In this document: piece after piece, positions 1 to 64,000 of the stretch
Layout of the letters: every line of letters begins with the position of its first letter
How positions within the stretch are numbered: the stretch's first letter is position 1
Origin: Vicingaceae bacterium
GTDB taxonomy: Bacteria; Bacteroidota; Bacteroidia; Flavobacteriales_E; Vicingaceae
Reading direction: 5' to 3'
Assembly: GCA_018402765.1 (NCBI GenBank)
Contig: JAGYIE010000004.1
Location: 54,603-118,602 of the forward strand
Length of the DNA: 64,000 nt
Made by a program: the position numbers and the translations under genes
Notes under the pieces: model-generated
What the model was told of the DNA's origin: nothing
The model's input: only the letters and a program-made list of their open reading frames with translations
The model's database searches: none

Positions 1-437
1 TTGGTAACGAAATCCCATCCACCCGCAGTTCTGTTAAATTTTATCAACACATTATTGTATTGCCAATATCCATATCCCCCAAAAGAGTAGAGCTCGTCGT
101 CATAAATAAATTTGTGACTACCAAAATTATGGCCACCATACTTCCCTTTATATAAGTTTTTCCACCTATTCTTTTCCCATTTAAAAACATCTAAAAATCC
201 ATTTGGGAGAGCTAAAAGTTCATTATTGATTTGTATTATCTTAAATACATTTTCGTGCTTATATAATTCATCAAGCTGTTCCAGCATTTCTAAGTTGATG
301 ATGGAATCAAATGGAGGGAGTATTTTTGTTGGTGAGCTTGTAAGATTGCTGTATCGAATTTCAAATTTTTTTAATGGGTTTGAATAGCTGTTAACCCTTA
401 CAATAAGAAATAGAAGAATAGAAAGTAGGACTTTCAT
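1..437 (-). CDS. Partial secreted protein, open to the window edge (MKVLLSILLFLIVRVNSYSNPLKKFEIRYSN...)
   Basis: Hand translation of the minus strand from ATG at 437 gives an uninterrupted frame to position 1 with an N-terminal signal-peptide-like segment; not in the ORF track because it is truncated. Confidence 0.65.
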   Translation of the reverse strand, partial: MKVLLSILLFLIVRVNSYSNPLKKFEIRYSNLTSSPTKILPPFDSIINLEMLEQLDELYKHENVFKIIQINNELLALPNGFLDVFKWEKNRWKNLYKGKYGGHNFGSHKFIYDDELYSFGGYGYWQYNNVLIKFNRTAGGWDFVT

Positions 438-512
438 AGTTTTACATTTAGTCTCGAATAGTAGTATGCCTCTAAATTAAAACAAATCTTTTCTTGCTAA
501 AAATGAAATAAG

Positions 513-546
513 TAAAGATATGAAAGTAGCTAGTTTCATATCTTTA
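513..546. promoter_or_regulatory. Perfect inverted repeat TAAAGATATGAAA-gtagctag-TTTCATATCTTTA (13-bp arms)
   Basis: Arms read directly; lies 76-109 bp upstream of the minus-strand start at 437; related motifs recur upstream of other genes. Confidence 0.6.
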
Positions 547-726
547 AGCTCTGGTTTATAGTTGCTTATTGTAGTATGAAAGTTTAAATTAGATACATTT
601 TGGCCTTTCTTAAAAGAGTTTCTACATTATCTCCATGGTAATTTTATGAAATAAGGCCTATTTTATTTAAGCAGTTTTCATAGAACCTTTCTTTTTTATC
701 TTATTAAGAATGCAATTAAATGGCGT

Positions 727-1353
727 TTATCCAACCAACAACCCTATACCCAAAAGAGCAAGCACCCCCACATTTAGCCATTTGGTAATTTTCCAGAACC
801 GTTCACTTCTTAAGGTGGTAGTTAATTTACCTGCAATAAGGCAAACCAATCCAAAAATAAGAATCGCTTGAATCATAAAAATCAGTCCAAGGGTAATCAT
901 TTGATGGCTAATTAAGATTTCACTTTCTACTATTAAAAATTGAGGGAAAAAGGCAATGAAAAATAAGGAAACTTTTGGATTCAATACATTCATAAAAAAG
1001 CCTGTGCGCCATCTTTTCCAAAAAGAAGCGTAGTCTGCTTTTTTAGCTTCTAATGCGATTGGACTAGCATCACTTTTGATGCCCAAATAGGCTAAATAGA
1101 ATAAATAAGCTGCACCGGCATATTGAATTCCGTTCATTGCCCATTCAGACTGGGAGATAACCAATGAAAGCCCTGTTGCAGCCAAAGAAGTGTGGATAAT
1201 TAATCCACTAACTAACCCAATTGCAATAGTAAATCCAATTCGTGCACCATTGGTTACACTTTGGATTGTGACAAAAACTAAATCAGGGCCCGGTAGCAGA
1301 GTAAGCGCTACTGATGTTAAAATAAACGACCAGTAAGTTGAAATAAATGCCAA
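727..1353 (-). CDS. LysE/RhtB family amino-acid exporter
   Basis: LTLLPGPDLVFVTIQSVTNGARIGFTIAIGLVSGL and NPKVSLFFIAFFPQF are typical of the LysE family. Confidence 0.9.
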   Translation of the reverse strand: MAFISTYWSFILTSVALTLLPGPDLVFVTIQSVTNGARIGFTIAIGLVSGLIIHTSLAATGLSLVISQSEWAMNGIQYAGAAYLFYLAYLGIKSDASPIALEAKKADYASFWKRWRTGFFMNVLNPKVSLFFIAFFPQFLIVESEILISHQMITLGLIFMIQAILIFGLVCLIAGKLTTTLRSERFWKITKWLNVGVLALLGIGLLVG

Positions 1354-1354
1354 T

Positions 1355-1786
1355 TTAATCGAGCATAGATGGCATTGGGGCTCTGTTGTAAGCCTTTTTC
1401 TTTGGTTTTATACTTTTTACAAACATCACATTGATTAATTCATCTTCTACAGTAACCATGGTTTTAGAAATCCCGTTCGTGATGTTTAAGAATTTATCGT
1501 ATTTCGACTTCTTATCCAATTGCTCGAATGTTTTGTCTACCAATTGAATTTGGATATTGTTTCCATCTATTTTCCCATTACTCACGGTCACTTTCCCTAT
1601 AAAACAATCGGCAAATGTTCCTTTTCTAATCGTAATCACTACATTATCATAGGTGCCATCTGCTACTTCATCTGCTCCTCTTGTTTCAAATATCTTAGCA
1701 TAATCTTGATAGCAATTGTTACTTTCTTGTGCTGCTAGATTTGTAATTACAAAAAGTGAAAAAATAGCGATTAGTAATGTTTTCAT
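1355..1786 (-). CDS. Hypothetical secreted protein
   Basis: Signal peptide MKTLLIAIFSLFVITNLAAQ; no family recognised. Confidence 0.7.
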   Translation of the reverse strand: MKTLLIAIFSLFVITNLAAQESNNCYQDYAKIFETRGADEVADGTYDNVVITIRKGTFADCFIGKVTVSNGKIDGNNIQIQLVDKTFEQLDKKSKYDKFLNITNGISKTMVTVEDELINVMFVKSIKPKKKAYNRAPMPSMLD

Positions 1787-1865
1787 TTGGTTATTTTTTA
1801 GTCGATTATAAAGTGCTAAAATAAAAATACTTTTTCGATTTATTCAGTAGAAGTTTAGCTTATTC

Positions 1866-1873
1866 TATCTTTG
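1866..1873 (+). promoter_or_regulatory. Candidate Bacteroidota -7 element TATCTTTG
   Basis: Matches TAnnTTTG consensus, 25 bp upstream of the ATG at 1898. Confidence 0.45.
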
Positions 1874-1897
1874 TTTAAATTCTGAAAATATAGCAGC

Positions 1898-2470
1898 ATG
1901 ACTTATTCGACAATCATCCACAATTTTAAAGAAGCTCAAGGCCTTTTAGATGCATTTATTGCAGATGAAAATAATCTACATAAGATTGAATCAGCGGCTG
2001 AAATAATAGCTACAGCTTTAAAAAATGGAGGTAAAGTAATTTCTTGCGGAAACGGCGGCAGCATGTGTGACGCTATGCATTTTGCTGAGGAGCTCAGCGG
2101 TCGTTTTAGAAATGACCGTCCTGCCTTAGCAGCAGTCTCTATTTCTGATCCATCACACATTAGTTGTGTTGGGAATGACTACGGATATGAATATGTATTT
2201 TCAAGATATATTGAAGGTTTAGGAAATGAAGGTGATGTCTTACTTGCTATAAGCACTAGTGGAACGTCTAAAAACGTCGTAAGAGCAATAGAAGCTGCTA
2301 AGGGGAAAGGAATTCTAGTAATAGCGTTGACAGGTAAAAATGGCGGTGTAATTGCCGATCTATGTGATCTTGAAATTAGAGCTCCTTATTCAGAATATGC
2401 AGATCGAGCACAAGAAATTCACATCAAAATAATACACAGTTTAATTCATTCAATTGAGCAGTTGGTTTAA
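1898..2470 (+). CDS. gmhA: SIS-domain protein, sedoheptulose-7-phosphate isomerase-like
   Basis: [62 protein letters not shown]...[17 protein letters not shown] typical of GmhA. Confidence 0.9.
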
Positions 2471-3282
2471 TTGCTAGAGTTTGAATTTCCATCGTACATC
2501 TCAAATCCACCATTACCCGAAGCGTTAAAAGATAAGCTAAACTCCATTTTAGTTCGCACTGCTTGTCCATCTTTAATTCCAGGTTGCCATCTTGTTAATT
2601 GCAAAATTCTCAGTGTTTCTTCATTGCATCCACCCGGAACCGCATTTAGCAATTCAAAATTAGAAACTCTTCCATAGGGCTCTACTACAAAAGCATATTT
2701 TACTATTCCACCCACTTTCCTGGTAATGGCTTCTTGCGGATATTTTAGGTTAGCTGCTGCAAATTCATTCATGCTGTAGCCTGACGCTAATTTAGGTACA
2801 CTGTCTAATTGATTACTAGTATAAATCTGAGAACTATTGCTAATGGGCATGTTGATTAAGGATGCAGGTGACGCATATCCTCTTTTCTTAACTACTTTGG
2901 TGTATTGTTTAGGATCAAATTTTATACGAATCCCATCTAAAATATCAGGATTTATTCTTCTGATATAATCTTTCTTCCATACAATTGTACTAAAATAACG
3001 AAGCGCTTCACTATTGAAAGCTTCATTACTAGAGGTGCTTATTTTAGTGGTTTCAACTACTCCTTCATTGTTGACCAAAAATCGAATAACCACCTCTCCC
3101 GCTTCTTCTTTTTGAAGCATATCAGCCGGATAGACTAGTTCTTGTTTAATGTGTTCTTTTAAATAATCTACTCCTCCCACAGGTGATGGAGCAAATCGAG
3201 ATGCAGGCAGATAATCCACTTTCTGAGCAAATGCACTTATAGATAAACTAATGACTAGTAAAGTGATGATTTGTTTTTTCAT
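2467..3282 (-). CDS. TonB-like energy transducer protein
   Basis: Signal peptide plus two TonB-C-like regions ([44 protein letters not shown]). Confidence 0.75.
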
Positions 3283-3613
3283 TTGCTTAAATTATTTCCT
3301 AAAGGTAATCATTGTTGTCCGATTAAAATCTGGAATTACATAAACAATCGGTAAAGCATAAAAATTAATAGTCTCATTTTATATACTTTAAGCTTGTTTT
3401 AAGATGATAAAATTGTTTACAATGATAACTGGGCTTATATTTTCTGTATTTAATTTTTTCATTATAACTTTATTTTTATAAATCGGAACGGCCTTGAAAA
3501 TTATTCAAGAGTTTCGAATTTAACCCTTAGAAAGTTTGACTAGCTCCGAAGAATTGAGGAGATCCGTTAAACGTCTTAGGCTTAAAGAGTAAATTGAAGA
3601 ATAATTCTCACAG

Positions 3614-3692
3614 CCTTGAATTTTTGGTTCATTTTGTTTCAAGACAAAAGAACATTAAAGAAGTATGCATTCTTCAAAAAACAAATTCAAGG
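3614..3692. repeat. Intergenic inverted repeat ccttgaattt ... aaattcaagg
   Basis: Perfect 10-bp arms around 59 bp of non-coding sequence. Confidence 0.4.
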
Positions 3693-3796
3693 TAAAATCT
3701 TCAATTAATCATTGCTTTTTATTAAAAGCATTTTTTATTGAACAATAGTGAAAGGTAATAATTTGTTATCTTGGTAACTCAAACCAAAGACCTAAT

Positions 3797-5335
3797 ATGT
3801 TAGTAAAAACTTATGGCAGCGCTGTTCAAGGTGTAGATGCCATCACCATAACGGTGGAAGTAAACGTAGACCAAGGAATAAATTTCTTGTTGGTAGGATT
3901 ACCCGATAGTGCAGTAAAAGAGAGTCAACAGCGGATAGATTCCGCATTACGATGCCATGGGTATAAAATACCTGGGAAAAAGGTCGTTATTAATATGGCG
4001 CCTGCAGACATCCGAAAAGAAGGTTCTGCTTATGATATGACTATAGCGATTGGTATTCTAGCGGCTTCTGAGCAAATGAAGTCTGCTGAGATTCACAAAT
4101 ATGTAATCATGGGAGAGCTTTCGCTCGATGGTGGTTTGCAGTCTATGAAAGGAGCTTTGCCAATAGCTATACAAGCAAAGAAAGAAGGGTTTAAAGGAAT
4201 TATTCTACCAAAACAAAATGCTAGAGAGGCCGCCATTGTTGAAGGCTTAGAAGTATACGGAGCATCAAATATCAAAGAAGTAATTGACTTTTTCAATGAA
4301 GTAGGGGAGCTAGAGCGGATTGTATTGGATATAAAAAATGAATTTTATAAAAACCTTACTTCTGTAGAGTTTGATTTTCAAGATGTAAAAGGGCAGGAGA
4401 ATATAAAAAGAGCATTAGAAATTGCCGCTGCCGGTGGACATAATGTTATTTTGATAGGCCCTCCTGGCGCAGGTAAAACGATGCTTGCTAAACGATTACC
4501 TACTATATTGCCTCCGCTTTCACTTAATGAAGCGCTAGAAACCACGAAGATTCACTCTGTAGCAGGTAAAATGGATCATGATTCTAGTCTTATTACCATG
4601 CGTCCTTTTAGAAGTCCGCACCATACTATTTCCGATGTGGCATTAGTCGGTGGAGGTGGATTTCCGCAACCTGGAGAAATTTCTTTAGCGCACAATGGGG
4701 TTTTATTTTTAGATGAACTGCCTGAATTTAAACGAACCGTATTAGAAGTAATGCGGCAACCAATGGAGGAAAGGAGAGTGACAATTTCTCGAGCCAGAAT
4801 GACGGTAGATTATCCTGCGGCCTTTATGTTGATTGCCTCTATGAATCCTTGTCCGTGTGGATATTATAATCACCCTGAGAAGGAATGTATGTGCGGCCCT
4901 GGAATTGTACACAAGTATTTAAATAAAATATCGGGCCCATTACTCGATAGAATTGACTTACACGTAGAAGTTACGCCTGTTCCTTTTAGTAAGCTTTCGG
5001 AGGCTCAGTTGGCTGAAAAAAGCCATGAAATTAGAGAGCGGGTAATAAAAGCAAGAGAGATTCAGAATGAGCGCTATGCGGAGAACGAAAGTATCTACTG
5101 CAATGCTCAGATGGGATCGAAACAATTAAGAGAAATTTGCCGCATTGAAAAAGCAGGTCAGGATTTACTAAAAACGGCGATGGATCGATTGGGTTTATCG
5201 GCTAGGGCTTATGACCGTATTTTAAAAGTATCGCGCACCATTGCCGATTTAGATGGCAGTCCAAACATTGAAACGAACCATTTGGCTGAGGCGATACAAT
5301 ACCGAAGTTTGGATCGTGAAGGATGGGCTGGGTAG
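3797..5335 (+). CDS. yifB: YifB family Mg-chelatase-like AAA ATPase
   Basis: N-terminal ChlI-like domain, Walker A GPPGAGKTMLAKRLPTILPPL, FRSPHHTISDVALVGGG. Confidence 0.95.
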   Translation: MLVKTYGSAVQGVDAITITVEVNVDQGINFLLVGLPDSAVKESQQRIDSALRCHGYKIPGKKVVINMAPADIRKEGSAYDMTIAIGILAASEQMKSAEIHKYVIMGELSLDGGLQSMKGALPIAIQAKKEGFKGIILPKQNAREAAIVEGLEVYGASNIKEVIDFFNEVGELERIVLDIKNEFYKNLTSVEFDFQDVKGQENIKRALEIAAAGGHNVILIGPPGAGKTMLAKRLPTILPPLSLNEALETTKIHSVAGKMDHDSSLITMRPFRSPHHTISDVALVGGGGFPQPGEISLAHNGVLFLDELPEFKRTVLEVMRQPMEERRVTISRARMTVDYPAAFMLIASMNPCPCGYYNHPEKECMCGPGIVHKYLNKISGPLLDRIDLHVEVTPVPFSKLSEAQLAEKSHEIRERVIKAREIQNERYAENESIYCNAQMGSKQLREICRIEKAGQDLLKTAMDRLGLSARAYDRILKVSRTIADLDGSPNIETNHLAEAIQYRSLDREGWAG

Positions 5336-5342
5336 AAAAAAC

Positions 5343-5376
5343 AAAAGCCCCATTCCAATTCAGGAATGAGGCTTTT
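5343..5376. terminator. Hairpin aaaagccccattcc-aattca-ggaatgaggctttt
   Basis: 14-bp stem with one mismatch between convergent genes. Confidence 0.75.
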
Positions 5377-5415
5377 GAAGATTAACCAAACCAATTAATT
5401 TGTTCGTTAAATATG

Positions 5416-5982
5416 TTAGAGTTTCAACTTTTCATTAAATATTTTCAAATTTGTAATGAATGTATTTGTAGGGACTTCAAACTTTAAACCGTTTACCCAA
5501 ATCTCAAGTTTCATTGCTTTAGTTTTAGAAACGCTTCTATAATTGATAAATACATCTTCGTTAATAACTGTTCTTAAATTGAATATTTCTTTGTAAGGAA
5601 TGTAGTTGTTTTCCTTTCCCATCTTTACAAATTCTTTGAAATTATTTAGAATAGAGTTAATTCCGTTTTCGTTAATTGTGATTGTACTACATATATCGGT
5701 TAAAGAATCACACAGTGTACTTTTTGATGATTTCCCATTAGCCATTACAAGTATTGATTTTTCTGCTTCTGTTATAATACCTGTCATTATTAATCTATTA
5801 CCTCCTTGTGAAAGATCTGCTAAATGATAAAACTTTTGCTTTTCTATTTGATTAGCTTCTAATGTGTTGGAAGTAAATTTGCTATAATCTTCTGTTATTT
5901 TATGTGGTACTGAACAACTGTAGATTGTTGTTAGTAATGCAAATAGAAGAACTGTAAGTGTTGATTTGTTTGTAATTTTCAT
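5416..5982 (-). CDS. Hypothetical lipoprotein
   Basis: Lipobox-like LLTTIYSCS near the N terminus. Confidence 0.65.
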   Translation of the reverse strand: MKITNKSTLTVLLFALLTTIYSCSVPHKITEDYSKFTSNTLEANQIEKQKFYHLADLSQGGNRLIMTGIITEAEKSILVMANGKSSKSTLCDSLTDICSTITINENGINSILNNFKEFVKMGKENNYIPYKEIFNLRTVINEDVFINYRSVSKTKAMKLEIWVNGLKFEVPTNTFITNLKIFNEKLKL

Positions 5983-6527
5983 AAAGTTTAATTTAAATTT
6001 AATTCTGAAATTATATTACCCGTTTTGTCTTAGAAATCAGGTTAATAATATGTAAGGTTATATTCTTGAATTTTATTATAATTCTGGCTAAAACTCCAAC
6101 ATCTTCGAAAATACTTTTCTAGTATTGAAGTTAAAATAAAGGAGAGCAATTTTGATTAGTGTTGAGTATATTGTGTACAAAATGTATTTTCTATAAAAAA
6201 CTTTCATTTTATTAGCTATCAAATATTATACAAGTACGACTTTTACCAAAAAATACTCAGTCGCCTAAGTTTATTTTATTAAAATTGAAGACATGATTTT
6301 AAACCTACTAACAACTTGCTAGTAAAGAAATCACTATTATTTTAAAATTAAAATATGTAATAGGTTAATTGTGTAATTTACCTATTTGTTATCTGTTTAT
6401 GAGTTGTTTAGTAAAATATGAAACTAGTTGGTCTTATGTATTTTCATATATTTTTAACCTTATCGTTTTACTAAATACGTTCTATTTTTTTCGCCACCTT
6501 CGAAATGATAGCTTAAAAGCCTAAAAT

Positions 6528-6561
6528 AACAGCCTCTTGCTATTGAAAACAAGGGGCTGTT
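6528..6561. terminator. Hairpin aacagcctcttg-ctattgaaaa-caaggggctgtt
   Basis: 12-bp stem with one G-U; near-identical to the hairpin at 18264-18299. Confidence 0.7.
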
Positions 6562-6582
6562 GAAAACAGATATTAAAACCAT

Positions 6583-6603
6583 TTAATTTTTTAGGACTAT
6601 TTT
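6583..6603 (-). pseudogene. Vestige of a T9SS C-terminal tail (KIVLKN*)
   Basis: Minus-strand AAA ATA GTC CTA AAA AAT TAA, adjacent to the same terminator found after the intact T9SS gene. Confidence 0.45.
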
Positions 6604-6668
6604 AGAGAAAAGTAAACTAATTATCAGCACATTACATTTTATTTCGCCTCAAGAATGACAAGTCCATT

Positions 6669-7307
6669 TTATACTTTCAATATCAAGAAATGCAAATCAT
6701 TCACTTTGTCCCATTTAAACGTATAATCATTTTTTAGCTGAATGCTTGGTCCGTATGGGCTTGCAGTTTTGTATTCTAGCTCATCCCCCGCTTTATAGGT
6801 TTGATTATCCCTAAAATCAAAGTCAGCTGTATCGTTTGAGTAGTGGTCCTGATTGACATAGTGTTCATGATCTGTAGCTAAAATAAAGTAGCATAAGTCG
6901 ATGCCTTTTTCTTTATACAGTTCTAGATTCGATAGGTCTTTAAATACATCGTATCGGTTGTTAGGCTCTCGGTGATTGGATTTTTTAAAAAATTTCAATT
7001 CAATTGCTGCTTTTGTTTTGGTGTTTTCGTCTTGATAGGTTATCAATAAATCAACACGCGCCTTGTCGGACTTGCTTTTAATGCTTTGTTCATTGAGGTG
7101 GATGTAGGTCTCAAATTCAAGATGAAATTTGTCTTCTACTCTAAATTCGTACAACTGTCCGAGTGTTTTTAAGATATGTCCAAATTCAAGTTGAAATGCA
7201 GCTTCATTATTGGCTGTTAATCCACCGTGAGCAAGTTTATGCGTCAGTAAACGGTAAGCCGTTTCTATGATTTCATTTGTTAATTGTATTTGATTGTCTT
7301 TTTTCAT
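6669..7307 (-). CDS. Hypothetical protein with PD-(D/E)XK-like motif
   Basis: ARVDLLITYQDENTKTKAAIELKFFKK fits D-(x)n-ExK. Confidence 0.6.
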   Translation of the reverse strand: MKKDNQIQLTNEIIETAYRLLTHKLAHGGLTANNEAAFQLEFGHILKTLGQLYEFRVEDKFHLEFETYIHLNEQSIKSKSDKARVDLLITYQDENTKTKAAIELKFFKKSNHREPNNRYDVFKDLSNLELYKEKGIDLCYFILATDHEHYVNQDHYSNDTADFDFRDNQTYKAGDELEYKTASPYGPSIQLKNDYTFKWDKVNDLHFLILKV

Positions 7308-7400
7308 GGGTGATAAGTTTTTTAGTTGGAGTGTTGGGTTGCGTAAGTATTTTATTTATAAAATTTTGTATTGTAAGTTTAGCGCATGTTTATGGTTGTA

Positions 7401-7874
7401 TCAAAAAGAATTATTTAGTTCGGGTAGCTTATTGTCTTTCTTCTTATAGTATTCATAAAGTAAAATAGATTCTATGTAAGATGCCGGTGTGTTATCATTG
7501 ATATAAAATACATAGTATTTTAACGAATCAATATTGGCTTTAGTTATAAAATTTTTAACAAAAACTGCGGTTGATATATCCTTCTTCGTCGTCTTATCCT
7601 TGCCTCTGGAAGCTATCAAGCGTTGTTGTAATGAATGCTTGCTGAGAGAACCATCTGTTTTTATTTTACCTGCCATACCTATATAGACAATTTTATTATT
7701 TTTAGTGTCGCACCAAATATAAACGCCATGTTTGTCCTCTACTTCTTTTCTAATTTTCTTATTGTATAACTTGGTTCCATTTGACTCATTAAGTAGTTGT
7801 AGATCAATATCTAACTCTTTAATAGAGTTTTTTGCATGTTTATTTACTAACTTTTCTAATTCTTCTATTTTCAT
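7401..7874 (-). CDS. GIY-YIG nuclease-fold protein
   Basis: HGVYIW...KIVYIGMAGK...LQQRLIASRG...YIESILLYEYYKK...PELNNSF: GVY, YIG, Arg, Glu and terminal Asn positions all present. Confidence 0.75.
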   Translation of the reverse strand: MKIEELEKLVNKHAKNSIKELDIDLQLLNESNGTKLYNKKIRKEVEDKHGVYIWCDTKNNKIVYIGMAGKIKTDGSLSKHSLQQRLIASRGKDKTTKKDISTAVFVKNFITKANIDSLKYYVFYINDNTPASYIESILLYEYYKKKDNKLPELNNSF

Positions 7875-8050
7875 TCCTTTTGATTTATTCGTTAAATTAT
7901 TATGTGGGTTTTATGTTTTTATTTATGGAGTAGAGCCTATTTAATTTCTTCTATCACAAACAAACTACAATCCGTCTTAACTTAAAATATGAACAATGAA
8001 AGGTGTGAAACTTTCATAATTAGTGGTTGATATTGATTTGATTATAGAAA

Positions 8051-8161
8051 GTGAGAAATACAGTAATTTATGGTCTTTCTAATCTCACTTAGCGAAATTG
8101 CTTCACTAAATACGATCTTCTTTTTGTAGGATGAAATAAAAGGATAGCTTAAAAAACAACA
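8051..8161. repeat. Copy 1 of a 111-bp direct repeat (second copy 10189-10299)
   Basis: gtgagaaatacagtaatttatggtctttctaatctcac...ggatagcttaaaaaacaaca; about 7 mismatches in 111 bp by hand alignment. Confidence 0.85.
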
Positions 8162-8310
8162 GATGTAAGTTCAAGAGATAAATGCAACACGAATAATTTA
8201 AACGATTCCGAGAGTCCGCATTCCGGCAATGGTTTAAGACTAATTTTTAAATTTGAGATGTGTTCACAAATATTACCTTGTAAGTATTTATTTATGTTTT
8301 TCTTAATCAT
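8149..8310 (-). CDS. Possible 53-aa ORF MIKKNINKYLQGNICEHISNLKISLKPLPECGLSESFKLFVLHLSLELTSVVF
   Basis: Hand translation, below the ORF-track length limit; its end overlaps the 111-bp repeat. Confidence 0.25.
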   Translation of the reverse strand: MIKKNINKYLQGNICEHISNLKISLKPLPECGLSESFKLFVLHLSLELTSVVF

Positions 8311-8635
8311 TTTGGTTTTATCGAAATCTAGAAAGATTAAATTAATAAATTATATATCAACATTTTAATCATTAAAACCCAAATCTCATTTGATTAAATT
8401 GTGATTTAATGGTGCTTACTGCGCGATTGAAAGTAAGATTTCAAATTGAAGATGTTTTTTTGTCAATTTCTTGAGGTAAACCAGTTGGAGGCTATTCTGC
8501 TTGGGTAAAATTATTTTCATCGTGATTATTTAAGAGAGAATAAACGCCTATTTCTCTGGCCTCTGAATCTTGATTTCTGATGGCCACGAATTATATGTCA
8601 TATTTTGATTCAATTCCTTTTTTACATGAAAGCCG

Positions 8636-9916
8636 TTACTTAGTGTAATTAAAATCTAATTGCCTAGGTTTTGGTTCAGTGAGCTTATTAGCTTTACTTA
8701 CAGGTTCTATAGGCTCTACAGGCGCGTTTTCACAAGTAACTTTATTCATTGATAAAGACAAACTCATCATATTGTCCAACATGTACTCAAGATCACGATT
8801 AGCCTCTGCATAATCAATGACCTTCCCATCTCGAACTAGTACATAATACTTTGATAGTATATAGCCACCAAATCCATTTTTCGCTCTGATTCCAAGATTA
8901 ACGCATTTCACGCAGGGATATTTTTTGTTTGTCTTTCTAAGTGGCCTGACTCCATAAGTTTCTAAAATTGCTGAGTATGGATCTTTCAGAGATTTTTTAA
9001 AGGAATTAAAGTATTTGATTGCCTCTTTTTCAGTGGGCATTTGTGTGTTTTCCCCTGATTTTTTTTCATATTCTAACATTTTCGCATTGTAATCAGAAAT
9101 ATTTTTATCATCAATTGCCTTAGCCTTATCTAATTGTTTTAAATATAGCGCTTTAGTGTTTAAAAACTCATTGTAATAGTTTCTTAGATCTAATAATTTC
9201 TTTCGGTCTACACTTTTTAAAGAATCAATATTCATTGAATTAATACTTTCAATCTCAATCTTTAATTGAGAGACTTTGCCATTATTGTAAAGTATTGAAC
9301 TCTTTGCAGACTGCCCGGATTCAGCTTCTGTTATTTCAATTATTTTATTGCGAGAAATGTTGTATTGCATAATCCCTGATTTTTCGATTTTGCTTAAAAT
9401 TTTTTCAACTTTTCTATCTCCTTTAAATTCATAAGTATTGATTTTTAATTCATTATTTGGTTTAGATAATGTTAAAATCAAAATTTTCTCATTTTTCCGC
9501 TTTATAAGCACATTTAATAAATTCTTATTATTAAGAGGTTTTTCAAATGGAACTGAATTAATAGAATCTAGTAGAAAATACAATTTGCCATGTTTTCTTA
9601 TATAGTTGGAAACACTATCGTAGGCTGCTAAATTTATCTTCTCTTTTTCAATTATTGAAGATAGTTCCAAGTTTTCTTTATTTAAGAGATCGATAGATTC
9701 TCTTAAGCGTTTAATACGCTCTCTATTTTTAGCGTTAATACTAGAATAATGAGAATCCAAGCCTTCTATGTAATTCGTTATTTGTTTTAGTTCTTTTTCT
9801 TGACCCAAAACATCAAGGCTGAATAAAATTAAAAATATGTACATTGAAAAATTGATGAATTTGGCTCTAGAATATCTTTTTTTTACTGATGATAACAATG
9901 TTTTAGATTTGACCAT
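8636..9916 (-). CDS. Hypothetical coiled-coil secreted protein
   Basis: N-terminal hydrophobic segment FINFSMYIFLILFSLDVLGQ, Lys/Glu-rich helices, no family recognised. Confidence 0.65.
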   Translation of the reverse strand: MVKSKTLLSSVKKRYSRAKFINFSMYIFLILFSLDVLGQEKELKQITNYIEGLDSHYSSINAKNRERIKRLRESIDLLNKENLELSSIIEKEKINLAAYDSVSNYIRKHGKLYFLLDSINSVPFEKPLNNKNLLNVLIKRKNEKILILTLSKPNNELKINTYEFKGDRKVEKILSKIEKSGIMQYNISRNKIIEITEAESGQSAKSSILYNNGKVSQLKIEIESINSMNIDSLKSVDRKKLLDLRNYYNEFLNTKALYLKQLDKAKAIDDKNISDYNAKMLEYEKKSGENTQMPTEKEAIKYFNSFKKSLKDPYSAILETYGVRPLRKTNKKYPCVKCVNLGIRAKNGFGGYILSKYYVLVRDGKVIDYAEANRDLEYMLDNMMSLSLSMNKVTCENAPVEPIEPVSKANKLTEPKPRQLDFNYTK

Positions 9917-10188
9917 TTTTTATTTATTGTTTGGTGTATACAAATTGAAAAAACGAACTTAGTTAAACTTGTTTTTTCCTCCTTTAAAAAAATTTGAAAC
10001 AGCGAAAAAATATGGATAGTTTCATAAATTTCACATTATTTTATCGTTGTAAAGGATATTAGTGTAAAATTTTAATGAACAATAATTTGCCATTATTTCA
10101 ATATCTACCATTACTTAATTTACAGCTGCTTTAAGTTGTATGTGTTTAAGAACAAATCAAGAGTAGATTTAATCAAATAAATTAAATT

Positions 10189-10299
10189 GTGAGAAATACA
10201 ATAATTTATGGTCTTTCTAATCTCACTCAGCGAAATAACTTCACTAAATACGATCTCCTTTTTGTGGGATTAAATAAAAGGATAGCTTAAAAAACAACA
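10189..10299. repeat. Copy 2 of the 111-bp direct repeat (first copy 8051-8161)
   Basis: Near-identical to 8051-8161. Confidence 0.85.
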
Positions 10300-10313
10300 T
10301 ATATTAAAACCAA

Positions 10314-10346
10314 TTAATTTGTTAAGACTATTTTTCTAGTTGTATT
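10314..10346 (-). pseudogene. Vestige of a T9SS C-terminal tail (NTTRKIVLTN*)
   Basis: Minus strand AAT ACA ACT AGA AAA ATA GTC TTA ACA AAT TAA versus intact NTTKKIVLTN* ending at 18320; preceded by an in-frame TGA. Confidence 0.65.
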
Positions 10347-10515
10347 TCAGTAAAATAAATAACTTATTCATCTCCTTTTACTTCTAATTTCCTCTATCTA
10401 TATCGAATCCAACCATTAGCATCAAGAGTAAGAGAAATAAAATATTTAAATAACTCTTCAAAGTAATTTTTCTTATTAATTTTCAACATCTGTTCAAATG
10501 AACAATCATAAGTTA

Positions 10516-11016
10516 TTAATCTTGTAATGACCTTAGAACCTCAATTTGTTTTACATTTATTTGAGTTCCGAAACTACTTTCATAGTAACCAACCAACCTT
10601 CCGTATTTATACTGTATGGTTATAACATTAATCATCTTATCACGGTATTCATAAAAGAGTTCCATTGAATTCTTGTATTCTTCTATAGTCTTAACAGTGG
10701 TTTCGTAATATTTGATGTAAGTAGAATCATTAGGACCTTCTATTATCCCTTTCATTCTTTCTGAATCATTTTGTAAATCGAGTAAAACCTCATTGTGAAG
10801 GATGGTTAAAATACTATCGGAGATTTCAAAGGATCTATAACCACATGAGATCAACTCAATTGAATTCGTTAAGTTTTCACATCCTAAATCCCAAGGTTCC
10901 GGATCTTCTGTATCAGTAATATGTGTTGAGCTAACCTCCTCATCGACAACATTTTCTGGGAAACATCCAAGAAGAGATAAAAGAAGTGAGAGCAGAATAA
11001 CTATATAGTATTTCAT
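10516..11016 (-). CDS. Hypothetical lipoprotein
   Basis: MKYYIVILLSLLLSLLGCFPEN lipobox. Confidence 0.65.
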   Translation of the reverse strand: MKYYIVILLSLLLSLLGCFPENVVDEEVSSTHITDTEDPEPWDLGCENLTNSIELISCGYRSFEISDSILTILHNEVLLDLQNDSERMKGIIEGPNDSTYIKYYETTVKTIEEYKNSMELFYEYRDKMINVITIQYKYGRLVGYYESSFGTQINVKQIEVLRSLQD

Positions 11017-11091
11017 AATAATTTTGTTTTTTTTGGTGTCTATTATATCATCCTATTATACTTTTGCTGAATAATACACGATAAATTACTT

Positions 11092-11331
11092 TCATACCAT
11101 ACCACCCTTTGGTAATATAAAATTCGCCTCCGTTGAATCGTCATCTGCTGTTTTAAAGTAACGAATATATTCCTTTATGTCTTCTACTTTCGGAGAGGAA
11201 AGTTCTGTGTTTTTGGACCTGTGGTTACATATAGGATAGAATTGATTAATAAGCCCTATTTCTAATAAGGTAACAATGCTTCTTGCTTCTTCTTCAGTTG
11301 TGTTCTTTATTTTGATTAATTCGTAAACCAA
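11092..11331 (-). CDS. Hypothetical 79-aa protein
   Basis: ORF 3 bp downstream of the 340-aa ORF on the same strand. Confidence 0.55.
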   Translation of the reverse strand: MVYELIKIKNTTEEEARSIVTLLEIGLINQFYPICNHRSKNTELSSPKVEDIKEYIRYFKTADDDSTEANFILPKGGMV

Positions 11332-11334
11332 CTC

Positions 11335-12357
11335 TTACATACTCTTAAGACCTTCAATAAACTTTGTTTTAATTGACCTGGAGTTATTTAGTTTTTGACC
11401 GATTAAGTAAAAGTTTCCGCTTCCACCTAAGTATAAAATTTTATCTAATACTCTTGGTTTTATCCCAATATTCTGGGCTGAATTTATTAGCGCCTTAACT
11501 CTGGTTTCTTCAGAATTAAGTCCACCGTATAACGCATTTACACCATCCTTCACATGGACATCATCCTTTACAAAATAAGGTGAACCTAAATCACCAAAAA
11601 AACTACCGCTTAATGCATAGCCATATCCACAAATTTTATCTTGACAATCTTTTATCATAGAATCTATTTGCATGTAGGTTAGATCATTTTTAAATGATTT
11701 ATCTCGAAGTTCGATCCAATTCTCAGATCTCAAATAATTTAAACCTGTAATTATACCCAAAACAATACCACACCATCCACGATCTGCATTTAATTCTCTT
11801 TCTAAAGTATTTGCTGAAACCCCCTTTGATAAAATAGTACCGTCTCTTTTCAATTTCTCAAGCAACGCTTCTAGTGCATTAATTGCCCTGTCATCGTAAT
11901 AAACTTCAGGTTTATTCGAATCACGGTTTTCTGACGCAAACTTCAACCAACCTATTATAATATCCGTTTCAGTGGCTTTTAATACATCAACCGTATCGGT
12001 ATAATTTAAAATTCGTGGTGATAGGGTTTTTCTTTTTGCAGGCACCCCCATAGATACTTGTCCAGAACCCGTCTTATTTAAATGAGTTCTTACCATAACA
12101 CGAAAAATCCCTTCTGGTGTTTTGGTTTTTTCAAATGTCAATTTTGATTTAACTTCTTTAAGGGAAGCTCCATTTTCGATTAACTCACATAAGCCTTTTT
12201 GGTCCTCTTCACTCATGTTAATCATTGGAAAGGTTTCTTCATCAAGATGAAGGTTAACAATGAGTTCTGTACTATTTTTTAAATTATGAGGTAAGCCTTC
12301 TCGAGTTAACTCAATCAGAAGTTGTTTTGCTTCTTTGAAAGGAAATTTATAATTCAT
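11335..12357 (-). CDS. Hypothetical protein (340 aa)
   Basis: Long ORF in a probable operon; no confident family. Confidence 0.65.
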   Translation of the reverse strand: MNYKFPFKEAKQLLIELTREGLPHNLKNSTELIVNLHLDEETFPMINMSEEDQKGLCELIENGASLKEVKSKLTFEKTKTPEGIFRVMVRTHLNKTGSGQVSMGVPAKRKTLSPRILNYTDTVDVLKATETDIIIGWLKFASENRDSNKPEVYYDDRAINALEALLEKLKRDGTILSKGVSANTLERELNADRGWCGIVLGIITGLNYLRSENWIELRDKSFKNDLTYMQIDSMIKDCQDKICGYGYALSGSFFGDLGSPYFVKDDVHVKDGVNALYGGLNSEETRVKALINSAQNIGIKPRVLDKILYLGGSGNFYLIGQKLNNSRSIKTKFIEGLKSM

Positions 12358-12487
12358 AAATGATAAATTTTTAAAATGATAATTTAAATTAAAGGGTAGT
12401 TGTTATTTATTTCCCTAACTGTTACCACATTTTCAACGGCAGTTGCTAATAGTTCCTTTTGATTCATAATTAATTGTTTATCAGTAA

Positions 12488-14503
12488 TTAAAAATTTGTA
12501 AAACCTTCCCATATCATAACCATGGCAAGCGTATCTAATTCGCAGTACATTTTTAGTGCTTTAAATATACGTTCCCGCTCTTGTTCGCTCATGGAGCTAA
12601 ATTGAGTGTAAGCCCACGCCGTCATGGCTGCTCCTCCATTCCCGATTGTTTCGTCTTCAAATAGTTCATCTATGGTAGTTAAGTCTATTCCAAAGATGTC
12701 ATTCAATGTTGGCAGTAGTTTATATGGATCTTTAAAGCAGTTTTTTTCTCCCTTTTCTATCCATATTTTGTTTTTAAAGTTCAGGCTGCTAATCTCATCT
12801 CCATAAATAGATTGTTCATACTTTTCTTGTAAAAAACGACTATGGTTGATAATTGCAGGCAGTACAGCTTTTATTGAATTAGAGCCTTTCATATGAGGAT
12901 GCCAATAGTAATTTTTTACAATTTCTAATAGATCTATCATACAACGATCTCCTTTTCTAATTTCTTTAGTTCCTTCGTTTTTGTAGGTTATTGACTTGAG
13001 AAAGTCAATGTAGGTTTGAGTTTGCTGATCACTGAATGGGCTGCGGATTTCAAGCTGTTCAATAGCGTAATTAACATAGGTGTTTTCATGTGTCGCATAT
13101 CTGAATATAGTGCCTTCGTCATTGCTGAGGGCATTATAAAAATGTTTTATAAATTCAAATGTAGGGTCGCCTTCTTTTCCATCGCCTATAAATTCCGTCG
13201 AATGCTCATAGCTTCCATCTGCTAGCATTTTGTGATGTGAGAACTGAAACGTCAGCCCTTGAAATGGTCGATATCCTTTGTAAAATGGAACTGCAGGAGC
13301 TGAAGTTTCAAAATCAATAAAATGTAATGGGTAATTTACATGCTTTTCTTTAAAACTCTCAAAGCCAATCTTGTCAAAGTAGGGAGATGGAGTTTGTTGT
13401 AGCGTATTTTCTACTTGAATCCACCTTCTTTGTGTTGAGGAAAGTGGTGTTCCCATTATGGGTTCAGTCCATTGTTCATTCTTAGTCTCGATATCTTCGA
13501 TTGCCACATCGCTGAGAAACCATCTATTTTCTTCGAGCATCTTTTTCTTACTTCTGGCATTCCAAATATCCCAGCTTTTGGGCAATTGCATCTCGTCGGT
13601 TGTCCATTTTTTGTGGTGATAAAAGCACTCGTTAAAGCCACTCTTTAGCGATGCAGGATCTGCTTCATTTCGTTTAAATTCACAGTCTTTACACGTTAAG
13701 CTGAGTTTATTGTATACAGGAGCTTGGCCGGCTTCATACGCTTTGCAATGCTGCTCTAAAGCTAAAATTAATTCTTCGAAGTTCTTTGTACCAAGTAATG
13801 GGTTGACATAGCTGACAGTATCATTTAAGACCGTATTGACTAAAGATGAAGCCTCTATTTCAATGAGTATGCTGTCACCTAAAGATTGCTTGTTTACTTC
13901 TGGTAACTTTTGACAATGTTTTCGATTGTTTTTTGTTCGAATCTCAAATAATGAATGAAGGCCATCAATGCTTGTGGTTTTGCTCTTGTCAGTCATTAAC
14001 AAATAGGGTGTAATAGGTCGATCATCACCAATTGATCGAAAGTAATTCTTGGCTACTGTATATTGAAAGGTTAAATCCTCGACGTATTTTTTCCAACTGC
14101 TACTAATGCTACCGTCCTTATTTACAAATTGTTTTGGATTATCGCCATCACAACTTTTTGATTTTACTTCAATCAGTCGGATGTGATTGGGTGTAAGGTC
14201 CAATATATCTACTCTAATCAGCTGATGATTAAATTTTAATGCAGCTTCAAATAGTGTTTTTGCTCCATCCTTTATGGATTGATTGGTTCTAGAAATGGCT
14301 TCATCCGTGCTACCTTCAATCGAAATACCATTTTCATAGTATAGCTTTGCTAACTCGCCCACTTGAAAACCTCCACCGGCCAATGCTTTTAGAAAGTCAT
14401 TATCGCTATTGGTGTTTGCATATTTATCCTTAAAGGCGTCGTAGTAAATTTTAGTCGAACATTGATTACCCAGTTGGAAACGTGATTTAGTTAAGTAGGC
14501 CAT
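12488..14503 (-). CDS. DUF2779 domain protein: Cas4-like PD-(D/E)XK plus DEDD-like nuclease
   Basis: N-terminal GNQC, RVDILDLTPNHIRLIEVKSKS, LTCKDCEF...ECFYH; C-terminal HFIDFETSAPAVPFYKGYRPFQGLTFQFSHH, YATHENTYVNYAI, KMYCELDTLAMVMIW. Confidence 0.8.
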   Translation of the reverse strand: MAYLTKSRFQLGNQCSTKIYYDAFKDKYANTNSDNDFLKALAGGGFQVGELAKLYYENGISIEGSTDEAISRTNQSIKDGAKTLFEAALKFNHQLIRVDILDLTPNHIRLIEVKSKSCDGDNPKQFVNKDGSISSSWKKYVEDLTFQYTVAKNYFRSIGDDRPITPYLLMTDKSKTTSIDGLHSLFEIRTKNNRKHCQKLPEVNKQSLGDSILIEIEASSLVNTVLNDTVSYVNPLLGTKNFEELILALEQHCKAYEAGQAPVYNKLSLTCKDCEFKRNEADPASLKSGFNECFYHHKKWTTDEMQLPKSWDIWNARSKKKMLEENRWFLSDVAIEDIETKNEQWTEPIMGTPLSSTQRRWIQVENTLQQTPSPYFDKIGFESFKEKHVNYPLHFIDFETSAPAVPFYKGYRPFQGLTFQFSHHKMLADGSYEHSTEFIGDGKEGDPTFEFIKHFYNALSNDEGTIFRYATHENTYVNYAIEQLEIRSPFSDQQTQTYIDFLKSITYKNEGTKEIRKGDRCMIDLLEIVKNYYWHPHMKGSNSIKAVLPAIINHSRFLQEKYEQSIYGDEISSLNFKNKIWIEKGEKNCFKDPYKLLPTLNDIFGIDLTTIDELFEDETIGNGGAAMTAWAYTQFSSMSEQERERIFKALKMYCELDTLAMVMIWEGFTNF

Positions 14504-14521
14504 ATTAAAGTTGTTTCCAAA

Positions 14522-15034
14522 TCAAAAATTTGGATTAATATTTCTTTTGTTGTGCTGGTGAATTGCTTTGTACAGATGTATCTTTACCTTGGAAAGTTGA
14601 CTATTCTCTGGCTCTCCGTGCCACGGATCAATGGGAATGAATCGGACTCCATTGTCATCCCATAAGTCAGGTCTGTCGTCCAAAACCGTTATGTTGTCTG
14701 TTGATGATACGTTAATGTTGGACAGCGATTTTAAGTACACTTCTCCTGTTGAGGTGTATTTTTTAGTGGTCTTTGACCTAGAAAATAGTTGATAATTAAA
14801 TTTAACATTCATTGATTTAATTACCCACCGAGCATAATCTGCTTTTGATGAGGTGTAGAATAAGATGGTTACATTCTTCGCCTTTTCAAGTACATCTATT
14901 AATTCATTTAAACCAGGGCGATGATACAAATACAAGTAACCTTTTCGACCCTTTAATGGCAGTTCCGATAGTTCTGAGTAGGAAGAGTAAATAAGGCAAT
15001 GATCTAAATCAAGGATGATTGTTGTCAGGTTCAA
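14522..15034 (-). CDS. FCP1/NLI-interacting-factor-like HAD phosphatase
   Basis: IILDLDHCLIYSS, ILFYTSSKADYARWVIK, ITVLDDRPDLWDDNGVRFIPIDPW. Confidence 0.75.
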   Translation of the reverse strand: MNLTTIILDLDHCLIYSSYSELSELPLKGRKGYLYLYHRPGLNELIDVLEKAKNVTILFYTSSKADYARWVIKSMNVKFNYQLFSRSKTTKKYTSTGEVYLKSLSNINVSSTDNITVLDDRPDLWDDNGVRFIPIDPWHGEPENSQLSKVKIHLYKAIHQHNKRNINPNF

Positions 15035-15145
15035 ATTTTCTTTTTTTAATTTTTGCTACAGCTGATTATTGATGGCAAGCGATCTTAATTAGTTTGCGAT
15101 CATCAAGAGTAAATATATATCTGAACTCGGTTTTGTCGTATAGGA

Positions 15146-15176
15146 AAAATATGAAACTGTGAAATTTTCATATTTT
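15146..15176. promoter_or_regulatory. Inverted repeat AAAATATGAAA-n9-TTTCATATTTT
   Basis: Read directly; about 110 bp upstream of the start at 15034. Confidence 0.5.
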
Positions 15177-15557
15177 ATAAGATGTACCTAATTGTCAATT
15201 AGAGTTTTGCAATCCTGGAGAGCAGGTTCTGTGTATTTCTGTTTACAAAGCTTAAAAGAGATGGGGATTTGCTATTTAAGTATTTAAAGCTTTAGAAAGT
15301 ATAAAAACATTCTATAAACAGTACAGGATAAACCTAACTCATTTAACTCTAAATAATCATACAAATGACAGCTAGGTGTTATTTCTTACAATATTCGGCT
15401 TTATTTCCCTTTTTATTTTCTAAGCTTTGATATTTGTTTAGTTATGAATGTTCAGTGCTTTTGGCCTTTTAAAACAGATAATTCGAACTATTAAAGATGC
15501 ATGTATTGCTTAATTGCAAATTTTTATATAAGTGGCATTATTTTTATATCCAATATT

Positions 15558-16733
15558 CTAAAAACCAACTCCTTCTTTCTTAAATTGACCCACAGGGCCA
15601 ATAAAAATAATTTCCATTTTCCCCACTCCGATGGTATTAAAGATCTCTTTAAATGTGAAAGGTGAATTAGGAAATGGAATGTTTCCCATTTTTCTGGCAA
15701 TGCTATTTGCCATTCCCAAACCATTAAAATCAGATTGTGTGGGATCTAGGTCCGTTTTATATTCTATTACGATTTTTTTATCTCCTGAAGAGGCAATAGC
15801 ATTAATACCTGAAGCGGCATTAATAATTGATTCCATTGGTAGTAACATTAATTCCATTTGGGATAATTCTTTTATATAAAAGGTCATTTTAATTTCATTT
15901 TTCGACAATTTTTTAGATATTTCATCCCAAAAACTATTAGTAAGTAGACGTTCTATACCGCCTGTAGCTTCAATAAATTTTAGTATTTCTTTCTCCCTCT
16001 TCTTGTTTTCAATTTCAATCTTTTCTAACCTTTCTTTTTTTGCCTTTTCTTCTTCAGTTTCTTCATCAGGCAAAACTGGTGCTTTTTTTTGAAATTCAAG
16101 TGCACTCCAATCCCATCCATTCTGCTCTAAACTTTGCTTTTCTGCTTTTTCTTTCTCCTGTCTTGTAATTCTATCTTGTTCTATCTTTTCTTGTTGTAAT
16201 TTTTTCTTTTCCAATTCTATAATAGACTCATATGGGTACTGCCCCGGCATTTCATATAATTCTACATTACGTACTTTATCTAATAACTTCATTTTTCTCC
16301 TATTAAGAACTACATTTTCCTTTACAGGGTTTTTACGGTCGATTGGTTCTTTAAGTTTTTCAGTATTTCGGAGGATTACATCAACCTCTACTTCAATTAT
16401 TTGCCTTATGCCGTAAGTTCTTTTTCTAGGAGCCCTGTTTGTCGCAAATACCCACTCTTCACTTTTGTCTAACACAGCTTTTTTAAATTCAGGGTATAGT
16501 GTTGAAACTTTTTTTGTGTCAAAATCTTCAGAATTTAGTGCCGTGGTGACATAACCCCATTTCATTGTATTGTTTTTGAATATTGGGTCAGTTAAACGAA
16601 GTGTAAATTTCCATAGGCCTAACTCATCAGTAGATAATTCAAGCATTTTTGCTTTTACTCCTCCAGGTAGTTTGGCGTTTAAATTCCCAACTATCACTAA
16701 GAGTGTAATTAATGTTAAGGTTTTTTTTAGCAT
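15558..16733 (-). CDS. Hypothetical secreted coiled-coil protein
   Basis: Signal peptide MLKKTLTLITLLVIVGNLNA; Glu/Lys-rich central region. Confidence 0.65.
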   Translation of the reverse strand: MLKKTLTLITLLVIVGNLNAKLPGGVKAKMLELSTDELGLWKFTLRLTDPIFKNNTMKWGYVTTALNSEDFDTKKVSTLYPEFKKAVLDKSEEWVFATNRAPRKRTYGIRQIIEVEVDVILRNTEKLKEPIDRKNPVKENVVLNRRKMKLLDKVRNVELYEMPGQYPYESIIELEKKKLQQEKIEQDRITRQEKEKAEKQSLEQNGWDWSALEFQKKAPVLPDEETEEEKAKKERLEKIEIENKKREKEILKFIEATGGIERLLTNSFWDEISKKLSKNEIKMTFYIKELSQMELMLLPMESIINAASGINAIASSGDKKIVIEYKTDLDPTQSDFNGLGMANSIARKMGNIPFPNSPFTFKEIFNTIGVGKMEIIFIGPVGQFKKEGVGF

Positions 16734-16753
16734 CTTTTTATAAAATGATTTGT

Positions 16754-17140
16754 TTAAAGGTTGAAGATGCCTGTTTCTACGATTGGAGAATCGTCGAACC
16801 AGATAATTAATTGATATTCTAATTTTTGTTCATAAAATGGGGTAGGATCAGTAAGAAATGCAGGGAACGATGTTGCTCGCAGATATGGAATCATCTAATG
16901 GGGGGCATCAGGATCGACTATGATTACATCCAATGATACCGCTTTTTTCGAAATATTTTCTGGTATCGAAACCACAACACCTCGCCAGTCTAAAAGGTTT
17001 ACTATTTTCGCATACTCTGAAACTGTGCCATTATCGAACTCAATCGGTTTTGAATTATTTGGAGTTATTAATTTCAACATTTGAGTATATCCTGATAGGG
17101 ATGTGATCAAAAAGCCGAGTAATAGTATAATCTTTTTCAT
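16754..17140 (-). pseudogene. Secreted 129-codon ORF interrupted by an in-frame TAG at 16895-16897
   Basis: MKKIILLLGFLITSLSGYTQ...VIIVDPDAPH*MIPYLRATSFPAFLTDPTPFYEQKLEYQLIIWFDDSPIVETGIFNL*, same frame on both sides of the stop. Confidence 0.5.
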
Positions 17141-17328
17141 TTGTTATAAGTTAGTTTGATAGTTTTATTTAAAGGGTAGTGAACCTTATTAAAATTTTAT
17201 TAAATTTATTGAAATCGCTCCACTAACAAAAGATTTAATGTGATAATTGTGAAAGTTTCCTATTTTTATCTTGAATGAATAATGCACAGGTTACTGCAGT
17301 CTGCTATATTAGATTAGTTTTTAATTAT

Positions 17329-18009
17329 TTAAAACCCTTGTAAATCGACAAACTTTTTTCCATTCCAAAGGGTATGTGTTAATTCATACCACTCTGCACC
17401 ATGTATTTCTATTAAAGCAGTTTGCCTATCTAAAACACCTTCATTTTTGATCACCATATTGCTCTTTTTTCTGAAATCTACTCCATAAGTAGTTTCTATT
17501 CCATCATAAATTTTTCCTGTTTTTCGATCTACTACTGCTCCTCGCTGACAGGGTGACCCACAACCCCAAGTAACCATCGTGTAATGCCCCGCAAAATTTA
17601 TTCCTTCCTTACATTCACTCGTAATCCTGTTGATAAACCTCTTGTACTTAGGGTTAGTTTCAAAATTTGGTTCTTTCAAAACCCCTTGGTAGACATCAAC
17701 AGGATAATCCTCAAAGGAAGCCGTAGGTTGATACCTTTTATAAACATGCACTAAGTTTTTTGGCGAACGGTCTAAAATGATGACATGGTTGTATGAATTT
17801 TTATAGGTAATACAGTTCGGGTTATTGTTTTCTTCCTCCCGCTCTGCAATTACAACGTTGATGCCGCTATCGCCAAGAACAAGGTATTCTGATGTGCTGA
17901 GAAGGGTATCGCCACTATAGATCCTAGTGAAAATATTGGAATCGGTTTGTTGTGCACTGATTTGGATCGGGAGCAGGAATAATAGTAATAAACGGAGCAG
18001 CGTGCGCAT
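17329..18009 (-). CDS. Hypothetical secreted protein
   Basis: Signal peptide; INFAGHYTMVTWGCGSPCQRGAVVDRKTGKIYDG resembles a conserved uncharacterised family. Confidence 0.7.
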   Translation of the reverse strand: MRTLLRLLLLFLLPIQISAQQTDSNIFTRIYSGDTLLSTSEYLVLGDSGINVVIAEREEENNNPNCITYKNSYNHVIILDRSPKNLVHVYKRYQPTASFEDYPVDVYQGVLKEPNFETNPKYKRFINRITSECKEGINFAGHYTMVTWGCGSPCQRGAVVDRKTGKIYDGIETTYGVDFRKKSNMVIKNEGVLDRQTALIEIHGAEWYELTHTLWNGKKFVDLQGF

Positions 18010-18263
18010 TTTCTATTTTTTGAATAATTAAGGCTAATAATTTGATCGTTAAAAGATGTGAAACAATCTCCTCTTATTTACAATAATAACCATCTTGCGT
18101 GCGATGGCCAAAATGAAAGTATGAAACTACGCATATTAGATACTTTTTTATTGAGTAAGATATTAAGCATACATGATTTTAATTTAATATATGCCTAGCA
18201 TATATAAGTAATAGAGCTGCTTTACCTACTATCAACTATTAAATGTTTATGCCATTATAAAAA

Positions 18264-18299
18264 CAACAGCCCCTTGCTATTGAAAACAAGGGGCTGTTG
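18264..18299. terminator. Hairpin caacagccccttg-ctattgaaaa-caaggggctgttg downstream of the giant T9SS gene
   Basis: Perfect 13-bp stem. Confidence 0.8.
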
Positions 18300-18319
18300 C
18301 AGGTTTGAAAACCTACCAA

Positions 18320-21300
18320 TTAATTCGTTAAGACTATTTTTTTAGTTGTATTTCCATACTTAAAGAAGTAAATACCTCTTTCCAGTTGACTAATGTCTAT
18401 TGGAGTCTTTTTATTTTGAATCTGTACTTCTTTTACCAACTGTCCTGTTAAGGTGTAAATTTGAATTAATGAACCCCTTTCAGGGTTGTTGGATAACTCC
18501 AAATACACTGTTCCCATAGTTGGGTTAGGATATAGGCTAAAGTTAGCATTCAGATTATTTTCAACGGTATTACTAATAATTACATTTTCACAAGCAGATG
18601 TATCAGTACAAGCTCCTTTTGTAAGTATAACTGCATAGTTGCCACTCATCGTAGGTTGGTAACCTTGATTGGTAGCACCTGAAATAATAGCGTTATTGCT
18701 ATCACAATTAATCCACTGGTAAGAAGCTGCAGTAGCATCATTCGAAACCAAGGAGTCATTGATGCTCGATAGGCTTAAATTCAATGTGTCAATTACTAAG
18801 AATAGTTTAACTATTGAATCACAACCTAGAGCATTTACAATGGTATCGTAATATCGACCGCTTGATGTATAGGTTATATTGTTCTGTAACCATGTATAGC
18901 TATTGCAGGCCGTATCAGACGAACTAGAGGCAGTCGGATTGTTGATGGTCAAATTCAATGTAACAACCGAATCACAACCTGCAGCATTGGTCAGCGTAAA
19001 TGTTGGTGAAGAAGTACTTGCGCTGTACGTTACTCCATCAATCCATGTGTAAGTATCACAAGCAGCCTGAATATCTGTTGCTGTAGTTGAATTGTTGATG
19101 GTCAAATTCAACGTAACTATAGAATCACAACCTGCAACATTCGTCAGCGTAAATGTTGGTGAAGAAGTACTTGCGCTGTACGTTACTCCATCAATCCATG
19201 TATAAGTATCACAAGCATTCTGAATATCGGTTCCTGTAGTTGAATTGTTGATGGTCAAATTCAATGTAACAACCGAATCACAACCTGCAGCATTCGTCAA
19301 CGTAAATGTTGGTGAAGAAGTACTTGCGCTGTACGTTACTCCATCAATCCATGTATAAGTATCACAAGCATTCTGAATATCTGTTGCTGTAGTTGAATTG
19401 TTGATGGTCAAGTTTAATGTAACCACCGAATCACAACCTGCAGCATTCGTCAACGTAAATGTTGGAGAAGAAGTACTTGCGGTGTACGTTATTCCATCAA
19501 TCCAAGTATAGGTATCACAAGCAGTCTGAATATCTGTTGCCGTAGTTGAATTGTTGATCGTTAAATCTAAAGTCACCACCGAATCACAACCTGCAACATT
19601 CGTCAACGTAAACGTTGGTGTAGAAGTACTTGCGGTGTACGTTATTCCATCAATCCATGTATAAGTATCACAAGCAGCCTGAATATCTGTTCCGGTGTTT
19701 GAATTATTAATCGTCAAGTTTAATGTAACCACCGAATCACAACCTGCAGCATTCGTCAACGTAAATGTTGGAGAAGAAGTGCTTGCGGTGTACGTCACCC
19801 CATCAATCCATGTATAAGTATCACAAGCAGTTTGAATATCTGTTGCCGTAGTTGAATTGTTGATCGTTAAATCTAAAGTCACCACCGAATCACAACCTGC
19901 CGCATTTGTCAACGTAAATGTTGGTGAAGAAGTACTTGCGGTGTACGTTATGCCATCAATCCAAGTATAGGTATCACAAGCAGTCTGAATATCTGTTGCT
20001 GTAGTTGAATTGTTGATGGTCAAGTTCAATGTGACTACCGAATCACTACCCAATGAATTTGTTAAGGTATCTGTTGGAGTGTTCGTGCTTACAGTGTATG
20101 TTATTCCATTTATCCACGTAAAAGAATCACATGCAGTTTGAATGTCGGTTCCTGAAAATGGACTATTAATGGTTAGATTCAACACTTCGATGGAATCACA
20201 ACCTGCTGACCCAATAATTGTATCTGAATAAACTCCCGTTGCGGTATAGGTTACCCCATTTATTGGCCATGTATAAGAGGTTAATGATACAATATTGCTG
20301 TAACTAATAATCTGATTACTAACGTCAACATAAACATCAGCAGTAGAGCTACAGCCGTAAACATTTGTTGCAGTTACTGCATAGGTAGTGCTGACCGTTG
20401 GCGAAACGGTAATTGAATTTGTCGTTGAGCCATTACTCCAAGCATAATAATTTGCTCCGCTAGCAGTAATGGTTTTAGTACTTCCATTGCACATTTGTAC
20501 TGTATCTGCTAAATTCAGAGATATGTTTCCATCAATAATTACAACCTGATCAGATACAGTTTGGCATTCATTGCTTACTTGTACCCAATAAGAACCTGCG
20601 CTACTCACATTTATTGAGCTTGTAGTAGCACCTGTTGACCACAGATAATTCGCACCTGTGTTGGTAGCATCAAGCACCGTATTTTGTCCATTACACAAAC
20701 CTTGATTGTTTCCTAGATTAACTGTAAGCTGAGGCTTATTAGATAGAATAACCGTATCACTTGTTGAAAAACAAGCATTACTGAGTGTGGCTGTATACAT
20801 TCCGGGTATGGCCGTTGTTATGGTCGAATCTGTAGAACCAGTACTCCATAAAAATTGGTCAGTAGAAGCTCCTGCATTAAATGTAACCGGTGTATTTACG
20901 CAAACCAACGTGTCATTGCCTAAGCTTAATGTTGGTGCAATTAACGAGTTAACTTGAATAGTATCGAAGTTATCTCCACAAGCATTACTTGCAACCACAC
21001 TATACGTTCCTGGTTGAGTAATCATAATGCTTGATGTAGTATCTCCTGTAGACCATAGAAAACTACTTGCATTTTGGGCAGCTGCAGTCAACTGAACAGA
21101 ATCACCATTACAGATAATAGTATCGTTGCCCAACTGCACAGTGGGCAAAGGGTTAATTGCAAAGTCCAACCCATTGTCTGAACCAATGGTAGGAGGATTC
21201 GAAGCAATTACTCTTACACGATAATCATCAGAAAAATCATAAGTTTCGGGTAATGTTGCCGTAATAGTTTGCGCACTGGTAGAGGTTACTTGCCCTATGT

Positions 21301-23689
21301 TTACAACTTGTCCATTAAATGAACCTGCTGAATCTGATAATTGAACAGTGAACGTATTTCCCGGAAGAAAAGTAGCCGACAAACCAAAGTTAACTTGCAG
21401 GGTATCTGTAGAGCAATATGAAGAGTTAGAAATAGATGCTGTAGTTATTCCATTGGTATTTGCAATAGTGAAAAAATCATCACTTTGATCTATCAATGTT
21501 CCCGAAACAGTACTTATTCTTAATTTACATGTACTAGAGATAGGTTCGTTAATCAGCCAATTCCAAGTTTCTGGGTTGTTCGGCACATTCCGGAGCAGCG
21601 TATCCCATGTTATGCCATTGTCTGTGGTGATTTCTAAGTTTATGTTTTCAAACGTATTAAGCGTAGCCCATTCTACAGTTTGAAGTGTTCCATTCCCCCA
21701 TATTTCGCCTCCATTCGCAGCAATAATTTGCACATAATCATCAAAATAGCGATAATATGAATACCCATCAAAAACGCCTCCATGGTATTTGTTTGCCGTA
21801 AGTTGATTGGGCATAACAGATGAAAATGAGAAATTAGACGTATCTGTATACAACGGATTAGTAATATCGGTTGCTCTAATTTTTAGCTGGTTGCTAGCTA
21901 CGCGGGGTACTACCCAATTGGCGTACTTATCAATGCCTGGCGCTACACCTATTACCGACCAATTGGCGCCATTATCTGCACTGTACTCTAATTTAATGGA
22001 ATCTACATCTGCATTTTGCCATTGTATATATTGGCCAGAGCCAGCTTCAAATACTTCACCTCCATTTGGATAAGAAATAGCAATATTCGGGCTCGGTATG
22101 GTGAAAGGATCATCACTTACATCGGTTAAACCTACTGCTACATCTGAAATGCGGATGCGGCACAATGAAGAAGGCGTGCTTGGTATATACCAATCGTATT
22201 CTAACTGAGAAGCGGGTATGTTTTCGGCAAGTGTGTCCCAAGAAAGTCCGTCATCATACGTCACTTCAATGGTTACATTGGTTGCATTATTAAAATCCCA
22301 CACAATGGTTTCGGTGGTAGCCGAAAACCACATTTCGTTGCCGTTGGGGCTTATCACGGTAATACGTGAAGTATCATTGTTTGCTTGCGCATAGCCATCA
22401 AATGCCCCCCCATGGTATTTTACACTATCAGAAGTTATAAGATGGACCACCTCAAAGCTTTGATCAGAAACATCAACAACACTTGAATCTGTATTGTCTG
22501 ATACGCGTATTAAATAGTTCGGGCTGAGGGCATTTGGAATAATCCAATTGGCAAAACCGTGCGATCCAGCGGCGGTGTCTATTAAGTTCCAATTGGCACC
22601 ATTGTCTGCGCTATATTCAAAAGCTACGGTATTTACACCATTTGCAATCCATTGAATATATTGGCCGGAAGTGGCCTCCAATTGCTCATTACCGTTGGGA
22701 AATAAGACTTGAATGGACGAAGGTACTATCTGCCACAATGAATCTGATATGGTTTGAATATTTGGTGCAGCGGACGTTAATTTTAGCAAACAACTATCAC
22801 TAGGCGTATTCGGCACCTGCCACGTGTAAAATAATTGTTGTGTACTTATGTTGCTATCTAACAGCAGCCAAGTCCTTCCATTATTAATGCTGTACTCAAT
22901 ATTGATTCGATCAATATTATTACTCGTCCAACTTATGGTGTCAATGGTTGCCGGAATTAATCGCTCTCCTCCGTTGGCCTTTAGTATGGTAAGGCTATTG
23001 GGTAAATTATTCGATAAACTGTAACCATCATAGTTACCGCCAAAGTATTTCGCTGTATCCTTTAGAGTTGGTGAAGTAATGGAATATGCCCCACTTGTAT
23101 CTGCAGTAACGGTATCTCCTATATTATAAACACGCAACCTCGCTTGGTTGGTCAATGTATCAGGTATCACCCAATTGGCATAACCATCATAGCCTTGCGC
23201 ATAGCTCAGGAATGACCAAGTGGCACCATTGTCTAGGGAATAGTCAATTCCAACCGTATCAATGCCCTTAGCATTCCAAGCTACGTATTGGCCTGATGCT
23301 GCATCAAGCTGCGTACCTAAAATTGGATAATCGAGCTGTATAGTTGGATCTGGAATGGTAAAGATGCCGCTGGTAGATTGGGTAAAGTTTAAAATGCTGG
23401 TAATACGTACCCGCGCAGTGGTGGTGCTGATAGAAGGCACTTTCCACGTATAAGTAAATGCGCTTGAGGGCAAAGAGTTCACAAGCGTAACCCAAGTAAG
23501 CCCGCTGTCTAGGGAATATTGTATTTGTATGTTATCTACATTCAAAAAATTCCAACTAATGGTTTGTTCACTAGCACCCGGCCACGTTTCTCCTCCTGCC
23601 GGAGAAATAAGTTGCAGACTTTGCCCAGTAACTTCCACAGCAGCAAAGGCCAACAATAGCAGCGTAATTTTTTTTAACCAATTAATCAT
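18320..23689 (-). CDS. Large repetitive cell-surface protein, T9SS type A sorting domain
   Basis: Signal peptide; Ig-like/SGNGGE-type modules; 153-bp tandem repeats; C-terminal FSLYPNPTMGTVYLEL...GIYFFKYGNTTKKIVLTN. Confidence 0.9.
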   Translation of the reverse strand: MINWLKKITLLLLAFAAVEVTGQSLQLISPAGGETWPGASEQTISWNFLNVDNIQIQYSLDSGLTWVTLVNSLPSSAFTYTWKVPSISTTTARVRITSILNFTQSTSGIFTIPDPTIQLDYPILGTQLDAASGQYVAWNAKGIDTVGIDYSLDNGATWSFLSYAQGYDGYANWVIPDTLTNQARLRVYNIGDTVTADTSGAYSITSPTLKDTAKYFGGNYDGYSLSNNLPNSLTILKANGGERLIPATIDTISWTSNNIDRINIEYSINNGRTWLLLDSNISTQQLFYTWQVPNTPSDSCLLKLTSAAPNIQTISDSLWQIVPSSIQVLFPNGNEQLEATSGQYIQWIANGVNTVAFEYSADNGANWNLIDTAAGSHGFANWIIPNALSPNYLIRVSDNTDSSVVDVSDQSFEVVHLITSDSVKYHGGAFDGYAQANNDTSRITVISPNGNEMWFSATTETIVWDFNNATNVTIEVTYDDGLSWDTLAENIPASQLEYDWYIPSTPSSLCRIRISDVAVGLTDVSDDPFTIPSPNIAISYPNGGEVFEAGSGQYIQWQNADVDSIKLEYSADNGANWSVIGVAPGIDKYANWVVPRVASNQLKIRATDITNPLYTDTSNFSFSSVMPNQLTANKYHGGVFDGYSYYRYFDDYVQIIAANGGEIWGNGTLQTVEWATLNTFENINLEITTDNGITWDTLLRNVPNNPETWNWLINEPISSTCKLRISTVSGTLIDQSDDFFTIANTNGITTASISNSSYCSTDTLQVNFGLSATFLPGNTFTVQLSDSAGSFNGQVVNIGQVTSTSAQTITATLPETYDFSDDYRVRVIASNPPTIGSDNGLDFAINPLPTVQLGNDTIICNGDSVQLTAAAQNASSFLWSTGDTTSSIMITQPGTYSVVASNACGDNFDTIQVNSLIAPTLSLGNDTLVCVNTPVTFNAGASTDQFLWSTGSTDSTITTAIPGMYTATLSNACFSTSDTVILSNKPQLTVNLGNNQGLCNGQNTVLDATNTGANYLWSTGATTSSINVSSAGSYWVQVSNECQTVSDQVVIIDGNISLNLADTVQMCNGSTKTITASGANYYAWSNGSTTNSITVSPTVSTTYAVTATNVYGCSSTADVYVDVSNQIISYSNIVSLTSYTWPINGVTYTATGVYSDTIIGSAGCDSIEVLNLTINSPFSGTDIQTACDSFTWINGITYTVSTNTPTDTLTNSLGSDSVVTLNLTINNSTTATDIQTACDTYTWIDGITYTASTSSPTFTLTNAAGCDSVVTLDLTINNSTTATDIQTACDTYTWIDGVTYTASTSSPTFTLTNAAGCDSVVTLNLTINNSNTGTDIQAACDTYTWIDGITYTASTSTPTFTLTNVAGCDSVVTLDLTINNSTTATDIQTACDTYTWIDGITYTASTSSPTFTLTNAAGCDSVVTLNLTINNSTTATDIQNACDTYTWIDGVTYSASTSSPTFTLTNAAGCDSVVTLNLTINNSTTGTDIQNACDTYTWIDGVTYSASTSSPTFTLTNVAGCDSIVTLNLTINNSTTATDIQAACDTYTWIDGVTYSASTSSPTFTLTNAAGCDSVVTLNLTINNPTASSSSDTACNSYTWLQNNITYTSSGRYYDTIVNALGCDSIVKLFLVIDTLNLSLSSINDSLVSNDATAASYQWINCDSNNAIISGATNQGYQPTMSGNYAVILTKGACTDTSACENVIISNTVENNLNANFSLYPNPTMGTVYLELSNNPERGSLIQIYTLTGQLVKEVQIQNKKTPIDISQLERGIYFFKYGNTTKKIVLTN
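18944..20014 (-). repeat. Seven tandem 153-bp (51-aa) coding repeats NNSTTATDIQTACDTYTWIDGITYTASTSSPTFTLTNAAGCDSVVTLNLTI
   Basis: Unit boundaries at 153-bp spacing (19096, 19249, 19402, 19555, 19708, 19861, 20014); diverged units flank both sides. Confidence 0.9.
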
Positions 23690-23701
23690 ATCTAAAATTT
23701 A

Positions 23702-25174
23702 TTACGGAGCGGTTCTTACATAACGAAAACCATATTTAATGGAATGAAATCCAGCGTATGAATTTTTATTGCTGCTAAATTGAGATGAAATCATATCTAC
23801 ATACATAACTTTATTGGCATCCCAAGAAGTAACGTTAGCATCACCGTTAAGGCTTATGGCACCGTCTCCGTTATTCCCTGAGAATGAAAAATAATTGTTC
23901 TTTACCACGGGCTCATGTGCATTACCTGTTAAGCCAAGTACCCCATAATAGGAGGCACCTGATTGCTCTCGGGTAGTATTTGCTCCACCATAAAAAGAAA
24001 CATCTATTAATGGATAGGTGTAATGGTGGTTTTCAGGTATTCCCTCCCATCTGCTTCGAGATGAATTAAAATTTCCTCCAGGCCAACTGCTGCCCCAAGC
24101 AGGGTATTGTATAATCCATGGATACCAGATGCTTTCGTAATTATTCTCGAAGTAGACGCGGTCTAATTCTACAGGCTGTTTGGGTCCGTAAGAAGCTTTA
24201 TTAAGCTCTAGATGCGTCATTGGCCGCACACCAGACCAATCGGCATAGGCCAAGGTGCGCTGTTGGTTGCTGTTTCCGCACGCTCTATTAGGCGTGCTAC
24301 TGAAATACTGCCCGTTTACTAAAGTGATGTTTTCTCCGGCAATTCCTAAATTTACAATTTGAATAGAATCAAGGGTATTTAAAAAATCGGCATATTGCTG
24401 TTCGGAAAGTTCGTACTTGTAGCAATAAAAAGCTTGATATCCTGTAGGATAATTCGGATAATCTATAATGCCATCCGCATTCGCATCTATTCCGGCATCT
24501 CCTTTTATCCTAAATGTATCTCGCTCTATTACATTCAAAGGGCTATTACCGATATGATTTCTCGATTGGGAAATTATATCGGGCGACATGCGGGTATCAA
24601 TTACGGGGAAGTTATCTCCGGGAGCAAAGAAAAAGCCTGCATTTACATTATAGGAGCTTTCAGATATTAAACTACTGTTCGTCACAAAACTATAAAATCG
24701 TTTTGCAACATTAAATGGGCCTTGCGGTATATATACCATTTCTACTGCGTATACGCGCACTTCTAAATTAGTTACACTACTAATGCCACTTAGGCCGTAG
24801 TTCCATTGCAGCTGCATGCTGGTGCTGCTAAAATTGCCGGTGCCAATGCTGGTTCTGTGCACAAAGGCACCTAATTTGTCAGCTGGTACGGTAATGGTGT
24901 TAGCAGTACCTGTACCATTGCTAAAGCCTGCTGTATTAAGTTTTGCATGCTGCCAAAGGCCATTAGCATCTTGAAATTTTATCCAAATCCAAGCAGCATC
25001 CCAGTTGATACTATCGTGCCAAGAGTTTTCCCAAGACAAATCAAATTGTATTTGAATGGTTTGTGCTGTGGGGTTATCATTCAATGTGGTTACATTCTGC
25101 ACTAGAATATTGTTTGCATTGGCTACACTAGCCGAAGCGAAAATGAAAAGGCAGAGATGAATAAATTTCTTCAT
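23702..25174 (-). CDS. Formylglycine-generating-enzyme (SUMF1/FGE)-like secreted protein
   Basis: YKYELSEQQYADFLNTL, VRPMTHLELNKASYG, GVLGLTGNAHEPVV, GFRYVRTAP; signal peptide. Confidence 0.7.
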   Translation of the reverse strand: MKKFIHLCLFIFASASVANANNILVQNVTTLNDNPTAQTIQIQFDLSWENSWHDSINWDAAWIWIKFQDANGLWQHAKLNTAGFSNGTGTANTITVPADKLGAFVHRTSIGTGNFSSTSMQLQWNYGLSGISSVTNLEVRVYAVEMVYIPQGPFNVAKRFYSFVTNSSLISESSYNVNAGFFFAPGDNFPVIDTRMSPDIISQSRNHIGNSPLNVIERDTFRIKGDAGIDANADGIIDYPNYPTGYQAFYCYKYELSEQQYADFLNTLDSIQIVNLGIAGENITLVNGQYFSSTPNRACGNSNQQRTLAYADWSGVRPMTHLELNKASYGPKQPVELDRVYFENNYESIWYPWIIQYPAWGSSWPGGNFNSSRSRWEGIPENHHYTYPLIDVSFYGGANTTREQSGASYYGVLGLTGNAHEPVVKNNYFSFSGNNGDGAISLNGDANVTSWDANKVMYVDMISSQFSSNKNSYAGFHSIKYGFRYVRTAP

Positions 25175-25645
25175 GGTGTAATTAATTTATTATTGGTATT
25201 AAATTGTTAGCGGGTTTAGGATGCACATAAATACCCTTGTTGTGAATTTTAAGTTTCGTTTTTGACAAATAATCAGTTTTCATCTTTTAATTAAGGAGCT
25301 ATTCCTTCGTTATGGCGTGTCAGCATCTATATGGCTAAATTCAATATAACTTCATTATGAAAGGCTAAAAGGTAAGGTGGTGTTTGCTCAATTAGAACCT
25401 AAAGTATTTCTTATGTTGGTTGCTTGCCTCTTTTGCTTTTGACTAGATTTTTGTTATAAATAATTTAATTTAAGTTGTTTATATTAAAGAAACCTTTCCT
25501 TAGTTTAATTTTTCATATACAATATTATACTTATGAGTAGTATTTTTTAGCCCACAATCAGCCCATAATTTTAAATAGTATTGTCTAGCTCCAATTGATT
25601 AGCTAATTTTCCTTATGTTTAGTATACTTTACTTGCTATGTAACT

Positions 25646-26485
25646 ATGGTTTATTTAATGCTTTCAGCAATCTTTTATGCCTTGAATAATTTTTTTTGGA
25701 AGAGAATGCTATTCAAAATATCACCCCTTAGTTTAATATGGTGCAGAGGAGTGTTTACGGTAATTTTTAGTTCTGCTCTTTTGTATCTTCTCGGTATTTC
25801 TTTTCAAGAGGTAAGGAGCGCACTTTCTCAAGATGGGTGGCTTTATATGTTAGCAGCTAGCTGCGGAAGCCTAGGGTTATTTCTAATGGTAGCAGGCCTC
25901 AATGAAAGTTCACTCAGTCATTTTGCATTTTTTCTAGTCTTAATGTCCGTAATGTCCTTGTTTGGAGTCTCGCTAGTCAATGATATTTCCATAACGTATC
26001 TATTAGGATCTATTTCTTTAATAGCTGCTTTTATAATTCATACAGTCGCCGATGTACGAAAATTTTCAATTCAAAAAAGCAGTTGGCGGTTTCTTTTAAT
26101 GTCGCTAGCATTTACATGTTCAGGTTTTATTAACTGGCATTTAGTAAAGAATTATAACCCGTTTATTTCAGTTTGGACGCAAGAAATCTTCTTATTCTTG
26201 TTGCTTACTATTGTTTGGTTGGTGAAGGGAAAAGCTCACCAAAAAACATTAAAAACTTACTGGAAATCTTTAGGGGTATTTGCATCATTGATATTGGTAG
26301 CAACTTATTTTGGTGCAAATGGCTTGAGGTTAACTGATCCGCTGTTACTATGTTTAATGGGGTTGGTTTCACCTTTGTTTACTACTATTCTCGGAAGTGT
26401 TGTTTTAAATGAAAAATGGTCTTCTAAATACTATTACTCCTTTGGTTTGTTAGCTTTAGGAATTGCTTTATTTTTAATGGATTGA
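25646..26485 (+). CDS. EamA/DMT-family membrane transporter
   Basis: About 10 hydrophobic helices, MLSAIFYALNNFFWKRM start, LTDPLLLCLMGLVSPLFTTILGSVVLNEKW. Confidence 0.75.
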   Translation: MVYLMLSAIFYALNNFFWKRMLFKISPLSLIWCRGVFTVIFSSALLYLLGISFQEVRSALSQDGWLYMLAASCGSLGLFLMVAGLNESSLSHFAFFLVLMSVMSLFGVSLVNDISITYLLGSISLIAAFIIHTVADVRKFSIQKSSWRFLLMSLAFTCSGFINWHLVKNYNPFISVWTQEIFLFLLLTIVWLVKGKAHQKTLKTYWKSLGVFASLILVATYFGANGLRLTDPLLLCLMGLVSPLFTTILGSVVLNEKWSSKYYYSFGLLALGIALFLMD

Positions 26486-26487
26486 TT

Positions 26488-27756
26488 ATGGAATTAGTGA
26501 AGGTTTATTACTACAGGAAGAAATTGCTTCAAGCCATTGGTTTTGAAAAAGCCTCCACAGCTGCAATAAAAGTGTTGATGATTGAAATAGAGCAAGAAAC
26601 AAATTCAAAGTTGAGCTTTAATACACTCAGGAGATTTTTTGGTTTATTGGAGTTAAAGAAACCTAACTATAAGACATGGATGACGTTAACCGATTTTATA
26701 AGACTAAAAAGTGGACATACTTTTGAAAGTAAAAATGCAAATATTACCTTTTGGAAGTCACACCACCGGTTACTGCTTGAGTTAACTGCAGGAGATGAAG
26801 CATCCATTATTGGATATCTGATAAAAGAAAAAAACACCGAAAACTTTACTATCCTTCTCGGCTACTTAACTAATCACGCAATTGCAAACAAGAATATAAA
26901 GCTGCTAAAGTCAATTTATACGCATAATGGCTTATTTGAAGGTAGTTCGGAATTTTCTAAGTTTCTTTCAGAGTTAGTGATGCCGTTTTTAATGGAGTTG
27001 AAAAATGAAGATTTGAAGCAGTTGTTTCCTATTATTAACCTTTATAATTTTAAAAATAATATAATTTATCGTCACATTGCTTATTCATATTTGAATGGTA
27101 ATTATAGTTTGATTATTAATCAAATGGTTGCTAATGATGAACAGGAGCAATTATTTCTTAACTCTTTAAAAGCGTATCACATTTTTTTAACTGGTAAAGT
27201 TTTGAAACAAATACCAAAGAAAAGTCTGATAGAACTGAAAGCTTGTTATCCAACATTAGCCGGGAGGTATGTTGGCTATCAGTTATTATTGTATCCTGAG
27301 TCCACAACAAGTATTTTAGAAGAGTTAATCAAACCACTTGCAAAACATTTCACTCCACATTATCTCTATTTAGAAATATTTAGCGCATTACTGCTTAACA
27401 AGGATTTTAATGTATTGAGTCAACTTATCGATTCACATTATGAAGCACTCTATGAAATTGATCACTGGTACGCTTTTATTACCCTTAATATGTATCAAAT
27501 AGCAGAATCAGCAGTGTATGTTAAAGAGGGGCAATTAAAAAGAGCCTTTATTGTTTTAGATTCTATTCATATTGAACAGACCTCAAGTGATTATTTCGAT
27601 TACATTTACCTGTTTTATTCGATAGTTTACTACCACATCTTACAATTTGATGATCTTGTTGGTAAACAAAAAGTGTTAGCGACGTATAAGAAAACCGCTC
27701 AAAGAGTTGGGTTCTATAGGTTCGATGAGGAGCTTTTAATTAACTTTTTTAAATAG
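26488..27756 (+). CDS. Hypothetical protein
   Basis: Long ORF; ATG at 26488 preferred over the track's TTG at 26482. Confidence 0.65.
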   Translation: MELVKVYYYRKKLLQAIGFEKASTAAIKVLMIEIEQETNSKLSFNTLRRFFGLLELKKPNYKTWMTLTDFIRLKSGHTFESKNANITFWKSHHRLLLELTAGDEASIIGYLIKEKNTENFTILLGYLTNHAIANKNIKLLKSIYTHNGLFEGSSEFSKFLSELVMPFLMELKNEDLKQLFPIINLYNFKNNIIYRHIAYSYLNGNYSLIINQMVANDEQEQLFLNSLKAYHIFLTGKVLKQIPKKSLIELKACYPTLAGRYVGYQLLLYPESTTSILEELIKPLAKHFTPHYLYLEIFSALLLNKDFNVLSQLIDSHYEALYEIDHWYAFITLNMYQIAESAVYVKEGQLKRAFIVLDSIHIEQTSSDYFDYIYLFYSIVYYHILQFDDLVGKQKVLATYKKTAQRVGFYRFDEELLINFFK

Positions 27757-27798
27757 CTATATCACCTTAGTTTAAAGATGTGTCAAATGCCTTTTCCA

Positions 27799-28143
27799 TC
27801 AATACATCAACTGCTTCTTTGAATTATTTCTCCACTCACTTTGCGATTGGTAATCGACAAAGAAGATCAATAGATCTGCTTGGGAGGCGTAGTCAACAAA
27901 ATAGATTTTTTTGTCAGCTTGAGAGGCGTATTTAACAAACGACCATAATCCTTGATTACCTGTTGCCTGCGAATCATATTTTACTTTATAAACACATAAG
28001 TCAGCTTGTGATGCATAATCAACTACAAATACGTTAATGTCTGCTTGTGAAGCATAATCAGTAGAAAATACTTTTTGGGCATTTGCTGCATTGCTAAACA
28101 GTAGAAGAAAGAATAGAAACAGGAGTGTAAAGGAATTTCTCAT
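27799..28143 (-). CDS. Probable 7(1) septoil-knot-like repeat protein
   Basis: Signal peptide then KVFSTDYASQADINVFVVDYASQADLCVYKVKYDSQATGNQGLWSFVKYASQADKKIYFVDYASQADLLIFFVDYQSQSEWR. Confidence 0.65.
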   Translation of the reverse strand: MRNSFTLLFLFFLLLFSNAANAQKVFSTDYASQADINVFVVDYASQADLCVYKVKYDSQATGNQGLWSFVKYASQADKKIYFVDYASQADLLIFFVDYQSQSEWRNNSKKQLMY

Positions 28144-28144
28144 A

Positions 28145-28381
28145 TTACTTTTTCACCAACTTTTTTACTAAAAGTACTACAAATGCAATCATCGGCACAC
28201 CATGCATTATGGTATCCCACCAATCGAGTAATTTCATGCCATTAGCGCCACCCATTATCCACTTTATTTTGCCAAATAAATGAGGCTCAGGTTGGAATGG
28301 GGCTAAACCTAATGCAAGGCAAGCAATGATGACAAACCATCCATTGTAGCTAGTTGGGGTATTACTTTCTTGATTGCTCAT
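28145..28381 (-). CDS. Small membrane protein (78 aa)
   Basis: Two hydrophobic segments; tightly packed in operon. Confidence 0.6.
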   Translation of the reverse strand: MSNQESNTPTSYNGWFVIIACLALGLAPFQPEPHLFGKIKWIMGGANGMKLLDWWDTIMHGVPMIAFVVLLVKKLVKK

Positions 28382-29249
28382 TTTTTATAAAAGGATATAA
28401 TTCTTGTTGGATAAATTGTTCTGGATATTCATTCTCATCATCAAAGCCAAGCTCTATATCTCTTCCATCGTAAGGGATATAGGCAGTCTTAAATAAATAA
28501 TCCCAAATGCTTAACGTAAGACCAAAGTTGACACCCATTTTTCGATCTTCAGGTAACTCTTTTGCATGATGCCAAATGTGCATTTGTGGGCTGTTGAAAA
28601 TATATTTTAACGGACCCAAATTAATTTTAAAGTTACTATGATTAAAGTGTCCTACAGCAATTGCAAAAGCATCAACAATAAAGAACTCTACTAATCCAAA
28701 GCCTAACAAAGCTAAAGGAATATACTGTATAAATTTATAGATTATGGTCTCCATCCAGTGGAAACGCAAGTGTGCTGCAAACCCCATTTCTTTAACACTG
28801 TGGTGCAACTTATGAAATTGCCATAAAAACGGAACTGCATGCAACAAACGGTGAACATTCCATTGGATAAAATCCCTAGCTAGAAAAAGAATTCCCAATT
28901 GAACCCAAATGGCTAACTCGTTTATTTTTATTGCTACCAAGTTGGTTACTCCGAATAGACCTAGGAAGTCGGTAAAAAGCGTAACAAATGCATTCGATAC
29001 AGAATTGTAAATGATTAAAGAAAAGATGAAAAAGTTGAAAAACATATAAAAGAAATCTAGCCAGAAATCTTTACGAATCAATTTTTGGTTTTTTCTCCAT
29101 GGAAAAAATATTTCTAACGCATAGAAAAAAATAGATACCGCTATTAAAAGGTAAAAGTAACTGTTCCACGAAGGGTTGGAAATATCATTAATTAAATAAT
29201 TCCAATAGTCGGTGAATCCCTTTATAAATATGTCTAAATACTTATTCAT
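28362..29249 (-). CDS. Sterol desaturase / fatty-acid hydroxylase family protein
   Basis: Histidine clusters HRLLH, HKLHHS, HMWH/HIWHH; start at ATG 29249 preferred over the TTG in the track. Confidence 0.85.
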   Translation of the reverse strand: MNKYLDIFIKGFTDYWNYLINDISNPSWNSYFYLLIAVSIFFYALEIFFPWRKNQKLIRKDFWLDFFYMFFNFFIFSLIIYNSVSNAFVTLFTDFLGLFGVTNLVAIKINELAIWVQLGILFLARDFIQWNVHRLLHAVPFLWQFHKLHHSVKEMGFAAHLRFHWMETIIYKFIQYIPLALLGFGLVEFFIVDAFAIAVGHFNHSNFKINLGPLKYIFNSPQMHIWHHAKELPEDRKMGVNFGLTLSIWDYLFKTAYIPYDGRDIELGFDDENEYPEQFIQQELYPFIKNEQSRK

Positions 29250-29254
29250 AGTTC

Positions 29255-29671
29255 TTATTTTTTTGTCGGTAAATTGAGTTGGCTCCAAGCTCCCATACCG
29301 CCTTTTAAATCATAAATGGCCGTAAATCCTTTTGACTTTAGGTAATTGGCTGCTTTTACTGATCTGCCGCCAACTGCACAATACACATATACAGGTTTGT
29401 TTGGGTCTAAAGAAGCAATTTGTTGATCAAACTCAGTTCCGCTAATGTTGTAATTGAGCGCACCTGCAATATGGCCTTGATTAAACTCTCCAGGAGTTCT
29501 TACATCTACCAATTGAATGTCCTCCTTGGTAGTAATATCCTGATAAAATGACTGCCCATCAAGCTTTTCAAATACAGAGGTAGTAGCGGTAGTTTGTACT
29601 TTTTTATCTTGACCATTCGTGCAAGATATAATGCCCATCGAAAGAGCGATAAAGGTGATAAATGTTTTCAT
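29255..29671 (-). CDS. Rhodanese-like lipoprotein
   Basis: IQLVDVRTPGEFNQGHIAGALNYNI...PVYVYCAVGGRSVKAANYL; lipobox GIISC. Confidence 0.9.
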   Translation of the reverse strand: MKTFITFIALSMGIISCTNGQDKKVQTTATTSVFEKLDGQSFYQDITTKEDIQLVDVRTPGEFNQGHIAGALNYNISGTEFDQQIASLDPNKPVYVYCAVGGRSVKAANYLKSKGFTAIYDLKGGMGAWSQLNLPTKK

Positions 29672-29676
29672 AATGT

Positions 29677-30084
29677 CTATTTTTCGTCTTCTAATTCAAA
29701 TTTTGTTTTTTCTACTCCTTTATAGCTGTAGAATAGATTTGCCCAAATAATTTTGGAGATTGCATAAATAAATGGAGAAAATACAATTAATACTCCTGCT
29801 ATAATCGACACAATGGTCCAATAACCTAAATCCAATCCGAGTACCAAGGTAGCTACCCAAACGGTAACCATTATGGCTACACCAATGGAGTAGGCTACAT
29901 ACATTGCACCAAAATAAAATCCTGTTTCCATATGTAGACTTCTATTGCACACAGGACACCTTTTTAAAACAGGCGACATGGTAGAAAGGTTGTAGGGATT
30001 TTTATCTTCGTAAAATTCTCCCTCATGGCAATGGGGGCATTTGCGGTTAATAACACTGTAAATTTTAGTTCCTTTTTTTATCAT
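29677..30084 (-). CDS. DUF983 family membrane protein
   Basis: NRKCPHCHEGEFY...RCPVCNRSLHMETGFYFGAMYVAYSIGVAI. Confidence 0.85.
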   Translation of the reverse strand: MIKKGTKIYSVINRKCPHCHEGEFYEDKNPYNLSTMSPVLKRCPVCNRSLHMETGFYFGAMYVAYSIGVAIMVTVWVATLVLGLDLGYWTIVSIIAGVLIVFSPFIYAISKIIWANLFYSYKGVEKTKFELEDEK

Positions 30085-30087
30085 GAG

Positions 30088-30393
30088 TTATATAAAATTG
30101 CAATTTTCCATACATCCAAACATATCGAGTATGGATCGGTCTACTAAGCTGTAATTAATATTTCTCCCATTTCTGGAAGAGCACAATACCCCTTTGTCTT
30201 TCATTTTAATTAAATGGTGCGAAAGTAATGATTGCTCTATTCCTGTATGTTCCATTAGTTGTGCAACACTCAAGGGTTCGTGTTGTTGCATAATGCTCAA
30301 AATTTGTAGACGAACGGGATGCGCAATTGCTTTCAGTATCTCTGCAATTCGCTCCATTTTATCAGCTGTTATTTCTATTTTATCGACCATCAT
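30088..30393 (-). CDS. ArsR family winged-helix transcriptional regulator
   Basis: AEILKAIAHPVRLQILSIMQQHEPLSVAQLMEHTGIEQSLLSHHLIKMKDKGVL. Confidence 0.9.
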   Translation of the reverse strand: MMVDKIEITADKMERIAEILKAIAHPVRLQILSIMQQHEPLSVAQLMEHTGIEQSLLSHHLIKMKDKGVLCSSRNGRNINYSLVDRSILDMFGCMENCNFI

Positions 30394-30411
30394 AAATTCA
30401 AATACAAAAAT

Positions 30412-30427
30412 ATGAAAATATGTTCAT
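30412..30427. promoter_or_regulatory. Candidate ArsR-type operator ATGAAAATATGTTCAT
   Basis: One mismatch from the perfect palindrome ATGAACATATGTTCAT, 20-35 bp upstream of the ArsR start. Confidence 0.6.
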
Positions 30428-30603
30428 GTAAATAATTAAACAAAGGTTAATTCTTTGAAAAATATATCAATTAATCGCTGTTGTCTGATTATAGTACAAA
30501 AAACAACTATAGATTGATAATGATGGGTTATCAACATAATCTTTCATGATTATTTTTTTAATTTTCTTTCACATTGAAAGTTATACGAATCGATTAAATC
30601 CAA

Positions 30604-30772
30604 TTTAAAAGGTCATCGAGTGATTCAAGAAGTGCCTTTCGATACAATTTTTAGTACCTCGAGTGCTTGTCGAGCTTAGTCGAGGTATGATTTCGTTCTA
30701 ACGAAATTGTATTGAGCGGCACTAAAAACCACTCAGGGTACTTCTTGGATGGTATCGAGATGCCCTTTTAAA
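30604..30772. repeat. Large imperfect palindromic intergenic element
   Basis: Terminal arms tttaaaagg/ccttttaaa; long related arms; inner hairpin atttcgtt-ct-aacgaaat (30690-30707). Confidence 0.6.
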
Positions 30773-30837
30773 GCATTGACTTTTTGGCCAAAGGATGCGA
30801 CTGATAGGTCAATTATGTTTCCCATGTCAGTTCCTGT

Positions 30838-31223
30838 TTAAAAGCTGGTAAATCCACAGAATGAAAGTATTAATGTGATATAAATTAACTTTTTCATAAG
30901 GCGTTGATGTGTCGTAACTTCATTTTCTATTCTAATGCGCAACAAGTAAATTCCTTTTAAAGTGGGTGAATTAAAATTATACTCCCCTGCATCATTCCAA
31001 GTTCATCTGCCATTATTGTGCATTCTTCCATTAATGTCATATCGCGTATAGTAGACTTGCTTGTGTATAGGTTCTTTTGATTCTACTTGCAAGTATTGAT
31101 TGTTGCCAATCCGATGTGTAAAATACGCAATTATTGTGCTAGGGTTATGGATTTTTTCAATATTCCGTTTTCGTAAGTTGGGGTCAGGGAACGCGAGATA
31201 AGTAGGGTTGAGAGTTTTTTCAT
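30838..31223 (-). pseudogene. Remnant of a secreted T9SS type A protein
   Basis: MKKLSTLLIS start then frame change; NPSTIIAYFTHRIGNNQYLQVES...YYTRYDINGRMHNNGR*TWNDAGEYNFNSPTLKGIYLLRIRIENEV with in-frame TGA at 31013-31015. Confidence 0.65.
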
Positions 31224-31704
31224 AATTATAAGTATCTGTTTTGCATAAAATTATAAAAAACTTGCTATTTTAATGTTTTAATAGAAAAGATTTGTTTTTT
31301 TAACACTTATCATATCTAATTAATTTTCATGACAGTACGATTTTATGCTATCAAATGCTAGCGCTAGCTCGATTTGTCACTAATCAGAGGTGATACAACG
31401 AAATTTTTACTGATCAATATAACTTGTAAAAAATAAAATTAAAGAAAGGTTAAGTTAATATCCCCATAACAGTCAGCATATAAAAGGTAATCTAATGCTA
31501 AGCTTTAGAAAATATTGCTATGAAGTAGTTGGCCGATATTTATATTCCATAATTGAACGTTTAATCAATTTAACTAAAAAGTAATAAACAGAACATTATG
31601 AGGTATTTATTCGATTTATATCACCATTTGGTTATCCTTGTTTTTAGAAAGAAATGGGCAGGTTTATTTCATCAAGCTACTTTTATAGCTAATCCATCTT
31701 CATT

Positions 31705-32568
31705 ATGAGTAAAGCCTCAAACAAGCGATCTGTTGAGGTGGTGGTTATTTCAGATGTTCATCTAGGAACGCGAGGATGTCACGCCAAAGAGTTACTAAAG
31801 TATATGAAAAGCATACAGCCTGAGAAAGTTATCTTAAATGGAGATATTATTGATATCTGGCAGTTTAAGAAAAGTTATTTTCCTAAAGCGCACATGCAGG
31901 TCATCAAGCAAATTGCCAGTTGGATGACTAAGGGTGTAAAGATTTATTATGTTACCGGTAATCATGATGAAATGCTTCGAAAATTTGTTGGCTTTAAGAT
32001 GGGTAGTCTTAAAATAGTCAATAAAGTGGTATTAAAACTAGATGGGAGTAAGGTGTGGTTTTTTCATGGTGACGTATTTGATGTGACCATGCAGCACAGT
32101 AAGTGGTTGGCGAAATTGGGCGCTAATGGATATGATTTGCTGATCCTTCTTAATAGGTTCGTAAATCACATTTCTGAGAAATTAGGTCGAGGAAAAATAT
32201 CCTTATCAAAACGAATAAAAAACAGTGTAAAGAGTGCCGTGAAATTCATCAACGATTTTGAAACCGTAGCTGCAGATATTGCTATTATGAATGAATACGA
32301 TTATGTCGTTTGCGGTCATATCCATCAGCCTGAAATGAGAAAAATTACCAATGCTAAAGGTAGTGTGATGTATTTAAATTCAGGCGATTGGATTGAAAAC
32401 TTAACTGCTTTGGAATATAGTGAAGGGGCTTGGAGTATTTATAAATATGAAGATGTGCACTATTTAGAGGACAGTCTACAAATTACTTCCGATCAGGAAT
32501 ACAATAATAAGGAGTTGTTTGCTAAACTAGTAGCTGAGTTTAAATTAATGGAGTTGACTAAAAATTAA
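31705..32568 (+). CDS. UDP-2,3-diacylglucosamine diphosphatase-like metallophosphoesterase
   Basis: VVISDVHLGTRG, LNGDIIDIW, VTGNHDE, FHGDVFD, VCGHIHQPEM. Confidence 0.85.
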   Translation: MSKASNKRSVEVVVISDVHLGTRGCHAKELLKYMKSIQPEKVILNGDIIDIWQFKKSYFPKAHMQVIKQIASWMTKGVKIYYVTGNHDEMLRKFVGFKMGSLKIVNKVVLKLDGSKVWFFHGDVFDVTMQHSKWLAKLGANGYDLLILLNRFVNHISEKLGRGKISLSKRIKNSVKSAVKFINDFETVAADIAIMNEYDYVVCGHIHQPEMRKITNAKGSVMYLNSGDWIENLTALEYSEGAWSIYKYEDVHYLEDSLQITSDQEYNNKELFAKLVAEFKLMELTKN

Positions 32569-32572
32569 GCGG

Positions 32573-33616
32573 ATGAAAATTCTATACGCCATTCAAGGTA
32601 CAGGCAACGGCCACTTAAGTAGAGCTCGTGAAATCATACCTTATTTACAAAAGAAAGGAGAGCTCGATTTATTGGTGAGCGGCATTCAGTCTGATATTCC
32701 ACTGCCTTATGATGTGAAATACGTGTACAAAGGAATGAGCTTTATATTCGGTAAAAAAGGTGGAATAGATTATATGAATACCTACATGAAAAATCATGTC
32801 AATCGGTTCATTAAGGAAGTCAAGAGTTTGCCTATAGAGCAGTATGATCTAATTATCAATGATTTTGAACCAATTTCTGCATGGGCAGCCCATTTTAAAA
32901 AAAAGCACTGCATTAGTTTGAGCAATCAATGTGCTGTGCTTTCTGAAGCTGCTCCAAAACCGTCTAAAGAGGATACCTTGGGTAAGTTTATGTTAAATAA
33001 TTATGCGCCAACTACTGCTGCTTATGGGTTTCACTTTCAAAAGTATGCTGATAATATATACACACCTATTGTTCGTCAGGAGGTTAGAGATTTGGGAATT
33101 TCAGATTTAGGACATTATACGGTTTATCTTCCTGCGTACAGCGATGAGCGAATTATTAAAAAATTAAGCTTGATTCATGACGTAGAATTTCAAGTGTTTA
33201 CCAAACACGGAAAAAAATCCTATCAGGTAGAAAATATTTCGATACAGCCAATAAACAACGATGCATTTTTGAAAAGTATGGCTACTTGCACCGGAGTGCT
33301 TTGTGCTGCAGGTTTTGGAACACCTACCGAAGCGCTGTTTCTAGGTAAAAAGTTAATGGTAATTCCAATGAAAGCGCAGTATGAGCAGCAATGTAATGCC
33401 GAGGCGCTAAAGCAAATGGGTGTTCCTGTTATTAAGCATTTGCGAAAAAAGTTTATTCCTGAATTATTGAAATGGATTTTGAGTGATGAAATAGTAGCGG
33501 TTGATTATCCAAATCAAACGGAAGAAATTGTCGATAAGATTATCCAAAATGAATATCTGAAGCAGTCGTCCTATCTGGATTACATACTGCCAAATCAATT
33601 AAAAGTAGGAGCGTAG
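32573..33616 (+). CDS. Glycosyltransferase family protein (MurG/GT28-like)
   Basis: MKILYAIQGTGNGHLSRAREI...CAAGFGTPTEALFLGKKLMVIPMKAQYEQQCNAEAL. Confidence 0.8.
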   Translation: MKILYAIQGTGNGHLSRAREIIPYLQKKGELDLLVSGIQSDIPLPYDVKYVYKGMSFIFGKKGGIDYMNTYMKNHVNRFIKEVKSLPIEQYDLIINDFEPISAWAAHFKKKHCISLSNQCAVLSEAAPKPSKEDTLGKFMLNNYAPTTAAYGFHFQKYADNIYTPIVRQEVRDLGISDLGHYTVYLPAYSDERIIKKLSLIHDVEFQVFTKHGKKSYQVENISIQPINNDAFLKSMATCTGVLCAAGFGTPTEALFLGKKLMVIPMKAQYEQQCNAEALKQMGVPVIKHLRKKFIPELLKWILSDEIVAVDYPNQTEEIVDKIIQNEYLKQSSYLDYILPNQLKVGA

Positions 33617-33621
33617 CTAAT

Positions 33622-35019
33622 ATGTCGAATTATAATTTCTCTAAAAACTTTCATTGGGGAGTTTCTACTTCTGCTTTTCAAATAGAAGGTGCGCATGATA
33701 AGGATGGTAAAGGAATATCCATTTGGGATGAGTTTACCCAAAAGAAGAAAGTGATTTTAGATAATCATCATGCAAAAGTAGCCTGCGATTTTTATCATAA
33801 ATATGAAGAGGATCTTGAGCTGATTAAAGATTTGGGCATTCCTAACTTCCGGTTCTCTATTTCTTGGACGCGTATTTTTCCTGATGGCTGCGGAAGGGTA
33901 AATCAAAAAGGTGTTGATTATTACAATCGGGTAATAGATAGTTGTATAGAAAAAGGAATAGAGCCTTGGGTGACTTTATATCATTGGGATTTGCCTGAGA
34001 ACATTCAAAAAAGAGGTGGTTGGGCTAATCGGCGAATTGTAGATTGGTTCTATGATTTTGCAGCTTTTTGTGCATCTCATTTTGGTGATCGGGTAAAGCG
34101 ATGGATGGTATTGAATGAGCCGATGGTTTTTACCGGAGCAGGCTATTTTTTAGGAATACACGCTCCAGGTAGACGCGGGCTAAAGCATTTTATACCGGCA
34201 GTTCATCATGCAGTGCTTAGCCAAGCAGAAGGTGGAAGGATTATTAAAGAGTTGCGACCTGATAGTTTAGTGGGTACTACGTTTTCTTGTAGTTTGATAG
34301 AACCATTTCGAGAAAATAATCCGAAAGATATCAAAGCTGCTAAGCGAGTAGATGCCCTAAGCAACCGATTGTTTTTAGAGCCTGCACTTGGTTTGGGGTA
34401 CCCAACCGAAGATCTACCTTTTTTAAAAAGATTAGAAAAGCACATCCGAAAAGGCGATGAGAAACGCATGCAATTTGATTTTGATTTTATTGGTATTCAA
34501 AATTATACTCGCGAAATAATAAAACATTCTACGTTTACCCCCTACTTAAGAGCCAAATTAATAGAGTCGAAAAGCAGAAATGTCCCCATTACAGAAATGG
34601 GATGGGAAGTATATCCAAAGTCATTGTACGCTATGGCTAAAAAGTTTGCCAGCTATGAGAAGGTAAAGGAGGTAATCATTACCGAAAATGGGGCAGCCTT
34701 TTCTGATGAGCTGCAAAATGGTAAAATCTATGATTCGCATCGGACCAATTACTTAGCTGAAAACTTAAAGGAACTGAACCGAGCGCATTTAGAAAATGAA
34801 AAAATAAAGGGATATTTTGTTTGGTCGTTACTTGATAATTTCGAATGGGCAGAAGGTTATCACCCGCGGTTTGGGTTGGTTCATGTAGATTATAAAACGC
34901 TAGAGCGCACGCCTAAACTTTCTGCATTATGGTATAAAAAAACAATCAATGCTCATAATCAAAAGCATGTTGGTAACGTTCTAACGAAATCTGATTTAGC
35001 ATTAGAACGTAGAAAGTGA
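33622..35019 (+). CDS. Family 1 glycoside hydrolase (beta-glucosidase)
   Basis: FHWGVSTSAFQIEGA, MVLNEP (acid/base), IITENGAAF (nucleophile), SLLDNFEWAEGYHPRFGLVHVD. Confidence 0.95.
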   Translation: MSNYNFSKNFHWGVSTSAFQIEGAHDKDGKGISIWDEFTQKKKVILDNHHAKVACDFYHKYEEDLELIKDLGIPNFRFSISWTRIFPDGCGRVNQKGVDYYNRVIDSCIEKGIEPWVTLYHWDLPENIQKRGGWANRRIVDWFYDFAAFCASHFGDRVKRWMVLNEPMVFTGAGYFLGIHAPGRRGLKHFIPAVHHAVLSQAEGGRIIKELRPDSLVGTTFSCSLIEPFRENNPKDIKAAKRVDALSNRLFLEPALGLGYPTEDLPFLKRLEKHIRKGDEKRMQFDFDFIGIQNYTREIIKHSTFTPYLRAKLIESKSRNVPITEMGWEVYPKSLYAMAKKFASYEKVKEVIITENGAAFSDELQNGKIYDSHRTNYLAENLKELNRAHLENEKIKGYFVWSLLDNFEWAEGYHPRFGLVHVDYKTLERTPKLSALWYKKTINAHNQKHVGNVLTKSDLALERRK

Positions 35020-35472
35020 TTTTTTTTCAATGTTTACATTTGGTTTAAAATAGATTAGTTGAAATCGACTATCTTTTAATACTTTGATCGCATAGAATAA
35101 ATCTTTCCCCTTATTTTCAGTAGCATAAACTTCTTCTATTTTCCAATACGTATATTCGGTCTTTTTAAACCCGTTAATTACTTTTTGTGGCAATTCTTTT
35201 GGGTAAAATAGTTGTATTCGCTCTTCAATTATTTCGCCTGATTCCTTAATGTCTAATTTGTAAACGCGCTCATCTTTTTCAAATTCTGCTTGGTAATAAT
35301 TTTCGATTAGCCTCCATTTTTTAACTGTGGTCTCAGGGTATGTTTTTAAAAACCTATAATAGTTTCTGAAGGTACATTTTCTGATGAGGTAGCTCTTGCA
35401 GATCCAGATTGTGAAAAAAAGGAAGTAGGAATAAATAGAATTATTGGTAATTTTTTGTAATTGATTTTCATT
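35002..35472 (-). pseudogene. Secreted PepSY-like protein with an apparent 1-nt frameshift
   Basis: ATG frame MKINYKKLPIILFIPTSFFSQSGSARATSSENVPSETIIGF* joins LKTYPETTVKKWRLIENYYQAEFEKDERVYKLDIKESGEIIEERI...SLSTF* if one T is added in the run complementary to 35348-35352. Confidence 0.65.
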
Positions 35473-35686
35473 TTGTTAAGTTTTATTTTTAAAATAAAAA
35501 GAAACATTTATGCCAAAATGCGTGTCTTGGTAAAATAGGTGGAATGCTGAGTTTTTACAGTACTATGTGAGGACTTTTGGCATTAGATGGTGAACGGTAT
35601 AACATAGTTAAGACCAACTGACCAAGTAAAAAGAACTGTTTTCCATTTTGGTATAATTTTAACAAGTATTACGAAAACTCTATGTC

Positions 35687-35905
35687 ATGAAACTAGAACA
35701 TCCTCAGGTAGATAACAGGTTACAGCTTTTTCCTCACTCAAAAGGTTGGGCAATTTTCGATGAAAAAACGTATCGTTTTTCTGATAGTATAGAAGATTTC
35801 GCGCAAGCGTTGCAAATCGCAAAAAAGATAGCTGTCGCTAATGAAGCTACATTGCTAGTAAGAGATCAAGAGGGTGAGGTGATATTAAAGACAGTGTATG
35901 GTTAA
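35687..35905 (+). CDS. DUF2188-like small protein
   Basis: KGWAIFDEKTYRFSDSIEDFAQALQIAKKIAVANEATLLVRDQEGEV. Confidence 0.55.
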   Translation: MKLEHPQVDNRLQLFPHSKGWAIFDEKTYRFSDSIEDFAQALQIAKKIAVANEATLLVRDQEGEVILKTVYG

Positions 35906-35941
35906 TATTTTTTATTGTTTTTAGATTAATTAGCAAGAGCG

Positions 35942-35975
35942 AAAAGGCTAACCAGTATTTGGGTTAGCCTTTTTA
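35942..35975. terminator. Hairpin aaaaggctaacc-agtattt-gggttagccttttt
   Basis: 12-bp stem followed by T run. Confidence 0.8.
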
Positions 35976-35994
35976 ATTTAAAATTTATTGGTGT

Positions 35995-37386
35995 TTATAA
36001 TAGTTCATTTGCAATGTTTGCAAGTTCAGATCGCTCTCCTTTTTCTAAGGTGATATGCGCAAATAGTTTATTGCCTTTTAGTCGGTCCGTTAGGTAAGAA
36101 AGACCATTGCTTTGTTCATCCAAGTAGGGTGTGTCTATTTGATGAACATCTCCTGTGAAGATTATTTTTGTATTTTCTCCTGCTCGAGTTATAATAGTTT
36201 TTACTTCATGAGGTGTAAGGTTTTGGGCTTCGTCCACTATAAAGATAACATCAGATAAGCTTCTACCCCTAATATAGGCAAGAGGAGTAATGATAATTTT
36301 TTCACTGCTTTGCATTTCAGTAATCTGCTTGTAGCGCTTGTCAGCTTCGTCAAATTGATTCTTGATGTATTTTAGGTTATCAAAAAGTGGCTCCATATAG
36401 GGTCCTATTTTGTCCTTAATATCTCCAGGTAAGAATCCTAAATCTTTGTTGCTTAAAGGTACGATTGGTCTAGCAAGAATAATTTGTTTGAAGTTTCTTT
36501 TTTGCTCTATTGCTGCTGCTAATGCCAATAGGGTTTTCCCTGTGCCTGCAACTCCTTGTAGTGTCACTAATTTTATATCAGGGTTAAGTAACGCATGTAA
36601 GGCGAATGCTTGTTCTGCATTTTTAGGTTTAATGCCAAATGCATTGTCTTTTTCTACGCGCTCTATACGGTCTAAAACGGGATTGTAAAATGCTAAAGAA
36701 CTAGCCTTTCCGTTTTTTAAGATGTAAAAGTGATTGTTAATAATGTTCTCTGACATAAAGGAGTAGTTCTCTAAATGTCCTTTTCCATAAATGGTTTTTA
36801 TTACGTCACTGTCCAAATTGTCAATCAGCATTTTTCCACTAAACAAACTACCTAGGTCTTTCACCTTGCCTGTTTCATAGTCTTCTGCAGATATATTTAG
36901 CGCTTTGGCTTTTAGCCGCAGGTTGATATCTTTAGTCACTAAAATTACCTTGGCATCTTTTTCAGTCTGCTGTAGATTTAATGCAGTGTTTAGAATTTTA
37001 TGGTCAGCTTTTTTATCTCCAAATACTTTTTCTGCATCGACTAAAAGGTTTTTGGTGGACATAAATATTTTAAACCGTGAAGACTTGCGATCGCTTAATG
37101 GAATCCAATCTTGCAACGTATAATTTGCACTTAATCGGTCTACTATGCGGGTGAATTCTCTTGCTTCATAGTTTTTTGTGTCATTTCCTTTTTTGAAATT
37201 GTCTAACTCTTCCAATACGGTTATTGGAATGACCACATCATTGTCTTCAAAATTGTGAATCGAATTGTGGTCATGAATGATAACAGAAGTATCTAAAACG
37301 TAAATTTTTTTTTGTTTAGATTTTTGTGATGTTTTTGACTTTGTCGCGGTAGGTTGTCCGGAATTTGCTTTTGAGATTCTAGCCAT
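35995..37386 (-). CDS. PhoH family ATPase with N-terminal PIN domain
   Basis: KIYVLDTSVIIHDHNSIHNFEDNDVVIPITVLEELDNFKKG; GVAGTGKTLLALAAAI; FIVDEAQNLTPHEVKTIITRAGENTKIIFTGD. Confidence 0.95.
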   Translation of the reverse strand: MARISKANSGQPTATKSKTSQKSKQKKIYVLDTSVIIHDHNSIHNFEDNDVVIPITVLEELDNFKKGNDTKNYEAREFTRIVDRLSANYTLQDWIPLSDRKSSRFKIFMSTKNLLVDAEKVFGDKKADHKILNTALNLQQTEKDAKVILVTKDINLRLKAKALNISAEDYETGKVKDLGSLFSGKMLIDNLDSDVIKTIYGKGHLENYSFMSENIINNHFYILKNGKASSLAFYNPVLDRIERVEKDNAFGIKPKNAEQAFALHALLNPDIKLVTLQGVAGTGKTLLALAAAIEQKRNFKQIILARPIVPLSNKDLGFLPGDIKDKIGPYMEPLFDNLKYIKNQFDEADKRYKQITEMQSSEKIIITPLAYIRGRSLSDVIFIVDEAQNLTPHEVKTIITRAGENTKIIFTGDVHQIDTPYLDEQSNGLSYLTDRLKGNKLFAHITLEKGERSELANIANELL

Positions 37387-37516
37387 ACTGATAAAGTTTT
37401 TCCTTTAAAAGTAGGATGAATTAATTGTTTGAAATACGCGTAAAAGCAAAAGAAATGAACGATTAGCTATTGAAAAGTAAATGGTTTATAGAATGCATTT
37501 TCAATGGATAGAATGC

Positions 37517-38755
37517 TTAACTTAGATGCCCGTTTTGAAGTTTTTTTACAGTTGTTAAAATAATCTTTTTGGTTGCCCCGAGATTCTTCTCTACATAGTT
37601 TTTAGCAGCCATTCCTTGTCTTTTTCTTTCTTCATTATTGGCGTAAAAAAGCTCAGCTACCTTTTTTAGCTGATAAATTGAAGTTATAGAATGGCCTGCG
37701 TTTAGTTTGATCAGGTCTTTTGCTTCCTGAAACTTCTGGTAATGAGGTCCAAAAACTACTGGAACTCCATAGCTAGCAGCCTCTAATGTGTTGTGTATCC
37801 CATTTCCAAATCCACCCCCGATATACGCCCATTGGCCATATCTGTAAATCGAAGAAAGCATGCCAATTGTGTCAAGGATTAAGACCTGTTGATTAAACTC
37901 ACCTTTGGTAAAAAAGCCAGCTTGTTCTCCAAATAGCTTCTTTGTTTCAGTTAGTCGATTAGCAGTTATCTCATGAGGCGCAATTATCAGCCTAGTGTTT
38001 GGGTAAGTTGTGATTAGATCTTTTAAAAGTTCTTCATCCTTAGGCCAAGTGCTTCCTGCAATAATTGTAAATTGATTATCGATAAACTGCTCAATTGACG
38101 GCACTGGTTTAGCAGTAGAAACCAATTGATTTACACGATCAAACCGTGTATCTCCACAAACAGTTAAATTTGAATAATTGATGGTTTTTAGCAGGTTTGC
38201 CGATGCTTCGTTCTGTAAAAAGAAATGAGAGAAGGAAGACAGTTGGTTTCTAAACCAGCCACCATACCACTTAAAAAAGTGTTGATTCGTTCTAAATATT
38301 CCTGAGATTAGAAAGGTGTTAATATTATTTTTTTTAAGCTCGATCAAGTAATTAAACCAGAACTCATATTTTACAAAGTAGACCGCTTTAGGTTGGGTAA
38401 GCCGAATAAATTCTTTTGCATTAGAAATAGTATCTGCAGGTAGGTAAGAAATTAAGTCAGCCCCTGAATAGTTTTTTCTAATTTCATAACCCGATGGAGA
38501 AAAGAAAGTCAATACAATATAGTCATTTGGTCGAGCTTTGCGATAGGCTTCGATTACTGAGCGGCCCTGTTCAAATTCTCCCAAAGAAGCACAATGAAAC
38601 CAAACGACATTGCTATTCTTAGGAATATTTTCCGAAAGTCTTTTTTGCCACTTTTTTCTGCCATTTATCCACTTTTTAGCTTTTTCATTAAACGGAGCTA
38701 TAAGCCAAATTGCAAATTTATAAATTGAAATGCTTGCAGTATAAAGAATTCTCAT
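37517..38755 (-). CDS. waaA: 3-deoxy-D-manno-octulosonic acid transferase
   Basis: VVWFHCASLGEFEQGRSVIEAYRKARP; AYIGGGFGNGIHNTLEAASYGVPVVFGPHYQKFQEA. Confidence 0.95.
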   Translation of the reverse strand: MRILYTASISIYKFAIWLIAPFNEKAKKWINGRKKWQKRLSENIPKNSNVVWFHCASLGEFEQGRSVIEAYRKARPNDYIVLTFFSPSGYEIRKNYSGADLISYLPADTISNAKEFIRLTQPKAVYFVKYEFWFNYLIELKKNNINTFLISGIFRTNQHFFKWYGGWFRNQLSSFSHFFLQNEASANLLKTINYSNLTVCGDTRFDRVNQLVSTAKPVPSIEQFIDNQFTIIAGSTWPKDEELLKDLITTYPNTRLIIAPHEITANRLTETKKLFGEQAGFFTKGEFNQQVLILDTIGMLSSIYRYGQWAYIGGGFGNGIHNTLEAASYGVPVVFGPHYQKFQEAKDLIKLNAGHSITSIYQLKKVAELFYANNEERKRQGMAAKNYVEKNLGATKKIILTTVKKLQNGHLS

Positions 38756-38758
38756 AAT

Positions 38759-39529
38759 CTAATAATAGTAAAATTCTTTGGTGCTTCTTTTGTAAAAGGG
38801 AATTATCCAGCCAAACTTTACACCATACATTGCATCAAACCTTGTTGCGTTATCTTCTTTTTTTAAGTCGTAATTATATCCTCTTCTATTTTCGGTAATT
38901 GCTTGTATCCCTTCAATTCCTAAATAAAAATTTATTAATCGGGTTTTCCCAAAATATTGATAGCCAATAAATTGATTAAAGGAAATCCCATTTGATAAAC
39001 GGTCGTAGCCTTTCTCCATTTCTTTGTTTAGTTGTAAAACATCTCCATCTCTAAAGTCAAGATTTATTCTATGTTGCAAGAAACCCATTCCTCCTGTAAC
39101 TAATAATCCTGAATTTTTGTTTTTTCCTTTGAAATTAAATAGTTTACCTCCGTAGAAATGAAAGTTAAATCCTCTTTGTTCTTGTAAAATTCCTGTAATT
39201 ACACCGTCGCTTGTCGTTACATCTCCACTGGCATTAGTTAGTGACTGTAGTATGCTAGGTTCATTTATTTTTTTACCGAAATTGGCATCTATTTTTAATC
39301 CAAATTGCCAATTATTTATTGTTTTATACCCTATTTCTCCACCTACAGAAGAGGTTCTTCCAAATCGCTCAGCAAAGTCGTTTGAAGGAGTGAATATGCC
39401 AAAGTTTAACTTCACAAAAGGCAACGCCATAGCAGAATCCATGTTCACTTGGCCCTTGACTAGTTGACCTGTATAGAAAAAAAGGGATAGCGTAAATAAA
39501 ATGTTTAAACTGAAAATATTTTTTTTCAT
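38759..39529 (-). CDS. Hypothetical outer-membrane-like protein
   Basis: Signal peptide, alternating aromatic beta-strand pattern. Confidence 0.6.
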   Translation of the reverse strand: MKKNIFSLNILFTLSLFFYTGQLVKGQVNMDSAMALPFVKLNFGIFTPSNDFAERFGRTSSVGGEIGYKTINNWQFGLKIDANFGKKINEPSILQSLTNASGDVTTSDGVITGILQEQRGFNFHFYGGKLFNFKGKNKNSGLLVTGGMGFLQHRINLDFRDGDVLQLNKEMEKGYDRLSNGISFNQFIGYQYFGKTRLINFYLGIEGIQAITENRRGYNYDLKKEDNATRFDAMYGVKFGWIIPFYKRSTKEFYYY

Positions 39530-39611
39530 ATCGCGAATTTACGAATAGTTTTAAATGGCATTGATCGCCTAAAATTAACTATCTTCGCAACGCAATTTTT
39601 TAAGTTATCTT

Positions 39612-40745
39612 ATGAATGATATTCAAATGGTTGACCTGAAAGGTCAATATCAAAAAATAAAAGATAAAGTTGATAAAGGAATTGCTGAGGTAATCAACTC
39701 TGCGACTTTTATTAATGGTCCACATGTTAAATCTTTTCAAGAAGATTTAGAGCATTATTTAGGGACTAAACATCTTATTCCTTGCGGCAACGGTACAGAT
39801 GCCTTGCAAATAGCAATGATGGCTTTGGGTTTGAAGCCTGGCGATGAAGTAATTACAACAACTTTTACGTTTGTTGCAACAGCTGAGGTTATTGCATTAT
39901 TAGGTCTAGTGCCAGTTCTAGTAGACGTGGATCAGGATACCTATAATATTTCTATAGAGTCTATGAAGGCTGCTATTACAGATAAAACAAAAGCGATTGT
40001 ACCTGTGCATTTGTATGGTCAATGTTCTAACATGGAAGAGATTTTAAATATCGCTAATGACAAGTGCTTATTCGTTATTGAAGACACCGCTCAAGCAATT
40101 GGTGCTGATTTTACATATACAGATGGTACAGTAAAAAAAGCGGGTACAATGGGAATTATTGGCTGCACATCCTTTTTCCCTTCAAAGAACTTAGGTTGTT
40201 ATGGAGATGGAGGTGCTATCTACACTGATAACGATAAGCTAGCAGAGAAAATTCGAATGATAGTAAATCATGGAATGAAGGTTAGATATTACCACGATGA
40301 AATTGGGGTTAACTCAAGACTAGACAGTATTCAAGCGGCAATTTTAGGTGTTAAGCTTAAAGAACTTGATGGGTATAATTCGGCTAGAAGATTAGCAGCA
40401 GATTATTACGATAAAGCATTTGCAAGTTGTGATAAAATTATAACTCCAGTGCGAGCATCGTATTCTTCACATGTATTTCATCAATATACAATGAGAATAG
40501 TAGGTGCAGATAGAGATGCTTTACAAGCCTTTTTGTCTGAGCACAAGATTCCTGCAATGATTTATTATCCTGTGCCTTTGCACCAACAAAAAGCATACAA
40601 AGATGAGCGTTATAATGATGGGGATTTTCCTGTTTCCGAAATGCTTAGCAAGGAAGTGATTTCATTACCAATGCATACTGAACTTACTGAAGAGCAACTG
40701 CAATTCATAACTTCTAAAGTGTTGGAATTTGTAAATAAAATATAA
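39612..40745 (+). CDS. DegT/DnrJ/EryC1/StrS family sugar aminotransferase
   Basis: MVDLKGQYQKIKDKVDKGIAEVINSATFINGP...IPCGNGTDALQIAMMALGLKPGDEVITTTFTFVATAEVIALLG...TSFFPSKNLGCYGDGGAIYT. Confidence 0.95.
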   Translation: MNDIQMVDLKGQYQKIKDKVDKGIAEVINSATFINGPHVKSFQEDLEHYLGTKHLIPCGNGTDALQIAMMALGLKPGDEVITTTFTFVATAEVIALLGLVPVLVDVDQDTYNISIESMKAAITDKTKAIVPVHLYGQCSNMEEILNIANDKCLFVIEDTAQAIGADFTYTDGTVKKAGTMGIIGCTSFFPSKNLGCYGDGGAIYTDNDKLAEKIRMIVNHGMKVRYYHDEIGVNSRLDSIQAAILGVKLKELDGYNSARRLAADYYDKAFASCDKIITPVRASYSSHVFHQYTMRIVGADRDALQAFLSEHKIPAMIYYPVPLHQQKAYKDERYNDGDFPVSEMLSKEVISLPMHTELTEEQLQFITSKVLEFVNKI

Positions 40746-40755
40746 AAGATAATCT

Positions 40756-42066
40756 ATGAAAATAGCAGTAGTAGGAACAGGTTATGTAGGCTTAGTCACT
40801 GGAACTTGTTTGGCTGAAACTGGTAACGATGTAATTTGTGTTGACATCGATGCAGCAAAAGTTGATAAGATGAAAAGCGGTATTGTGCCAATTTATGAGC
40901 CACATTTAGATGCTTTATTTGAGCGAAATATCAAGCAAAAGCGATTAAAATTTACGACTGATTTAGCATTGGCTATTAAAAATGCAACTATAATCTTTTT
41001 AGCATTGCCTACACCACCGGGAGAAGATGGTTCTGCGGATTTGTCGTACGTTCTAGGTGTGGCGGATCAGTTGGGAAAAATGATTACAGAATATAAAGTA
41101 ATAATTGATAAAAGCACTGTTCCTGTGGGCACTGCAGAAAAAGTCCGTGCTGCGGTTGCTGCTAATGCTAAAGTGGATTTTGATATTGTTTCCAATCCTG
41201 AATTTCTTAGAGAAGGATTTGCTGTAGATGATTTTTTAAAGCCTGATCGTGTAGTAATAGGAACAGAATCTCCAAAAGCTAGGAAATTACTAGAAGAGCT
41301 TTATAAGCCATACGTTCGACAAGGGAATCCGATTATTTTTATGGATGAAAAGTCAGCAGAGTTGACAAAGTACGCTGCTAACGCATTTTTAGCGACTAAA
41401 ATAACCTTTATGAATGAGATTGCTAACTTTTGTGAGAAAGTAGGCGCTGATGTTGATATGGTTAGAGTAGGTATTGGTTCAGACACCAGAATTGGAAAAC
41501 GCTTCTTGTTCCCAGGTATTGGTTACGGTGGAAGTTGTTTCCCAAAAGATGTGCAAGCATTAAGTAAGTCTGGAGTTGAAGCAGGTTATCCTTTCCAAAT
41601 CTTGGATGCGGTAATGAAGGTAAATCAGGTACAAAAAACAGTTATTTTACCTAAAATAGATGCCTACTTTAAGGGAAATTTGAAAGGGAAGAAGATTGCA
41701 ATTTGGGGCTTGGCGTTTAAACCTGATACAGACGATATCCGTGAGGCTCCGGCTTTATATCTAATAGAAGAGTTACTTAGTAGAGGTGCAATTATTTCTG
41801 CATATGATCCTGAAGCCATGGATAATGTACAGCAATTAATTGGTGATAAAATTCATTATGCGCTGAATATGTATGCTGCCGCAGAAAATGCCGATGCATT
41901 ATTAATTGCTACCGAATGGTCTGTTTTTAGAACGCCTGACTTCGAGAAATTATCAAAAAAGTTATCGAATAAAGTTATCTTCGATGGTCGTAATTTATAT
42001 GACCTTGATCAAATGAAAGAATTGGGATTTTATTACAGTAGTATCGGACGAACGTTAATAAATTAG
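40756..42066 (+). CDS. ugd: UDP-glucose 6-dehydrogenase family
   Basis: [23 protein letters not shown]...[20 protein letters not shown]. Confidence 0.9.
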
Positions 42067-42067
42067 T

Positions 42068-43054
42068 ATGAAGAGGGTATTGATAACAGGGGCGGCGGGT
42101 TTTCTAGGTTCGCATCTATGTGATCGATTTATTAAAGAAGGTTACTATGTAATCGCTATGGATAATTTGATTACAGGGAATATTGCCAACCTTGAACAAT
42201 TGATGCCTTTGCCGAATTTTGAATTTTTTCACCATGATGTCTCCAATTATGTGCATGTTGCTGGTGAGTTAGATTACATTTTGCATTTTGCATCACCTGC
42301 AAGTCCAATTGATTACTTAAAAATACCAATTCAGACACTTAAGGTGAGTTCATTAGGAACGCATAGGTTACTTGGTTTGGCTAAAGCAAAAGGAGCTAAG
42401 ATTTTGGTAGCTTCTACTTCTGAAGTATACGGGGATCCGCTTGTTCACCCTCAAACGGAATCCTATTGGGGAAATGTTAACCCAATTGGACCAAGGGGAG
42501 TTTATGATGAAGCAAAGCGTTTTCAAGAAGCAATAACAATGGCTTATCATACTTATCATGGAGTGAAAACTTCTATTGTCAGGATATTTAATACGTATGG
42601 CCCTCGCATGAGATTAAATGATGGTAGAGTATTGCCTGCATTTATAGGACAAGCTTTGCGTGGAGAAGATCTTACTGTATTTGGAGATGGATCTCAAACA
42701 AGATCGTTTTGTTATGTTGATGACTTAATAGAAGGAATATACCGTTTATTGCTGAGTAGCATATCCGAGCCTGTAAACGTGGGAAATCCAAACGAAATTA
42801 CTATAGGACAATTTGCTGAAGAGATTATCAAATTAACAAACACTGCTCAAAAGGTCATCTACAAACCATTGCCAGTTGATGACCCGATGCAGAGACAGCC
42901 CGATATCACTAAAGCCAAAACATTATTAAATTGGGAGCCAAAGGTTGAACGGGCTGAAGGTGTAAAAATAACATATGCGTATTTCAAATCTTTGCCTAAA
43001 GAAGAACTATATAAAAAAGACCACAATACATTTGAAGATTACATTAAGCGCTAA
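42068..43054 (+). CDS. UDP-glucuronate decarboxylase-like SDR
   Basis: [42 protein letters not shown]...FHHDVSNY...[27 protein letters not shown]. Confidence 0.9.
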
Positions 43055-43629
43055 TGAATTATTATGCACATGAAACAGCAGTAATTGACGAGGGCTGCAT
43101 TATTGGAGAGAATAGCAAAATATGGCACTTTACCCATATTATGCCAAACTGTACCATTGGTAAAAAATGCAATATTGGTCAGAATTGTGTAATTTCTCCT
43201 GATGTTATTTTAGGGGATAATGTGAAAGTTCAAAATAATGTATCTATTTACACTGGGGTAACATGTGAAGATGATGTGTTTCTTGGCCCTTCAATGGTAT
43301 TTACCAATGTAATTAATCCAAGAAGTGCTGTTGTAAGAAGAGATCAATATTTAAAGACTACTGTCAAAAAGGGAGCTAGTATTGGTGCCAATGCAACTAT
43401 CGTTTGTGGACATGATATTGGAGAGTATGCTTTTGTTGGTGCAGGCGCTGTGGTTACAAAAACTGTCCCAGCATTTGCCTTAGTTGTTGGAAACCCTGCA
43501 AAGCAAATTGGATGGGTTAGTGAATATGGACATCGGTTAGAATTTAATGAACTAAATACCGCCTCATGTATAGAAACAGGAGATATATATAAAATTGAAA
43601 ATGATAGTGTATCAAAGATAACAGAATGA
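43054..43629 (+). CDS. Left-handed beta-helix acyltransferase (WbpD-like)
   Basis: Hexapeptide repeats; [72 protein letters not shown]. Confidence 0.85.
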
Positions 43630-44921
43630 GTATCTACAAAAGAATAACAGAAAAAGAAACTGCTGTCGCAGTTATTGGGCTTGGCTATGTTGGCTTGCCG
43701 ATAGCATTAGAGTTTGCAAAGAAAATTAGAGTTATTGGTTTTGATATTAATCAAGAGCGCGTTGATATGATGCGAAATCATGAGGATCCAAGTGAAGAAT
43801 TGACCTCTTCGGAATTTGAGGGATGTGATATTCACTTTACCGCCAATAAAAAGGATTTGAAAGAAGCTACGTTCTTCGTAGTTGCAGTTCCTACTCCAAT
43901 TGATCACCATAATTTACCTGATTTAATGCCATTAATATCCGCTTCAAAGACCGTAGGAGAGGTGTTGAAGAAGGGAGATTATGTAGTTTTTGAATCGACG
44001 GTTTATCCTGGTTGTACTGAAGAAGACTGTATTCCTGTTTTAGAGCAGGTATCAGGACTTAAATTCGGCATAGACTTTAAGGTTGGCTATTCTCCTGAGC
44101 GAATTAATCCCGGAGATAAAGAACACACTTTGCACAATGTTATCAAAGTCGTTTCTGGTTGCACAGATGAGTCACTAGAAGAGATTGCAAAGGTATATGA
44201 ATTGGTTGTGCAAGCAGGGGTTCACCGCGCTTCTTCAATTAAAGTTGCAGAGGCAGCAAAAATTATAGAAAATACGCAGCGAGATGTGAATATTGCATTG
44301 GTAAATGAATTATCTATGATATTCAATAAAATGAATATCAATACGTATGAAGTTTTAGAGGCTGCAGGTACCAAATGGAATTTTTTAAATTTTAGACCAG
44401 GCTTAGTAGGGGGGCACTGTATCGGAGTTGACCCTTATTACCTTACTTATAAAGCCAGAGAATATGGATTTCATGCTCAAATAATCAATTCCGGTAGGTC
44501 GGTTAATGATGGTATGGGAGCCTATATTGCAAAAAACACGATTAAGAAGATAATTGCAAGTGGGGTTCATGTTACTGAATCTAAAGTGCTCATTATGGGT
44601 GCCACTTTTAAAGAAAATGTAAGTGATATCCGCAATTCAAAGGTTGCTGATGTAGTAGAAGAGTTAAAATCTTTTGGAACAGCAGTAGATATTATAGACC
44701 CACACGCAAGTTCAGATCATTTAAAAAAAGAGTATGGATTTGGTATAACTGACCAAATTTCGAATAATTATAACGCGGTAATTATAGCAGTAAACCATAA
44801 AGAATATTCCAACTTTGATGAAGCTTACTTTAAATCGATTACCGCTGAAGGCGCATTAATATATGATCTGAAAGGAATATATAAGGGAAAAATTAACAAC
44901 CTAAAATACCTAAGCTTATAG
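43626..44921 (+). CDS. Nucleotide sugar dehydrogenase (TviB/WbpO-like)
   Basis: [33 protein letters not shown]...[19 protein letters not shown]. Confidence 0.9.
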
Positions 44922-44922
44922 C

Positions 44923-45975
44923 ATGGAAAATATCCTAATTACTGGTGGAGCAGGGTTTATTGGCTCTCATGTCGTAAGACTTTTTGTTAACAAATATCCT
45001 AATTATCAGATTTTTAATTTGGATAAGTTGACCTATGCGGGTAATCTAGAAAATTTAACAGATATAGAGGGAGCTCCAAATTATAGTTTTTTAAAAGGAG
45101 ATATAGTTGATAGCGATTTTCTAGCAAATATCTTTAATAAACATAACTTTGATGCGGTAATCCATTTGGCTGCTGAGTCACACGTAGATCGTTCAATATC
45201 GAATCCGTTAGAGTTTATAAAAACAAATATTGTTGGAACGGTAGAGTTGCTTAATGCTGCTAGAACATCTTGGGGGACAAATTTTGAAGGTAAACGATTC
45301 TATCACATTTCTACTGACGAGGTTTATGGCTCTCTCGGGGAAAAAGGTCTTTTTGAAGAAACGACACCTTATGATCCTCGAAGTCCATATTCATCTTCTA
45401 AGGCGTCTAGTGATCATTTAGTTAGAGCTTATTTTCATACCTATGGATTGCCTGTCGTTATTTCAAATTGCTCGAATAACTATGGTTCACATCAATTTCC
45501 TGAAAAGTTGATTCCACTTTTTATAAATAATATCAAGAACAATAAGCCCCTACCTGTTTATGGAAAGGGGGAAAATATTCGAGATTGGTTGTGGGTAAAC
45601 GATCATGCTAAGGCGATAGATTTGATTTTTCATAAAGGAAAAAACGGAGAGACATACAATATAGGTGGACACAATGAATGGACCAATATTGCACTTATAA
45701 AAGAACTCTGCCATATTATGGATGAGCAACTCAGCAGATCTAAAGGAACTTCAGAGCGATTAATCACTTTTGTTAAAGATAGAGCTGGTCATGATGCTCG
45801 ATATGCAATTGATGCCTCGAAAATAAAAGATGAATTGGGATGGATACCTTCAATTACATTTGAAGAAGGTTTGAGGCAGACTGTAAATTGGTATTTAGAA
45901 AATGTAGAGTGGCTTAATAGAGTTACTTCAGGAGATTACCAAAATTATTATCAAAATCAATATCAAAAAAGATAG
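44923..45975 (+). CDS. rfbB: dTDP-glucose 4,6-dehydratase
   Basis: [42 protein letters not shown]...[41 protein letters not shown]. Confidence 0.95.
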
Positions 45976-46973
45976 TGTATAGCAATCCCTTTCATACCAT
46001 TGATTTATCAACTAAGACTATTTTAGTAACTGGTGCTGCCGGTTTTATTGGGTCTCATATATGCGAATATTTATTAAAATATGGCGCTAAGGTTGTAGCT
46101 TTTGACAATATGGAGTCAGGCTTGCAAGCTAACGTTGACATATTTTCAAATCATCCAAACTATACTTTTGTTAAAGGAGACATCAAAAATATAAAGGATT
46201 GTCTTGCAGTAGCTAAAGGAGTAGATGCAATATCTCATCAGGCAGCACTGGGTTCAGTACCACGTTCTATTAAAATGCCTATGGCTACTCATGAAGCCAA
46301 TGTCAACGGGTTCTTAAATATATTGGAAGCAGCTAAAGCTAATGGTGTTAGAAGAATTGTTTATGCAAGCTCCTCTTCAGTATACGGCGACAATCTTCAA
46401 TTGCCTAAAGTTGAACATATAATTGGAAATCCATTGTCTCCTTATGCGGTCTCTAAGTATAGTAACGAGTTGTATGCTAATGTGTATGCATCAGCTTACG
46501 GCTTAGAACTAATAGGGTTTAGGTACTTTAATATTTTTGGTCCTCGGCAAGATCCACAAGGTGAATATGCAGCCGTTATTCCACTTTTTATGAAAGCAAT
46601 GCTGAGTAATTCTTCTCCTTTCTTAAATGGTGATGGAGAACAAACCAGAGATTTTACTTTTGTAGAAAATGCAGTACAGGCTAATGTGAAAGGACTATTT
46701 ATAGAAAATGAAGAGGCAATTAATCAAGTTTACAACATCGCTTGTGGTGAAAGAGTTTCTTTGAAACAATTGATAGAAGAGCTTAAAAAGTATACCAAGG
46801 TTAATGTTTCGATAAAATATAGAAATTCAAGAGAAGGCGACATTCAAGATTCCTTGGCTAATATCGACAAAGCTAGAAATCTACTTCGATACGACCCAGA
46901 TTATAATATGACCGACGGGTTGAAATTAACGCTAAGTTGGTTTCAAAATAACAAAGATGTTTTAGGAATTTAA
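45975..46973 (+). CDS. NAD-dependent epimerase/dehydratase (WbpP/TviC-like)
   Basis: LVTGAAGFIGSHICEYLLK...ISHQAALGSVPRSIKMPMATHEANVNGFLNILEAA; GTG start overlapping upstream TAG. Confidence 0.9.
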   Translation: MYSNPFHTIDLSTKTILVTGAAGFIGSHICEYLLKYGAKVVAFDNMESGLQANVDIFSNHPNYTFVKGDIKNIKDCLAVAKGVDAISHQAALGSVPRSIKMPMATHEANVNGFLNILEAAKANGVRRIVYASSSSVYGDNLQLPKVEHIIGNPLSPYAVSKYSNELYANVYASAYGLELIGFRYFNIFGPRQDPQGEYAAVIPLFMKAMLSNSSPFLNGDGEQTRDFTFVENAVQANVKGLFIENEEAINQVYNIACGERVSLKQLIEELKKYTKVNVSIKYRNSREGDIQDSLANIDKARNLLRYDPDYNMTDGLKLTLSWFQNNKDVLGI

Positions 46974-46995
46974 TTCTTAGTTTAAGTTAAAATCT

Positions 46996-47745
46996 ATGGG
47001 CTTTTTTTCAAATATTTTTAAGCGAAAAGAACGGTTGCTAGAGCCTGCTGATTTATCAATGCTTAAAACTGATTTTCACTCGCATTTAATTCCAGGTATT
47101 GACGATGGTGCTCAAACTTTAGAGGAGGCTATTTTATTAATTGAAGGATTAAAAGAGCTAGGATATCAGAAAATTATCACCACACCGCATTGTATGTCTG
47201 ATTTTTATAAGAACACTCCTGAAATAATTATTAGCGGGTTAACTAAAGTTAAGGAAGAACTTCAACGTAGAGGAATTGATATCAGTATTGAGGCTTCAGC
47301 TGAGTATTACCTTGATGATGATTTTGAACGTAAAATTGATGAGGGAGAAATTATCACATTTGGTGATAACTATATCTTGTTTGAACTTCCATTTCTAGCG
47401 GAGCCGCCAAACTTCAATCAAGTGGTTTTTAAGCTTCAATCAATGGGTTACCGTCCTATTTTAGCCCACCCTGAGCGGTATGGATTTTATTATAACCAGT
47501 TTGAAACGTATCAAGATTTTGTCGATAGAGGGATTTATCTTCAAGTAAATATGATGAGTTTAATGGGCCATTACTCTCCTGAAACTCAAAAAATAGCTGA
47601 AAAATTAATCGAAAGAGGATTAATTACTTTTATTGGTTCTGATTTGCACAATGAACGCCAACTTCCTATTCTCAAGCATGCTTTACAAATGCCTTCCTTA
47701 CATAAACTGCTTGATTCAGGGAAATTAAAAAATGCTGAACTTTAA
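46996..47745 (+). CDS. PHP-type tyrosine-protein phosphatase (CpsB/CapC-like)
   Basis: LKTDFHSHLIPGIDDGAQTLEEAILLIEGLKELGYQKIITTPHCMSDFYKN...LAHPERYGFYY...FIGSDLHNER. Confidence 0.9.
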   Translation: MGFFSNIFKRKERLLEPADLSMLKTDFHSHLIPGIDDGAQTLEEAILLIEGLKELGYQKIITTPHCMSDFYKNTPEIIISGLTKVKEELQRRGIDISIEASAEYYLDDDFERKIDEGEIITFGDNYILFELPFLAEPPNFNQVVFKLQSMGYRPILAHPERYGFYYNQFETYQDFVDRGIYLQVNMMSLMGHYSPETQKIAEKLIERGLITFIGSDLHNERQLPILKHALQMPSLHKLLDSGKLKNAEL

Positions 47746-48758
47746 ATAATATTTACTTCTCGCTCTAGTTCAACGCCAAACTTTTCCTTTACGGAGTCAA
47801 TAATTTTTGTCGATAAATCAAAGATTTGTTTTCCTGTAGCATCATTGTAGTTAACCAAAACCAAAGCCTGAAGCTTATGGACACCATAATTATCAATTGT
47901 TTTGCCTTTCCATCCGCATTGTTCAATTAACCATCCTGCTGCTAGTTTTCGGATGTTTTCTCCCACTTCGTATTGAGGAATTGTTGGGTATTCTTTTCGT
48001 AATCTATTAGCAGTGGTTAAGTCAACAACGGGGTTTTTGAAAAAGCTACCTGCATTTCCAATTTTTGCTGGGTCAGGTAATTTTGATCTTCGGATACTTA
48101 TTACTGCCTCACTAATATCTTTTATGTTTGGACTACTAATTCCTTTTGTTATTAATTCATTGTTTATTGCCCCATAACTGGTGTTTAGTTTTGGAGATTT
48201 ATACAACTTGAAATCGACAGATACAATAAGGTATTGATTTTTATGCGTTGTTTTGAAAATACTACTTCGATAGTCAAATTTACATTCTTCATTTGAGAAA
48301 GAGACTTTTGCTCCATCCGCTAATCTAATTGTGTTTACCTGAGTAATTAAATCTTTAACTTCTACGCCATACGCTCCTATGTTTTGCATTGGGCTAGCCC
48401 CAACTTTGCCCGGGATTAGGGACAAATTTTCCATACCGGCATAGTTTTTTTCTATGCAGTACAGAACTAAATCATGCCAAACTTCTCCTGCTGAAACTGT
48501 TAGCATTACTTCATTAGAGTCCTCAGAAAGAACCTGAATGCCTTTAAGATTATTCAATAAAACTATACCGTTAAAATCTCGCGTAAAAAGTACATTACTT
48601 CCTCCTCCTAATATCAATAAGGTTTTGTTTTGTTGTTTAATGTATCTTAATACTTCCGCTATCTCTTCTATCATGTTTAGCTCAATGACCTCAGATGCTT
48701 GGCATACTATTCCGAAAGTGTTATACGGTTTTAAAGAAGTATTTTTAAGACTATTCAT
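47742..48758 (-). CDS. murB: UDP-N-acetylenolpyruvoylglucosamine reductase
   Basis: NTSLKPYNTFGI...LLILGGGSNVLFTRDFNG...LSLIPGKVGASPMQNIGAYGVEVKDLI...GNAGSFFKNPVV. Confidence 0.95.
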   Translation of the reverse strand: MNSLKNTSLKPYNTFGIVCQASEVIELNMIEEIAEVLRYIKQQNKTLLILGGGSNVLFTRDFNGIVLLNNLKGIQVLSEDSNEVMLTVSAGEVWHDLVLYCIEKNYAGMENLSLIPGKVGASPMQNIGAYGVEVKDLITQVNTIRLADGAKVSFSNEECKFDYRSSIFKTTHKNQYLIVSVDFKLYKSPKLNTSYGAINNELITKGISSPNIKDISEAVISIRRSKLPDPAKIGNAGSFFKNPVVDLTTANRLRKEYPTIPQYEVGENIRKLAAGWLIEQCGWKGKTIDNYGVHKLQALVLVNYNDATGKQIFDLSTKIIDSVKEKFGVELEREVNII

Positions 48759-48850
48759 GGTATGTAGTTTGATCACAAAAATAGATTTTCCATTATTAAA
48801 TAAGATTGTAGCGGATAAACTATTTCATTTTTATATTTTCGTTATTGAAT

Positions 48851-49951
48851 ATGAATGCGAAGATAAAGCTAATATACGTTTCTGTAACCACTGACTTATG
48901 CACTGATCAGCGGGTTGCCAAAGTGTGTAATACTCTTGTTAATCAAGGTTATGAGGTTGTGTTAATTGGCAGATCTTTACCTTCTAGTTGGAGCTTAGAT
49001 GTTTCATATCGAATTAAGCGCTTTAAGCTATTGTTTAATAAAGGGCCTCTTTTTTATGCTAATTACTCGCTCCGGCTGTTTTTTTATCTGTTGTTTTCAA
49101 AAAAGGGAGTTTTACTTTCAAATGATTTAGATACGCTTTTACCCAATTATTTGATTAGTATAATAAAAAGAGTCAAGCTTATGTATGATAGTCATGAGTA
49201 TTTTACGGAAGTTCCTGAACTTGTTAAAAGACCTTTTGTTCGATTCGTTTGGAAAAAAATTGAAGAATTTATAGTGCCGAAACTTCATTTTGCATATACA
49301 GTAAGCCAGCCTATTGCAGACGCTTATCTTAGAGAATATGGGATTTCTTTTAAGGTGATTAGGAATTTACCAATACCTTATTCAGCTAATTTAAACCTAA
49401 AAGAGGAGAATGTTATAATTTATCAAGGCGCTTTAAATGTTGGAAGGGGTATAGAGTCACTTATATTAGCCATGAATTTGGTAGATGCTATTTTATGGAT
49501 TGCTGGAGATGGTGATATAGCTGAAGAGCTAAAACAACTAGTAAGGAGTAATAATTTAGATACTAAAGTATTATTCTTAGGTCGATTAAACGTTGAGGAG
49601 TTAAAACTAAAAACACAAAAAGCAAGAATAGGAATTTCTATAGAAGAAGAAATGGGATTAAACTATACCTATGCGCTGCCCAATAAGCTGTTTGATTACA
49701 TTCAAGCAGGTGTTCCAGTTTTAGTATCCGCTCTACCAGAAATGAAAAAAATTGTGCAATGTTATAATGTTGGAGAAGTATTGGGAAAAAGAGATTTATC
49801 CGAAATGGCCAATCAAATTAATAAAATGTTAGCGTCCGCTGATTATTCTACTTGGAGAAATAATTGTTTGATTGCTGCTAAAGAGTTGAATTGGGCTGTT
49901 GAGTCTAAAAAGTTAAATCAACTTTTGATGCTCATGGAAGGTCAATCTTGA
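48851..49951 (+). CDS. Glycosyltransferase (GT4-like)
   Basis: VTTDLCTDQRVAKVCNTLVNQGYEVVLIGR; IYQGALNVGRGIESLILAM; ALPNKLFDYIQAGVPVLVSALPEM. Confidence 0.85.
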   Translation: MNAKIKLIYVSVTTDLCTDQRVAKVCNTLVNQGYEVVLIGRSLPSSWSLDVSYRIKRFKLLFNKGPLFYANYSLRLFFYLLFSKKGVLLSNDLDTLLPNYLISIIKRVKLMYDSHEYFTEVPELVKRPFVRFVWKKIEEFIVPKLHFAYTVSQPIADAYLREYGISFKVIRNLPIPYSANLNLKEENVIIYQGALNVGRGIESLILAMNLVDAILWIAGDGDIAEELKQLVRSNNLDTKVLFLGRLNVEELKLKTQKARIGISIEEEMGLNYTYALPNKLFDYIQAGVPVLVSALPEMKKIVQCYNVGEVLGKRDLSEMANQINKMLASADYSTWRNNCLIAAKELNWAVESKKLNQLLMLMEGQS

Positions 49952-50670
49952 TTAGATGAGTTGTTTACTTGGTCTGGGTCACTTTTGTGATGAATAGAAG
50001 CTGAATTTTGTATTGTACCTTTTTCAAATTTTAACGTTCTTCCGGGGAATTTAGCCATTAACTCATAGTCATGAGTTGCCATTAAAACAGCTTTCCCATT
50101 TTGTGAGATGCTAAATAGAAGTTTCATTATTTCTTGTGAGGTTTCAGGATCTAGATTTCCAGTAGGCTCATCAGCTAAAATAATATCAGGGTCATTGACC
50201 AATGCTCTTGCAATAGAAACTCTCTGTTGCTCTCCTCCTGATAGCTCATGTGGAAACTTAAATCCTTTAGTGCCTAAACCTACTTTGTCTAAAAGTTCTT
50301 GAATCGTTTCTTCCATTTTTCGTTTGTCTTTCCAGCCCGTTGCTTTCATTACAAACTTTAAATTATCTTTTACACTTCTGTCTGTAAGTAATTGGAAGTC
50401 TTGAAAAACTATTCCAATTTCTCTTCGCAGATAAGGTATTTTTTTACGCTTTAATTGCTTTAAGTCAAACCCTGCAACTTTGCCTTCACCATGCTCTAAA
50501 GTCAAGTCACCATACAATGTTTTTAAAAAACTACTTTTCCCGCTGCCATTTTTCCCAACGAGAAATACAAATTCTCCTTTGCTAATTTGTAAACTTAAAT
50601 TAGAAAGTACCAAGTGTTTCTTAATGAATACTTGTACATTACTAAGGTTTATGATCGTTTCCTGGGTCAT
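49942..50670 (-). CDS. ftsE: FtsE-like ABC transporter ATP-binding protein
   Basis: Walker A VGKNGSGKSSFLKTLYGDL, LSGGEQQRVSIARAL, LADEPTGNLDP, MATHDYELM. Confidence 0.85.
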   Translation of the reverse strand: MTQETIINLSNVQVFIKKHLVLSNLSLQISKGEFVFLVGKNGSGKSSFLKTLYGDLTLEHGEGKVAGFDLKQLKRKKIPYLRREIGIVFQDFQLLTDRSVKDNLKFVMKATGWKDKRKMEETIQELLDKVGLGTKGFKFPHELSGGEQQRVSIARALVNDPDIILADEPTGNLDPETSQEIMKLLFSISQNGKAVLMATHDYELMAKFPGRTLKFEKGTIQNSASIHHKSDPDQVNNSSNQD

Positions 50671-50869
50671 TTTAAGGCGATTTGTTATGTGCAAAGATAT
50701 AAATTCTATCTACCAAACGAAGTATTTGATATAGTTAGCCAATTTCGAGAATATTTGACCATGACACCAGTTTTAGTGTTCTTTTTATGTGAACATTTTT
50801 TCGTTGAAAACTTGAGTGCTTTTAATACCTGCAAGTCATAATATAGTTTAATTTTAGCGTTTATAGTTT

Positions 50870-53800
50870 ATGAAATTAAAGAGAGTTAACGTGGATAAAA
50901 TGTATCGGTTAAGCACAAATAAGCGATTCGGAGCTATTTTTTTTATCATCATTTTTAGTGGCCTATTTTTAACTGTTGATGTCTATGCTCAGCAGTCTGT
51001 CGATCATATGATAGATTATGATTCATACAGAGAAGGTTTAGAATTATTTGATAAAGAAAACTACGGGCCTGCTCAAGAGCAGTTCCGTAGAGCAATGCAA
51101 ACAATTGATAATACATCTAGCGAACTATACAAAGATGCCATGTACTTTAGTGCCATTTGTGCTATCGAACTTTTTCATGCGGATGCCGAAGCGTTAATTC
51201 TAAAATTTATATATCAATACCCTGAAAGCAAACATATTAAGCAAGCTTATTTTAATCTTGGAAAGTTTCAGTTTCGAAAAAAAAGGTTTAAAGATGTTAT
51301 TGAATACTTTGCAAAAATTTCAGTAACTGATATACAAACAGATCAAAAAGCAGAATATTATTTTAAGAATGGCTACAGTTTATTTATGGAAGAGCAATAT
51401 GCTGATGCTGCAAATAATTTTTATGAAATTATAGATACCGACAACCTATATACAAACACATCTAGGTACTATTATGCGCATATTTCTTACCATGGAGGAA
51501 AGTATGAAACTGCGGCAAACAATTTTGAGAAAATTCAAAATGATCCATTGTTTTCTCCAATTGTTCCCTACTATTTTACTCAAATATTTTATCTTCAAGG
51601 GAAGTACGATGAACTTTTAGCGTATGCCCCAAGATTACTAGATTCTGCAGAAACAGACCGTTCATCTGAAATAAGCAGATTAGTTGGCGATGCGTATTAC
51701 AAAACAAGTCGCTTTTCTGAAGCACTTCCTTATCTGGAGAAGCATATGATAGGGAATCCTCAATCTAGGTATGAAGATAAATACCAACTAGGCTACGTTT
51801 ATTTCAAATCTGGAGATTATGAAAAAGCAATTGAGTGGTTGCAGAAAGCTATTGGTGATAACGATACAATTAATCAGTCAGCTTACTACACTTTAGGAGA
51901 ATGCTACATGAAGGTAGGTAATAAACGACAAGCAAAGCGAGTATTTAGAACTGCTTCTGAATCGTCGATAAACCCTGATATAAAAGAAGATGCGCTTTTT
52001 ACTTACGCTAAATTAGCATATGAGCTATCTTATCATCCTTATGACGATGCCATTTTAGCTTTTGAAGAATATATAAATTCTTACCCAAAGTCTACTAAAA
52101 TTGATGATGCTTATGAGTATCTAGTGGCGGTATATTATACCACAAAAAACTATAAAGAAGCCCTAAGGTCAATTGCTAGAATAAAAGATAAGAATTACAA
52201 GCTCCAAGAAGCGGAGCAAAGAATTGCTTATTATAGAGGTGTTGAATTATTTAATGATGGAGCGTATAAACAATCAATAGATTTGTTTAATCAATCAGAG
52301 GCGATTCCTTTAAATCCTAAGTTAGTTGCGCAAGCTGTTTATTGGAAGGCAGATGCATCTTTTAGGATTAATGATTTTGATAATGCCATTGGTTACTTTA
52401 CTGAATTTCTTTATTTGCCATCAGCAGCTGAGTTGTCATATTACAATAATTCTTTTTATAATATCGCTTATGCTTTTTTTAATAAAAAGGAACACGCTTC
52501 TGCAATTTATTGGTTTAGGAATTACTTGTCAAAAGAAAAAGACAAGAATTCAAAAATTAGGAATGATGGTTATTTAAGATTAGCGGATGCTTATTTTATT
52601 ACTTCTGATTTTGCAAGGGCTCTAGAATCTTATGAGAAAGCGATAAAGATTGGGATGATTGAAATGCCTTATGCTACTTATCAGGCAGCGATCGCAACTG
52701 GCCTTCAGGGTGATAATAAAGATAAAGCTGAATTGTTGAAAATGCTCATAGACACCTATGATAACTCTGATTATACGGATGATGCTTTGGCTGAATTAGC
52801 TAAAACGCAGTTGTTGTTTAACAATCCAGAATCTGCTCTATCAAATTATCAACGTTTGATAGCTGATTATCCAAACAGTAGCTATATGAGTGAAGCGCTG
52901 CTTAAAAGAGGGCTAATCTATTACAATAAAAGTGAAGATGATTTAGCACTTACTTCTTTCGATAGAGTAATTAAAGAATATGGTTCTAGCAATAATGCTA
53001 AAGAGGCCCTTGAAAGAATTAGAAAGATATACATTGATAAAGGCGACATGGGTGCATTTGAAAAATATATAGGCGGTGTGCCATTTGCCGATATATCTGT
53101 ATCTCGTTTAGATTCAACCTCATATGAAATAGCGCAGAACACCTATCTATCAGGCGACTGTAAAGGGGCAACTAAAAATTTAAGTGATTATTTAACTAAA
53201 TACCCTCAAGGGATTTTTGCTTTAGATGCTCACTATTACCGAGCAGATTGCGAATATAAAAATGATTTTTTTAATGAGGCTTTATTAGATTATGCGTTTG
53301 TTTTATCGAAACCTAAAAATAAATTCACGGAAAATTCGCTTTACACTTCTGCTTTTATTCAGCGAAAACTCAATGATACGATTGCTGCAATTGCTTCTTT
53401 TAAAGAGTTGGAAGAAATGTCAGAGAAGCCTCAAAACAAATTTGAAGCCAGGTATAATTTGATGGAACTTTATTTCTCAAACAACCAATTTGACCTATCT
53501 TATAATTATGCTGTCGAAGTATTGAAAGAAGAAAAGTTAGATTCGAAAGCGATAGAAGAGGTGAAGTTGATAAAAGCAAAAATCGATTTTACACGAGAAA
53601 ATTATGACTCATCAATTACCACCTATACCGAGGTTTCCAAATATGAGAATATGAGAGGGGCAGAAGCTAAGTATATGGTGGCTAAAATAAACTATTTAAA
53701 AGGAAATTATGATGGTTGTGAGGAGATGGTTTACACATTGGTAAATCAGGTGCCGTCTTACCCTAAGTGGATAGGCAAAGGATTTATTTTGTTGGCAGAT

Positions 53801-54052
53801 AATTTTTTAGCGAAGGATGATGTGTTTAACGCTAAAGTTACTTTACAGAGTGTAATAGATAATGCAGACGATGTTGAGCTAGTGCAAATAGCCAAGGAGA
53901 AACTTAACATCATTATTAAGACAGAAAAAGATGCTCAGGAATCAAAGGGTGATGAACCTACCATAGAATTTATTGATGAAGGTTCAAAGGATGACAAATT
54001 ATTCAATGATCAAGATCAACCAGAAAATGAAGGAGGTAGTGATGAAAAATAG
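50870..54052 (+). CDS. Large TPR-repeat periplasmic/secreted protein
   Basis: Signal-like N terminus; many TPR motifs (YEKAIEWLQKAIGDNDTINQSAYYTLGECYMKVGNKRQA). Confidence 0.85.
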   Translation: MKLKRVNVDKMYRLSTNKRFGAIFFIIIFSGLFLTVDVYAQQSVDHMIDYDSYREGLELFDKENYGPAQEQFRRAMQTIDNTSSELYKDAMYFSAICAIELFHADAEALILKFIYQYPESKHIKQAYFNLGKFQFRKKRFKDVIEYFAKISVTDIQTDQKAEYYFKNGYSLFMEEQYADAANNFYEIIDTDNLYTNTSRYYYAHISYHGGKYETAANNFEKIQNDPLFSPIVPYYFTQIFYLQGKYDELLAYAPRLLDSAETDRSSEISRLVGDAYYKTSRFSEALPYLEKHMIGNPQSRYEDKYQLGYVYFKSGDYEKAIEWLQKAIGDNDTINQSAYYTLGECYMKVGNKRQAKRVFRTASESSINPDIKEDALFTYAKLAYELSYHPYDDAILAFEEYINSYPKSTKIDDAYEYLVAVYYTTKNYKEALRSIARIKDKNYKLQEAEQRIAYYRGVELFNDGAYKQSIDLFNQSEAIPLNPKLVAQAVYWKADASFRINDFDNAIGYFTEFLYLPSAAELSYYNNSFYNIAYAFFNKKEHASAIYWFRNYLSKEKDKNSKIRNDGYLRLADAYFITSDFARALESYEKAIKIGMIEMPYATYQAAIATGLQGDNKDKAELLKMLIDTYDNSDYTDDALAELAKTQLLFNNPESALSNYQRLIADYPNSSYMSEALLKRGLIYYNKSEDDLALTSFDRVIKEYGSSNNAKEALERIRKIYIDKGDMGAFEKYIGGVPFADISVSRLDSTSYEIAQNTYLSGDCKGATKNLSDYLTKYPQGIFALDAHYYRADCEYKNDFFNEALLDYAFVLSKPKNKFTENSLYTSAFIQRKLNDTIAAIASFKELEEMSEKPQNKFEARYNLMELYFSNNQFDLSYNYAVEVLKEEKLDSKAIEEVKLIKAKIDFTRENYDSSITTYTEVSKYENMRGAEAKYMVAKINYLKGNYDGCEEMVYTLVNQVPSYPKWIGKGFILLADNFLAKDDVFNAKVTLQSVIDNADDVELVQIAKEKLNIIIKTEKDAQESKGDEPTIEFIDEGSKDDKLFNDQDQPENEGGSDEK

Positions 54053-55706
54053 AATTTTAGCGATTGCTTTATTTGTAAGTACAATTTTCGTTACTGCACA
54101 AAATCCGCTTCCTAATGATTCGTTTATTGTGGTTAAGTCATATAAACCAACCATAACAGAAGGGAATAGAATTGGGTTTAATCCTGCTATTTTAGATACT
54201 CAAAAGGTGATCCAGCAATTAGATTATAAATTTATCAATAATCAAATACCTGTTAATTTTGATGTTGATCCTATATCAGCAGCTAAAATAAAAGGAGAGC
54301 CATTAACTAAGCTTTATAATGGTTATGCAAAGTTAGGAGTAGGAAATAATACCATTCCGTTGGCAGAGCTTTATTATCATAACAGTAGGTCTAAAACATA
54401 TTCTTTAGGAACACACTTGCGCTATCAACAAAATAACAATATTAAGAACTATGATAATTCTTCAATGAGTAATCTTAGAGCAGCTGTTTTTGGTAAAAAA
54501 TTTTGGAGGTCTAATACATTGTCTGGAAATGCGGGTTATGAGCGTGAAGGGTTTAATTATTATGGTTTCGAAGTGAATGATATTAACAGAGCAGTGGCAG
54601 ATACTACTGATACAAAACAAGTGTATCACAATGTGTTTGCTCAGCTGCAAATGAAAAGTACCAAACAAGACTCTTTCAATCTACGGCATGAGTTTGAATT
54701 AGACTACTATCGTATTGCAGATTTAGAAGGTTTAATAGCCGAAAATAATGTAATAGCAAATGCAAATGTTGGAAAGTTTTACGGCAACGAGTACTATCAA
54801 GTCGATGCAACTGTAGACTTCAATAATGGAACGAATACGTTAGATACCATTAACAATGTGCTGATAGGTTTGCGTCCTCAAGTAAATAGTATTGGAGAGA
54901 ACTTTCGCTTAAATATTGGTATGGGTATTTATGTCGATGCTATAAATACTGCCAAGTTTCACTTTTATCCTATCGTAGACTTTAAGTACAACGCCCTCCG
55001 AGATATCATTGTACCTTATGCTGGTTTTACAGGACGCATGCAGCGGAATAATATGAAGTCTCTTACCCGAACAAATCAGTTTTTATCAAGTGATATCGAA
55101 TTGCTTAATACCAACTTTAGATATGAAGCTTATGCAGGGATACGCGGAGTAATTAGCTCTAGGCTTTCATTTAATACATCTATTCGAAAATTAAAAATGG
55201 ATGATTTTGCAATGTTCGTTAAGGATAATTCAGGTCTGGAAAATAAGTTCGTTTTAGTGTATGATGATATAGAACAACTTCAGCTAACCGGTGAATTGCA
55301 TTATCAACAAGGAGAAAAATGGAGAGTTTACCTAAAAGGTGAGTATTTTGGTTACAATGCAGGTGATGAGGAAGAGGTGTGGCATATGCCCAATTATAAA
55401 ATTACTTTTTCTGGCATATATGATCTAAATGATAAAATCCTAGTTCGGTTAGACCTTCATCAAATTGGAGAACAATTTGCGAAAACATATGATAATATTT
55501 CTTCTGGAAATATAATTGCAGATGCTGTAACAAAAGAAGCACTCAATGGAGTTTTTGACGCTAATTTTGGAGTTGAGTATAGATACACGAAGAGATTATC
55601 TGCATTTATTAATTTCAATAATATAGGTTCTGTTAGCTATCAAAGGTGGCAAGATTATCCAACTCAACGATTCAATGTTTTGGGCGGATTAACATATAGT
55701 TTTTAA
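54042..55706 (+). CDS. Outer-membrane beta-barrel protein
   Basis: Signal peptide from ATG 54042 with RBS aggaggtag; ends in aromatic ...FNVLGGLTYSF. Confidence 0.8.
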   Translation: MKNRILAIALFVSTIFVTAQNPLPNDSFIVVKSYKPTITEGNRIGFNPAILDTQKVIQQLDYKFINNQIPVNFDVDPISAAKIKGEPLTKLYNGYAKLGVGNNTIPLAELYYHNSRSKTYSLGTHLRYQQNNNIKNYDNSSMSNLRAAVFGKKFWRSNTLSGNAGYEREGFNYYGFEVNDINRAVADTTDTKQVYHNVFAQLQMKSTKQDSFNLRHEFELDYYRIADLEGLIAENNVIANANVGKFYGNEYYQVDATVDFNNGTNTLDTINNVLIGLRPQVNSIGENFRLNIGMGIYVDAINTAKFHFYPIVDFKYNALRDIIVPYAGFTGRMQRNNMKSLTRTNQFLSSDIELLNTNFRYEAYAGIRGVISSRLSFNTSIRKLKMDDFAMFVKDNSGLENKFVLVYDDIEQLQLTGELHYQQGEKWRVYLKGEYFGYNAGDEEEVWHMPNYKITFSGIYDLNDKILVRLDLHQIGEQFAKTYDNISSGNIIADAVTKEALNGVFDANFGVEYRYTKRLSAFINFNNIGSVSYQRWQDYPTQRFNVLGGLTYSF

Positions 55707-55808
55707 TTAATTAACAAACTCTATAATTTATTTAATTCCAATAATTTAAATGTTAATAAGTGGGTGTATTTAATCGGGTTTTTACTGGTTGACTACTTGT
55801 GCAATCGT

Positions 55809-55816
55809 TATATTTG
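55809..55816 (+). promoter_or_regulatory. Candidate Bacteroidota -7 element TATATTTG upstream of gyrB
   Basis: TAnnTTTG match with TTG about 17 bp upstream. Confidence 0.55.
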
Positions 55817-55837
55817 TTAACGATTGAATTTTTATAA

Positions 55838-57817
<1,980 letters not shown>

Positions 57818-57835
57818 ATTGCAATAACACACGCT

Positions 57836-57872
57836 AAAGCCCCTAGATTATTTAATTTAGGGGCTTTTTTTT
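57836..57872. terminator. Hairpin aaagcccctagattatttaatttaggggctttttttt
   Basis: 10-bp GC-rich stem plus T run after gyrB. Confidence 0.85.
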
Positions 57873-57890
57873 CTAGAACTTTCTGCCTAG

Positions 57891-59114
57891 TTATCTAAGT
57901 TTTACTATTTTAATTTGACCACTAAATGGATGAATTTGGTTTTCGTCATCATAAACATAGACTTTCCAAAGATATACTCCAGGGGACATTTTTTCTCCGG
58001 TGTTATTTCTTCTTCCATTCCATGGTTGATAGTAATCATTAGTTGTGTAAAGTTCTATTCCTGATACTGTGTAAATGGTCATTGTAAACTTTAGATTATT
58101 CGCCTCCAATGCTTTAGGGATGAATTCGTCATTCAATCCATCTCCGTCAGGAGTAAAAGCATCATAAGATAACAAGTCAAAAGATTCCTCTATAGCCATA
58201 ATCTGCTCACTAGTTGCCGTGCAGCCTTGAGTAGAATAAGTTTCAAGGGTTATTTTTACATTTCCTTTTCGTTTGAATGAATGGTTAACTTGCTGCTTAT
58301 TTCCTAAATCTAAATCATTTAATTTCCATATATAGCCTGCGTTAGTAAGAGAATTTGCCTCGAAAAGGTAATTGATTTTAGAAAATTCTTCATTCAGTTT
58401 TATTGCAGTGAATGTTGCGATTGGCTTTTCATAAACATCCACGATTACTTCATCTAAAACCACATTATTATCAATTAGTTGTATCGTATTTACTCCAGAT
58501 TTTTCAACAGTTATTTTTTTGTCAAATGGGTTAATTCGTCTGTTATTGTAAGTAATGTATTGATTGTATGATATTTCTGGCTTGGTGCGTATGGTTATAG
58601 ATTCGCCAACGCATGCTTTATTGGACGAAACGATTAACTCAGGCTTCTTTTGATGCGTTTTATAATTTTCTTCTACATCATTGTTTTTTATAGGTGAATT
58701 TTCATCTGTCTTTTCATCTGATATAGAATTGTTGGCTATTGATTTCGTCTTTTCTAGTCCAATTTTATTTTTAATGTTCTTTTCTGCTACTTTTTCACTA
58801 ATTGGCAGCTTGTGCTCTTTTTTTGGATTGTCTTTTACTAGCTTATTTTTATTTAGATCTTGAGATAAAGGTGTGTTTTTAGGTAAAATTTCAGTAGGTT
58901 CCTTTGGGATCGTAAGGTCTTTTTGGATGCCAAAATATATTACAAGGGAAATTGCTGAAATAGCAATAGCTCCTAAAGCAAATTTCGTCCACAAAGGAAA
59001 AGGCTTTGATGGCAGTTGTTTGCTCAACGCGCTCCAATCAGCCGCATTGTAGTCAAACTCTACTTGACTTACTTTATTTTGAATACGTTGTTTATAATTT
59101 GATTCTTTTTTCAT
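57891..59114 (-). CDS. Membrane-anchored protein with gliding-motility (CHU_C / T9SS type B) C-terminal domain
   Basis: Internal TM WTKFALGAIAISAISLVIYFG; C-terminal YDAFTPDGDGLNDEFIPKALEANNLKFTMTIYTVSGIELYTT...SPGVYLWKVYVYD. Confidence 0.85.
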   Translation of the reverse strand: MKKESNYKQRIQNKVSQVEFDYNAADWSALSKQLPSKPFPLWTKFALGAIAISAISLVIYFGIQKDLTIPKEPTEILPKNTPLSQDLNKNKLVKDNPKKEHKLPISEKVAEKNIKNKIGLEKTKSIANNSISDEKTDENSPIKNNDVEENYKTHQKKPELIVSSNKACVGESITIRTKPEISYNQYITYNNRRINPFDKKITVEKSGVNTIQLIDNNVVLDEVIVDVYEKPIATFTAIKLNEEFSKINYLFEANSLTNAGYIWKLNDLDLGNKQQVNHSFKRKGNVKITLETYSTQGCTATSEQIMAIEESFDLLSYDAFTPDGDGLNDEFIPKALEANNLKFTMTIYTVSGIELYTTNDYYQPWNGRRNNTGEKMSPGVYLWKVYVYDDENQIHPFSGQIKIVKLR

Positions 59115-59117
59115 TCG

Positions 59118-59678
59118 TCATTTCATTTTCTCTGTTAAGAGTATTCGTAGGTTCCTTTTTGCTTTTGCAAGGTTTGATTTTGATGTTCCTTCACTTATTC
59201 CTAGTTCTTCTGCAATTTGCTGATGCGTGTAATTGTCTAAAACATATAAGCTGAATACTGTTCTGTATCCAGGGCTGAGCTGCTGAATACAGGCTAATAT
59301 TTCTCTGCCACTTACATCTGGTTCTATCGGATCTTCCTCATATTCTAAATCACTTAAGCTATCTTCATCAAGATAGACTTCCGATATAGCGAATTTATTT
59401 TTGTTAGCCCTATAATAATCAATTGCATTATTGACCATTATTCGTCTAACCCAACCTTCCAAAGAGCCATTAAAGTTGAATTTGTCTATCTTCCTGAACA
59501 CCTTCAAAAACCCATCTTGTAAAAGATCTTTCGCTTCATCGGGTCTTCTAGAATATCGATAGCATACAGTCAACATTTTGCTATACATCGTCTTATATAA
59601 CAACTGTTGAGCTTCTCTATCCTGCCTTGCACAGCGCTCAACTAGTGTTCTTACATTTTCTGGTGACGATATATCCAT
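59118..59678 (-). CDS. ECF-type RNA polymerase sigma factor
   Basis: YRYSRRPDEAKDLLQDGFLKVFRKIDKFNFNGSLEGWVRRIMVNNAIDYYR; HQQIAEELGISEGTSKSNLAKAKRNLR. Confidence 0.95.
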   Translation of the reverse strand: MDISSPENVRTLVERCARQDREAQQLLYKTMYSKMLTVCYRYSRRPDEAKDLLQDGFLKVFRKIDKFNFNGSLEGWVRRIMVNNAIDYYRANKNKFAISEVYLDEDSLSDLEYEEDPIEPDVSGREILACIQQLSPGYRTVFSLYVLDNYTHQQIAEELGISEGTSKSNLAKAKRNLRILLTEKMK

Positions 59679-59855
59679 TCTACTTTATACGAGGTTGACG
59701 ATAATATTTACAAAGGTTGCCCTTTCAAAACGATATTTCAATTTTTCTTTTTTAAGCATAACGGTAATAATAATTACAGGATTATTTTCTATTAACCCTT
59801 TAGGTTTGTTAATTTAGCATCATCTAAAGAGTTTCATCATTAAATAAATAATAAA

Positions 59856-60788
59856 ATGAAAATAACTGTAGTCGGTGCCGGAAACGTAGGTGCTACATGT
59901 GCAAATGTGATTGCTCACAAAGAGCTAGCGAATGAGGTAGTTTTAGTAGATATTAAAGAAGGTTTTGCTGAAGGTAAAGCACTTGATATTTGGGAAACTT
60001 CTCCGATAAATTTATATGATACTAGAACTGTGGGTTCTACAAATGACTACACGAAAACTGCAGATTCAGATGTAGTAGTAATTACATCAGGCCTTCCTCG
60101 TAAACCTGGCATGAGCCGCGATGACCTAATTTCTACAAATGCAGGTATTGTAAAATCAGTTACTGAAAATATTATAAAGTATTCTCCAGATGCTAAAATT
60201 ATCATAGTTTCTAATCCATTAGATGTTATGACTTATGTAGCTTATTTGTCTGCTAAAGTTGACTCTAGTAGAGTGTTTGGTATGGCAGGAATTCTTGATA
60301 CTGCTCGTTACAGAAGCTTTTTAGCTGAGGCGTTGGATGTATCACCGAAAGATATTCAGGCAGTTTTAATGGGTGGTCACGGAGATACAATGGTTCCATT
60401 ACCACGTTATACCACAGTTGGAGGTATCCCGGTTACTGAATTAATCGATTCAGAAAAATTAGATGCAATTGTTGAAAGAACCAAAAAAGGTGGGGGTGAG
60501 CTAGTGAACCTTATGGGCACTTCTGCATGGTATGCTCCTGGAGCTGCGGCTGCTCAAATGGTTGAAGCTATTGTTAGAGATCAAAAGAGGGTGTTTCCAG
60601 TATGTGCATGGTTACAAGGAGAATATGGATTAAAAGATATTTACCTAGGCGTGCCTGTAGTACTTGGTAAGAATGGTATAGAAAAAATTATAGAGCTAGA
60701 CCTAAACGCTGAAGAAAAAGCTTTATTAGACGAGTCTGCTAAGGCTGTTAAAGATGTTATGGATGTTTTTGACAACATGAATAAATAG
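59856..60788 (+). CDS. mdh: Malate dehydrogenase
   Basis: KITVVGAGNVGATCANVIAHKELANEVVLVDIKEGFAEGKALDIWETSPI; GLPRKPGMSRDDLI; GHGDTMVPL. Confidence 0.97.
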   Translation: MKITVVGAGNVGATCANVIAHKELANEVVLVDIKEGFAEGKALDIWETSPINLYDTRTVGSTNDYTKTADSDVVVITSGLPRKPGMSRDDLISTNAGIVKSVTENIIKYSPDAKIIIVSNPLDVMTYVAYLSAKVDSSRVFGMAGILDTARYRSFLAEALDVSPKDIQAVLMGGHGDTMVPLPRYTTVGGIPVTELIDSEKLDAIVERTKKGGGELVNLMGTSAWYAPGAAAAQMVEAIVRDQKRVFPVCAWLQGEYGLKDIYLGVPVVLGKNGIEKIIELDLNAEEKALLDESAKAVKDVMDVFDNMNK

Positions 60789-60814
60789 TATTTTAATAAT
60801 TTATTTTTACAATT

Positions 60815-60853
60815 AATAAAGGACGTTTCATAATTAAAGCGTCCTTTATTTTT
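60815..60853. terminator. Hairpin aataaaggacg...cgtcctttattttt after mdh
   Basis: 10-11 bp stem with T run. Confidence 0.8.
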
Positions 60854-60863
60854 GCTGTTAATT

Positions 60864-63392
60864 CTATTGCATAATTAGTTTAGCTGCTTTGGTTTGTTTA
60901 GCTTCTGTTTTTACTTGTATGAAATACATTCCCTTAGAAAAAGTATTTAAATCGATTGTAGTTCTAGCAATACTTTCCCTATTTGTGAATACTAATTTTC
61001 CTGTTAGATTATATACTTCTATAATATAAGAAGTGCCCTCTTTAAACCAAGGTAAATCTATGGTTACACTGCCATTAGTGGGATTGGGAAATACTTCAAT
61101 TTCTAATCCTTCTTTTGACTTGAAGCTGCTTAAGTCATCAATTCCAACAAATCCATTGCCATAATAAATGCTTATTCCACCTGAAAGATTTCCAGCGACT
61201 ATGTCAGGTTTTCCGTCATTATTAATATCTGCAACGTCTATGTGACTTCTGCTTCCATTTGCATTATCTAGAATGTTATCCTGAGCTAATGTGAATTGAC
61301 CATACAAATTTGAGTCAATATCGGTATAAGCCATTATTTCTCCTTCTAATGAGCCTGTAAGCATCTGCCATTCATTTTGATACTCATAAAAAACTCCTTG
61401 ACTTTTTCCAGATTGTATTCTTGGGTAATTGTAACTAGGCACTGCAATTACTTTTCCAAGAGAATCATAACTTACGTCAATATAGCCTGATCCATCTTCA
61501 TTTATGGTGTCGCTATTAATGATATAACTCCTAAATGATAGGTAGTTCTCCATTTCATTAACATCGGTAAGAACAAGGAATCCTTTATTTGCCGCAATTT
61601 GAGTTTGAGTTATTTCATACCTTTTGTTAATGCTTAATCCTGAAAGATCCGGATTGCCATTGATGTAATATTTAAAGATGAAGTTACCTTCCCATCGTAT
61701 GGAGTCTATTTTTAAGTTGTAGATTGGATTATCATTCGTTCCTCTATTTTTGTAGAAATTTAAATTCGCCTGCTCTTCACCAACAATTAAATCTGTTTTT
61801 CCATCTCTATCTAAATCCACAAAGCTTGGGCTTGCTGAAACACCTACAGTTATTCCTTGAAAGAAAGGTTCTTTAAGTATATAGTTTGCCGTGTTACCTG
61901 CTCCTGCTGTATTTTCAAATAAATGAAGCCTGCCATTTGTGTCACCAATAATTAGATCGATATCTCCATCATTATCGATGTCTGAAAAGCTTGGTGCAAG
62001 ATCGTAAGTCGGACCTGAGCCTATCTGATCGAGTTTTAAAGTGTCTATTTCTAGAAAATTTCGATCAACTAATTCATATTTTGGCTTAGTTGAAGTGCCT
62101 ACATTTATTAAAAGTGCGAGTCGTCCACTTTGTCTCATCGTGTCAACTACATTGCGTTCGTTACCAACTAATATATCGATTAGTCCATCTGAATTGTAGT
62201 CAAAAAATGCAGGAAGTGCTTTAGAACCGAAATCCAAGACATCTTCAAGTAAAAAGTCATTCTGGATGAAAGTGAATGTTGGATTCCCTAATGTACCTGT
62301 ATTTTTAAAATATTTAATATGGTTGTTGTTCGAGGCTATAGCATCACTAGTTTCATTTACAGTTATGATTAAATCTTGTAAGCCATCATTGTCAAGATCT
62401 TGAAAAAATGAAGAGGGGAAAATTGTCAGTTCATTTTCTCCATTTAATGCAGGTGGATATATAGTGTCAACTGATGCTATTCTTGATGACGTTGAGCCCA
62501 CTGAGAAGTCAGCATTCATTAATCTCTTTAGATGATTTCCTGAAACATCACCAAGCAGTAAGTCCATACCATCTTTGTTGTCAAAGTCAAAAAGTCCAAT
62601 AGTGGATCCTGCGTGTTTATCCATATTTATAGGAGTATCTTCTCCATTTTCGATTGTTCCACTTTCAGGATCAATAATTGTAGAATTTCTCCACAAGCAA
62701 GAATCCATTGTTATTTCTGAGCTTATATTTCCTTCAAAGAATTCTCCCCAGCAAACGTTACGCAGTTTAAAGCGAAGACCACATAAACCATTAGAGTCAA
62801 GCGATATGTTTTTGTAATAGAAAATTTGAGTTGAGCCCATCGTTAATATATCGATATCACCATCACCATCGATATCTTTAATTCCATGCGTATCGAAAAA
62901 ATTTAAAGAAACTTCATTTTTCTCAAATGGGGGTTCTCTATATAATCTAGTGCCGTTATCAAATCTATTATTTCCAGGAGTTCCTAAATTGGTGTAAACA
63001 ATTGGAGAAGATCCTGAAAAACACGTTATGTAATCCATCATTCCATCGCAGTTGAAATCTGCAAAATGAACGTACTCATTTACAAAATTAAATATTGAAG
63101 TATATTGAGGAGCATAGGAGTATGAAGAAATACCGTTAGATCCAGTATTTACAAAAGGGCTTATTTTGTTGCCTGCTCGGTCAAAAACTACAAGATCTAT
63201 TTTGTTATCACCATTCAGGTCTATTTCTCCAAATTGGGGTGCATTAAAGCCTCCAGCCCACGGACTTTTTAATAGTTTATTATTCTCACTAACCTTTATG
63301 CTATCAATTTTTTTATAAGTATATTGAGCTTTACTTGAATGATTGGCTAAGACTATAAGTAAAAGCGCTATAATTTTTAATTGTGATTTCAT
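60864..63392 (-). CDS. FG-GAP/VCBS-repeat secreted protein with T9SS type A sorting domain
   Basis: Repeated DLDxDGxxDLIVG motifs; C-terminal LEIEVFPNPTNGSVTIDL...TFSKGMYFIQVKTEAKQTKAAKLIMQ. Confidence 0.9.
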   Translation of the reverse strand: MKSQLKIIALLLIVLANHSSKAQYTYKKIDSIKVSENNKLLKSPWAGGFNAPQFGEIDLNGDNKIDLVVFDRAGNKISPFVNTGSNGISSYSYAPQYTSIFNFVNEYVHFADFNCDGMMDYITCFSGSSPIVYTNLGTPGNNRFDNGTRLYREPPFEKNEVSLNFFDTHGIKDIDGDGDIDILTMGSTQIFYYKNISLDSNGLCGLRFKLRNVCWGEFFEGNISSEITMDSCLWRNSTIIDPESGTIENGEDTPINMDKHAGSTIGLFDFDNKDGMDLLLGDVSGNHLKRLMNADFSVGSTSSRIASVDTIYPPALNGENELTIFPSSFFQDLDNDGLQDLIITVNETSDAIASNNNHIKYFKNTGTLGNPTFTFIQNDFLLEDVLDFGSKALPAFFDYNSDGLIDILVGNERNVVDTMRQSGRLALLINVGTSTKPKYELVDRNFLEIDTLKLDQIGSGPTYDLAPSFSDIDNDGDIDLIIGDTNGRLHLFENTAGAGNTANYILKEPFFQGITVGVSASPSFVDLDRDGKTDLIVGEEQANLNFYKNRGTNDNPIYNLKIDSIRWEGNFIFKYYINGNPDLSGLSINKRYEITQTQIAANKGFLVLTDVNEMENYLSFRSYIINSDTINEDGSGYIDVSYDSLGKVIAVPSYNYPRIQSGKSQGVFYEYQNEWQMLTGSLEGEIMAYTDIDSNLYGQFTLAQDNILDNANGSRSHIDVADINNDGKPDIVAGNLSGGISIYYGNGFVGIDDLSSFKSKEGLEIEVFPNPTNGSVTIDLPWFKEGTSYIIEVYNLTGKLVFTNRESIARTTIDLNTFSKGMYFIQVKTEAKQTKAAKLIMQ

Positions 63393-63528
63393 TTAATAAT
63401 CAATTAGGTAATCATTTAGGCAGACGAATATAAGGATATTTAAGTTGCTTTTTATTACCACAATAATTTTAAAATAAATAATGTAGATATAAAAGTAACT
63501 CAGAATTGCTAATTACTAATTGAAATTC

Positions 63529-63536
63529 TATATTTG
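63529..63536 (+). promoter_or_regulatory. Candidate -7 element TATATTTG upstream of secD
   Basis: TAnnTTTG match, 33 bp before the ATG at 63570. Confidence 0.5.
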
Positions 63537-63569
63537 CACGCTTAAATTTGACGTACAAATACTAATAAA

Positions 63570-64000
63570 ATGCAGAATAAAGGATTAATTTGGACATTCA
63601 TTGTATTGCTATCACTAGCATGTCTTTATCAATTGTCATTTACTTGGGTAGCTGCCGGAGTAGAATCTGACGCAAAAGAGATAGCTAATGGTGATCCAAA
63701 AGTAGAAGAAAGATACCTTGACTCTATGTCTGCGGTTGAAGTATATCCTGTTTTTGGATTTACCTATGCTGAAGCAAAGAAGAATGAGTTAAACTTAGGG
63801 CTTGACTTAAAAGGTGGTATGAACGTTACTTTAGAAGTATCGGTAGAAGATGTTGTAAAGGCATTAGCTGATAATTCTAAAGATGAGGGGTTTGCATCAG
63901 TTATTGATCGTGCAAAGGAATTAAAAAGAGAAAGTGATGAAGATTACGTAACTCTTTTTGAGCGCGCTTGGAATGAGAAGTCTACTGATGTTCAGATGAC
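63570..64000 (+). CDS. secD: Protein translocase SecD / SecDF (partial, runs off window)
   Basis: MQNKGLIWTFIVLLSLACLYQLSFTWVAAGVESDAK...VYPVFGFTYAEAKKNELNLGLDLKGGMNVTLEVSVEDVVKALADNS. Confidence 0.9.
   Translation, partial: MQNKGLIWTFIVLLSLACLYQLSFTWVAAGVESDAKEIANGDPKVEERYLDSMSAVEVYPVFGFTYAEAKKNELNLGLDLKGGMNVTLEVSVEDVVKALADNSKDEGFASVIDRAKELKRESDEDYVTLFERAWNEKSTDVQM

Follow-up and report, generated by a model that had tools for sequence, protein, structure and literature searches.

The window, a stretch of 64,000 nucleotides from a Vicingaceae bacterium, carries on its minus strand a gene of the DUF6150 family (PF19647) whose product consists of six repeated strand-and-turn units and is homologous, through an intermediate sequence, to Q9PR55, a protein with a solved 7_1 knot. 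New here are the near-fixed number of six units and the behaviour of the turns, which vary in concert within each protein and are charge-paired; we consider the concerted turns a more unusual observation than the knot label. The window protein is most likely a hyperstable extracytoplasmic scaffold, a prediction that we develop below together with its alternatives.

The DUF6150 gene and its neighbourhood

A six-repeat exported open reading frame had been proposed at 27799–28143, and both these coordinates and the six turn motifs quoted in the original prediction agree exactly with the sequence; the strand, which it left unstated, is minus. The parts of the gene are as follows:

27799..28143, minus: DUF6150 (PF19647) gene, stop codon included, 114 aa
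28078..28143, minus: predicted signal peptide, residues 1–22 (inspection, conservation of Gln23 and the Q-rule, PMC5837995)
28039..28077, minus: unit 1, residues 23–35 QKVFSTDYASQAD, model strand 24–27
28000..28038, minus: unit 2, residues 36–48 INVFVVDYASQAD, model strand 36–40
27952..27999, minus: unit 3 and central insert, residues 49–64 LCVYKVKYDSQATGNQ, model strand 49–53
27913..27951, minus: unit 4, residues 65–77 GLWSFVKYASQAD, with invariant Trp67, model strand 66–69
27874..27912, minus: unit 5, residues 78–90 KKIYFVDYASQAD, model strand 78–82
27832..27873, minus: unit 6, residues 91–104 LLIFFVDYQSQSEW, with invariant Trp104, model strand 91–96
27799..27831, minus: C-terminal tail, residues 105–114 and stop, model helix 107–113

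By inspection, the N-terminus has a hydrophobic stretch that ends in NAANA/QKVF, with Gln at position +1, and this agrees with the claimed signal peptide. The predicted mature N-terminus, Gln23, is invariant among 78 relatives, as are Trp67 and Trp104. Gln at +1 after signal-peptidase cleavage is the Q-rule of Bacteroidetes (PMC5837995), and Gln exposed by this cleavage cyclises to pyroglutamate (PMC5837995, PMC10653852). Without its signal peptide the protein would have about 92 residues, made up of six 13-residue units of strand plus turn with a short insert ahead of unit 4; no catalytic site is evident in the protein.

The window protein scores 75.4 bits on PF19647, whose cut-off is 27 (E = 3.6e-21), and matches positions 4–98 of the 98 in the model; all 78 aligned relatives match the family as well (78/78). 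Relatives occur in 49 of 295 genomes from the class, 28 of 46 from the order and 20 of 396 from the phylum, and none was found in two other genomes of the same genus, one of them only 69% complete: DUF6150 is a patchily distributed accessory gene. The E-value and the relatives in the class and the order show that the open reading frame is not a chance reading. Of the database search proposed for a septoil-knot model, the Pfam half returned DUF6150, whereas no NCBIfam model scored above its cut-off, and in neither search of the window protein did we find a curated model named “7(1) septoil knot”, which we take to be a family name from an annotation database. A GLPGLI identity was rejected on account of its weak score (16.8 bits against a cut-off of 50). 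DUF6150 matches were absent from plasmids and phages (queries: the window protein, L077, L119 and the repeats of L113) and from viral contigs, PHROGs gave nothing significant, no viral structure matched, and we found no mention of DUF6150 in the literature searched.

The DUF6150 gene comes sixth and last in a run on the minus strand in which neighbours are spaced by about −20 to +5 bases; the other five genes are:

28145..28381, minus: 78-aa membrane-protein-like ORF without a Pfam match, 1 base upstream of the DUF6150 start
28362..29249, minus: fatty-acid hydroxylase (PF04116, Pfam), ATG at 29249
29255..29671, minus: rhodanese-domain protein (PF00581, Pfam) with a lipoprotein-like N-terminus (lipobox by inspection)
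29677..30084, minus: DUF983 protein (PF06170, Pfam)
30088..30393, minus: ArsR-type HTH regulator (PF01022, Pfam), first gene of the presumed operon

The remark that the gene sits last in an operon with membrane-lipid and sulfur-transfer genes is correct for this genome, with the addition of the 78-aa membrane-type ORF that the same account had missed, but it is uninformative because the gene context of DUF6150 is not conserved. Across 18 same-family loci and 80 other loci, neither the rhodanese, DUF983 and ArsR genes nor the membrane ORF recurs beside DUF6150; the sole recurrence of an operon gene in the compared loci is a weak match to the hydroxylase at L051, some 2.4 kb distant, and no neighbour is conserved except among related loci of near kin. 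Tight spacing makes co-transcription probable and would suit a joint function of the DUF6150 protein with the lipid and sulfur-transfer genes of its operon, yet with this record of non-recurrence we think such a partnership improbable. The ArsR-type regulator, which has several Cys residues, lies close to the rhodanese lipoprotein, and the operon might be sulfide- or metal-responsive.

Three further features of the window were recorded. An imperfect inverted-repeat element at 30595–30790 (arms 30604–30617/30759–30772 and 30631–30650/30704–30723) is MITE- or REP-like, and the genome holds one more near-complete copy besides several partial ones. An exported-looking protein of 1789 aa (18320–23689, minus) contains many near-identical repeats (ATDIQTACDTYTWIDG...) and has a C-terminus that resembles a type IX secretion sorting domain; the end of such a domain is also resembled by 30905–31230 (minus), a stretch without an intact ORF and possibly a gene remnant.

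Relation to Q9PR55 and the probable knot

Q9PR55 (UU089.1) from Ureaplasma is a solved 7_1 knot (PDB 8IWA, 8IWB, 8JRM). When the window protein, the family profile or several members served as queries, direct sequence searches of the PDB gave no match, 8IWA included; only the relative L119 and a profile of L118 and L119 matched, with L119 reaching 8IWA at E = 3.4e-6. L119 (87 aa, without a signal peptide) clearly belongs to the DUF6150 family as judged by its sequence: it scores 35.3 bits against PF19647 and 40.5 bits against the family profile (best of 2000 shuffles, 13.7), and hhalign aligns the family profile to L118/L119 with a probability of 98.1 (E = 8.9e-14), the units in register and 2-residue gaps at the turns. 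The AlphaFold model of L119, which is only moderately confident (pLDDT 78.9, pTM 0.66; residues 1–10 below 50), matches all listed Q9PR55 entries with a probability of 1.00, TM of 0.45–0.54 and rmsd of 3.2–3.4 Å. PF19647 membership, the sequence link of L119 and its fold match together support kinship of the window protein to Q9PR55, by a chain of sequence plus fold that leads through L119 to the solved 7_1 knot.

The AlphaFold model of the window protein itself (pLDDT 91.6, pTM 0.76) shows six strand-and-turn units. The first four of its PDB structure matches are all Q9PR55, with probabilities of 0.25–0.77, and the remaining listed matches have probabilities of ≤0.03, leaving Q9PR55 as the only non-trivial one. 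Global agreement with Q9PR55 is poor (TM 0.26–0.37, rmsd ~10 Å), possibly through an out-of-register alignment of near-identical units, possibly through a different arrangement; AlphaFold is reportedly unreliable on topology (PMC10672856).

This poor superposition and the shortness of the tandem repeats are what an unknotted solenoid would lead one to expect, with one strand per turn and coils of 13 residues. We give that fold little credence. The original prediction had itself opposed an unknotted beta-solenoid to its knot, and no beta-solenoid structure appears among the PDB matches listed for the window model; moreover, L119 superposes on the knotted Q9PR55, and the number of units is almost fixed at six. 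Open solenoid families mostly vary in repeat number.

A torus-type knot in the window protein is highly probable, by our judgement and not by a computed value; for 7_1 specifically, the same kind of judgement comes out near even. What stands of the septoil-knot call is the DUF6150 family and the kinship to Q9PR55, whereas the specific 7(1) label, plausible as it is, is not established, because the window model reaches a TM of ≤0.37 at an rmsd of 10 Å and because P73136, a homologue of Q9PR55 of 112 aa, is predicted to form a 5_1 knot (Brems et al.; PMC9278004). The mature window protein could likewise have the same fold and family and yet form a 5_1 knot: the Q9PR55 core, residues 27–83, maps to about 25–90 of the window protein (mapped by hand, through alignments), so that some two residues precede it, and one winding would be easily lost because strand 1 starts at the mature N-terminus. 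This outcome is somewhat unlikely in view of the window model, in which all six strands are present, 24–27 among them, and of the conservation in the family of the unit that contains this strand.

Unit number and concerted turns

The start Gln and the last Trp lie 80–81 residues apart in 121 of the 141 DUF6150 proteins in which both could be located, and most distances outside this range arise where the Gln lies within the signal peptide, where there is one Trp too many or the terminal one is lacking, or where the insert has another length. The number of units is thus six save in rare cases. L078 (5968–6294, plus) has five, which could be a collapse of repeats in assembly, and L178 (1498–1755, minus; also L191) has four, this gene and a full-length copy both lying in the genome G672 about 5 kb apart. 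L078 and L178/L191 are candidate lower-order knots. L112 (89–805, minus) and L113 (586–1236, plus) differ in domain architecture: about five DUF6150-type units make up the N-terminal part of a longer protein, which has no signal peptide and also contains a Ser-rich linker, a hydrophobic segment and an SH3_3 domain. There was no support for a strict 3+3 internal duplication, only units 3 and 6 standing out.

Within one protein, the identity among the six turns at positions 0–3 (YASQ in the window protein) is 0.84, 0.56, 0.93 and 0.83, as against 0.55, 0.21, 0.34 and 0.48 between proteins (78 proteins in both cases). The difference is plainest at position 2, with 93% identity within a protein and 34% between proteins: a single residue occupies it across all six turns in 66 of 78 proteins, and seven different residues serve as the majority state. 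The strand positions reverse this pattern, being unit-specific and common to proteins with differing turns, with between-protein identities of 0.81 and 0.78 at two of them. A tree built without the turn columns is weak, with one supported pair, and independent switches of motif are uncountable on it.

Gene conversion or a recent re-duplication of units would also make turns alike, and the same-codon fraction is indeed slightly higher in the turns than in a within-gene control (0.570 versus 0.522; 95% CI of the difference 0.014–0.084). This excess is small, and the strand positions of those very units have stayed unit-specific and common across differing turns, so that we find such an origin hardly likely; the window gene itself spells its four YASQ turns with several different codons for the same residues. 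The likeness of the turns is mostly not due to homogenisation of the DNA and is better explained by selection acting on the protein.

In all 18 proteins whose majority motif is charged at both position 1 and position 3, the two charges are opposite (18/18; shuffling p < 1e-4, kinship ignored), and charge pairing is seen within turns (−0.33) as well as between them (−0.28). Such pairing fits turns kept alike for structure alone, stacked and held by salt bridges from position 1 to position 3, with no ligand, a reading that we place a little below even odds; many proteins, however, have a neutral Gln at position 3, and their positions 2 and 3 are still alike throughout.

We favour, with a probability of about 0.5, an exported, knotted and resistant DUF6150 protein whose six like turns form a binding surface or a ladder. 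The protein would be periplasmic or secreted and, after cleavage, its mature chain would fold into six beta-strands with short helical turns between them, wound as a (2,n) torus-type knot like that of Q9PR55, the insert that carries the Trp lying between units 3 and 4. Once outside the cytoplasm, the protein would be protected by this knot, together with a probable N-terminal pyroglutamate, against being unfolded or degraded by proteases. Selection would keep one short motif in all six turns and, being alike by selection, these would therefore probably act either as a surface on which a repetitive ligand, such as a glycan or an envelope polymer, binds to turn after turn, or as a cross-braced ladder. 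A bolder version, in which DUF6150 is a natural (2,n) torus-knot series with the unit number (four in L178, five in L078, six in nearly all others) setting the crossing number, and in which selection also keeps the turns identical, their motif changing in all of them at once as in a ring of paired charges or a multivalent binding surface, appears unlikely as a whole.

Comparison with known knotted proteins

In the literature we found only one solved protein with a 7_1 knot. With its many exported members, its natural variants of fewer units and the intermediate sequence that links it to the solved structure, the bacterial family DUF6150 would permit testing how the complexity of a knot changes with the number of repeats, whether such knots arise after export and why the turns within one molecule must match.

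Within PF19647 the window protein is an ordinary member with no important departure, sharing the signal peptide, the six strand-and-turn units, the central GN..W insert and the terminal Trp. P73136 is close to it in length, and its predicted crossing number is lower than that of its homologue Q9PR55. Q9PR55 differs from the window protein in having units of 11 rather than 13 residues, 26 residues instead of about two ahead of its published knot core, and no signal peptide, and the two are about 19% identical in a register set by hand; as judged through L119, they have in common the order of the strands and the insert between units 3 and 4.
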